A DNA stretch of 41,250 bases from an uncultured Cryomorphaceae bacterium. Lineage in GTDB: Bacteria > Bacteroidota > Bacteroidia > Flavobacteriales > Schleiferiaceae. The DNA is taken from positions 1 through 41,250 of the forward strand of contig CACMMX010000015.1 of NCBI GenBank assembly GCA_902614915.1, read 5' to 3'. Numbering within the stretch: the stretch's first letter is position 1; every line of letters starts with the position of its first letter. The translations under genes were made by a program, and so were the position numbers. Positions 1 to 41,250 of this stretch are shown in pieces. Below the pieces are notes generated by a model. That model was not told the DNA's origin, searched no databases, and saw only the letters and a list, made by a program, of their open reading frames with translations.

Positions 1-452
1 CAAGATTTTTTAAATTAATTGAACCCCATTTTGCTTTTTTTGGTGAGAAAGACTTTCAACAATTAGCCATAATTAATCATATTGTTAACCAAGAGAATTG
101 GCCAGTAAAAATAATCCCTGTTGTAACAGTTAGAGAAAAAAATGGTCTAGCTATGAGCAGCAGGAATCGACACCTGAATTTAGCGGAAAGAGATAGCGCA
201 AAAGAAATATACCGCATACTTCAGCTATGGATAACATCATCCTTCACAAGGAATACTGATGTTTCTATTGCTCAGAAAAATCTAATTGATTCCATCAATG
301 CAATTGATTTTTTAACTGTAGAGTATCTGGAATTCTGCTGCGAAAAAACTCTTAAGCCCATTAAAGACTTTAATCATTCAGGCCCAATAAGAGTTTTCAC
401 TGCTGTGATGTGCGGAAAAGTTCGATTAATAGATAACCTTCCTCTTTTTTAA
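1..452 (+). CDS. panC: Pantothenate synthetase, C-terminal part (5' end outside window)
   Basis: The open frame runs in from the left edge (first full codon at base 3) and ends with TAA at 450-452. It would catalyse ATP-dependent joining of pantoate and beta-alanine to give pantothenate, in the cytoplasm. The visible part contains the family blocks [10 protein letters not shown], a RE[10 protein letters not shown] block (the KMSKS-like ATP-binding motif of this class I-like adenylate-forming enzyme) and the C-terminal lobe. The next gene, 14 bases on, is panD, whose product supplies beta-alanine, so the two adjacent genes make consecutive use of one intermediate. The first half, with the pantoate- and HIGH-type nucleotide-binding elements, is not in the window. 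Identification is firm; only the start is unknown. Confidence 0.95.
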
Positions 453-466
453 TCTACTTTTATGCC

Positions 467-817
467 ATGCAAATTGAGGTCGTAAAAAGCAAAATACATC
501 GTGTAAAGGTTACTGAGGCAAACCTTGATTATATAGGCTCCATAACTTTAGATGACGACTTAATGTCTGCGGCGGGAATAATCGCTGGTGAACGGGTTTA
601 TATCGTAAATATTAATAACGGGGAACGATTTGATACGTATACCATTTCTGGAGGATTCGGTACAGGTAATGTTGTTTTAAATGGTCCTGCAGCTCGTCGA
701 GTACAAAAAGGAGATGTTATCATAATTATTGCCTACGCTCATATGACCACTGAAGAAGCTAGAGACTTTAAACCTCAAATTGTTTTTCCAAACGAGTCAA
801 ATAATCTTTTGAAATAG
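467..817 (+). CDS. panD: Aspartate 1-decarboxylase precursor
   Basis: A 116-residue protein of the usual family length. PanD is a pyruvoyl enzyme that decarboxylates L-aspartate to beta-alanine for pantothenate synthesis. The self-cleavage site Gly24-Ser25 is present in YIGSIT, so Ser25 should become the pyruvoyl group. Other known active-site positions are also in place: Lys9, Arg54, Tyr58 and Asn72 (in LNGPAARR). The gene lies 14 bases after panC and 11 bases before the next gene, which points to one transcript. Seen directly: the residues and spacing. Known from the family: the autocatalytic maturation. Some bacteria need a PanZ/PanM factor for cleavage; none is seen here. Confidence 0.97.
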
Positions 818-828
818 TGGTCTAGAAT

Positions 829-1791
829 ATGAAGAAGGCCTTTCAGTATATACTCTTTTTAAGTATTGGCGGAGGATTGCTTTTTATGACTTTCAGGAAT
901 ACAAACCCAACTGTTCTTTGGGATAATATTAGAACCGTGGATAGTGCAGGGCTAATATTAACGCTTGTAATTGGCTTCATGGCTATTATTTTGAGAGGAA
1001 TTCGTTGGGTACAATTACTTAACTCTTTAGGATATCAAGTAAAATCATTTAATGCAATTGCTGCTGTTGCTTTTTCTTACTTGGTAAATCTAGCAACTCC
1101 GCGAATTGGCGAAGTCGCAAGATGTTCTGCAATTAACAGAACAGATAATATTCCTTTGGACAAGTTATTAGGAACGGTGGTTCTTGAAAGAGTTGTAGAT
1201 ACTCTATTGTTTGGGATTGTTATATTAATAACTGTAGTTACCCAATTAAATCAACTAACAAATTTTCTTGAACAAAGCGGCGCTACAATTCCTGAATTAT
1301 CTATTCTTTTTATTTCAAGCATTCTAGGAGGAAGCCTCATTATTATTGCATTTCTTTGGGCCACCAAAAAACATTGGTCTACACATCCTTTTACTCAAAA
1401 AATACGAGGTTTTCTTCGCGGTATTTCAGAAGGTCTTAAAAGTATCAAAAACGTACAGAACAAAGCATTATTTTGGTTCTACAGTATCGGTATTTGGATT
1501 TGTTATGTCAGTACTATTTTGGTTGGGTTTAGTGTTGTACAAGGCCTAAATGAGCTCGGAATAGGTACTGCATTTTATATAAGCGTTGCAGCTGGAATAG
1601 GTTATGTAATTCCTGTTCCAGGAGGAATTGGAGCGTACCATTATTTAGTTTCCAACGCTTTAACGATATTGGGATATAATAGCGATCTAGGCAAAGCATT
1701 CGCCACTGTAATTCATGGTGGACAAAGCTTAATGTTCATTACTACAGGTTCAATTGCAATGCTTATTCTGTATTTTACAAGCAAGAATTAA
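829..1791 (+). CDS. Flippase-like / LPG synthase transmembrane-domain family protein (UPF0104)
   Basis: A 320-residue polytopic membrane protein with about seven to eight hydrophobic segments, starting with one at residues 7-22 and another near 40-57. It contains the family's signature region around residues 77-120 (RIGEVARCSA, then LLGTVVLERVVDTL) and a late PVPGGIGAYHY block. This matches the PF03706 family (the membrane domain of lysylphosphatidylglycerol synthase, YbhN-like proteins). The cytoplasmic aminoacyl-transferase domain of true MprF is absent, so it cannot be called an LPG synthase. A role in lipid or polyprenyl-lipid translocation is only inferred from the family. It sits between panD and radA with gaps of 11 and 6 bases, so it is probably co-transcribed with them. 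Confidence 0.85.
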   Translation: MKKAFQYILFLSIGGGLLFMTFRNTNPTVLWDNIRTVDSAGLILTLVIGFMAIILRGIRWVQLLNSLGYQVKSFNAIAAVAFSYLVNLATPRIGEVARCSAINRTDNIPLDKLLGTVVLERVVDTLLFGIVILITVVTQLNQLTNFLEQSGATIPELSILFISSILGGSLIIIAFLWATKKHWSTHPFTQKIRGFLRGISEGLKSIKNVQNKALFWFYSIGIWICYVSTILVGFSVVQGLNELGIGTAFYISVAAGIGYVIPVPGGIGAYHYLVSNALTILGYNSDLGKAFATVIHGGQSLMFITTGSIAMLILYFTSKN

Positions 1792-1797
1792 TAATCC

Positions 1798-3150
1798 ATG
1801 GCAAAAAATAAAAGCGTGTTTATTTGTACGAATTGCGGTACTGAACATTCTAAATGGATGGGGCAGTGTCAAGGTTGCAAAGAATGGAATACGCTTATTG
1901 AAGAAATTCAAACCAAAAATAAACCTGACCCAAGAGCATGGAGCGGAGACAGTATCTCTTCAAAACCAACCAAGATCGATCAAGTTAAGCACTCAACGAT
2001 TGAGCGCTTTCCAATTCAAGATATAGAGTTTTCGCGAGTTTTAGGAGGAGGTATTGTGCCTGGCTCTGTAACGCTTGTAGGCGGAGAACCGGGCATAGGG
2101 AAAAGTACGCTTCTCCTACAAATGGCACTCAAATTCAGTGGTACCGTCGCTTATATCAGCGGGGAAGAAAGCCCTTCTCAAATCAAACTTCGCGCGGAAA
2201 GAATTGGTGCAGCAGAAAGTGAATTATTCCTATTAAGCGAAACAAAAACAGAGGCTATCTTTAGCCATTTAAAAAAATTGCGGCCACATTTAGTAATTAT
2301 TGATTCCATTCAAACTCTGCATGTACCGCATGTGGATAGCACCCCGGGTTCAATTGCTCAAATAAGAGAAAGTGCAGGAAGCTTTATTCGGTATGCTAAG
2401 GAAACGGGTACGCCTGTTCTATTAATTGGCCATATCAATAAAGAAGGAAGTATTGCTGGACCAAAAATTTTAGAACATATGGTAGATATTGTTCTTCAAT
2501 TTGAAGGAGATCCTAATTTACTGTATCGCATACTGAGAGCTCATAAAAATCGTTTTGGATCTACAGATGAAATAGGATTATACACTATGGAACAATCCGG
2601 GTTACTTGGCGTAGCTAATCCAAGTGATCTGTTGCTTACCAAACAGCATGATGGGTTAAGCGGTAATGCCGTAGCAGTGCTTTTGGAGGGCATTCGTCCT
2701 ATGCTGCTTGAACTTCAAGCGTTATGTTCTACAGCGGTATATGGAACACCTCAAAGATCAACTACAGGCTTTGATACAAGAAGATTGAATATGCTCCTCG
2801 CAGTATTAGAAAAACGATGTGGATTTCGATTAGGTCAAAAAGACGTCTTTTTAAATATCACCGGAGGACTTCGAGTTGACGATCCCGCTCTCGATTTAGC
2901 GGTCATTGCTTCTATCCTAAGTTCCAATACAGACAAGCCCATTTCTCAAAAGTTTTGCTTCGCTGGAGAGGTTGGGTTGACAGGAGAGGTAAGACCCATC
3001 TCCAAAGTAGAACAACGAATTCGTGAAGCCGAAAAGTTGGGTTTTGAAAAGATTTATATCAGTGGACATCACCAAATTGAAAAATCTCACTACAACATTG
3101 CTATAGTGGGATTAAAAAGGATTGAAGAATTGGTAAGCGCACAATTCTAG
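1798..3150 (+). CDS. radA: DNA repair protein RadA
   Basis: A 450-residue protein of typical RadA length. RadA is a RecA-like ATPase that drives branch migration and helps process recombination intermediates. Domains in order: an N-terminal zinc finger with Cys10, Cys13, Cys24 and Cys27; a RecA core with Walker A GGEPGIGKST at about 95-104 and Walker B LVIIDS at about 165-170; the RadA-specific KNRFG motif at 250-254; and a C-terminal Lon-protease-like domain without protease function (around 280-450). The start ATG is 6 bases after the flippase-like gene. It converges on the OmpA lipoprotein gene, with only 7 bases between the two stop codons. Confidence 0.97.
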   Translation: MAKNKSVFICTNCGTEHSKWMGQCQGCKEWNTLIEEIQTKNKPDPRAWSGDSISSKPTKIDQVKHSTIERFPIQDIEFSRVLGGGIVPGSVTLVGGEPGIGKSTLLLQMALKFSGTVAYISGEESPSQIKLRAERIGAAESELFLLSETKTEAIFSHLKKLRPHLVIIDSIQTLHVPHVDSTPGSIAQIRESAGSFIRYAKETGTPVLLIGHINKEGSIAGPKILEHMVDIVLQFEGDPNLLYRILRAHKNRFGSTDEIGLYTMEQSGLLGVANPSDLLLTKQHDGLSGNAVAVLLEGIRPMLLELQALCSTAVYGTPQRSTTGFDTRRLNMLLAVLEKRCGFRLGQKDVFLNITGGLRVDDPALDLAVIASILSSNTDKPISQKFCFAGEVGLTGEVRPISKVEQRIREAEKLGFEKIYISGHHQIEKSHYNIAIVGLKRIEELVSAQF

Positions 3151-3157
3151 CCTTTGT

Positions 3158-4117
3158 TTATTCTGCTCTGTCGAGCAAATTGGCCAATTCAGTTAAATCT
3201 GGTGTTAAAATAATTTCAGTTCTACGATTAATCGCTTTATTCTCAGAGGAATTATTTTCCACCAAAGGGACGTATTCACCCCGACCCGCCGCCGTAATTC
3301 GTTTTGGATCTAGGCCCGCATTCGATGTAAGTATTTTGACCACATTTGTAGCTCTCATAACACTCAAGTCCCAATTATCTTTTACTTGACTATGACCACG
3401 GTAGACATCATTATCCGTATGTCCCTCTACAAGAACACTAACGTCCTTATTTTCAGCCAAAACAACAGCTAAATTCTCTAAAGCAAGTTGTCCGTTAGTG
3501 GCTACTAGCCATGATCCTGGGGCAAATAGAAGTGAATTTTCTAAACTAACATACACTTTTCCATCGCGCATATTCACAGAAAGGCCCTTTCCAGTAAAAC
3601 CTAATAAAGCATCCGCTACTTTTTGACGGACATACTTTACTATACTATCTTGGCGGCTTATCACACCTTCTAATTCTTCTACCCTGCGACGGCCGCTTTC
3701 CAAGGCTCTTCGCTCAGTATTCAAACTATCTTCTTTCGCTTGAAGCCTACTCTGGATAATACTTAAATCATCCATTAAAGCCTTATTTTCTCTTGCACTC
3801 GCTGCAATTAATGTGCTATTGTTGTCTAGTAAATAATCATATTGTTTGGACAATCGATCGTACTTCGTCTTTAACGCTCGAATCTCGTCGAACTTCGTAG
3901 TAGTATCCTCTTGAAGCCTATTAACATCACTCCGAACATTTCCGAGAGTCCTTTCTAATTCAGAGTTGACAGCCGCATTCAACTCACTCTTTTGTCTCAG
4001 TTGATCAGTCTCATTTAACAATAGGTCATATTTCTCTTGGAGTGTTCCGTGTACCTTAGTACTCACGCAAGATGTTCCAAACAATCCTAACACGATAATA
4101 AGAGTAATTTTCTTCAT
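3158..4117 (-). CDS. OmpA-family lipoprotein with coiled coil
   Basis: A 319-residue protein. The N-terminus is a lipoprotein signal with the lipid-acceptor Cys at residue 17 (LFGTSC). Residues about 25-165 are charged and heptad-like, predicted as a long coiled coil. Residues about 185-310 form an OmpA C-terminal peptidoglycan-binding domain with LLFAPGS, VEGHTDND, LSVMRATNVV, GRGEYVP and NRRTEI blocks; the Asp of HTD and the Arg of the RAT segment are the usual diaminopimelate contacts. The likely role is to link the outer membrane to peptidoglycan. It begins 4 bases after the end of the upstream coiled-coil gene, so the two are probably one transcript and may act together. Specific function unknown. 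Confidence 0.88.
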   Translation of the reverse strand: MKKITLIIVLGLFGTSCVSTKVHGTLQEKYDLLLNETDQLRQKSELNAAVNSELERTLGNVRSDVNRLQEDTTTKFDEIRALKTKYDRLSKQYDYLLDNNSTLIAASARENKALMDDLSIIQSRLQAKEDSLNTERRALESGRRRVEELEGVISRQDSIVKYVRQKVADALLGFTGKGLSVNMRDGKVYVSLENSLLFAPGSWLVATNGQLALENLAVVLAENKDVSVLVEGHTDNDVYRGHSQVKDNWDLSVMRATNVVKILTSNAGLDPKRITAAGRGEYVPLVENNSSENKAINRRTEIILTPDLTELANLLDRAE

Positions 4118-4121
4118 GATA

Positions 4122-5009
4122 TTATTTCAATTCTACAGCAACAGTACCAAGAATATATGAATCTGTCATTACTGCTGCAGTATAGATTCCTGGCTCAAGT
4201 ACAACAGGAGTATTAGTGGCTCTGTCTGCCGCTATACATACCTTTGCGGCATCACCTTGATACATAAAACTTACAACGCCATTGTAACCACTGTTTTCTC
4301 CTGCCACAACGGCCATATTCTCCTCAGGAGCATCTACTGCCTTTCCATTTGGCGAAAACAACTTGACATACAACGTACGTTTTCCTTCACCTGCAATTCT
4401 ATTTTTAGCAATAGTGATACAGACATTAATTCTATCCGTTTTCTTCGCACGCTTAGTTTTTCTCTCTTTACCCCCTGAAGTTATTCTTACTGCCATTGCA
4501 GTAGATTGAGCAATAACTAACTGTTTACCTTTTTCAACAATATTGGAAAGCTCACTGTTTTTACCACTTAAGGCTTGGTTTTCTTCCATGACCGCAATAA
4601 GACTGTCCGCCACTAATCGCTCTCTTAGCTTCAATTGAGCGTAAACTGAATTCGTACTATCTAATTTTTCAACCAATTCGGCATTCTTCCTTTTTAATTT
4701 ACTTAAACGGTATCGATAATTTGTTAACTTCTTTTCGCTATTCACATTAACCGCATTAATGCTGTCTATCAACATACCCAATCGGGCCGTTTCTGTTTCG
4801 ATGAAAGAATTTAAACTGTCGTTCATTCCTATTTGACCAATCAAATCTTCCTTAAGTCCGCTCAACTCAATTGTTAATTCTTGTTTTTCCAATTCAAGCT
4901 GATGCTTTTCCTCACTACGTAAATAAAGTAATACGCCAAATAGAATAACTCCTATCAATAACAATCCGATAACCAATCCTGATTTTCGCTTGTTTTCTTC
5001 TGAACTCAT
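4122..5009 (-). CDS. Membrane-anchored coiled-coil protein of unknown function
   Basis: A 295-residue protein not assigned to a named family. It has a short charged cytoplasmic N-terminus, one transmembrane segment (about residues 11-29, GLVIGLLLIGVILFGVLLYL), then a coiled-coil stretch to about residue 165, rich in Glu, Lys, Leu and Asn. The C-terminal 120 residues look globular and beta-rich, with a basic linker KTKRAKKTDR before it and two blocks, RTLYVKLFSPNGK and GIYTAAVMTD. It is the first gene of a pair with the OmpA lipoprotein, 4 bases away. The architecture suggests an envelope scaffold spanning the periplasm; that is inference. Upstream (5010-5320) only a weak TAGTTTCG promoter-like element near 5038-5045 is seen. 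Confidence 0.75.
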   Translation of the reverse strand: MSSEENKRKSGLVIGLLLIGVILFGVLLYLRSEEKHQLELEKQELTIELSGLKEDLIGQIGMNDSLNSFIETETARLGMLIDSINAVNVNSEKKLTNYRYRLSKLKRKNAELVEKLDSTNSVYAQLKLRERLVADSLIAVMEENQALSGKNSELSNIVEKGKQLVIAQSTAMAVRITSGGKERKTKRAKKTDRINVCITIAKNRIAGEGKRTLYVKLFSPNGKAVDAPEENMAVVAGENSGYNGVVSFMYQGDAAKVCIAADRATNTPVVLEPGIYTAAVMTDSYILGTVAVELK

Positions 5010-5320
5010 GGGTTTTTTTGATTTAATTACTATAAAACGAAACTACCTTAATCTAAGCATAACTATCTAAACCATTTATTAAGTTTTTTAACAAGGCTGG
5101 CTATTCCCCAGTATTGAGTTTTATGCAAGACCACTTGAGAAAATGCAGAGCAAAGCATATGCCAAACAAATCTGCCATATTAATTCGCATGTTCTTAAAG
5201 TAATTCAGAAAGAGATACAAAAAATAATTCAAGTTTGCTTCAAGACTGATTCATAATTCAAAAATCATAAAGGAACACTTAGTTACATTCCTCGGTCTTA
5301 TTGATCCTCACATTTGAGAA
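5010..5320. other. Intergenic region, no gene recognised
   Basis: This 311-base AT-rich gap lies between the stop of the large T9SS protein gene and the start of the coiled-coil gene, both leftward. No open frame with family similarity, RNA gene or strong terminator hairpin was found. It must hold the end of one transcript and the promoter of the next; the only candidate element is a minus-strand TAGTTTCG at 5038-5045, without a clear -33 partner. Confidence 0.5.
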
Positions 5321-8300
5321 TTAATATCTAATAATTATTGGTTTCTGAACCACACCTTGATCAGAAGCAATCTCAATGAGATATACCCCAGAAGCAAAAT
5401 TGGTGCTTAAGTCGTAAGTCCGATTAAACACATTAGACGATGGGTTAAATTCATCTTTAAGTACTTCTTGTCCTAAATAATTAATTATTCGAATAGTAAT
5501 TTCCGACTCTGAGGTCAATTCACCATTAATGACAATTAAGCCTTGTGTTGGGTTTGGATAAATCATCAATGCTACTATACCTCCATCATGCTTAAGGCCA
5601 ATACCATTTATCTGGACGTTGAAAGTAGTGGACGCTGTATCACAATCACTATACAAAGTCAATGTAACCGTATAATTACCGTTGGCATTGTAAGTGTGAT
5701 TTTCGGAATTTCCCGATCCACTACTTGAATTCCCGTCTCCAAATTCAATATTGAATCCTGTATAACTAGCACCTGTCCAATTAAAGCTTACGCTAGCATT
5801 AGTTCCAGTAACCGAGTCGACATTAAATTGAGTGCTTCCAATAACAATATTGAAACATGAATCTGTATTAAATTGTGTGGAAGCTGTAAAAGATGTATCC
5901 CCGGGAGCACAGACTTCTTTTACAAAAAAGTCGTAAGTAGTTCCTTGTTTTAGGCCTGTTAACGATGCCGCTGGTGTTATTGAAGTGCCATTGAACATAT
6001 TCGTACCTCCTTGTTCTCTATAATCGTAGATAAAAGATCCGGAACCACCAGTCCAAGTTAATGCAGCTGAATAGGATGTCACATTGTTTAATGTAATATT
6101 GATTGGCATTGGACATGAGACAGGAACACAATTAGCCATTAATGTAGCTTGAGTACCTACTGCAAAATTTCCTGTAGTTACTGATGTTGTTTGTGTACCA
6201 GAGGCATTTGATAAAGTGTAACTCACCTCAGAAGGAAATGAACCGGCAAGTGAATTTAACACGGTAACCTGCGTTCCACTACAAATCTGAAAATCAACGA
6301 TTGAAGAATCCCCGTTGGCAAATGTGAATGTTGGTCCCTGCTGTCCATTTAAAAGTAAACTAACCTGCGCACCATCCCAACCATCTCCGAAGGAATCGTA
6401 CATACTCATAGTCCAATTACATAATTCCGATGTATCACAGCGATTAGTACAAAAGGTAATTGGCCCTACAGTATCGCTAACTCCATAGGTCCCACAATCA
6501 GCTATCATAAGTATATCATAACATGAATTAGAGGACAAACCATTAATGGTAAAATTATTTACAGTTGTTGAACCTGAAAAGCTATTTGAAACACCTGTCG
6601 ATTGGGCAAATCCAACTGGGCCCCATTCATAGTTAAAAGTACCCGTATTTCCATTGGTATTGAAACTGAATGTTGCGTCATTTTTACCTGCAATAAAGGA
6701 CAAAGAATGAGGAGTTGGACATGGAGGGGGTGCGCCCACATAAATATCGTCAATTGCCATGTCTCCAGTGAGAGAACCACCATAAGAACCGCCAAAACGA
6801 ATATATGTAGTTGCTGACGTATTTCCAGTTAAGTCTACCACGGCGTTTAAGTAGGGATTCGATTGATTGGACTGTTGCTGACCACTGAGTGAATATAGCG
6901 TGGACCAATTCACATTATCAGAGGAAACTTCTACTGTTAAATCTCCCATAGCTGAACCGTGCATATGATAAGCGAATTCTACCACAGCATTAGGTATTGT
7001 ATTCAAATCAAGAACGGGTAAATAAGCATAATCAACGTTATTTAATGGAGTCGCCGAAGTTTCCAAGTACAAGTAATAATCTCCGGAATTTCCAGTCGTC
7101 GGTCCTGTACCTAATGATCCAGTTCCCATTCCGTCCCACGTCCATCCAAAACCAGACAAATCTGTTTTGATGCCGTTCCAACACACAGGAATTACTCCGG
7201 CCCAAGAATCAAAATCTTCATTAAATGGTGGTATGCTAGCAGCACAAGCAGTGGTTAACATCAACGGACCGTTTGAAGGGCTCATAAATCCATTCGAACA
7301 CATTTGATAGAAATACACATCATAGGTTGTACTCGGAAGCAAACCGGTTAACCAATGAGGAGAAGAAGTCGTAGAATCAATTACTCCAGTACTTTGTGAG
7401 AAGTTTGGCGTAAATCCAGTCGGACCATATTCTATGTAAGTCATTACACCAGTAGAAGAGAAGTAAACTTCAGCTGAATCCGTAGTTACTGCACCAACAT
7501 TAGTAGAGGTTGGAGGAATACAAAGAGGTGCATTAGTAACGGTCACCTCATCAATGTAAACACCATTGAATGTTGACGCAGTTGTTGATGCTATGACTAA
7601 ATGTGAATCACTCATGTTATAACCTGATGCTAAATCAATATAAACTGTATACTTGTTCCATGTCGCACCATTGGGGACACTAAGAGTATCTATGATATTT
7701 AAGTTTGTTAGATCAGAAGGATTGCCTACCGTACCCACAATGACATCTGTCCCACCCGAAAAGCCATCATTAGCCATGTAGAAGTCAAGCTGTTTATTCC
7801 CGCTATCCAGTCCCATGATTGCAGGACTAATCAATGCCTCCATGGCCGAATCACCAGAATTGTACAAGAAGTACATTTGATTACCTACATAAGGAGCTAT
7901 ATTAAATGTTGATCCAGCAATATAACCATAACCTTGGGCACCAGAATTCTCCCTGTAATACCAACAAGAAGGTGCATTAGTGTTATTAAATCCTCCTGTT
8001 GTATCTGTATCAAAACTCTCGTAAAGAGGCGTGGTAAATGCTAAACATGGTGTTAGAATTGTGAATGGTCCAGCAAAATTACTGGTGCCGCTTGAATCTG
8101 CAGTACAATCATTCTGTATATAAAAATCGTAAGCAGTATTTGGACTTAGGTTGTAAACCGTAACTGTTGTGTCATTTACAGACATAGCTGTACCATTTCC
8201 TGTTCCTTGAATAAAGCCAGATAGTCCGTATTCTACGACAAAATTAGTATCACTGGATCTCCATGTTAAAGTGGCTGAAGAATCCGTAGCAGTCAAGCTC

Positions 8301-9454
8301 GAAAACAAAGGCGCTGGACAATCTGTATTGCAGAAAGAAGTAAACTGGGCCATCTGTGTACCTAGAGCTGTTGCACTGTTTGGTAGGTATGATGCTATGT
8401 TTGTCCCACCAGAGGTTATATTAAGTCCAATCTCGCTGGCCCAAGAACCTGCTTGGCTAACTTCAACAGAAAAAGTCTCTCCAGAACATAAAAAAACCGT
8501 TGTAGTATCTGAATACCCTGTAGTAAAATTGGACCCTAGAGTGTATTCAACACCCCCAGAAGAATTTAAAATTTGTATCTCTGCACCGTTCCAACCATCA
8601 CCGAAAGAATCAGTTAATTCAATGTCATGAGGGCATTTATCAATCAATCCACATTGTAAAGTTTTAAAATTGACCGGCCCACGGACTATGCTTATGGAAC
8701 TATCCAGGCACATCTTATAAACATAAACGTCATAATCGGTGGCTGTATCTAAACCTGTTAACCAATAAGGATGGGTTCCTGGGATTACTAAATTCACTGT
8801 GGATGAAGAGAAGCTCGGGGTGAAACCTGCAGGGCCATATTCAAGATACACTTCAATCCCAGTTGTATCATAAGTTACAAGAGCTGAATCAATACCAATA
8901 TTACTTACAGAGAGAGCAGTTGGATAACATGATGACGCAGATAAAACCTCTATACTATAATCTTCTACAGCTCCCCATAAAAAGGTGTTACAGGGTGATA
9001 TGCTTGCTGCTGATCCTTGCTCCTCTTGCATTACTCGAAGTCTAGTTGAGCCAATATTAGCTCCAGTAGGAACCGTAAAATTAAACGTTTGAGTAACCGT
9101 CGGCGTACCAGAATAAGTACCCAGTTGTTCGCCTACATCATCAAAGTCACCGTCTGAATTAAAATCAATCCAAGCAGCAATTGCCCCACTATAAGCTCCA
9201 CCACATGTACCCATTTCTATATCAATGGAATAAGAAGAATCAGGATAAACATCAGCTGAATAAATACTTGTAAAATCCTGTACACCAGTTGTACCACATG
9301 AATTACTTTGATTATAAATCGTGCTTGTGGTACCCACCAATGAAACTAGAGTTATTTCTGAATCATCTGTATCGGAAGGACCAGCGTTACAATAACTTTG
9401 TGCCTTGGTTTGTACAGTTACAACAACTAATAGCAGTGGGAGTAATTTTTTCAT
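5321..9454 (-). CDS. Large secreted multidomain protein with T9SS type A sorting domain
   Basis: A 1377-residue protein exported by a signal peptide (about residues 1-19, ending TKAQS) and then by the type IX system. Domains in order, from visible motifs: GEVED domain (about 70-170, WIDFNSDGDFDD and VEDYSIEV); Fn3-like (175-265); a DSFGDGW domain (275-375); Fn3-like (380-465); MAM/choice-of-anchor J-like (470-640); Fn3-like (645-735); a second anchor J-like domain (740-905); Fn3-like (910-1000); a second DSFGDGW domain (1005-1110); Fn3-like (1115-1195); PKD-like (1200-1283, FGDGN and YTVTLT); T9SS CTD (1295-1377, YPNPTQG start). It is probably cell-surface or released, perhaps adhesive or glycan-binding. 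No catalytic domain is seen. It stands alone, with over 250 bases free on each side. Confidence 0.9.
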   Translation of the reverse strand: MKKLLPLLLVVVTVQTKAQSYCNAGPSDTDDSEITLVSLVGTTSTIYNQSNSCGTTGVQDFTSIYSADVYPDSSYSIDIEMGTCGGAYSGAIAAWIDFNSDGDFDDVGEQLGTYSGTPTVTQTFNFTVPTGANIGSTRLRVMQEEQGSAASISPCNTFLWGAVEDYSIEVLSASSCYPTALSVSNIGIDSALVTYDTTGIEVYLEYGPAGFTPSFSSSTVNLVIPGTHPYWLTGLDTATDYDVYVYKMCLDSSISIVRGPVNFKTLQCGLIDKCPHDIELTDSFGDGWNGAEIQILNSSGGVEYTLGSNFTTGYSDTTTVFLCSGETFSVEVSQAGSWASEIGLNITSGGTNIASYLPNSATALGTQMAQFTSFCNTDCPAPLFSSLTATDSSATLTWRSSDTNFVVEYGLSGFIQGTGNGTAMSVNDTTVTVYNLSPNTAYDFYIQNDCTADSSGTSNFAGPFTILTPCLAFTTPLYESFDTDTTGGFNNTNAPSCWYYRENSGAQGYGYIAGSTFNIAPYVGNQMYFLYNSGDSAMEALISPAIMGLDSGNKQLDFYMANDGFSGGTDVIVGTVGNPSDLTNLNIIDTLSVPNGATWNKYTVYIDLASGYNMSDSHLVIASTTASTFNGVYIDEVTVTNAPLCIPPTSTNVGAVTTDSAEVYFSSTGVMTYIEYGPTGFTPNFSQSTGVIDSTTSSPHWLTGLLPSTTYDVYFYQMCSNGFMSPSNGPLMLTTACAASIPPFNEDFDSWAGVIPVCWNGIKTDLSGFGWTWDGMGTGSLGTGPTTGNSGDYYLYLETSATPLNNVDYAYLPVLDLNTIPNAVVEFAYHMHGSAMGDLTVEVSSDNVNWSTLYSLSGQQQSNQSNPYLNAVVDLTGNTSATTYIRFGGSYGGSLTGDMAIDDIYVGAPPPCPTPHSLSFIAGKNDATFSFNTNGNTGTFNYEWGPVGFAQSTGVSNSFSGSTTVNNFTINGLSSNSCYDILMIADCGTYGVSDTVGPITFCTNRCDTSELCNWTMSMYDSFGDGWDGAQVSLLLNGQQGPTFTFANGDSSIVDFQICSGTQVTVLNSLAGSFPSEVSYTLSNASGTQTTSVTTGNFAVGTQATLMANCVPVSCPMPINITLNNVTSYSAALTWTGGSGSFIYDYREQGGTNMFNGTSITPAASLTGLKQGTTYDFFVKEVCAPGDTSFTASTQFNTDSCFNIVIGSTQFNVDSVTGTNASVSFNWTGASYTGFNIEFGDGNSSSGSGNSENHTYNANGNYTVTLTLYSDCDTASTTFNVQINGIGLKHDGGIVALMIYPNPTQGLIVINGELTSESEITIRIINYLGQEVLKDEFNPSSNVFNRTYDLSTNFASGVYLIEIASDQGVVQKPIIIRY

Positions 9455-9707
9455 TTTGGTTTACTTTACAAAAGAGAATACAAATATCTGATAATAATTA
9501 AGAATTAAACTTCACGTTTATTTAGTATCAATTGTGCCTTGAAACCAACTTATTCTTTGCTAACCCATTCACAATCAATATCACAAGTTACTTTTTCTTG
9601 GAATAAAATCATTGTTATATTCTTTTAATTATAGACTGTTAATAGATAAGAGGTTAAATAATCATTTGACTGAACGTACTATGATTTGAATTAATGACCT
9701 TTAAGCC

Positions 9708-10799
9708 ATGATACGAATTATTCACATTCCCGCATTAATTGCTATCGTTAGTTGTGCCGTACAGAGTAAACCTGAAGGTGGACCCAAAGACGAATTGCCG
9801 CCGAAAATCATCGCACAACAACCGTCTCCCGGTGCATTAAATTACGGTAATGGTTTAGCTTGGATTACGTTTGATGAATACATAAAAGGAAATTCAGTAA
9901 AAGGAAATATTACCTCAAGTCCGCCTCTGGACAATTTAGAGTTTGAAATCAGAGGGAAAAAATTGATTTTAAATTGGAACCCTGAACAGCTTTTAGAAGA
10001 AACAACCTACAGAATTTCTCTAGGCAATCAAATCGGTGATTTAAATGAGAATAATAGAGTTCAAAATCTTGAATTCATATGGAGCACGGGTAGTTCCATT
10101 GACAGCATGCAAATCAACGGGCACATAAATAAAATAGGAGGAGGTTCTTTTGAAGATTTATCAATTTGGTTATTACCTAAACGCTCAGATTCAATAAATA
10201 TTCCATTGTTTAGTACTTCACCAAGTAAAGACGGCTACTTCTCACTAAAATATCTGCCCGTAGATACTTTTGACCTGCTTGTATTTGAAGATCTAAATTT
10301 TGATAAAATTTGGAACGATGAACTTGAAAACTTTGGGTTTCTGAAAGAAGTCTCTTCACAAGTCGACTCCCAACTTATAGAAGTAAATTTTTTTGTAGAA
10401 AAATTTGTCATGCCAGAACTAGATTCACTAGCAATAGATTCTGTTCATCTATTTCTAGACAGCGCTGATGACAACAAGTTGGGTTTTGTTAGCTACATTC
10501 TACCCCCGTCGACTAGTAACGTAAAAATATTTGCCGTAAATGGAAATATTGAACTGATTGACCTGAGCATTAATGCGACAAGCGACACCACCTATTCAGG
10601 TTATCAAAAGTGTTTACCAGGCACATATGAGATATTTGGATTTATTGACAATAATAATAATGGGAAATGGGACGGCCCTTCTTGGGAGTTGAATTTTCAA
10701 GGAGAACAACTTATTTCAGGACAGACCTTTGAGATAAGAGCCAATTGGGAATTAGACCAGCCAATCGACTATTATAATTCAAGTAAAGATGAAGAGTAA
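9708..10799 (+). CDS. Lipoprotein with bacterial Ig-like (Big_5/SbsA-type) domain
   Basis: A 363-residue protein. The start is a short lipoprotein signal ending in VSC (Cys17), followed by the family hallmark GGPKDELPPKI and a P-x-PGALN...ITFDEYIKG block, as in the Bacteroidota SbsA_Ig-like lipoproteins (N-terminal Ig-like domain, about 30-125). The remainder looks beta-rich, with a prealbumin-like segment near 150-215 (FSLKYLPVDTFDLLVFED) and a similar one near 290-335 (CLPGTYEIFGFIDNNNNGKWDG). The function of this family is not known. Its last 11 bases overlap the start of the downstream TPR gene, so the two are translationally linked. Confidence 0.82.
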   Translation: MIRIIHIPALIAIVSCAVQSKPEGGPKDELPPKIIAQQPSPGALNYGNGLAWITFDEYIKGNSVKGNITSSPPLDNLEFEIRGKKLILNWNPEQLLEETTYRISLGNQIGDLNENNRVQNLEFIWSTGSSIDSMQINGHINKIGGGSFEDLSIWLLPKRSDSINIPLFSTSPSKDGYFSLKYLPVDTFDLLVFEDLNFDKIWNDELENFGFLKEVSSQVDSQLIEVNFFVEKFVMPELDSLAIDSVHLFLDSADDNKLGFVSYILPPSTSNVKIFAVNGNIELIDLSINATSDTTYSGYQKCLPGTYEIFGFIDNNNNGKWDGPSWELNFQGEQLISGQTFEIRANWELDQPIDYYNSSKDEE

Positions 10800-12063
10800 A
10801 CTTTTAGCAGCACTTCTTCTTTTATCTACACACGCTGCTGCACAAGGAAGTTATATTAGCAGACTGTGGAATACCAAGAGCTACAATAAAATCATTGAAT
10901 TCGCTAGTGGAGCTGAAACGCTAAGCGGGCGAGACAATATGATTATCGGCCGTGCATTTATGGCAACTATCCCTTCCCAACCGCAGCAAGCTATTATTCA
11001 TTATGACTTAGCCGTTCAAAAAAGAATGAACAGCGAAGATCTTTACTTTTTTCGATCCGAAGCGCTTTATGAATTAAAGCTCCTAGATGCAGCTCTAGCA
11101 GATTTAGAGAAGTGTCTTGAATTTCGGAAAGACCATCAGAAGTATTTACTTTTAAAGGCTGCCATTCAATACGAAAAAGGCGACCTAAAACATGCTTATG
11201 AGACATACTATGCCATCTCGGAATTGTACGATAAACAAACCCCTTTTTACATGCTTGCTGTAATATCTCTGGAGCGAGAAAAATATTATAAAGCACGAGA
11301 TTGGATTGATGCCAATATGCTTCGATTTGAGCCTGGAATGGACTTTTGGCGAATGACTGCCGAGCAACAAGTCGATATCGAATGGCGCATTTGGAAGGAC
11401 TACGAGAAAGCGCAGAAAACTCTAGATACACTTTTAAGCTTCTTCCCAAGTGATGCAAGCTACCTTAAAAATAGATTAAACTTATACCGGGTGCGAGGGA
11501 TGGACAGTTTAGGGGTATGGGCCGAAAATGATTTACTTAGCCGTTATAACAACAACAAATTGCCTCTAAATTATTACAAAAGAGGAAGTGTTAAAGTAGC
11601 TGAATATTCTAAAGATTTTGGGATAATTGAAGATTATCTAACCTTTCGCCCTAAACTTTTTGGAAATACCAAATACACTCGTTTCTACATTAGCGAATAT
11701 GGTAATATTGTTGGTAAGCACTGGGCGGGTTTAGAAATACATCCTCAAGATAGTACAAAGAAAATATGGGACTTTCACCGTGGAAAGACTCGCTATGCAA
11801 AACTAGCCTCCGATACATCTTACCTCGGATTTACCGCGCTGTTTGACACACCAGATAGCGCTCTAATAATGTATAATGATTTCTTCATCTTACAATCGGA
11901 CAGTAGCACAACCGATAGTATTGAAATCTCTTCTCCTGAAATATTACAAGAGGTCTCGAAAAAAAGGGAGGTTCTTCAAGTAGAAGAAATTCCAAAGGTG
12001 GACTCAATAGACTTTCCGGCGCACAATGAGACTCAAGATACAGCGATCATTCGTCAAGAGTAA
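10789..12063 (+). CDS. TPR-repeat protein, exported
   Basis: A 424-residue protein with a signal peptide (about 1-18, ending AAAQG). Residues about 60-230 hold tetratricopeptide-like helical pairs (for example ALYELKLLDAALADLEKCLE and YEKGDLKHAYETYYAISEL), which usually mediate protein contacts. The C-terminal part (about 270-370) is a distinct aromatic-rich region with no recognised family, and the last 40 residues are acidic and probably disordered. The ATG lies inside the 3' end of the Ig-like lipoprotein gene (11-base overlap), which suggests that the two envelope proteins work together. Function unknown. Confidence 0.78.
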   Translation: MKSKLLAALLLLSTHAAAQGSYISRLWNTKSYNKIIEFASGAETLSGRDNMIIGRAFMATIPSQPQQAIIHYDLAVQKRMNSEDLYFFRSEALYELKLLDAALADLEKCLEFRKDHQKYLLLKAAIQYEKGDLKHAYETYYAISELYDKQTPFYMLAVISLEREKYYKARDWIDANMLRFEPGMDFWRMTAEQQVDIEWRIWKDYEKAQKTLDTLLSFFPSDASYLKNRLNLYRVRGMDSLGVWAENDLLSRYNNNKLPLNYYKRGSVKVAEYSKDFGIIEDYLTFRPKLFGNTKYTRFYISEYGNIVGKHWAGLEIHPQDSTKKIWDFHRGKTRYAKLASDTSYLGFTALFDTPDSALIMYNDFFILQSDSSTTDSIEISSPEILQEVSKKREVLQVEEIPKVDSIDFPAHNETQDTAIIRQE

Positions 12064-12085
12064 TTGACTTATTTATTTAGTACTA

Positions 12086-12763
12086 TTATTTACTATTCAG
12101 AAGTATTTGGATGTCGTCTATTAATCGGTCTATGTCCATGTCACTTGTCCCATCATAGAAGCCACGAATACGCTTGTTCGCATCCACAAGAATAACATTT
12201 TCGGTATGGATAAAGTCGTGATCATCAAAGCTTGTTCCGTGCTCCATGACTGCAAAATATTCGCGACGTGCCATCCGATACAATTCGCGCTTTTCTCCTG
12301 TTAATAGATGCCACTTCCCTTTGATTGCGCCCATACGTTCTCCGTATGCATGCATTACTTCTACCGTATCCGTTTCAGGCATCACCGTATGACTTACAAG
12401 ATTAAATCTTTCTTCTTCTTTATATACTTCTTGTATATATTGAAAGTTCTGACCCATATCAATACATATGGCAGGACAAGTTGTAAAAAAGAAATCCGCT
12501 ATATAGATTTTATTTGAAAGTAAAGAAGAGTCAACGCTATTTCCCCATTGATCGATCAAATCAAAATTTCCAATGCGGTGACCTCTTCCAACACGTTCTA
12601 AATCATCATCAACTAACGACGGATTCAAATCGGAAGGGTTGTAAATAGGTAATTTCCGCTTGGGTTGAAGGATTTTATAGGCCGAGATTGAACCAATGAC
12701 AAAAACTAAAATAAGTACGCCTATTTTTAACCATTCCGAAGGTCTGAGGTTTATCTTTAACAT
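12086..12763 (-). CDS. SCO1/SenC/PrrC family copper/thiol-redox protein
   Basis: A 225-residue thioredoxin-fold protein with an N-terminal membrane anchor (about 13-29). The copper-binding motif is CPAIC (Cys96 and Cys100), and the distal ligand is probably His186 in FIHTENVILVD. These are the three ligands used by SCO proteins for delivering copper to the CuA site of cytochrome c oxidase or for thiol reduction. An unusual feature is CPAIC in place of the more common CPDVC or CPxxC variants, which is still compatible. It is divergent from a cytochrome c gene (18 bases apart), which supports a role in respiration. It converges on the TPR gene. Confidence 0.88.
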   Translation of the reverse strand: MLKINLRPSEWLKIGVLILVFVIGSISAYKILQPKRKLPIYNPSDLNPSLVDDDLERVGRGHRIGNFDLIDQWGNSVDSSLLSNKIYIADFFFTTCPAICIDMGQNFQYIQEVYKEEERFNLVSHTVMPETDTVEVMHAYGERMGAIKGKWHLLTGEKRELYRMARREYFAVMEHGTSFDDHDFIHTENVILVDANKRIRGFYDGTSDMDIDRLIDDIQILLNSK

Positions 12764-12781
12764 AATCCAAAATTACGGTAG

Positions 12782-13183
12782 ATGAAATCCAAATCCACCT
12801 TCTATTATCACGCTTTTTATGGCTTTTTGTTCGCAATTCTACTCTTTAGTTGTAATAGCGAGTCTGAACAGCCTTCCTCTATTTCTTTCCTAGTAAATAG
12901 GCAGTCAACAATAGCAAATAAATCGTATATCCCTCCAAATATTAAATCGTTACTTGCGAAAAATACCTGTCTAGGTTGCCATAAGTTGGGAACCAAACTA
13001 ATTGGGCCATCCTTTAAAGAAATTGCTGCTCGCAATTATAATTCAGAAGAAATGGTGGCTCTTATCAAACAACCAGTGCCTGAGAATTGGCCAGATTATC
13101 CGCCAATGGCTCCTGTAACCTGGATAGCTGACGAAGATATAGCTACTATTGTAAAGTGGATTGGTTCATTGAGCATAGATTAA
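12782..13183 (+). CDS. Class I cytochrome c lipoprotein
   Basis: A 133-residue protein with a lipoprotein signal (LLFSC, acceptor Cys24). It has one c-type haem motif, CLGCH (Cys63, Cys66, His67), and Met109 in the PPMAP segment as the probable distal ligand, so it is a small mono-haem electron carrier facing the periplasm. The mature domain has about 85 residues, typical of class I. It is divergent from the SCO gene with 18 bases between starts, so the two promoters must overlap or lie within the opposite genes. Its 3' end comes just before the ABC-F gene, whose longer possible start would overlap it by 28 bases. Confidence 0.9.
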   Translation: MKSKSTFYYHAFYGFLFAILLFSCNSESEQPSSISFLVNRQSTIANKSYIPPNIKSLLAKNTCLGCHKLGTKLIGPSFKEIAARNYNSEEMVALIKQPVPENWPDYPPMAPVTWIADEDIATIVKWIGSLSID

Positions 13184-13200
13184 TAAGAATAGTATTTCAA

Positions 13201-15072
13201 TTGGACACGAAAAACCTTCTTTCAGTACATAAAATTAGCAAGTCCTACGGTGTAAAAGCACTGTATAAGGATGTCACATTTGGCATCCACGAGGGTGAGA
13301 AAATTGCCATAGTTGCCAAAAATGGAGCGGGTAAAAGTACTCTTATGAACACTCTTATGGATTCCACCATCGCTGATTCAGGCGAAATCACTTTCCGTAA
13401 CGGTATAAAGATTCGTTATCTCAGCCAGCAACCCTCTTTTGAAAATGGAAAGACCGTTCGTGAGATCCTATACCAAAGTGAACACCCTGGTCTTAAAGCA
13501 TTGAGGGATTACGAATCCGTCCTATCCTCGGAAGACAGTGATCAAATACAGGCAACGCTTGACAGAGTTGAAGCTACCGGTGGATGGTATGTTGAGGGAC
13601 GCATTCATGAAATACATGGCCGTATGAATCTACCTAATATGGACCGTATAGTAGATAATTTCTCAGGTGGAGAAATCAAGCGCCTCGCCATGGCTCAACT
13701 GTTCATTGAAGAACCCAGTCTCATTTTGATGGACGAGCCAACCAACCACTTAGATCTCGATATAATTGAATGGCTAGAAGAATATTTAATAAATTATAAA
13801 GGCGCCCTTTTGATGATTACGCACGATCGTTACTTCTTGGAACGTGTTTGTGGCACTATTTATGAGTTGGAAAATTTACAGCTCTATAAGTACGAAGGGA
13901 ATTATAGCTACTACCTTGAGAAGAAAGAAGCGCGTGAAATAAATGAGGCTGCCAAAAGACATAAAACCAAGCAACTCTATAGAAAGGAGTTAGATTGGAT
14001 GCGCAGAACTCCTAGCGCACGCACTGGAAAAGCTAAGGATCGTATTGATCGATTTACAGCCGTAAAGAAGGCTGCAAAAAAAAGCGTTGACCATGACGAA
14101 GTCACTCTTGAGCTAAACTCACAGCGTCTAGGCGGGAAAATTCTAGAGTTACATAAAGTGGCCAAAAGCTTCCCAAATAGGCTATTAATTGAGCAATTCA
14201 ACTATATTTTCAAAAAAGGTGAACGCATTGGAGTTGTAGGTCCCAACGGTTGCGGAAAATCTACTTTATTAAAGATGATTATGGGAGAATTGGTTCCGGA
14301 TAAAGGGAAAATAGTCACTGGAGATACTATAGTATTCGGCCATTATACTCAAGACGGAATAATCAATAAAGACGATTTCAAAGTTATTGAAGTCGTTCAA
14401 GAGATTGGTGAATACATCACATTGAAAAAGGGGCAAAAATTGACCGCTTCACAATTGTGTGAAAGATTCTTATTCGATAGACATCAGCAATACTCCTACG
14501 TTAGTACTTTAAGTGGTGGAGAACGTCGCCGATTATTCCTCCTCACCATCTTAATGAAGAACCCGAACTTTCTCATTCTAGATGAGCCAACCAATGACTT
14601 AGATATTTTGACACTTCAAGAACTTGAAAGTTTTCTTGAAGAATTTTCGGGTTGCCTATTGGTTGTAAGCCATGATAGGTATTTCTTAGATAAACTTTGT
14701 AGTCATTTATTCATTTTTGAAGGAGGTGGGCGTATCAAAGACTATAACGGTAGATACCACGAATGGCGAGAAGAAAAAAAGAAGTTAGACGCAATTCGTA
14801 TCTCAGGTGATAAAACAGGCACGAGAAAAGAGCACAAAAAAGAAAAAGTTAAAACCAAATTAAGTTTTAAAGAAAAGTGTGAGTGGGAAGAATTACCTAA
14901 CGAAATTGCGGCCCTAGAAAAGAGAAGAGATGAGTTAAACGCAGTTTTCGAGTCAGCACATCAAGAACCTTCTAAAGTAGAAGCTGCGGCTTTAGAAATT
15001 AAGATCGTTTTAAAAGCACTAGATGATAAAGAGATGAGATGGCTCGAACTCAGCGAGTTTGATTACGAATAG
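13201..15072 (+). CDS. uup: ABC-F family ATPase, Uup type
   Basis: Two ABC domains in one soluble protein without membrane segments, plus a C-terminal coiled coil (about the last 65 residues, CEWEELPNEIAALEKRR onward), which is the arrangement of Uup. Walker A motifs are KNGAGKST and PNGCGKST, and signature motifs are FSGGE and LSGGE. Each nucleotide-binding domain has DEPTNHLD or DEPTNDLD. Uup-like ABC-F proteins act on ribosomes or in recombination-linked processes. An ATG at 13156 is possible, but it would add 15 residues (DWFIEHRLIRIVF) that do not belong to the family and overlaps the cytochrome gene. The TTG at 13201 (giving DTKNLLSVHKISKSYG) fits homologues better: 623 residues. The symbol is by architecture only. 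Confidence 0.85.
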   Translation: MDTKNLLSVHKISKSYGVKALYKDVTFGIHEGEKIAIVAKNGAGKSTLMNTLMDSTIADSGEITFRNGIKIRYLSQQPSFENGKTVREILYQSEHPGLKALRDYESVLSSEDSDQIQATLDRVEATGGWYVEGRIHEIHGRMNLPNMDRIVDNFSGGEIKRLAMAQLFIEEPSLILMDEPTNHLDLDIIEWLEEYLINYKGALLMITHDRYFLERVCGTIYELENLQLYKYEGNYSYYLEKKEAREINEAAKRHKTKQLYRKELDWMRRTPSARTGKAKDRIDRFTAVKKAAKKSVDHDEVTLELNSQRLGGKILELHKVAKSFPNRLLIEQFNYIFKKGERIGVVGPNGCGKSTLLKMIMGELVPDKGKIVTGDTIVFGHYTQDGIINKDDFKVIEVVQEIGEYITLKKGQKLTASQLCERFLFDRHQQYSYVSTLSGGERRRLFLLTILMKNPNFLILDEPTNDLDILTLQELESFLEEFSGCLLVVSHDRYFLDKLCSHLFIFEGGGRIKDYNGRYHEWREEKKKLDAIRISGDKTGTRKEHKKEKVKTKLSFKEKCEWEELPNEIAALEKRRDELNAVFESAHQEPSKVEAAALEIKIVLKALDDKEMRWLELSEFDYE

Positions 15073-15109
15073 TTATTTTTAGTGTTCCTAACCTTCATAT
15101 AGAAGCTAG

Positions 15110-15802
15110 ATGCCAACTACAGACGCTATCCTTCAATTACGCGGAATCACTAAAGAATTTAAATTAGGTTCTCAAGTCGTACATGCACTAAAAGGAATCG
15201 ATCTAGATATTGCAAAAAACGAATATGTTGCCTTAATGGGACCATCAGGTTCGGGGAAATCAACACTGATGAACTTATTGGGATGTTTGGACACACCTAC
15301 CAGCGGACACTATAAATTAAACGGGATAGATGTGAGTTCCCTGAAGGATAACTCCTTAGCTGAAATTAGAAACGCTAAAATAGGTTTTGTCTTTCAATCA
15401 TTCAATCTTCTTCCACGTTATACCGCCTTAGAAAATGTAGCACTACCATTAGTGTATGCAGGTTTAAGAAAAGAAGAGCGCCTAGCGCGAGCTGCTCAAG
15501 TATTAGACCAAGTTAGACTTTCCGACCGTATGAAGCATCGACCAAACCAACTTTCTGGTGGACAGCGTCAGCGTGTTGCCGTGGCAAGAGCATTAGTCAA
15601 TAATCCTACTTTGATTTTAGCCGATGAACCTACAGGAAATTTAGATTCAAAAACTTCTATAGAAATAATGAAGCTTTTCGATGAAATTCAGGCGGCAGGA
15701 AATACCGTAGTACTGGTAACGCATGAGGAAGAAATAGCCCAGTATGCCAAACGCGTAATTCGTTTAGTAGACGGAAATATATATTCAGATATAATAAAAT
15801 AG
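15110..15802 (+). CDS. ABC transporter ATP-binding protein, LolD/MacB type
   Basis: A 230-residue ATPase of the LolD/MacB/FtsE-like group. Motifs: Walker [10 protein letters not shown] (about 43-51), Q-loop [17 protein letters not shown], signature [15 protein letters not shown], Walker [14 protein letters not shown] and switch His in VTHEEE. The [14 protein letters not shown] region is typical of lipoprotein-release or MacB-like exporters. No permease is adjacent: the next gene, 6 bases on, is a peptidase, and upstream at 37 bases is uup. The partner permease must be elsewhere, so the substrate cannot be predicted. Confidence 0.9.
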
Positions 15803-15808
15803 ACCTTA

Positions 15809-17953
15809 ATGAAAAAATCATTGATTTTAACTACTGCTCTTTTATTGTCCTTGGTAGGATTTTCTCAATCTAAATTGACCCTTAAAGATGCTGTACTAGG
15901 CGGAAGACAATATATTCCTCAAGGCATTTTAATGGCAAAATGGATTCCTGGTACCGACCTCTATTCTCATGTTATTGACAATTATCAAACCACGGTAATT
16001 ATTGATGCTAATACTGGCAATGAATATGGAAGAATCACATCAGGTCAAATAAATGATGCACTAGCTAAGGGTAATTATGAAATTAAAGTCCGCGGAACAT
16101 GGATGTTAGAATGGGTTGATGAAAACCTTGTTCATTTCGTTGAAGAAGGGACTCTTTATACCTATAATAGAAGATTGGAGGTTATTGAAAAGAAATATAC
16201 TATAGTTGAAGAAAATAGTAATATTACTATTAGTAATAACCTCAATGCTGCTTACACCGTTGGAAACAATGTGTATATCAATTGGAGTGAGAATGGAGCT
16301 ATTAAACAGGTTACCAATCATAAAAACCCCAATATTGTCAGTGGTCAAGCTATTGCAAGAAGTGAGTTTGGTATCACAGAAGGCTTGTTTTGGAATCCTG
16401 AAGGTACTGCTGTTGCTTTTTACGAAAAAGATGAAAGTGCGGTAACCAATTATCCTCTATTAGACATTGAATCAACACCGGGAACGCTGCGTGAGATTAA
16501 ATATCCAATGGCTGGCCAAGGTTCAGAATATGCACGAATTGGTGTTTTTCGCAAAGGTCAATCAAAACCCGTATATCTAGAGACTGACGGAGAAGAATAC
16601 GATCAATACCTGACCAATTTGAGTTGGTCGCCAGACGGGAAAACTATTCTATTGGCTATAATCAATCGTTCACAAAACAACTATGACGTTGTGGCTTTCA
16701 ATGCTAAAAATGGAAAGCGAGGTAAAACCTTAATTAGTGTGAATAATGATAAATGGGCAGAACCAGAATTCCCCGCATTTTGGATAAGCAATAAAGAGTT
16801 TATATGGATGAGCGAAATGGACTCCTTTATGAATCTATACCTCTACAATACTAAAGGGGAAATGATACGTAAGTTGACAGAAAATGCCTTCGTAGCAACA
16901 GAAATTCTAGGGCTTGATAAAACCGGTCGTATTCTATTTATGGCAACAGGAGAAGATGCACGTGAATCACATTTGTTCAGCGTAAACCTCAAAGGCAAAC
17001 AACAACAATTAACCACAGAAAGCGCATACCATAATCCAATTATACAAAAAGGTGGCACATACTTCATAGATAACTACAGTAGTTTGGATATCCCAACTAA
17101 GTCGGTCTTAAAGAATACAATGGGCAAATCGTTACGCATCTTATCTCAAGCAGATAATCCTTTTGAAGGCTCGAACATTCGCAAACCTGAAATGAATCAA
17201 ATTATAGGTCCCGATGGAAGTATTTTATATACGCGTACATACAAGCCGTTTGATTTTGACCCGAGTAAAAAGTATCCTGTACTTATTTATGTATACGGCG
17301 GACCTCATGCACAAATGGTCACTAACCGTTGGAATGGAGGCGGACCACTATGGATGAATGAATTTGCCAATCGCGGGTACATTGTATTCACGCTTGACAA
17401 CAGAGGCTCTGCACATCGTGGAACTGATTTTGAGCAGCAAATTCACCGTCAGTTAGGAACAGTAGAAATAGAAGACCAAATGGCAGGGGTAGATTATCTC
17501 AAGTCACTTCCTTACGTCGATGGAGATCGTATGGCCGTGCACGGATGGAGCTACGGTGGATTCATGACTATCTCACTTATGCTTCGCCAGCCGGGCACCT
17601 TTAAAGCGGGAGTTGCCGGCGGTCCTGTGACCGATTGGAAATACTATGAAATTATGTACGGTGAGCGCTACATGGACCGTCCTGAGGAGAACGAGGACGG
17701 CTATGCAAAAAACCGTTTGCACAACTACGTAAGCAACCTCCAAGGCGACCTCCTACTCATTCATGGCACCGTAGATGATGTGGTAGTGATGCAACACAAC
17801 CTCAGTCTCGTGAAATCCTTCATCGACGCAGGCGTACAAATAGATTTCTTTCCTTATCCCATGCACCCGCACAATGTGCGTGGTAAGGATAGACTACACC
17901 TTATGACCAAAGTTTTAAATTATATCGTGGATGCATTGACGTCCAGAAAATAA
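15809..17953 (+). CDS. S9 family prolyl oligopeptidase / dipeptidyl-peptidase IV-like
   Basis: A 714-residue exported peptidase with a signal peptide (about 1-19, LLSLVGFSQ). Residues about 40-440 form a beta-propeller (DPPIV_N); the C-terminal alpha/beta-hydrolase domain carries the catalytic triad: Ser581 in HGWSYGGFM, Asp656 in HGTVDDVV and His688 in HPHNVRG. Family members cut Xaa-Pro (or related) dipeptides from peptide N-termini in the periplasm. The length matches bacterial DPP IV. It lies 6 bases after the ABC ATPase gene. A second dipeptidyl-peptidase (S46 family) is encoded convergently just beyond, so the two may be complementary peptide-degrading enzymes. Confidence 0.92.
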   Translation: MKKSLILTTALLLSLVGFSQSKLTLKDAVLGGRQYIPQGILMAKWIPGTDLYSHVIDNYQTTVIIDANTGNEYGRITSGQINDALAKGNYEIKVRGTWMLEWVDENLVHFVEEGTLYTYNRRLEVIEKKYTIVEENSNITISNNLNAAYTVGNNVYINWSENGAIKQVTNHKNPNIVSGQAIARSEFGITEGLFWNPEGTAVAFYEKDESAVTNYPLLDIESTPGTLREIKYPMAGQGSEYARIGVFRKGQSKPVYLETDGEEYDQYLTNLSWSPDGKTILLAIINRSQNNYDVVAFNAKNGKRGKTLISVNNDKWAEPEFPAFWISNKEFIWMSEMDSFMNLYLYNTKGEMIRKLTENAFVATEILGLDKTGRILFMATGEDARESHLFSVNLKGKQQQLTTESAYHNPIIQKGGTYFIDNYSSLDIPTKSVLKNTMGKSLRILSQADNPFEGSNIRKPEMNQIIGPDGSILYTRTYKPFDFDPSKKYPVLIYVYGGPHAQMVTNRWNGGGPLWMNEFANRGYIVFTLDNRGSAHRGTDFEQQIHRQLGTVEIEDQMAGVDYLKSLPYVDGDRMAVHGWSYGGFMTISLMLRQPGTFKAGVAGGPVTDWKYYEIMYGERYMDRPEENEDGYAKNRLHNYVSNLQGDLLLIHGTVDDVVVMQHNLSLVKSFIDAGVQIDFFPYPMHPHNVRGKDRLHLMTKVLNYIVDALTSRK

Positions 17954-18072
17954 TAGAAGCAAGAAAAGATTGAGTTAATTCAAATCTATCTATACCAATT
18001 GGGATAAAACTTGAATACTTTAATAAACTGAAGGTTATGAATCCATTCCGAGCAAAAGACGATTCATAAAAT

Positions 18073-18112
18073 AAAGGGCCTACTTTTTAATAAAAGCAGG
18101 CCCTTTGTTTTG
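18073..18112. terminator. Probable bidirectional intrinsic terminator
   Basis: Arms 18073-18087 (aaagggcctactttt) and 18092-18106 (aaaagcaggcccttt) pair over 15 positions with one mismatch, around a 4-base loop, followed by gttttgt on the plus strand and by a T-rich run on the minus strand. It sits between the ends of the convergent S9 and S46 peptidase genes and can serve both. Confidence 0.85.
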
Positions 18113-18134
18113 TAAATTAAAAGTTATTTTGGGA

Positions 18135-21100
18135 TTAAAATCCCCAGCCCATTGTAAATTGAAGGTTTGGAAGTCTTCTAGGCAATACATCAATTAATCT
18201 ATACGTATTAACAATCGTTTGGTCGTTAATCGTTCGGGTCGTTACTTTCCAACCCCCAGTTTCAATTAAACCAATATCAACACCTAATCTTAATCCTTTC
18301 ACAGGCCTATGACCAAGGCCAACACCGGTAAACATCCATGGACCACCCCCATCGCATATATATTTAACACCAGTCGCCTGATTTGTAATCTTACCTCGTA
18401 AAGAACCCACACCATAGGCAGCAACTACTCTAAAGGCATCAAAATTTTTGATTGGACGATAAGTAGCCCCAACGGCAGCCCAACTTCCATCTTCACAAAA
18501 CTGTCCTGTAAAATCTCCTAATACTGTTCTACTTAAAGCAACGTCATATCTAGTTACATCAACACCTCTACTTCTTGAATAAAATGCAGATAATGTCAAC
18601 TGAGGATTGACTTGCTGATCATATGATATCCCAAAAGCAGGAATAGGGCCGGAAGTATTGATACTTACTGCCCTTTCTGAATACTCACGTTCTTTTTTCC
18701 AAAAAGCAAAATCATTAGTTTCAAAAGTTCTACTTTTCGGTTCTGACTTATCATCTTCAATAATTGTCATTTCATCAACAAGATGTTTAGCTCCTGCGTA
18801 TTTATCAATCAAAAACAAGATGTAACGAATATCAACTGATATTGTACGTTGTAATTCATCTTCGAAAAAGATATCACCGGACATTGCCTCCCAGTTACCG
18901 TCAAAAGCAGTCCCTATGAGATGTCCATCTCCATTAATTACTGGTGACCCAGAATTGCCCCCAGTAATGTCATTATTAGAAATAAAATTAACTACTAATT
19001 TGCCGTTTTCATCTGCATAAGGTCCATAATCATTTGATGCCCATAATTGCTTCAACCGACTAGGAACAATAAACTCTTCATCATTTGGATTTTCCTTTTG
19101 CATTACACCATCAAGAGTCGTAATGTAATTATAACGTTTACCATCCTGAGGTTCATAAGAACCTACTAGGCCCCACGACATTCTTGGGGTCGAATTTGCG
19201 TCAGGGTAAAATATTTTTTCAGGAAATGCTTTACGAAGTCCATCTGCGTACAAACGATATCCTTTAGACATTTTTTCAGAAACATCTTTATCGCCTTCAC
19301 GTCTAGAATAATACGTCATGATAAAGTTTGAAGCCAGCTTAGCACCAAGATCTTCGGAGAGTGCGTCTTCATCCATATCCTCTAACCATGCCTTTAAATT
19401 ATCTAGAGAGGCAAAAATTGATTTGTTGTAAATATCATCAACCATCGCATCAATAACTGCGTCAAAATCAATTCCGCTCTTATTTACTACCAGAGAATTT
19501 GCATTCATTTTTTGAGAGTCGATTGCTTCGTCAGTATCACCAAAATCATCTCTTAAAACAGTGAAATCCGTGCGGCGATTTATTTGATTCGCTACTTTTT
19601 GATCTTCCTTACTAAGATTCAAAATAAATTCTTCAGTTAAAGATTCGCCCTGCTCGAAAAGAGAACTTCCTAAACCATTGTAATTCACAGGAACCTTAAA
19701 TGGTTGGCTTTCTCCCATACCTGAGGCTGTTAATCGCTCCTCCTCAATGCCTTTATTAATTAGATAGTCTACACAACTTTGAGCACGTTTTTGAGATAAC
19801 AATTCATTATTCTCATCCGAACCTCGATAATCAGTATGTGATCTTAAACTTATTGTTATGTTTGGATTCTTTTTAAGAATTGAAAACAGCGTGTCCAAAG
19901 CGGTTTTGCTATCATTTCTTAGGGAACTCCTCGCAACGTCAAAATAAATATTTGGAATATTAATAACCATTCCTTTAGAAGGCTGAATACTACTTAAGTT
20001 ATTCATATCAACAACAGTCATAGCATTACGCATATCCATGAAAATGGATGGGAGTTGATCAGTGGGAATATTTTTTACCCACATCTTCCAAAGTGCGGCT
20101 GCCAAGTCTTTATCCACGTCCGATTGGAATTCAGAGAAGTGACTTTCAGCATAATCCAAAATATCTTGTTTATCTAAATCCAAATCTTCTGATGTAGGTA
20201 ACGCCGACAACATTCTATTTAATCGGAAGGCAAATAATGGGAGTGAAGCACCTCTTATGCCTGCCTCCATAAGATATACATCGCTCTTAACCGTCATATC
20301 TGTAGCAGAATAAGCCTCATCTAGCAAATTCAAAGCTTCGGCATAATCAGCCAAACTATCATGGGATTTTGCCCAAGCTAAATACTTTGCCTCTATACCT
20401 TCTTTCTTTTGCTTGACTTGATTTTTCTTAAGCTGTTCAGTTTGACCAATATAATACTTCCAATAATTTGCAGTGGACGCATAGTTCGATGCGAGTGCAA
20501 TTCTAACTGATTCATCAGAATCCATAGCCCTCTTCATTATGGCTAATTTTTCATCACGAATCTCAACGACCGTTGGATTATATAAGTTAATTGCTTGCTC
20601 TATTCCTGTAGAAGTTAAAAATCTATCTGTTGAACCTGGAAAGCCAAAAACCATTGAAAAATCACCCTCTTTAACACCGCTTAAACTAATCGGTAAATGA
20701 TGTCTTGGTTTTAAAGGTATATTTCCATCGCTTATAGCAGATGGATCACCATTTTCATCTGCATAAATTCTAAACAAGGAAAAATCACCTGTATGACGAG
20801 GCCACATCCAGTTGTCAGTATCGCCCCCAAATTTGCCTATACTACTCGGAGGAGCTCCTACAAGACGTACATCGCTATAAGTATTAAAAACGAATAAGTA
20901 AAACTCATTATTGTGAAAAAAGCTTCGGACATACGCGTTGTGTTTGGTACCAGAAGTAGCTTCTTTTGCCAAAGCATCACCAATTTCTTTTGCCTTTCTC
21001 GCTCGTTCAGCTTCCGTCATATCATCCGATAACTCCGCTAATATCTCATCAGTAACATCCTCCATTCTAACTAAAATTGCCGCTGTTAGACCTGGGTTGA

Positions 21101-21452
21101 ATCGCTCCTCATCAGGAGTCATAGCCCAAAATCCATCAGAGAGGTAATCATTTTCAACCGTTGAGTGAGAGCGAATTGCGTCATAGCCACAGTGATGATT
21201 TGTGAGCATTAAGCCCTTATCAGATATGATTTCACCCGTACAAAAACCGCCAAGTGAAACTATAGCATCTTTGATTGAAGCATTATTAATATCATATAAT
21301 TCTTCCGCTGTTAGATTTAAACCGTTTGATTGCATTTCTGCAATATTCAATCTTTTGATTAACATCGGCAGCCACATACCCTCATGTGCTGAGGATATTG
21401 AACTACTTAACAACAAAGACGCCGTAATAATCCCGATAATAAATTTTTTCAT
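18135..21452 (-). CDS. S46 family dipeptidyl-peptidase with inserted OmpA-like domain and C-terminal barrel-like extension
   Basis: A 1105-residue protein, against about 700-720 for the family. Signal peptide 1-22, then the S46 start HEGMWLPM. Catalytic triad as in DPP7/DPP11: His87 (TNHHCGY), Asp223 (HTGDFSLFRIY) and Ser834 (GGNSGSP). The Asp-Ser distance of 611 is nearly 190 more than in P. gingivalis DPP7 (Asp225-Ser648 as I recall it). The excess is explained by an OmpA-like domain at about 495-630: NIYFDVARSSL, RSHTDYRGSDEN, LLSQKRAQ, GMGESQP, INRRTDF. After the S46 end (about 898) comes a 200-residue beta-rich region ending in a C-terminal Phe (LPNLQFTMGWGF), like an outer-membrane barrel end, and similar to the protein at 37385-37972. 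Likely a periplasmic exopeptidase tethered to the envelope; tethering is inference. Its P1 preference cannot be told. It follows sucB by 74 bases. Confidence 0.92.
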   Translation of the reverse strand: MKKFIIGIITASLLLSSSISSAHEGMWLPMLIKRLNIAEMQSNGLNLTAEELYDINNASIKDAIVSLGGFCTGEIISDKGLMLTNHHCGYDAIRSHSTVENDYLSDGFWAMTPDEERFNPGLTAAILVRMEDVTDEILAELSDDMTEAERARKAKEIGDALAKEATSGTKHNAYVRSFFHNNEFYLFVFNTYSDVRLVGAPPSSIGKFGGDTDNWMWPRHTGDFSLFRIYADENGDPSAISDGNIPLKPRHHLPISLSGVKEGDFSMVFGFPGSTDRFLTSTGIEQAINLYNPTVVEIRDEKLAIMKRAMDSDESVRIALASNYASTANYWKYYIGQTEQLKKNQVKQKKEGIEAKYLAWAKSHDSLADYAEALNLLDEAYSATDMTVKSDVYLMEAGIRGASLPLFAFRLNRMLSALPTSEDLDLDKQDILDYAESHFSEFQSDVDKDLAAALWKMWVKNIPTDQLPSIFMDMRNAMTVVDMNNLSSIQPSKGMVINIPNIYFDVARSSLRNDSKTALDTLFSILKKNPNITISLRSHTDYRGSDENNELLSQKRAQSCVDYLINKGIEEERLTASGMGESQPFKVPVNYNGLGSSLFEQGESLTEEFILNLSKEDQKVANQINRRTDFTVLRDDFGDTDEAIDSQKMNANSLVVNKSGIDFDAVIDAMVDDIYNKSIFASLDNLKAWLEDMDEDALSEDLGAKLASNFIMTYYSRREGDKDVSEKMSKGYRLYADGLRKAFPEKIFYPDANSTPRMSWGLVGSYEPQDGKRYNYITTLDGVMQKENPNDEEFIVPSRLKQLWASNDYGPYADENGKLVVNFISNNDITGGNSGSPVINGDGHLIGTAFDGNWEAMSGDIFFEDELQRTISVDIRYILFLIDKYAGAKHLVDEMTIIEDDKSEPKSRTFETNDFAFWKKEREYSERAVSINTSGPIPAFGISYDQQVNPQLTLSAFYSRSRGVDVTRYDVALSRTVLGDFTGQFCEDGSWAAVGATYRPIKNFDAFRVVAAYGVGSLRGKITNQATGVKYICDGGGPWMFTGVGLGHRPVKGLRLGVDIGLIETGGWKVTTRTINDQTIVNTYRLIDVLPRRLPNLQFTMGWGF

Positions 21453-21526
21453 TTTTGTTGATTTCGTTGGTTCACTAAATAATTTTCACTAAAATGGACA
21501 CGAATATAAACATAATGCTGTGATTT

Positions 21527-22723
21527 TTAAAGGTTAAGGGCTTTTTTAGCATTTCCAGACATTAGAACCTCTTCAGGATTTTCCAATGCTTCTTTGATAG
21601 CCACTAAGGTACCAACACTTTCACGACCGTCTATAATTCTGTGATCATAACTAAGAGCAACGTACATCATTGGACGAATAACGACCTTTCCGTCAATAGC
21701 CACAGGACGTTGGATAATGTTATGCATACCTAAAATAGCACTCTGCGGCGGATTAATTATTGGTGTAGACAACATGGAACCAAATACACCACCATTGGTG
21801 ATAGTAAATGTTCCTCCGGTCATTTCATCAATAGTAATCTTACCGTCACGCACCTTCGTCGCCAAACGGCCAATCTCGCGTTCAACATCAGCGAAATCCA
21901 TATTCTCAGCATTTCGCAATACTGGTACCATCAAACCTTTTGGACCGCTTACAGCAATACTTATGTCCACATAATCAAAACTAACCATGTGATTCCCGTC
22001 AATCATACTATTTGTTGCAGGATACATCTGAAGAGCACGGGTTGCTGCAAGGGTAAAGAAACTCATGAAGCCCAATTTGACACCGTGCTTCTCAACAAAT
22101 GCTTCTTTATACTTATTTCTAATATCAAAAATAGGCTTCATATCGACCTCATTAAAAGTGGTCAACATCGCGGTTTCGTTCTTAACACTAACTAAACGAC
22201 TAGCCAATTTCCGTCTAAGACTACTCATTTTCTTGCTTTTGGAACTACGCTCACCACCTGCAGAGCCCATAGAAGCAACAGCCTCAATAACGTCAGCCTT
22301 GGTAATACGTCCGTCCTTACCTGTGCCTTTATTCATTTTTAGCCCAGTCTCTGCCAACATCTTTTTAGCCGATGGACTGGCCGTTCCTGTTGCATACGTT
22401 TGAGAAATGGCCACAGATGCAGGTTTTTCAGATATCGGCGCAGGATTAGGCGTTGATTCTGGTGTTGGTGTACTGCCGGATGGTCTTTCTGCTGTTGTAT
22501 CAATAATACAAACCACTTGGCCTACCTCTACCACATCTCCTTCTTCAGCTCTCAAAGAAATAACACCCGCCTCTTCAGCTGGTAATTCTAGCGTGGCTTT
22601 ATCCGAATCTACTTCTGCAATCGCCTGATCTTTTTCTACATAATCACCGTCACTAACTAACCATGCAGCAATTTCAACTTCCGTTATTGATTCGCCCGGT
22701 GAAGGCACTTTCATTTCTAACAT
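21527..22723 (-). CDS. sucB: 2-oxoglutarate dehydrogenase E2 component (dihydrolipoyl succinyltransferase)
   Basis: A 398-residue protein of usual SucB/OdhB length. Domain order: a lipoyl domain (1-77) with the lipoylated Lys in [13 protein letters not shown]; a Pro-rich linker; a peripheral subunit-binding domain (about 112-150, [13 protein letters not shown]); and a catalytic 2-oxoacid dehydrogenase acyltransferase domain (about 170-398) with the active-site motif [10 protein letters not shown] near residue 365. It transfers the succinyl group from lipoamide to CoA in the TCA cycle. Only 11 bases follow the stop codon of sucA, so the two are one operon. E3 is not in the window. Confidence 0.97.
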
Positions 22724-22734
22724 ATCTCTAAAAC

Positions 22735-25464
22735 TTAGATACTAAATACTCTTTCTATTGTTTCACGTTGACGTGCATGTGCAACTCGACTTGAGCCGCT
22801 CGCTGTGGAGGCACTCGGAGCCGGCGACACAAGTGTTAATTTTTGATGCATTTGCCAAAAAATATACGTCCACGCACCCATATTCGCGGGTTCCTCTTGC
22901 GCCCAGATATGCTGTTGTGCATTTGGATATTTTGCCACCTCCTCTTTAATCGCAAGGTCATCTAATGGGTATAATTGTTCTATTCTAATGAGCGCTACGT
23001 GAGCTGCTTTTTGAACTTCACGTTCTTCAAGCAATTCATAATACAACTTTCCAGAACAGAAAACTACCTTCGTCACCTCTTCTGAATTCAGCTGATTATC
23101 TGGAATAATATGCTGAAAGCTACCAGTTGCCAAATCTTCCAGCTTGCTTTTTACTCTGGGATGCCTAAGCAAACTTTTGGGTGACATCACCACCAACGGT
23201 CTTCTAAAACTCCTTTTTTGTTGCCTGCGAAGCAAATGAAATAGATTCGCGGGCGTCGTACAATTCGCAACAGTCATGTTTTCTTCAGCACACAACTGTA
23301 AGAATCGTTCTAATCGTGCAGAACTGTGTTCAGCACCTTGACCTTCGTAACCGTGAGGTAATAAAAGAACGAGACCGTTTTGAACTTTCCATTTATCCTC
23401 AGCCGCACTCAAGAACTGGTCAATAATTATTTGGGCACCATTTGCAAAATCTCCAAACTGGGCTTCCCATATGGTCAACGTATCGGGAGCGGCCATGGCA
23501 TATCCGTAATCAAAACCCATAACTGCGTATTCACTGAGCAATGAATTATATATCGCAAAACGACCTTCTTTACCCGGGTATTTATTTAACAAACTCACCT
23601 CCTCTTCACTATCTTCAACCTTAAGAATGGCATGCCTATGTGAAAATGTGCCACGCTCGACATCCTCACCAGAAATTCTAATATTAAAGTCCTCAGAAAG
23701 CAATGAACCATAGGCGAGTAATTCTGCCATTCCCCAGTCCACGCTATTACGATTTTTGCTTACTTGATCGGCTCTATCCTTCATCAAACGCTCTGTCTTT
23801 CGCAGAAACTTTTTACCTGCAGGTAGCGTGGTTATGTATTTCGCAATATCGCTAAGTTTAGCAATATCAAAGGTGGTGTCAACCTGTTGCAGCATTTCAC
23901 CGGGCTGGGCGCCCGGGTATTTTGTCCATTCATCATTCATAAATGGTACAATTTTGTTGTGCTCGATTTTTTTTGATTCATCAAAATCAAGCTCAAGCAT
24001 TGCCTTAAATTCGGTCTGCATCTCTTGAACTATACCTTCATTAGCTACGCCCTCTGCCAATAGCTTTTTTGCATAGATTTCCCTAGGATTCGGATGCTTT
24101 GAAATGGCTTTGTACAAGATAGGCTGGGTAAATCTAGGCTCATCGCCTTCATTATGACCGTATTTACGGTAACACAAAAGGTCTATGAAAATATCTCGGT
24201 TAAATCGTTGACGGTATTCAATGGACAAGCGTATTGCATGCACCAAGGCTTCAGGATCGTCTCCGTTTACATGTAATACAGGAGCTAAAATCACCTTGGC
24301 TACATCCGTACAGTAGGTAGAAGAGCGAGCATCCTTATAATTAGTGGTAAAACCGACTTGATTATTAATAACAATGTGCAGCGTACCGCCCGTCTGATAA
24401 CCATCCAACCGTTCCATTTGAATAGTCTCATAGACCACCCCTTGAGCTGCGATTGCCGCATCACCGTGAATCAATATGGGAAGTACTTTTTTGTTATCGT
24501 GTTGGTAATCGTTGTTGATTTTCGCCCTAGCTATTCCTTCAACAACGGGATCTACCGCTTCCAAGTGAGATGGATTAGGAGCAATATTCATCTTAACACT
24601 TATACCGTCAGATGTAGTATGATGAGTGGTGTGACCAAGATGATATTTCACATCGCCATCAATAGTGATATCGTCAAACGCTTTGCCTTCAAATTCAGAA
24701 AAAATTTGTTCCCGAGGTTTACCAAAAATATTAGTCAACACATTAAGTCTACCTCGGTGCGCCATTCCAAGAATGAACTCTTCAACACCTTGACGAGCTC
24801 CATGATTAATGGCTTCATCTAGTCCCGGTATAAGGGATTCTGCTCCTTCTATAGAGAAACGCTTTTGACCTACATACTTTGTGTTTAAAAAAGCTTCAAA
24901 GCTTACTGCCTCGTTTAGTTTATGTAAGATTTGCTTCTTATCTTCAGTAGATAATGAAGGTTGATTATCGTTTTCATGAATCCAATTTTTAATCCACGTT
25001 CTGCGTTCAGGATCACGAATATAATTGTATTCAACACCGGTGCTTTGACAATAAATTGCCTCTAGGTGCTCGACGATTTTTCGAAGTGTTCTGGGTCCAC
25101 TAGCTCCTAATTCGGTAGCGGCGCTGAATTCTGTTTCTAAATCGTCTTGGGCTAACCCAAAATTTTCAAGTTCAAGCGTTGGTTTGTATTCTCGACGTTC
25201 TCTAACGGGATTCGTTTTAGTAAATAAGTGGCCCCTAGAGCGGTATCCTTGAATAAGGTTTAAAACATGAAATTCTTTTATCACCTCTTTTGGCACACCA
25301 TTACCTTCAAGGTCATCCTCGGAATACACTTCTTTAGCAAAGTCAAAACCCTGAAAGAAGGATCTCCAGCTTGGCTCAGTATTATCAGGGTCATTAAGAT
25401 ATAGTTGGTACTGCTGGTCAATAAATTCAGCATGTACACTTCCTAAAAATGAAAACCTATCCAT
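22735..25464 (-). CDS. sucA: 2-oxoglutarate dehydrogenase E1 component
   Basis: A 909-residue thiamine-diphosphate enzyme of normal length that decarboxylates 2-oxoglutarate and passes the succinyl group to the E2 lipoyl domain. Seen: the N-terminal E2-binding segment ([21 protein letters not shown]), the AHRGRLNVL and LGHTTHHT blocks, the ThDP/Mg site region ([14 protein letters not shown] and [10 protein letters not shown]), the [15 protein letters not shown] block, and the C-terminal transketolase-like half with [23 protein letters not shown] and [10 protein letters not shown]. It is transcribed leftward with sucB. A minus-strand TACTTTTG at 25487-25494 is a good -7 element, but its -33 partner is poor. 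Confidence 0.97.
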
Positions 25465-25486
25465 TTAAGAGTCTTGTGATTTCCTC

Positions 25487-25494
25487 CAAAAGTA
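25487..25494 (-). promoter_or_regulatory. Candidate -7 promoter element of sucAB
   Basis: On the minus strand the bases read TACTTTTG, a full match to the Bacteroidota -7 consensus TAnnTTTG, 22 bases before the sucA start codon. No convincing TTTG/TTG is found at the expected distance upstream, so the call rests on the -7 element alone. Confidence 0.35.
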
Positions 25495-25607
25495 CAACAC
25501 AAAATTGGGCTAACTATTTGATACCATTAATAATGCTACTGAGATTTTGGACTTGCATCAGAGCATAAATTTTTTTACAATAAAAAGAGACTAAAAGGCT
25601 CTGAGTT

Positions 25608-25832
25608 TTAATATTCTTCTTCGTTCCAAAGGAAATCCTCTTCAGAGGGATAATCTGGCCAAATCTCTTCGATGCTCTCATATGTTTCTTCCTCTTCTTC
25701 CTCAATTGCTTGGAGGTTCTCCACCACTTCTAAAGGGGCGCCTGTGCGAATTGCATAATCAATTAACTCGTCGCGTGTTGCAGGCCATGGGGCATCACTT
25801 AAATAAGAGGCTAATTCAAGAGTCCAGTACAT
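25608..25832 (-). CDS. DUF2795 family small acidic protein
   Basis: A 74-residue protein that resembles the DUF2795 proteins of Bacteroidota throughout: the start MYWTLELASYLSDAPWPAT, the middle ELIDYAIRTGAPLEVVENLQ and an acidic tail ending FLWNEEEY. The tail carries a run of Glu and is likely unstructured. The function of the family is unknown; the conserved part is small and helical. It is monocistronic by spacing: 143 bases before sucA's start and 88 after the adenosyltransferase gene's end. A good promoter lies immediately upstream (25868-25897). A 63-residue frame overlapping it in another phase (25514-25705) is a shadow. Confidence 0.88.
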   Translation of the reverse strand: MYWTLELASYLSDAPWPATRDELIDYAIRTGAPLEVVENLQAIEEEEEETYESIEEIWPDYPSEEDFLWNEEEY

Positions 25833-25867
25833 AATTATATGGTATTAACTCGATTTGATATTTCGTG

Positions 25868-25897
25868 CAAATGTAATTGAAATACACACTTACGCAA
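25868..25897 (-). promoter_or_regulatory. Bacteroidota-type promoter of the DUF2795 gene
   Basis: Minus strand: TTG at 25897-25895, a 19-base spacer, then TACATTTG at 25875-25868. This matches TTG/TTTG-N19-TAnnTTTG. The start codon at 25832 is 36 bases after the -7 element, giving a 5' leader of about 30 bases. Confidence 0.55.
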
Positions 25898-25920
25898 CTT
25901 TTTTGCAAAAATGTAGCTTG

Positions 25921-26463
25921 CTAAGGACTTGGATTCCAAATTATCTCTCCATTCCCCTCTACATTCAGGATGAACCTAGATTGAACAAAAAAGAAATCTG
26001 ATAATCTATTTAAAAATATTGGAATTTCTCTTTTTACCTCAACCTCGTTTGCTAGTGCTACCACCCGACGTTCTGCACGTCGGCAAATCGTGCGGGCTAC
26101 TTGGGCCATGGAAGAAGCCTTAGAGCCAGTGGGTAAAATAAAGTTTTTGAGCTCGGGAAGCTGTTCGTTCCAAGAATCAATTTGTCGCTCTAAAGATTCC
26201 ACTAGACTAACATCCAATTTTGGCATTGGGAAACTCGCATCACCTTCCAAAGCCAAATAGGAGCCCATTGAAAATAATTCACTTTGAATCTTCGTCAAAA
26301 AAGGAAAACAATTATCTGGAACTTCTGCAGCAAGCACACCTAACCATGAATTTAACTCATCCAGGGTGCCGTATGCTTCCAAACGCATATCGCCCTTTGA
26401 AACCCGCTTACCTGTGAGCAACGAAGTAGTTCCTTCGTCCCCTGTTTTTGTATATATTTTCAC
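25921..26463 (-). CDS. Cob(I)yrinic acid a,c-diamide adenosyltransferase, PduO type
   Basis: A 180-residue PduO/MMAB-type ATP:cob(I)alamin adenosyltransferase, which makes adenosylcobalamin from cob(I)alamin and ATP. Evidence: the N-terminal ATP-binding motif YTKTGDEGTTSL, the DELNSWLG helix, FILPTGSKASS, and the family signature ARTICRRAERR near residue 130. The start is GTG at 26461-26463, placed directly after the TAA of the upstream gene (26464-26466); no ATG fits, because the TKTGDEG motif must be within the first ten residues. So it is translationally coupled with the PurF-like gene. No cobalamin-dependent enzyme is seen in this window. Confidence 0.93.
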   Translation of the reverse strand: MKIYTKTGDEGTTSLLTGKRVSKGDMRLEAYGTLDELNSWLGVLAAEVPDNCFPFLTKIQSELFSMGSYLALEGDASFPMPKLDVSLVESLERQIDSWNEQLPELKNFILPTGSKASSMAQVARTICRRAERRVVALANEVEVKREIPIFLNRLSDFFFVQSRFILNVEGNGEIIWNPSP

Positions 26464-28356
26464 TTAGTATGCTCTTTCTTTTCTTCCTTCAACGTAGAAG
26501 ATGAAACTCTTGTTCACCACTCTATTTCCTCCAACCGTCGGATAGTCTCCAGTAAAATACCAATCACCAGGATTATTTGGGCAACTCAGGTGTAAATCTT
26601 TAATGTTCTGATATACAATACTTACTCTTGCTTTTACATCAGAAGGAGTCAAGAGTTCAGCTATCTTGTCACTTATTTCTTCTGCAGTAAACGGGGCATA
26701 GATTTCCTTGACGTAGTTCAATACCTCACTGTCTGGAAGTGATTCTTGTTTCTTACACTTCTTATATACCTCATCAATTACACCGGTCAACCCTCTTTCT
26801 TTTAGTAAGGCCACAGCCGCCCTAAAGGCTATAAAATCTCCCATTCGAGCCATATCAATACCATAACAGTCAGGATATCTAATCTGCGGAGCCGAAGATG
26901 CAATCACAATGTGCTTGGGTGATAATCGGTCAAATATTCTTAAAATACTTTGCTTTAAAGTAGTACCACGCACTATACTATCATCAATTGCCACAAGGTT
27001 ATCTTCGGGATTCACAGCACCATGAGTAATATCATATACGTGACTTACTAGCTCATCTCTAGAACTGTCCTGAGTTATGAAAGTGCGCAGCTTTAAATCT
27101 TTCCAAGCTACTTTTTCAACTCTTGGTCTTTTTGAAAGCAGGTCTTTCAGTTCTGCTTCGTTCAAGTTTTTACCACTTATCGCCTCAAATTTGAGTTGAT
27201 TAAAATAATCCTCCATGCCTTTGACTACTCCATAAAAACTCACTTCAGCCGTATTTGGGATAAAGGAAAAGACCGTATTGTCAACCTCGCCATTGATTTT
27301 TTCAATCAATTTTGGTATTAATCGGCGACCTAATTCAATTCGCTCTTTGTAAATGTCTCGATCATTCCCTCGTGAAAAGTAAATACGCTCGAATGAACAA
27401 GCCTTATATTCTAGTGGCTCTTTAATCTGCTCAATGCTTACCTCACCGTGATTTTTTACAATAATAGCAGCGCCTGGAGGCAATTCATTGACTTGATCCG
27501 TTTTAATATTTAACGCAGTCTGAATGACTGGACGTTCAGAAGCAACTACCACAATCTCGTCATCATAGTAGTAGAATGCCGGGCGTACTCCAGCTTGGTC
27601 GCGCAAAACAAAGGAATCTCCATGTCCCATCATCCCAGCCATAGCGTAACCACCGTCCCATTTTTTTGAGGCACTCCTTAAGACTTCCGCTACATCAAGT
27701 CGCTTGGCTATTTCTGCAGTCGATTCTTTTTTGGTATATCCCTTCTCCTTGAGTTCGTAATACAGACGGTCATTTTCTTCATCTAAGAAATGACCAATCT
27801 TTTCCATAATAGTGACCGTATCCGCCTTTTCTTTAGGATGCTGACCCAGCTCTACTAATTCGCCAAACAGTTCGTCAACGTTGGTCATATTAAAATTACC
27901 GGCTACAATTAGATTGCGAGTTGGCCAGTTATTTTGACGTAAGAAAGGATGACATGCCTCAATAGTATTCCCCCCGTAAGTCCCATATCTTAAATGGCCT
28001 AGGAATACTTCTCCAGTGAATGGTAGGTTCTTTTTTAGCCAATAAACGTCTTTAAGAAGTTCAGCATTGCCAGCAACAGCAACTGCTATTCGCTTTTGTA
28101 CTTTATCAAAAATATCGCCAATACTGTTTGAATCTACAGAGCGATAACGAGAGATATAGCGAGTACCTGGCTCCATGTTGAGTTTCACGTTCGCCAATCC
28201 TGCACCATCTTGGCCGCGATTACGCTGTTTTTCCATAAGGAGGTACATCTTATTAAGGCCGTAGAATGCTGTTCCGTATTTCTCAACGTAATACTCTAGC
28301 GGTTTGAGGAGACGTAAAAAAGCAAGACCACATTCGTGTTTGATGGGATCACTCAT
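26464..28356 (-). CDS. PurF-like amidophosphoribosyltransferase family protein (Bacteroidota long form)
   Basis: A 630-residue protein with an N-terminal glutamine amidohydrolase (Ntn) domain and a C-terminal phosphoribosyltransferase domain. The nucleophile Cys9 lies after a short leader (MSDPIKHE, then CGLAFLRL), followed by RNRGQDGAG and LGHLRYGTYGG motifs. The PRPP-binding loop is NLVAIDDSIVRGTT. This is the long variant common in Bacteroidota, 120-150 residues longer than ordinary PurF (about 470-510). It may make phosphoribosylamine, or be a paralogue with another role: the genome probably also has a standard purF, which I cannot check. It has a good promoter at 28376-28406 and is coupled with the downstream adenosyltransferase gene. 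Confidence 0.85.
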   Translation of the reverse strand: MSDPIKHECGLAFLRLLKPLEYYVEKYGTAFYGLNKMYLLMEKQRNRGQDGAGLANVKLNMEPGTRYISRYRSVDSNSIGDIFDKVQKRIAVAVAGNAELLKDVYWLKKNLPFTGEVFLGHLRYGTYGGNTIEACHPFLRQNNWPTRNLIVAGNFNMTNVDELFGELVELGQHPKEKADTVTIMEKIGHFLDEENDRLYYELKEKGYTKKESTAEIAKRLDVAEVLRSASKKWDGGYAMAGMMGHGDSFVLRDQAGVRPAFYYYDDEIVVVASERPVIQTALNIKTDQVNELPPGAAIIVKNHGEVSIEQIKEPLEYKACSFERIYFSRGNDRDIYKERIELGRRLIPKLIEKINGEVDNTVFSFIPNTAEVSFYGVVKGMEDYFNQLKFEAISGKNLNEAELKDLLSKRPRVEKVAWKDLKLRTFITQDSSRDELVSHVYDITHGAVNPEDNLVAIDDSIVRGTTLKQSILRIFDRLSPKHIVIASSAPQIRYPDCYGIDMARMGDFIAFRAAVALLKERGLTGVIDEVYKKCKKQESLPDSEVLNYVKEIYAPFTAEEISDKIAELLTPSDVKARVSIVYQNIKDLHLSCPNNPGDWYFTGDYPTVGGNRVVNKSFIFYVEGRKERAY

Positions 28357-28375
28357 AACGAGGTTTTCTGATGTT

Positions 28376-28406
28376 CAAACTTACCACAATTGGTGGGGCT
28401 GAACAA
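28376..28406 (-). promoter_or_regulatory. Bacteroidota-type promoter of the PurF-like gene
   Basis: Minus strand: TTG at 28406-28404, a 20-base spacer, then TAAGTTTG at 28383-28376, a full match to TAnnTTTG. The start codon (28356) is 19 bases after the -7 element. Confidence 0.5.
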
Positions 28407-28412
28407 GTGCTA

Positions 28413-29441
28413 TTAAATGAACTTGGATAAGTCTAAATTCAACCATTCCAAAGCAGCGCCGTGAAGAAGGTTGTCCTTTCTTTCCTGACTCCAAAGCATT
28501 GAACTTATGAGTTTTCCTGGGGCACGCTCTCCAAGAGGAAATGGATAATCTGTTCCTAATGCTACTCTATTTTCTCCAACCAGGTCTACAATGTAGTCAA
28601 GCATTTTTGGATCATGAACTAAAGAGTCAAGCCAAAATTTACCCAAGTATTTTTCCGGTGAAACTTCATTATCAATAGCACATAAATCTGGACGAACGTC
28701 AAAGCCACGCGTTATTCGAGCAAATGTGGCTGGGAAAGAACCTCCACCATGAGCAAAAGCAAATCGAAGATTTGGCAAACGCTCAAATACACCGCCAAAA
28801 ATAAGTGAACATATAGCAAGAGAACTTTCCGCAGGCATTCCGACTAGCCAAGGTAACCAATACTTTCCCATTTTTTCTTTTGCCATCATATCCCAAGGGT
28901 GAACAAATACTGCCATATCCAAATCCTGACAAGCCTCAAAAATTGGAAATAGCTCTGGCGCGTCTAGATTCCAATCATTTATATGTGTGCCTATCTGAAT
29001 TCCTTTCAAACCTATTTCTTTACACCGACCCAGTTCTTGAATCGCTAATTCCGGGCTTTGCATGGGCAATGTACCTAACCCAACAAATCGCTTCGGATAC
29101 TTGGCACAAATTTCCGCGATATGATCGTTTAAAAAAATGGCAACTTCCAATGTGTGTTTTGGTTGAGCCCAATAGTTGAACATCACCGGGACCGTTGATA
29201 ATACCTGCACATCTATATGATGAATATCGCATTCACTTATACGTATCGAAGGATTCCAACAATTGCTTTCTACCTCTCGGAAAAATTCATCGTCCTTGAA
29301 CATTCGTGCACAAGAAGGCATGTGGTGTTCTAATCGTATGAATCCTCCATACCCAAATCGCTCCCTAAAATTAGGAATGTCCTTAGGTAGAATATGTGTG
29401 TGGATATCAACCGAAAAATTTCTGCTAATTACTTCACACAT
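28413..29441 (-). CDS. 2-amino-3-carboxymuconate-6-semialdehyde decarboxylase (ACMSD), amidohydrolase family
   Basis: Zinc-dependent decarboxylase of the amidohydrolase superfamily. It turns the ring-cleavage product of 3-hydroxyanthranilate (ACMS) into 2-aminomuconate semialdehyde, diverting it from quinolinate. Seen: the metal motif HTH in VDIHTHILP, His in VFVHPWDM, His in AFAHGGGSFP and the late Asp in LGTDYPFPLG. I chose the ATG at 29439-29441 (342 residues). A start 42 bases further up adds 14 residues (RDHHGNGFKV...) unlike the family and overlaps the dioxygenase gene by 40 bases. With this start, the gap to the dioxygenase stop (29444) is 2 bases, so the genes are coupled. ACMSD activity is supported by the adjacent dioxygenase gene (usual bacterial name nbaD or similar). 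Confidence 0.9.
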   Translation of the reverse strand: MCEVISRNFSVDIHTHILPKDIPNFRERFGYGGFIRLEHHMPSCARMFKDDEFFREVESNCWNPSIRISECDIHHIDVQVLSTVPVMFNYWAQPKHTLEVAIFLNDHIAEICAKYPKRFVGLGTLPMQSPELAIQELGRCKEIGLKGIQIGTHINDWNLDAPELFPIFEACQDLDMAVFVHPWDMMAKEKMGKYWLPWLVGMPAESSLAICSLIFGGVFERLPNLRFAFAHGGGSFPATFARITRGFDVRPDLCAIDNEVSPEKYLGKFWLDSLVHDPKMLDYIVDLVGENRVALGTDYPFPLGERAPGKLISSMLWSQERKDNLLHGAALEWLNLDLSKFI

Positions 29442-29443
29442 TC

Positions 29444-29974
29444 CTAGACAAACCTTGAATCCATTTCCATGATGGTCCCGCATTGATTACATGTCCGAAG
29501 TTCAAGGCTTGAATAGAAGGCTTTAAACCTTGGTAAAAAATCGGTTTCAATATTTTTGAGTTCAAAATAGGTGTCGTGAAGTTTATGATTACAATTTCCA
29601 CAATACCATAAAAGGCCATCAGTAAAACCTCTTCCCGCTCTTACCCGCTCAATAACAAGACCTATACTTCCTTCACGGCGTACAGGACTATGGGGAACTT
29701 TTGCAGGTACAGTCATCATATCACCTGGGCCAAGATCTACGCTTTTAACCTTTCCATCTACTTGAACTTTAACGGTGATGTTACCTTCAAGCTGATAGAA
29801 GAACTCTTCAGTCTCATTGTAATGGTAATCGTTTCGGGCATTCGGACCTGCTACAACCATGCAAATATATTCATCACTATCCGGAGTCAAGTTCTTGTTT
29901 GCCACAGGCGGTTTAAGTAGGTCCCTATTTTCATCTAGCCACTTCTGGAAATTAAACGGTCTAAGTACTGACAT
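29444..29974 (-). CDS. 3-hydroxyanthranilate 3,4-dioxygenase
   Basis: A cupin-fold Fe(II) dioxygenase that opens the ring of 3-hydroxyanthranilate in kynurenine degradation. With the start at 29972-29974 (MSVLRPFNFQ) it has 176 residues, the family length; upstream in-frame residues (to 30037) are unlike the family. Iron ligands appear as His51, Glu57 and His95 (in RNDYHYNETEEFFYQ and VPHSPVRR). Arg47 and Arg99 fit substrate binding. The C-terminal rubredoxin-like site has Cys125, Cys128, Cys162 and Cys165. These numbers match those I recall for the Cupriavidus metallidurans enzyme. It is the first gene of the leftward operon with ACMSD and is divergent from the dehydrogenase gene. Common symbols are nbaC or haaO. 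Confidence 0.95.
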   Translation of the reverse strand: MSVLRPFNFQKWLDENRDLLKPPVANKNLTPDSDEYICMVVAGPNARNDYHYNETEEFFYQLEGNITVKVQVDGKVKSVDLGPGDMMTVPAKVPHSPVRREGSIGLVIERVRAGRGFTDGLLWYCGNCNHKLHDTYFELKNIETDFLPRFKAFYSSLELRTCNQCGTIMEMDSRFV

Positions 29975-30006
29975 GATTTGTTTGCTTTGGGATTTACAAG
30001 TTAGCG

Positions 30007-30038
30007 CAAAACTGAGCACTTTTAAAATTGCAGGCAAA
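30007..30038 (-). promoter_or_regulatory. Candidate promoter of the dioxygenase-ACMSD operon
   Basis: Minus strand: TTTG at 30038-30035, a 20-base spacer, then CAGTTTTG at 30014-30007 (7 of 8 against TAnnTTTG, the first T being replaced). The start codon at 29974 is 33 bases after it. This position is in the shared 97-base region between the two divergent operons. Confidence 0.4.
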
Positions 30039-30071
30039 GCTTCCTTATCTTAGCTACCATTGAGACCCCAA

Positions 30072-31514
30072 ATGATGACTATTCGCAACTTTATAAATGG
30101 CGTATTTACTGCGCCGGTTGAAGGACAATATTTAGACAATATAGACCCCTCAACAGGGAATACCTATGGACGGATTCCACGAAGTCAACCAAGTGATGTA
30201 AACCTTGCAGTATCCGCAGCAAAAGATGCGTTTCATGCTTGGAGTTCACTGAGTATTCAGGAACGATCAAGGTGGCTAATGAAAATCTCCCATGCCATAA
30301 ATGATAAGTGCGAAATACTAGCACTTGCAGAAAGTAAGGACAACGGGAAACCACTTAAGCTCGCAACGGCAATCGATATCCCTCGTGCTCGAGATAATTT
30401 TAAGTTTTATGCCACAGCTATATTGCACGATTCTTATGATGTTCACGATATGGGCAACAGCGGTTTTAATTATACGCTAAGACAACCTGTTGGGGTTGCA
30501 GGTTGTATAAGCCCTTGGAACCTGCCTCTTTATTTATTTAGCTGGAAGATTGCTCCTGCACTTGCTGCAGGAAATACGGTAGTGGCAAAACCTTCAGAGG
30601 TTACCCCTGCGACAGCTTACCTTTTGTGTAAAATTCTAGAAGAAATTAATTTCCCAAAGGGTGTACTTAACGTAGTTCACGGACTAGGCGGTGAAGTTGG
30701 TGCTGCTATTGTTGCACATGAAGACACCAATATTATTTCATTTACAGGTGGGACACAAACAGGTAAGGTAATTTCCTCTGTCGCTGCCCCTATGTTCAAG
30801 AAAATCACTTTAGAATTAGGTGGAAAAAATGCCAATGTGATTTTTAATGATTGTGACTTTGATGATGCCGTCAATACCGCTGTTCGTGCCGCATTTTCGA
30901 ATCAAGGACAGATTTGTCTTTGTGGTTCTCGTATCTATGTTCAAGAGGGTATTTATGAAAAATTCAAGTCGGCGTTCTTAGAACGAGTCGCTGGACTAAC
31001 TGTGGCAGATCCCCTTTCAGAAGAGTCAAAAATGGGGGCTGTTGCGAGCAAAGATCATATGAACAAAGTTTTGAGTTACATAGAGCTTGCAAAGGAGGAA
31101 GGAGGAAAACTTTTGATAGGCGGGAATCAAGTTAAATTAGAAGGCCGATGTGAAAATGGTTACTTTATTGCACCTACGGTTTTTGAAAACCTATCTGCTA
31201 CATGCAGGACGAATCAGGAGGAAATTTTTGGCCCTGTAGTCACATTGACTCCTTTTGTAACTGAAAAAGAGGCATTAGAATTGGCAAATAGTACACCATA
31301 TGGATTGGCTGCTTCAATTTGGACATCGGACCTTAAGACCGCACACAGAATGGCAAATCAACTACACGCCGGTATTATTTGGGTCAATTGCTGGTTACTG
31401 CGCGATTTGAGGACGCCATTTGGAGGCATGAAACAAAGTGGCGTTGGAAGAGAAGGTGGGTTGGAATCGTTGCGTTTCTTTACAGAACCCAAAAATATTT
31501 GTATAAAAATATAA
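30072..31514 (+). CDS. 2-aminomuconate-6-semialdehyde dehydrogenase (aldehyde dehydrogenase family)
   Basis: An NAD-dependent aldehyde dehydrogenase of about 480 residues. It would oxidise 2-aminomuconate semialdehyde, the product of ACMSD, to 2-aminomuconate. Residues in place: Glu248 (ITLELGGKN), catalytic Cys282 (NQGQICLCG), Asn150 (SPWNLPL) and the NAD-binding FTGGTQTGK region. The start is ATG at 30072 (or the adjacent ATG at 30075); an in-frame TTG at 30060 is less likely. The substrate assignment comes from the neighbours: the ACMSD and dioxygenase genes lie divergently, and a decarboxylase gene of the same pathway follows with a 1-base overlap. Close homologues oxidise 2-hydroxymuconate semialdehyde. 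Common symbols are nbaE or amnC. Confidence 0.88.
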   Translation: MMTIRNFINGVFTAPVEGQYLDNIDPSTGNTYGRIPRSQPSDVNLAVSAAKDAFHAWSSLSIQERSRWLMKISHAINDKCEILALAESKDNGKPLKLATAIDIPRARDNFKFYATAILHDSYDVHDMGNSGFNYTLRQPVGVAGCISPWNLPLYLFSWKIAPALAAGNTVVAKPSEVTPATAYLLCKILEEINFPKGVLNVVHGLGGEVGAAIVAHEDTNIISFTGGTQTGKVISSVAAPMFKKITLELGGKNANVIFNDCDFDDAVNTAVRAAFSNQGQICLCGSRIYVQEGIYEKFKSAFLERVAGLTVADPLSEESKMGAVASKDHMNKVLSYIELAKEEGGKLLIGGNQVKLEGRCENGYFIAPTVFENLSATCRTNQEEIFGPVVTLTPFVTEKEALELANSTPYGLAASIWTSDLKTAHRMANQLHAGIIWVNCWLLRDLRTPFGGMKQSGVGREGGLESLRFFTEPKNICIKI

Positions 31515-32278
31515 TGATAAGTATTTCCGAAAAAGCATCTATCCTGCATCGCGCTGCAAGAACTCAAACTCCCGTAAAACAATTCTCTTTGTCAGAGAAT
31601 TATAGTTTAGAATCCGCATATCAGGTACAACATGAGTTAATCCGCCTGCGTCAAGAAGAAGGGTTCCCAATTGTTGGGGTCAAAATGGGATTCACCTCCC
31701 ACGCCAAGATGAAACAGATGGGCGTGAAAGACGTGATTATTGGCCAATTGACAAGCGACATGCAGCTAAATAAAAGGGAACCTCTTTTGAAAGCTAATTG
31801 TTGTCACCCACGTGCAGAACCAGAAATTGCCTTTCGACTAAATACGGATATATATGAGCCCTTAACCGCCAATGAAGTTATCAATTATGTTGATAGAGTA
31901 GCTGCTGCTATAGAAATAATTGATTCAAGGTATGAAAGCTTTAAGTTTTCGCTTGAAGATGTTGTTTCGGATAATTGCAGCTCTTGCGCATTTATTTTGG
32001 GGCAATGGTGTGATGTACCTTTGGGCTTGAATGGATTAGACATGAAAATGAGTTTTGACGGCCAACTGGAAACGGAGGGTTCAAGTGACGATATTTTAGA
32101 TAACCCTTTTGAAGCATTGGCAGCCTCTACTAGACTTGCATGTCGCTACAATATTCCGTTAATGAAAGGGATGATTGTGCTTGCTGGTGCATCAACAACT
32201 GCATCCTTTATTAGGAAAACTTTAAATGTTAACCTCAGGGTAGATGGTCTTGGAGAGGCCTCATTCACTATAATATAG
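31514..32278 (+). CDS. 2-oxo-3-hexenedioate (4-oxalocrotonate) decarboxylase, FAH superfamily
   Basis: A 255-residue protein of the MhpD/4-oxalocrotonate decarboxylase group in the fumarylacetoacetate hydrolase superfamily. It converts 4-oxalocrotonate to 2-oxopent-4-enoate with Mg or Mn. Evidence: VGVKMGFTS, the metal-ligand region HPRAEPEIAFRL, VAAAIEIIDSRY and the end region PLMKGMIVLAGASTTA. The start ATG (31514-31516) overlaps the dehydrogenase stop TAA as TAATG, a strong sign of translational coupling. An apparent longer frame back to 31379 lies inside the dehydrogenase gene and is not used. It serves the step after 2-aminomuconate deamination; the deaminase and the later hydratase and aldolase are not in this window. 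Confidence 0.9.
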   Translation: MISISEKASILHRAARTQTPVKQFSLSENYSLESAYQVQHELIRLRQEEGFPIVGVKMGFTSHAKMKQMGVKDVIIGQLTSDMQLNKREPLLKANCCHPRAEPEIAFRLNTDIYEPLTANEVINYVDRVAAAIEIIDSRYESFKFSLEDVVSDNCSSCAFILGQWCDVPLGLNGLDMKMSFDGQLETEGSSDDILDNPFEALAASTRLACRYNIPLMKGMIVLAGASTTASFIRKTLNVNLRVDGLGEASFTII

Positions 32279-32286
32279 AAAGCGAA

Positions 32287-32315
32287 CGAGCCGCTCCGGG
32301 GTACGAAGCGGCTCG
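32287..32315. terminator. Perfect hairpin between convergent genes
   Basis: Arms cgagccgct (32287-32295) and agcggctcg (32307-32315) pair perfectly around an 11-base loop. It begins 8 bases after the decarboxylase gene and stands between convergent transcripts. The plus strand has no U-run, so termination is probable but not typical. Confidence 0.5.
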
Positions 32316-32422
32316 CTGAACAAAACCATGTCGCGTCAATGAAGTTACTCGCTTATACTCATCTAAAAACGCAATTTGACATGAACAAATCTCGTGCCAA
32401 AGCTTTAATTATTCTATCGAAA

Positions 32423-33007
32423 CTATAGTTTGATTCCAAGACTAATCAACAGCTGAGACCTATCATAGCTCAATGGGATGTCGCGCCAACTTCCGGTATG
32501 ATCTTGAAAACTACTATAATAAGTTACATCAAAACTTAGCTTCCATAAGTCTAAACCAACCCCAATATTATAACCCACAGAGGGGGACTGAAACGTTTGT
32601 TTGAATGCGTTATCGCTTATTGTTCCTTGATAATGCACGCCTGCTTCTGCCCTAATTAATTTTAATAATCGTATACCAAGATCAGCATCCAATTGAAGAA
32701 ACTGATGGTTAAGTTGGCCATATACAGGACCATCGGCGTTACTTCCTTCTAAGAAATGAGTGTTCTTTGCAAATATCAAACATCCCGAAGTAAAAAGCTG
32801 ATTACCTAAAAATTGACGGCCAAAAACACCTAAATGATAACCGTTATCTGCAGTTTGGCCTTCAAGAATTTCTTGAGCGGAGCTCGCTGCATCACTTAAA
32901 CCAATAGAATTAATATTATAGTTTAACCCTGTTTTTATTCCCCAATTACTCTGGGCACTCATGGTAATTGAAATCAATAGGATAATACCAATAAAAATCT
33001 TTCTCAT
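32423..33007 (-). CDS. Outer-membrane beta-barrel protein
   Basis: A 194-residue exported protein with a signal peptide (about 1-19, ITMSAQS). The mature part alternates polar and hydrophobic residues in strands (NWGIKTGLNYN, YHLGVFGRQF, AEAGVHYQGT, YNIGVGLDLWKLSFDVTYY) and ends in LLISLGIKL, as in small OMP_b-brl (PorT-like) barrels of Bacteroidota. No specific function can be given. It lies 223 bases after the di-haem peroxidase gene, on the same strand, so a shared transcript is possible but not shown. Confidence 0.78.
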   Translation of the reverse strand: MRKIFIGIILLISITMSAQSNWGIKTGLNYNINSIGLSDAASSAQEILEGQTADNGYHLGVFGRQFLGNQLFTSGCLIFAKNTHFLEGSNADGPVYGQLNHQFLQLDADLGIRLLKLIRAEAGVHYQGTISDNAFKQTFQSPSVGYNIGVGLDLWKLSFDVTYYSSFQDHTGSWRDIPLSYDRSQLLISLGIKL

Positions 33008-33230
33008 AAATTAAAATTTTTAGGTTGTCAATGAATAACATAGCCACAACTATGCCAATTGTAATAAATTAAAATTTGGATTAGTTTGAATTAAAATAAA
33101 AGTTCTAATCGTACTCAATTTATTTAGCACACCAACAGATGAAATAAATTTTAAAAGTTTTTTGTTTTTTAGCCTTCAAATTATGAGAATACCATAACCA
33201 GAATGCGGTGAGAATATATCAAAGCAAAAC

Positions 33231-34190
33231 TTAAAGGGTTTTTAAAAACTCTTCCAACTCAATAAGTTCTCGATTATTGAGTTTCAATTCCTCTATTCCG
33301 TCGCTAGTATAATCGAGTCCAGAACCACCTAAATTGTATTGATTTAATACGTCAGAAAGAGAAGTTAAGCTGCCATTATGCATATATGGGGCTGTAGATT
33401 TAACATGCCTTAAAGACGGCACTTTAAAAGTAAAAAAATCGGATGAGTCCAATGTTAATTGGCCCCGACCATAATCGTTGATACTGGTTGCAGTACCGTT
33501 ATTGTAAAACCCAAAATTTGTGAATAAGGGTCCGCTATGACAATGGCTGCAATTAGCCTTACCAAAGAAAAGAGCAAGCCCACTCTTCGCTTCTCTAGAT
33601 ATGGCATTTTCATTACCCGCCAAATAAGCATCTATGGGAGCGTTATTTGAAATCAAGGTTCTTTCAAATTGGGCAATTGCCCTAGTAATGGTATATGGCG
33701 TCGCAGTGTCATTAAATGCATTTCGGAATTCAGTCTGATAAGAAGAGTCCGAATTTAATCGCTTTGCTAAAAGTAGCATATTGAAAGCCATTTCATTGTG
33801 TTCGTGAACAGGAACAAGAACTTGCATTTCCAAAGAAGGGACACCACCTTCTCTCATGTAATACGGATGGTATCCAATATTCCAAAGTGACGGAGAGTTT
33901 CGTTTACCTAGTCTGTTTTCAATACCTAGGCTTACAGGAAGATTATCTGCCATGGCGTACTCCTCTTTATGACAAGAAGAACAACTGATAGAGCTATCTA
34001 AGCTGAGAATAGGGTCATGAAAGAGACGTTTGCCAAGAGCGATTTTTTTTCCGTTCGGCTGATTATCCAAAGGATATTCCATCTTTGGCCATTGAGTCAA
34101 TTCAGTGTTAATTAATAACGAAGGCTCTTTTTCGCATGAAAAAAAAATAAGTACTGCTAACCAATTAAAATGGTGAAAAATATCTTTCAT
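33231..34190 (-). CDS. Di-haem cytochrome c peroxidase family protein (MauG/MbnH-like)
   Basis: A 319-residue protein with a lipoprotein signal (FFSC, acceptor Cys19). Two c-type haem motifs, CSSCH (Cys70, Cys73, His74) and CSHCH (Cys214, Cys217, His218), about 144 residues apart, define the bacterial di-haem peroxidase/MauG family. GKRLFHDPILS, the RNSPSLWN block and APYMHNGSL are family blocks. The family includes true H2O2-reducing peroxidases and protein-modifying enzymes such as MauG and MbnH. Its immediate upstream neighbour (135 bases) encodes an MbnP-like protein; MbnH modifies a Trp of MbnP, so this is the likely partner. The exact sixth ligand of the second haem cannot be assigned from sequence alone. 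Confidence 0.9.
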   Translation of the reverse strand: MKDIFHHFNWLAVLIFFSCEKEPSLLINTELTQWPKMEYPLDNQPNGKKIALGKRLFHDPILSLDSSISCSSCHKEEYAMADNLPVSLGIENRLGKRNSPSLWNIGYHPYYMREGGVPSLEMQVLVPVHEHNEMAFNMLLLAKRLNSDSSYQTEFRNAFNDTATPYTITRAIAQFERTLISNNAPIDAYLAGNENAISREAKSGLALFFGKANCSHCHSGPLFTNFGFYNNGTATSINDYGRGQLTLDSSDFFTFKVPSLRHVKSTAPYMHNGSLTSLSDVLNQYNLGGSGLDYTSDGIEELKLNNRELIELEEFLKTL

Positions 34191-34325
34191 TAGAAATCAG
34201 TTCTCTATCCATTAGCGTTATGCGGAAAGTATCTCAAATCGCAGTCATCGCATGTTGGCGAGAAATTTTTTAGAACAACCCATAATTTCAGTGTAAACGA
34301 GGAAAATGGTCGTGTAAAATTTCAT

Positions 34326-35270
34326 TTATCGAACCAATATTTTTGATGTTCTAATAAACCCATTCAGAGAAACTACACATAAATAAGTTCCGGAATCTTT
34401 TAAAAATATGGATTGTAAATTTTTCAATTTAGACTTGTGTACAACTTCTCCTAAGGCGTTGTAAATAACCAAATCTGCATTATCCATGCCTGTGAAAAAT
34501 ACTTCTCCATTTGAGGGGTTAGGATGAATCTTTAAATCAGTCCAGTCTTTTTCATTAAAAGCTAAAGCGGTAATCCCTTCTGCACTTTGGAATACATGAT
34601 TATTTAAATTCTTCAAGGCTTCGAGGGCATCACCCGTTTCTCCGTGAGAAATTGTACCAGAAGCAACTGAAATGTTTTTAGTTAAATTACTGTAGTCTGC
34701 CTCAATATCTATAACCAATGTATCGTTACCTGATGTTGTACCTCTAGTATTAATAGTTTGCATAGCATAATTACTATTGCCTAGACCATGGAGTTGAAAA
34801 GTTTGATTAAATGACGCCCCACCAAGGCCTTCTGCACAGACAAACCTGTAGCCAGCAGCCCAGCCCCAATGCATTGACGGAAACTTTGGTGCTAGTGGAT
34901 GTGAGATTGGGTATACAGATGGGTCTAAATTATTTACGTCAGGGCCTACACCAATAGCAAACCGAACGGCAGAAACGGAGTCCAAATTTAAAGATCCAAG
35001 ATATACTTTGGTATTTTCTTCACTTAAGGCATCAATTAACAGAACATTGGTATAAAATAAGGTATCGCTTTGATTATAAATAATTTCGATATCATCCACA
35101 TAGTATTGAAGTCGTGAAAATTTAAACTGATTACCTAAATTATTGACCCCAACTAATGTATTCGTGAGTGCCTGCCCATCCATTTTATGATGAAAATTTA
35201 ATACTAATTCTTTAGGCTGTGCACTAAGCGCAAAAGTGCAAAGAATTAAAAAGAATACTATTTTTTTCAT
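34326..35270 (-). CDS. MbnP-like protein with T9SS type A sorting domain
   Basis: A 314-residue exported protein with a signal peptide (about 1-17, ending LSAQ). Residues about 20-225 match the MbnP-like domain, with LVLNFHHKMDG, FKFSRLQYYVDDIEI, SMHWGWAAGYRFV (Trp135, Trp137) and FQLHGLG (His161). MbnP binds copper; in Methylosinus a Trp is converted to kynurenine by MbnH, and the conserved MHWGW region is the plausible area. Residues about 245-314 are a T9SS type A domain (IHPNPSNGEVFFT, NALGEVV, ending TSKILVR). So the protein probably goes to the cell surface. It is upstream of and on the same strand as the di-haem gene. Confidence 0.85.
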   Translation of the reverse strand: MKKIVFFLILCTFALSAQPKELVLNFHHKMDGQALTNTLVGVNNLGNQFKFSRLQYYVDDIEIIYNQSDTLFYTNVLLIDALSEENTKVYLGSLNLDSVSAVRFAIGVGPDVNNLDPSVYPISHPLAPKFPSMHWGWAAGYRFVCAEGLGGASFNQTFQLHGLGNSNYAMQTINTRGTTSGNDTLVIDIEADYSNLTKNISVASGTISHGETGDALEALKNLNNHVFQSAEGITALAFNEKDWTDLKIHPNPSNGEVFFTGMDNADLVIYNALGEVVHKSKLKNLQSIFLKDSGTYLCVVSLNGFIRTSKILVR

Positions 35271-35406
35271 TCCAGGATTTTCTATTGATTTAAATTTTTC
35301 AAATTACTTCAGGTTATTTAGTCTGTAAAAAACATGCATAATTAAAATTAGGTAGAAAAATCGATTTGAACTCACGTTTAATGGTTTAAAACGCTCAATA
35401 ATTTTA

Positions 35407-35688
35407 TCACACCTTTTTCAACCCATATATCTCATAACTGTCCATAACCTCATCAAAAACTGGTTTTGAAACAGGATTTGTGCCATCTAAAAACGAATTC
35501 AAAGCATCTTCATCATGGACAGCAATTTTAAACATTACTGCACTTTTATCTGGAGAAACAGTACCTAAAGTTTTCGTTAAATCAGCTATTTTCTTTCTTT
35601 CATTTATTCCTTCTTCAGACTGCATAAAGCCCATAAATTTGTCAAACTTTCCTGCCTTTAGTCTTCCAACAACTAGTATATCTTTCAT
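35407..35688 (-). CDS. Small protein of unknown function (93 aa)
   Basis: Not recognised. A 93-residue soluble protein, no signal or membrane segment: MKDILVVGRLKAG at the start, a central helical part (FMGFMQSEEGINERKK), then SAVMFKIAVHDEDALNSFLDG and a C-terminal VMDSYEIYGLKKV. The arrangement of strand, helix, strand, helix would fit a dimeric ferredoxin-like barrel (as in antibiotic biosynthesis monooxygenase-like proteins), but no diagnostic motif is seen. A possible gene of its own: gaps of 136 and 61 bases to its neighbours. Confidence 0.6.
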   Translation of the reverse strand: MKDILVVGRLKAGKFDKFMGFMQSEEGINERKKIADLTKTLGTVSPDKSAVMFKIAVHDEDALNSFLDGTNPVSKPVFDEVMDSYEIYGLKKV

Positions 35689-35749
35689 AATTATCTCTTT
35701 AAATTGATTCTATTAAACATTAACAACTTTTTCAGGTGAATTTTAATTT

Positions 35750-36180
35750 CTATTGCTTCGAATATTTTCCAGTATCAAGTACAAACTCGTAACTTGATTT
35801 CAATATACTCAAAGTATCTCCAATTACTGCATACTCACCAACCACGAAATACAAATTAACACTGCCAGGTACTTCTGAAAACTCAATGCTTAAAATATCA
35901 CCGACAGTATACCAATCACCCATCAGCACCTCGTTTGATATCCCTCCGTCATTCAAGGTAGATTCAAGGTAAAGGGTGATTTTCCCATCACTTGTTAAAA
36001 CATAGTTCCTCTCTTTAGTTAAATTTCTCCAATGACCAAACAACGCTGAATCTAAATTTTCTTGTGTTAATGTATTGTTCGGTGAACTAAAATAATTTTG
36101 CGTACAACTTCCAAAAAAAAGAAGATTGAAAATAACGCTACTCGATAAAAAATTTTCTTTGTTGTTATCCTATTTTTCAT
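35750..36180 (-). pseudogene. Lipoprotein gene split by an A8 homopolymer (frameshift or phase variable)
   Basis: A start ATG at 36178-36180 begins a lipoprotein-like leader (MKNRITTKKIFYRVALFSIF), but the frame turns at a run of eight A (T on the coding strand) at 36113-36120 and stops after 37 codons. With one more T the reading continues as FFGSC (lipobox), TQNYFSSPNNTLTQENLDSA, then the open frame to 35750, giving 143 residues. The in-frame part alone has only a TTG start (36043), which lacks the signal. The product would be a small beta-rich lipoprotein (lipocalin-like repeats such as FGHWRNL and LSIEFSEVPG), function unknown. Either a true frameshift, a phase-variable tract or a sequencing error. 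Confidence 0.7.
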
Positions 36181-36216
36181 TTCTTACTAAGTTCATAGAG
36201 TTATCTTAAGAAAACC

Positions 36217-36615
36217 TTACTCAACGATACATTTGTTGAAAATGTCTATCCCTTCAAGGGCTAAATATTTCTGTTTTTTTTGAATTGAAATAACCGCAGC
36301 TAATGTTGATGCTGACGCTGCGATTGGTGCTATACCTAAGGGATCTCCAAGACCAACTATAGCTCCTCCTACGCCTGCTTCGAGGATTGCAACAGTGCCC
36401 CAAATCCACATCGCAGACTCTTTTTTTGCGGCCTTTCTAAAAAATGGTTCGGCTTCTAAACAGCCCTCTGCTTCAGCTAATTTGGCAGCCTTTCGAAACG
36501 AAATTCCATTATACCCATACATAATATCACCATCAATAAATTTCATTTCCTTGCTCTGAGAATAGCTCTGATTTAACAGCAAAAAAAAGCCTAAGCAAAA
36601 TATTAATCTAATCAT
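36217..36615 (-). CDS. Small exported or membrane protein of unknown function
   Basis: A 132-residue protein with a signal peptide (about 1-20, LLLNQSYSQS) and a second hydrophobic stretch (about 73-108, VAILEAGVGGAIVGLG then PIAASASTLAAVISI). Between them is a charged helix containing FRKAAKLAEAEGC and FFRKAAKKES. The Gly-rich membrane-like part may be a two-segment hairpin. No family recognised. It is on the same strand as its neighbours but separated by 36 bases from the split lipoprotein gene and 112 from the DUF898 gene. Confidence 0.6.
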   Translation of the reverse strand: MIRLIFCLGFFLLLNQSYSQSKEMKFIDGDIMYGYNGISFRKAAKLAEAEGCLEAEPFFRKAAKKESAMWIWGTVAILEAGVGGAIVGLGDPLGIAPIAASASTLAAVISIQKKQKYLALEGIDIFNKCIVE

Positions 36616-36727
36616 ACAAAATTATTTTTTCGAAATTATAATATAATACATCAATGTAGCAAGTATCGCTTGCTTATTCAAGGGAATTAGAAATAGTCGA
36701 ATTAAAAGAAGTGGATATTCCTAATAT

Positions 36728-37036
36728 TTAATCCACAAAAACCGTATTCTCTATCTTGAATTTTTGAAGTTTATTAATCATCCAAAAAGAGTAAATGCCG
36801 ACGGTTATAAGTGTTAGTAAATACCAAACGATAAACTTACCAAGCAAGGAACTACCCTCTCCGATAAATTTTATTTTTCTACAATCAATGGTCGTGTTTT
36901 TTGCTTTCCATCTTTCAAGCTTACAAAAAGCCCAAGGAGTTGCAATACCAAGGGTGAAAAACACCATTAAATAGGCCGCAATTAGATTAACAAATAATCC
37001 ACCAACATCCTCATTGAATTCAAATTGTTTCTGCAT
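36728..37036 (-). CDS. DUF898-like (YjgN) membrane protein
   Basis: A 102-residue integral membrane protein with two hydrophobic segments (about 12-37 and 66-87). The features TLGIATPWAFCKLERWKAKNT and LTLITVGIYSFWMINKLQKF, each a membrane segment followed by a basic Trp- or Phe-containing turn, are typical of the YjgN/DUF898 family, of which this is a short version with the internal duplication. Start is the ATG at 37034-37036. Function unknown. Confidence 0.75.
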   Translation of the reverse strand: MQKQFEFNEDVGGLFVNLIAAYLMVFFTLGIATPWAFCKLERWKAKNTTIDCRKIKFIGEGSSLLGKFIVWYLLTLITVGIYSFWMINKLQKFKIENTVFVD

Positions 37037-37213
37037 AATCTGTCGTTATTAGTTCGTATCGTAAATGTATTAAAGTATCGATTACCTATTTTAAGGGGAT
37101 TAGAAGTGAAGCAGTTAGATGTTGAGGATTTACCAAACAAAGAATACACTATAATGGAGATAATATTAACCAGACACCTTATGCTAATATCACCAGCCAA
37201 AGCAGTATAGATA

Positions 37214-37243
37214 ATAAAAAAAGCATCTCTAAGTGAGATGCTT
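37214..37243 (-). terminator. Intrinsic terminator downstream of the tRNA-His fragment
   Basis: Arms 37221-37229 (aagcatctc) and 37235-37243 (gagatgctt) form a perfect 9-pair stem around a 5-base loop. On the minus strand the stem is followed by a run of T (complement of 37216-37220). It lies 6 bases downstream of the tRNA fragment's 3' end and fits as the original terminator of the tRNA gene. Confidence 0.85.
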
Positions 37244-37249
37244 CTAATG

Positions 37250-37310
37250 TGGAGAAGATGGGATTCGAACCCGCAACCTCCGGAACCACAATCCGGCGCT
37301 CTAACCAGCT
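37250..37310 (-). tRNA. tRNA-His (GTG) fragment, truncated at the 5' end
   Basis: On the minus strand, from 37310 down, the bases read as a tRNA starting inside the D-loop (agctggttag), then a perfect anticodon stem and loop (ccgga, ttgtggt, tccgg; anticodon GTG, His), variable loop, T-arm (gcggg, ttcgaat, cccat) and a 3' end (cttctcca). The 5' acceptor strand and 5' D-stem half are missing: upstream bases (tttagactggtgagc) do not pair with cttctcc or with gagc. The T-stem has one C-A mismatch. The discriminator seems to be A, not the C expected for tRNA-His. So this is a degenerate 3' part, probably non-functional. Such a displaced 3' end is left by integration into a tRNA gene. Confidence 0.75.
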
Positions 37311-37384
37311 GCTCACCAGTCTAAACGAGTAACTCACAGCTTGAAAAGTTCTCGGGCAGCGCCCAACCTCAGTGTGTAGAAATA

Positions 37385-37972
37385 CTAAAATCCGTAAGCG
37401 ACTCCAAATTGAATATTTGGAAGGACCTTCGCAAAGAAAGGGTGACTAAGTACTTCCTCGGGAGAGGCTGAAGAGCATCCACCCTGAAGACCGGTCAATG
37501 CAGGACCTGAGCCATATAAGAGCCCCGCGTCAAAGCCATAGGTTAAACCTTTTTTTGGCCTTAAGCCAAATCCAATGCCCAAATAAGTTACAGGATTTTC
37601 CGTGTAATTGACATCATAGTTGGACCCTTGGTCACCTACTAAGCTATTAAAAATACTTCCTACGGCAATACCGGTATTTACTCTAAACCAATCGGCAGAT
37701 TCAAAAGGACGGTGATTAATAAAAAAGCCCATCCAATCGCTACTAGATGTAACGTCAAATGTTTCTCCTCCTATTTCAGGACTAAACGGTGAGGATGATT
37801 CTGGTAGTGTTCCGACACCAATATTAAAACTAGTTTTTTCACTTACGACATAACCTAGTTGTAAAGAGCCACCAAAAGGGCTTAATCCTAATCCTACAGA
37901 GTATTGAGCAATCTCTTGCGCATAAGAAGTTGATATTCCAAAGCCAAATAAAAACAATAGTATTTTCTTCAT
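37385..37972 (-). CDS. Small outer-membrane barrel-like protein, homologous to the S46 peptidase C-terminal extension
   Basis: A 195-residue protein with a signal peptide (about 1-18, GISTSYAQE). The rest looks like a small barrel, with many Gly-rich strands and a terminal Phe (LPNIQFGVAYGF). It aligns by eye with the last 180 residues of the S46 peptidase (18135-21452): DWFRVNTGIAVGSI matches DAFRVVAAYGVGSL; GIGFGLRPKKGLTYGFDAGL matches GVGLGHRPVKGLRLGVDIGL; and the ends VLPNIQFGVAYGF and RLPNLQFTMGWGF agree. No enzyme function is visible. It is the first gene to the right of the tRNA-His fragment. Confidence 0.75.
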   Translation of the reverse strand: MKKILLFLFGFGISTSYAQEIAQYSVGLGLSPFGGSLQLGYVVSEKTSFNIGVGTLPESSSPFSPEIGGETFDVTSSSDWMGFFINHRPFESADWFRVNTGIAVGSIFNSLVGDQGSNYDVNYTENPVTYLGIGFGLRPKKGLTYGFDAGLLYGSGPALTGLQGGCSSASPEEVLSHPFFAKVLPNIQFGVAYGF

Positions 37973-38117
37973 TCTTTAAAAATTTTAGTAATAGTTCAAA
38001 TGTGAGAAATAAATAATATCAGTTCCCGCAACTGTTCTTTAATTATTAACAAACTTTTCATACAACATAGGGGCAATTGCCTCAACTGAACGGTTTCCTA
38101 AAAAACAGGAAAATCAA

Positions 38118-38159
38118 AAATCAACTAAAAAAGAGCTTAAATCAACTAAAAAAGGGTCA
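38118..38159. repeat. Two 21-base tandem repeat units
   Basis: Units 38118-38138 and 38139-38159 share aaatcaactaaaaaag and differ only in their last bases. A short overlapping plus-strand frame (38077-38265, TTG start, Lys/Asn-rich) is probably a result of this repeat and is not counted as a gene. Confidence 0.6.
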
Positions 38160-38222
38160 AAATGAATCGAAATCAGTCAAAACAAAGCGATTTTTGACAA
38201 AAAAGACAAATTCTCACTTTGC

Positions 38223-38654
38223 TCATTTAAGTGTTTTGGGTATGATTATATTGTACGAGTTCTGAGAGCCATTATCACAAGACTGGACACCCATTTCATA
38301 TTGTCGGGTATCATATAAACTTTCCTCCAAATATGTATAAATCGTTACGAGATGACAAAGGCTCGGGTTAGAATTATTTAAAAGTTGAACTGTTCCTTGT
38401 AAATTACTTCCTGTACTAACGATATAGTCATCAGAAATCAAAGAATCTAGAGGACTTGAATTACTAGACCCTAACCAAACAAAACCTCCTATTGGAATTG
38501 ATGAAAACTGATTCCCTTGAAGATTTTCTAAAGGAGGGTTAATTGTAATTGTTTGAGAAAGTAATACCTCTTGATTATATGTTGGATTTTGATTGCACGA
38601 CATTACAAGAGTCCCAATTAAAATAACAGGTACCACAAATAATAACTTCTTCAT
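38223..38654 (-). CDS. Lipoprotein of unknown function
   Basis: A 143-residue protein with a clear lipoprotein signal (MKKLLFVVPVILIGTLVMSC, acceptor Cys20). The mature part is Asn- and Ser-rich with a beta-like character and two Cys (in SLCHLVT and GVQSCDNG) that may form a disulfide. No family recognised. The gene is followed at its 3' end by the 21-base repeats and has 61 bases to the next upstream gene. Probably an envelope protein of the accessory region. Confidence 0.68.
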   Translation of the reverse strand: MKKLLFVVPVILIGTLVMSCNQNPTYNQEVLLSQTITINPPLENLQGNQFSSIPIGGFVWLGSSNSSPLDSLISDDYIVSTGSNLQGTVQLLNNSNPSLCHLVTIYTYLEESLYDTRQYEMGVQSCDNGSQNSYNIIIPKTLK

Positions 38655-38715
38655 CTCAAATCAATTTGAAAACGAAAATACGAATATGTCAGCTCAGGCT
38701 GCTGCGGTGAATTCT

Positions 38716-39528
38716 TTATAACAAAGATGTATAATCTTCAAGCAACTCCTTGAGTTCAATTGCAAGTGAGTTAAATGCTTTCTGCTTTTTTTTTATTCTT
38801 CTATAACCCCAATATCCTCCATCTTTTTTACGGTTGTACCATAGAAAATACCACAAGGATATTGTACCAGGCACAAATAAATAGTAGGTTAAATCCTCCA
38901 TATCATCCTTCATTCCATTATAGACGCTACTAATGAAAAATAAGCCAATAAAGGCAATTAAATAGCTTTTAATTTTTTTTGGACTAAAGTAAACCCTGTC
39001 AAGACCAAAAAGCGATAACAGACCAAATAAAGCCGCTATAGAATTAAATTTTACCTCAGGCAGTTTATTGACATCTAGTGAGGTATTTAATGTTTTTATG
39101 AAGTCCGAAATATCGGTAATTTTAGCATCTACTTTATCTGCAAAGTCTTGCTTGTCATAATCTAAAAGAGCACTTTTGGCTCTTCGCAAAGTAGGGATTG
39201 CTAGTTTGCTTGACTTTACAAGAAAAAGAAGCTCGTTAAGGTCAATAGTGCCATCAGTATTTGCTTCATCTACTAATTCAAAATACTCACTGTGAATATT
39301 CAATGCTTGATTAAAGGTTGCTTGAAAGCCTTTGATTTCAAATTTTTTAATCGCTTTATCTAAGTCATTTTGATAAATCCTTCCTCTTTTTCTATCAATA
39401 GCCGTGCTTCCCACAAGTCTATGAGGGGTAGAGTGTTTATCACCTAGTAAACTATTTGAAATAGCTTTACCATAATTTCTTCCGATCTCCCTTACTATTG
39501 AATTTGTAAAGGTTTTGCCTAATCCCAT
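38716..39528 (-). CDS. Membrane protein with EF-hand-like loop, unknown function
   Basis: A 270-residue protein. N-terminus about 1-60 is basic and soluble; residues about 85-98 (DEANTDGTIDLNEL) resemble an EF-hand loop, with E at position 1, N at 3, D at 5, G at 6, I at 8, E at 12; the preceding and following helices would be consistent. Two to three hydrophobic segments lie at about 160-232 (FNSIAALFGLLSLFGL, SYLIAFIGLFFISSV, YYLFVPGTISLWYFLWY), then a basic helical tail. Calcium binding is only suggested. No named family. The start is ATG at 39526-39528. It is followed by an AT-rich stretch and preceded by a terminator-like hairpin (39562-39583). Confidence 0.62.
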   Translation of the reverse strand: MGLGKTFTNSIVREIGRNYGKAISNSLLGDKHSTPHRLVGSTAIDRKRGRIYQNDLDKAIKKFEIKGFQATFNQALNIHSEYFELVDEANTDGTIDLNELLFLVKSSKLAIPTLRRAKSALLDYDKQDFADKVDAKITDISDFIKTLNTSLDVNKLPEVKFNSIAALFGLLSLFGLDRVYFSPKKIKSYLIAFIGLFFISSVYNGMKDDMEDLTYYLFVPGTISLWYFLWYNRKKDGGYWGYRRIKKKQKAFNSLAIELKELLEDYTSLL

Positions 39529-39561
39529 TATCTTTTTTTATTTAAGTCATATTATAAAAAT

Positions 39562-39583
39562 GGACCTCCGAAAAGGAAGGGCC
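39562..39583 (-). terminator. Terminator-like hairpin
   Basis: ggacctcc (39562-39569), loop gaaaa, and ggaagggcc (39575-39583) can pair with one bulge and one mismatch. On the minus strand it is followed by five T (complement of 39556-39560). It would end transcripts coming from the DUF2892 gene before the next gene starts at 39528. Confidence 0.4.
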
Positions 39584-39607
39584 TCAATATTTAAGTCCGT
39601 TTGTTCT

Positions 39608-39671
39608 TCAAGGGCAAATACTCCAAACTGGATGGTTGGATGGAGTCAAGGCGCTATTAGCTGAAAATTTT
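39608..39671 (-). pseudogene. Remnant of a BspA/DUF285 gene 3' end
   Basis: On the minus strand this 64-base piece reads FSANSALTPSNHPVWSICP and then stop (TGA at 39608-39610). The intact BspA gene in this window ends FSTGSSLTPSNHPVWGTCP and then stop. The DNA is likewise close, with ggatggttggatggagtca shared exactly. No repeats of the family precede it: upstream is the 3' end of the DUF2892 gene (stop at 39676). So only the last 20 codons of such a gene remain. Confidence 0.75.
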
Positions 39672-39675
39672 CGAC

Positions 39676-39885
39676 TTAACTACGTTGGCAAGTTTTAATA
39701 CCAAAAATACGGGAGGTCCAACATATACCCGAAAGGGCATTATAAACAAGGATGAGCCCAGCAACTGTTTGTGTTACAGTGAATACATCATATCCATTAA
39801 AAAAAACTGCAGGTAATAAGAATATCGCAATTACTGCTCTGGCCCACCTTTCAGGTGTATTTAAATTTTTTGGGACGCTCTTCAT
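39676..39885 (-). CDS. DUF2892 family small membrane protein
   Basis: A 69-residue inner-membrane protein with two hydrophobic segments (about 16-32 and 38-53). It has the DUF2892 pattern: an N-terminal basic NLNTPERWARAVIA, and a second segment with AGLILVYNALSGICWTS, ending with IFGIKTCQRS. This is the small YgaP-like domain that is often found alone. The Cys pair near the end (GICWTS and TCQRS) is common in the family. Function unknown. It begins at ATG 39883-39885; a shared upstream sequence (40015-40039) is noted elsewhere. Confidence 0.82.
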   Translation of the reverse strand: MKSVPKNLNTPERWARAVIAIFLLPAVFFNGYDVFTVTQTVAGLILVYNALSGICWTSRIFGIKTCQRS

Positions 39886-40014
39886 TTTAGTTAAAAAAAT
39901 TCAAATTAATAAAAAGTACAAGTTACTAATCTAGAAGTAAGTAATGAAGAAATTAAAGTGACCAATGTTCAGTCTAAAAAAGCAAAGAGCTAAACATATA
40001 TTTGACAACGAAAT

Positions 40015-40039
40015 TACGAAAGTGATACATTGAGTGAGA
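40015..40039. repeat. Upstream element shared with 40600-40636 (copy A)
   Basis: The sequence tacgaaagtg followed by atacattgagtgaga recurs, as tacgaaagtg ... acacattgagtaaga, at 40600-40636. It lies 130 bases before the start of the DUF2892 gene. The function is unknown; on the minus strand it includes a promoter-like TAATTTCG. Confidence 0.4.
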
Positions 40040-40106
40040 CTATAAAAGATCTAGTGTGAGGTTAATGAGCTAAAAACTTATTAAAAATGAAGACCAAACC
40101 TCAAAA

Positions 40107-40586
40107 CTATTCGTGAAAAAGAAACTCAGTTCTTCCTTGCATATCGAAATCAAAGTAGGTCACTATCTCAATCTCGCCTAAAGATTTATTTATACCCCTA
40201 TATTCACTACACGCTTTAACTTTACCATCCAGTCCACCATAAATACTGAGCTTATCCGGCACGAATGTATAATAGGAATAGTTTTCTTCAATGACCTTTC
40301 TGCTTTTTGACATAATTCCTAGGATAGCGTTATTTAACGCGTCATTAGATAGCTCCTCTGTTTTTGATTTGTTAATGAATATCACTGTATAGAGTTTGTT
40401 ATCACCACCCTGCCAATTAAAACTTTTACTATCAAGACTAGGAAACGTTGTAGTCTCTTGTTTTATTGTCTGTTGATGCTTTTTACTTTGAAACGTATTT
40501 GAGACTTTACAAAGGACTATCACAATGAGTGTGATGAGAAAAAAAACAAATAATACTTTTTTCAAATCAATTCGAGTAATCTTCAA
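40107..40586 (-). CDS. Single-pass membrane protein of unknown function
   Basis: A 159-residue protein with one membrane segment (about 9-26, KVLFVFFLITLIVIVLCK), followed by a soluble domain of about 130 residues outside the membrane. Blocks: FNWQGGDNKLYTVIFINKS, LNNAILGIMSKSRKVIEENY and a C-terminal EIVTYFDFDMQGRTEFLF. The start codon is not ATG: TTG at 40584-40586, or TTG at 40563-40565, which would leave KKVLFVFF directly at the N-terminus. A perfect TAnnTTTG element (TACTTTTG, 40594-40601 minus strand) precedes it. No family recognised. Confidence 0.62.
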   Translation of the reverse strand: MKITRIDLKKVLFVFFLITLIVIVLCKVSNTFQSKKHQQTIKQETTTFPSLDSKSFNWQGGDNKLYTVIFINKSKTEELSNDALNNAILGIMSKSRKVIEENYSYYTFVPDKLSIYGGLDGKVKACSEYRGINKSLGEIEIVTYFDFDMQGRTEFLFHE

Positions 40587-40599
40587 TCTACTTCAAAAG

Positions 40600-40636
40600 T
40601 ACGAAAGTGTCACAAAGAGTGACACATTGAGTAAGA
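40600..40636. repeat. Upstream element (copy B) with a 7-base inverted repeat
   Basis: Same start and end as copy A (40015-40039), but with 12 inserted bases. Within it gtgtcac (40607-40613) and gtgacac (40619-40625) form a perfect inverted repeat with a 5-base spacer, a possible operator or hairpin. It lies just upstream of the gene at 40107-40586. Confidence 0.45.
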
Positions 40637-40666
40637 AACAAAGAAAGCAGGGGAAAGTATTCTGAC

Positions 40667-40691
40667 TACTTGCCCTCCCTAAGGGCAAGTA
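40667..40691. terminator. Hairpin over the stop codon of the BspA gene
   Basis: tacttgccct (40667-40676) and agggcaagta (40682-40691) pair over 10 bases around a 5-base loop that includes the stop codon (40679-40681). No T-run follows on the minus strand, so it could be a terminator of weak type or an mRNA-stabilising hairpin. Confidence 0.45.
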
Positions 40692-41250
40692 CCCCAAACG
40701 GGATGGTTGGATGGAGTCAAAGAGCTACCTGTTGAAAAATTTGTGGGAATAGAGGTTATTGAAGGAACGCACCATCCACTTAAGTCTTGGTTGAAAGCTG
40801 TAGCGTTTTCAAACATTTTTCTCATCGCCGTAACATTACCTACATTCCAATTCCCAATGTCTCGGTTGAAAGATGATGCATTCTGAAACATATAAGAAAT
40901 ATCTTCAACATTACTGACATCCCAATTACCAATATCTTGGTTAAAAGATGATGCATTCTGGAACATCTCTTTGAGGCTCGTTACATTACTAACATCCCAA
41001 TTACCAATGTCTTGATTGAAAGCAGAAGCACCGCGGAACATACTCTGCATATTGGTCACGTTACTCACATCCCAACTCCCCAAGGATCTATTAAAGTTAG
41101 ACGAACCGTTAAACATACCCTGCATATTAGTCACATTACTCACATCCCAATTTCCTATGAATCCATTAAATGCATCAGCCCAGTAAAACATATTTTGCAT
41201 ATCAGATACACCACTTACATCCCAAGAATTTAAGTTTTGATTAAAATATA
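40679..41250 (-). CDS. BspA-like / DUF285 leucine-rich repeat protein, partial
   Basis: The 5' end lies outside the window; 190 codons are visible. At least six repeats of 25 residues (75 bases) are seen with the pattern FNQDIGNWDVSNVT-x-M-x-x-MFxNAS. This is the DUF285 repeat, found in BspA-like surface proteins that mediate adhesion. The C-terminus is a cap (GWCVPSITSIPTNF...HPVWGTCP), without a T9SS sorting domain, so secretion must depend on the unseen N-terminus. The repeats are close at DNA level and would support recombination. A remnant of a second copy's 3' end is at 39608-39671. Confidence 0.92.
   Translation of the reverse strand, partial: YFNQNLNSWDVSGVSDMQNMFYWADAFNGFIGNWDVSNVTNMQGMFNGSSNFNRSLGSWDVSNVTNMQSMFRGASAFNQDIGNWDVSNVTSLKEMFQNASSFNQDIGNWDVSNVEDISYMFQNASSFNRDIGNWNVGNVTAMRKMFENATAFNQDLSGWCVPSITSIPTNFSTGSSLTPSNHPVWGTCP

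Follow-up and report, generated by a model that had tools for sequence, protein, structure and literature searches.

An S46 dipeptidyl-peptidase gene of an uncultured Cryomorphaceae bacterium appears to hold a peptidoglycan-binding domain of the OmpA type between its catalytic Asp and Ser, which raises the question of whether such a gene is real and, if so, what kind of protein it encodes. The gene lies in a window of 41,250 nucleotides (the whole stretch of DNA analyzed), within a source assembly of 1.65 Mb in 54 contigs that is 86% complete. At 18135..21452 the minus strand contains, as the earlier note had claimed, a single unbroken ORF of 1105 amino acids with no internal stop. The S46 gene occupies its conserved genomic position, flanked on one side by genes for SCO1, two ABC ATPases, and an S9 peptidase and on the other by SucB, SucA, and others, in an order conserved in relatives. 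Among named genomes, the relatives nearest to the enzyme (76–80% in the best segment) are recorded as Cryomorphaceae or Schleiferiaceae bacterium, and their titles, for example, MunidaNeritic and FRAM18, suggest that the habitat is probably marine.

The enzyme part shows the S46 architecture, a double beta-barrel catalytic domain with a helical cap between (model and structural alignment to 5JXF and 7DKB). All coordinates of parts of this gene refer to the minus strand. After an apparent signal peptide (residues 1–22, 21387..21452; read from the sequence, not by a predictor), the first part of the catalytic domain covers residues 23–275 (20628..21386; limits by analogy to SmDPP7) and carries His87 (21192–21194) and Asp223 (20784–20786). 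The cap is made of residues 276–478 (20019..20627) and 667–750 (19203..19454), both delimited by alignment and model, and is followed by the second catalytic part, residues 751–905 (18738..19202; alignment), with Ser834 (18951–18953) and the S1 residue Gly852 (18897–18899). The three residues that had been picked out as conserved, His87, Asp223, and Ser834, are invariant across 52 sequences. The substrate-N-terminus-binding residues N214, W215, N329, and D851 are also kept; the loop 209–214, next to the active-site N214 and W215, has a pLDDT below 50 in the model. The Asp–Ser spacing is indeed 611, an excess of 178 over the 433 reported for SmDPP7 (triad 84/222/655; PMC8041751) where about 190 over DPP7 had been estimated; relative to the genus orthologues, the insertion amounts to 188 residues.

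The S1 position, 18 residues past the catalytic Ser, is occupied by Gly in this protein, as in DPP7 and in the genus orthologues (L005–L022), whereas DPP11 has Arg, which is also found at this position in the second S46 protein of the same genome. DPP11 specificity, considered as the closest solved structures are those of DPP11, was rejected because of Gly852. The score against the NCBIfam Dpp7 equivalog (NF053519), 699.3 bits, is below the cut-off of 1200; the enzyme is, on its sequence, a DPP7-like S46 protein outside this equivalog, with a predicted dipeptidyl-peptidase activity. The fused protein has in common with DPP7, DPP11, and DAP BII the fold, the triad, the N-terminus-binding residues, and an apparent signal peptide, but adds to them a 188-residue insertion in the cap and a 194-residue C-terminal domain. 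The S46 chains matched are 698–731 residues long and the matches skip both extra segments; in the structural comparison (VIA; 50 entries shown, in rows spanning residues 21–899), no OmpA or barrel chain appeared, which says nothing against either domain.

The insertion was delimited by alignment with 18 orthologue sequences of the genus (14 from genus genomes and four from named records, including some identical pairs), which breaks after residue 478 and resumes at residue 667, leaving residues 479–666 (19455..20018) in a gap, except that the aligner placed three insert residues, 544–546, opposite other residues. In the model, the insertion sits between the cap helices 469–478 and 663–677, and its proposed location in the helical domain thus holds. 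The OmpA-like pattern noticed earlier at residues 495–630 belongs to the OmpA family PF00691 (63.2 bits, E 3e-17, cut-off 27.2) and, more precisely, to a PorE-type OmpA domain, which is placed at residues 495–640 (19533..19970) on Pfam, NCBIfam, the PDB match, and the alignment taken together. The NCBIfam PorE model (NF052230) reached 157 bits at residues 495–634, through its C-terminal part alone and short of the cut-off of 600, and the closest solved relative is the C-terminal domain of PorE, PDB 6TOP (E 3.3e-28 by sequence). In 6TOP, the side chains of Asp576, Asn584, and Arg591 are described as binding the DAP stem peptide (PMC7192894). Their equivalents in the insert are D541 (19830–19832), N549 (19806–19808), and R556 (19785–19787), so that not only the peptidoglycan-binding Asp and Arg named in the earlier note but also the Asn are kept. 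In the structural check that the note had proposed for the OmpA fold, parts of the domain are modeled at pLDDT 70–88 and 6TOP is the best non-S46 Foldseek match (E 1.7e-4), but the superposition is poor (TMt 0.45, rmsd 12.6), in a model that was built without any OmpA homologue in its alignment.

PorE is a multi-domain lipoprotein of the T9SS (TPR, propeller, CRD), whereas the fused protein has the OmpA domain alone, with its three side-chain ligands for peptidoglycan, inside an enzyme. Judged from these matches, it is a protein with a PorE-type domain rather than a PorE, and nothing supports a direct T9SS role, which was rejected because the OmpA domain is the sole part that the two proteins share. 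Elsewhere, the genome encodes a PorE-like protein of its own (L121, G000 contig 31), in which LysM follows the OmpA domain, in two stretches by Pfam; for Porphyromonas gingivalis PorE, the OmpA domain is described as the last one (PMC7192894). The insert is 60% identical to the PorE of its own genome and 60–64% identical to nine other PorE domains, whereas these nine are 77–99% identical among themselves and the genome's own PorE is 92% identical to that of the genus genome G012. Against seven of the ten PorE domains, pN is 0.26–0.29 and pS 0.75–0.87. Such a divergence fits either an old insertion that diverged under constraint or a diverged donor. In the OmpA-domain tree, the insert is placed close to L101/L102 (support 0.89), at the end of a very long branch, because of which the donor cannot be named.

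The OmpA insertion is only one half of the architecture, and the earlier picture, although right about it, missed a second acquired domain at residues 912–1105 (18138..18719), identified by sequence matches and ending in WGF. Residues 913–1105 match the mature part of stand-alone proteins of the genus, which are ~200–220 amino acids long and of which the closest six are 41–48% identical; matches of this family were found in eight of 25 genus genomes, the source genome included. The match starts directly after the signal peptide of the relatives, at QDNFSFWKK/NDFAFWKK, in an alignment that left out L116 through the C-terminal pattern, though L116 also ends in WGF. Within the order sample, the C-terminal domain found matches in 20 of 395 genomes (weak barrel matches in G083, G187, and G298 being taken at face value), and it is fused only in the source genome among the matches listed, the others lying in frames of 196–283 residues, bar one contig-end fragment. 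A stand-alone distant relative, 195 amino acids long, 25–29% identical, and without a Pfam family, is also encoded in the window itself (37385–37972, minus strand).

The unmodified orthologues end differently: all 18 sequences (L005–L022) have a Lys/Arg-rich tail, for example, GKKKRKKRRK, which the fused protein lacks, having the C-terminal domain instead. This tail is possibly an electrostatic anchor that binds an anionic surface, and its exchange for a probable barrel would point to an importance, for this enzyme, of being kept at the envelope.

We next consider how widespread this architecture is. Complete orthologues were found in 19 of the 24 other genomes of the genus and, because both S46 halves lie in one frame of 725–730 residues, these 19 are without insert or barrel. 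No S46 orthologue was found in G014, G018, G019, and G022, and in G012, the nearest relative, the contig ends within the gene, at residue 414, with no further part found. This gene (L135, at the end of G012 contig 30) stops shortly before the insertion site; strain variation there is a possible cause. A query spanning both junctions was matched end to end in the source genome only, that is, in one of 25 genus genomes. The same holds for one of 395 genomes in the order sample and one of 395 in the class sample (774 distinct genomes, 16 being shared), each time the source genome, with no second copy among the matches listed; in most of these genomes five candidates at most were scored, so that a diverged or differently placed insertion could escape. 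None of 73 S46 ORFs from named genomes matched the insert or the barrel at E 10; these came from 80 loci kept out of 590 named-genome relatives, seven of the 80 having given no S46 ORF by motifs, and contig ends truncate several of the ORFs used (e.g., L034, L092). Viral contigs yielded no relatives of insert or barrel. That the author of the earlier note knew of no described S46 enzyme of this shape agrees with the open-licence papers of PubMed Central, where no S46 peptidase, dipeptidyl-peptidase, or other peptidase fusion of this kind appeared among the papers listed. The domains are known, then, but the architecture was found nowhere else, in a single genome, and its function is one that we infer.

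The reading that we favor, as moderately probable, is that of a real gene in which a DPP7-type periplasmic S46 dipeptidyl-peptidase was turned into a doubly anchored envelope protein, attached both to the outer membrane and to the wall. By sequence, a PorE-related OmpA domain was inserted into a loop of the S46 helical cap, and the mature part of a small stand-alone protein was fused after the catalytic domain, replacing the Lys/Arg-rich tail. The C-terminal part would fold as an 8-stranded outer-membrane barrel whose two ends face the periplasm, the OmpA domain would bind wall stem peptides of the DAP type, and the enzyme would sit between membrane and wall, near the entry of oligopeptides, cutting dipeptides from their N-termini. 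Proteins of the OmpA/OprF type likewise combine a barrel with an OmpA domain. The fused protein would resemble them in uniting, within a single chain, an OmpA domain that binds peptidoglycan and what is probably an 8-stranded barrel, but the order is reversed and the OmpA domain is embedded in an exopeptidase. Bridging of the outer membrane and the wall by a single polypeptide is also the presumed mode of action of OmpA, Pal, and PorE; the bridge proposed here differs in carrying an enzyme. The DPPs of P. gingivalis are considered to be periplasmic and associated with the cell, for DPP7 on the basis of its signal sequence and vesicle proteomics (PMC8048996), and their substrates are described as imported oligopeptides (PMC8048996; PMC10653852). 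If the wall-binding domain and the barrel are what they seem, the enzyme would be fixed at the point where peptides arrive: a natural domain insertion and a terminal fusion would have made a diffusible, nutrient-scavenging enzyme into one held between outer membrane and wall. With this one protein it could be tested whether the S46 cap can accommodate a bulky domain or the enzyme is regulated by it, and whether a bacterium with a small genome makes better use of peptides when a dipeptidyl-peptidase is located at its outer membrane; the unmodified orthologues, which occupy the same locus, offer natural controls.

For the earlier suggestion of an exopeptidase that may be held by the wall, the sequence gives good support (apparent signal peptide, S46 site, and PorE-type OmpA domain with its ligands), and the C-terminal domain suggests a further anchor in the outer membrane. 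The C-terminal part might be a soluble or peripheral beta domain, the periplasmic enzyme being held by peptidoglycan only, which we regard as doubtful. Such a reading would agree with the finding that the curated families of Pfam and NCBIfam, libraries that do not cover all barrels, gave no significant barrel match and that solved sequences in the PDB gave no significant match. It would also agree with a two-sequence model of low confidence (mean pLDDT 39.7), with a full-length model in which residues 921–1105 have a pLDDT below 50 and a shape that is not barrel-like, and with a strand amphipathicity that is just modest, the observed number being reached by 9 of 500 column shuffles at a threshold of 3.0 and by 39 of 500 at 2.5. 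On the other hand, the two-sequence model is all-beta, and the 50 of its 417 Foldseek matches that are listed are membrane barrels (best E 0.008). Moreover, the stand-alone relatives have apparent signal peptides (again read from the sequence, not by a predictor) and ends that recur: WGF or YGF closes each of the ten stand-alone loci L110–L119, and the 13 rows of the stand-alone alignment (A6) all have an aromatic-x-Phe C-terminus (WGF, YGF, or YCF), seven of them having been picked by this pattern, which each of those seven loci yielded once. The C-terminal domain is, by inference, probably an 8-stranded outer-membrane barrel, if a putative one.

Anchoring by the OmpA domain could also do more than hold the enzyme, in that binding of stem peptides by a domain carried on the moving cap might alter its activity. 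The S46 helical domain is reported to cover the bound dipeptide and to shift between open and closed states (PMC8041751), the insertion is located in this very domain, and the cap segment that follows it is the most diverged one (57% identity to orthologues versus 82% among orthologues). But the linkers around the OmpA domain, ~16 and ~26 residues long, are largely modeled at pLDDT below 50, and because of this a loose coupling of the domain to the cap is suggested; furthermore, all four S46 segments, and not the cap alone, are less like the orthologues than the orthologues are like each other. Nothing beyond the position of the insertion speaks for the response of activity that the earlier note had envisaged, and gating by wall binding is possible but unsupported; as an account of this protein we think it unlikely. 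Quite improbable is its extension to a wall-sensing exopeptidase, in which the peptidoglycan receptor in the moving cap, together with the outer-membrane anchor, would let the state of the wall or the membrane–wall distance set the opening of the active site.

Alternatively, the domains might have been joined by chance in a protein en route to loss of function. The architecture is present in one genome, and the S46 part has evolved fast: G012 is the nearest of the compared relatives by SucB, at a distance of 0.076, whereas over S46 residues 24–412 its distance is 0.193, the distances between G012 and L019 being 0.095 and 0.093, respectively. The S46 part thus changed about twice as fast as expected in the source lineage, which fits a changed role or a relaxed constraint. 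The source genome groups with G012 in the SucB tree, but the two S46 trees disagree, FastTree placing the protein outside the genus sequences, with the outgroups, and IQ-TREE beside G012/L019 (support 71); because of this disagreement, the sequences also allow that the S46 gene may have been replaced by a diverged homologue. Divergence before the insertion is not separable from divergence after it because synonymous sites are saturated. Against a decaying, non-adaptive fusion, there is no frameshift or stop in 1105 codons; the catalytic, N-terminus-binding, and peptidoglycan-binding residues are all kept; pN is well below pS in the S46 part and the insert and lower than pS in the barrel (0.34–0.38 vs. 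0.69–0.73); and this is the only DPP7-type S46 gene found in the 86%-complete genome. We hold chance joining to be quite improbable too.

It is very unlikely, in our estimate, that unrelated reads were joined by the assembly, even though the latter is fragmented into 54 contigs and incomplete and the G012 orthologue is cut off at residue 414 by the end of its contig. The insert is flanked in frame by both S46 halves at a conserved locus, the three junctions are all in frame, one of them at a mature-protein boundary, and GC ranges from 0.35 to 0.39 across the gene parts, with 0.38 for the window. Near-identical DNA for the insert or the barrel was not found in the 25 genus genomes: for the insert, the top-scoring match is 69% over 298 bases and the top identity 84% over 67 bases, the PorE genes matching at 67–73% apart from this one 67-base stretch and the PorE gene of the same genome at 68% over 211 bases; for the barrel, the best is 77% over 74 bases. 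An artefact arising from other copies within the genome or the genus was rejected on these matches, and the lack of a near-identical source, together with the conservation of key residues, makes a simple assembly chimera less likely. As for an autotransporter-like export of the peptidase to the cell surface by the C-terminal barrel, the order of N-terminal passenger and C-terminal barrel is that of autotransporters, but ~190 residues suit a narrow 8-stranded barrel and not a 12-stranded translocator, and a peptidoglycan-binding domain would be idle outside the cell, so that this is scarcely credible.

Some other genes of the window may be mentioned. The S9 peptidase next to the S46 gene is DPP4/DPP5-like (15809–17953, plus strand) and stands tail to tail with it, an arrangement kept in relatives. 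A di-haem cytochrome c peroxidase/MauG-like gene (33231–35270, minus strand) adjoins a gene of the MbnP family that has a weak T9SS sorting tail, and a protein of 1377 amino acids (5321–9454, minus strand) combines GEVED, fn3, MAM, and PKD domains with a T9SS sorting tail.
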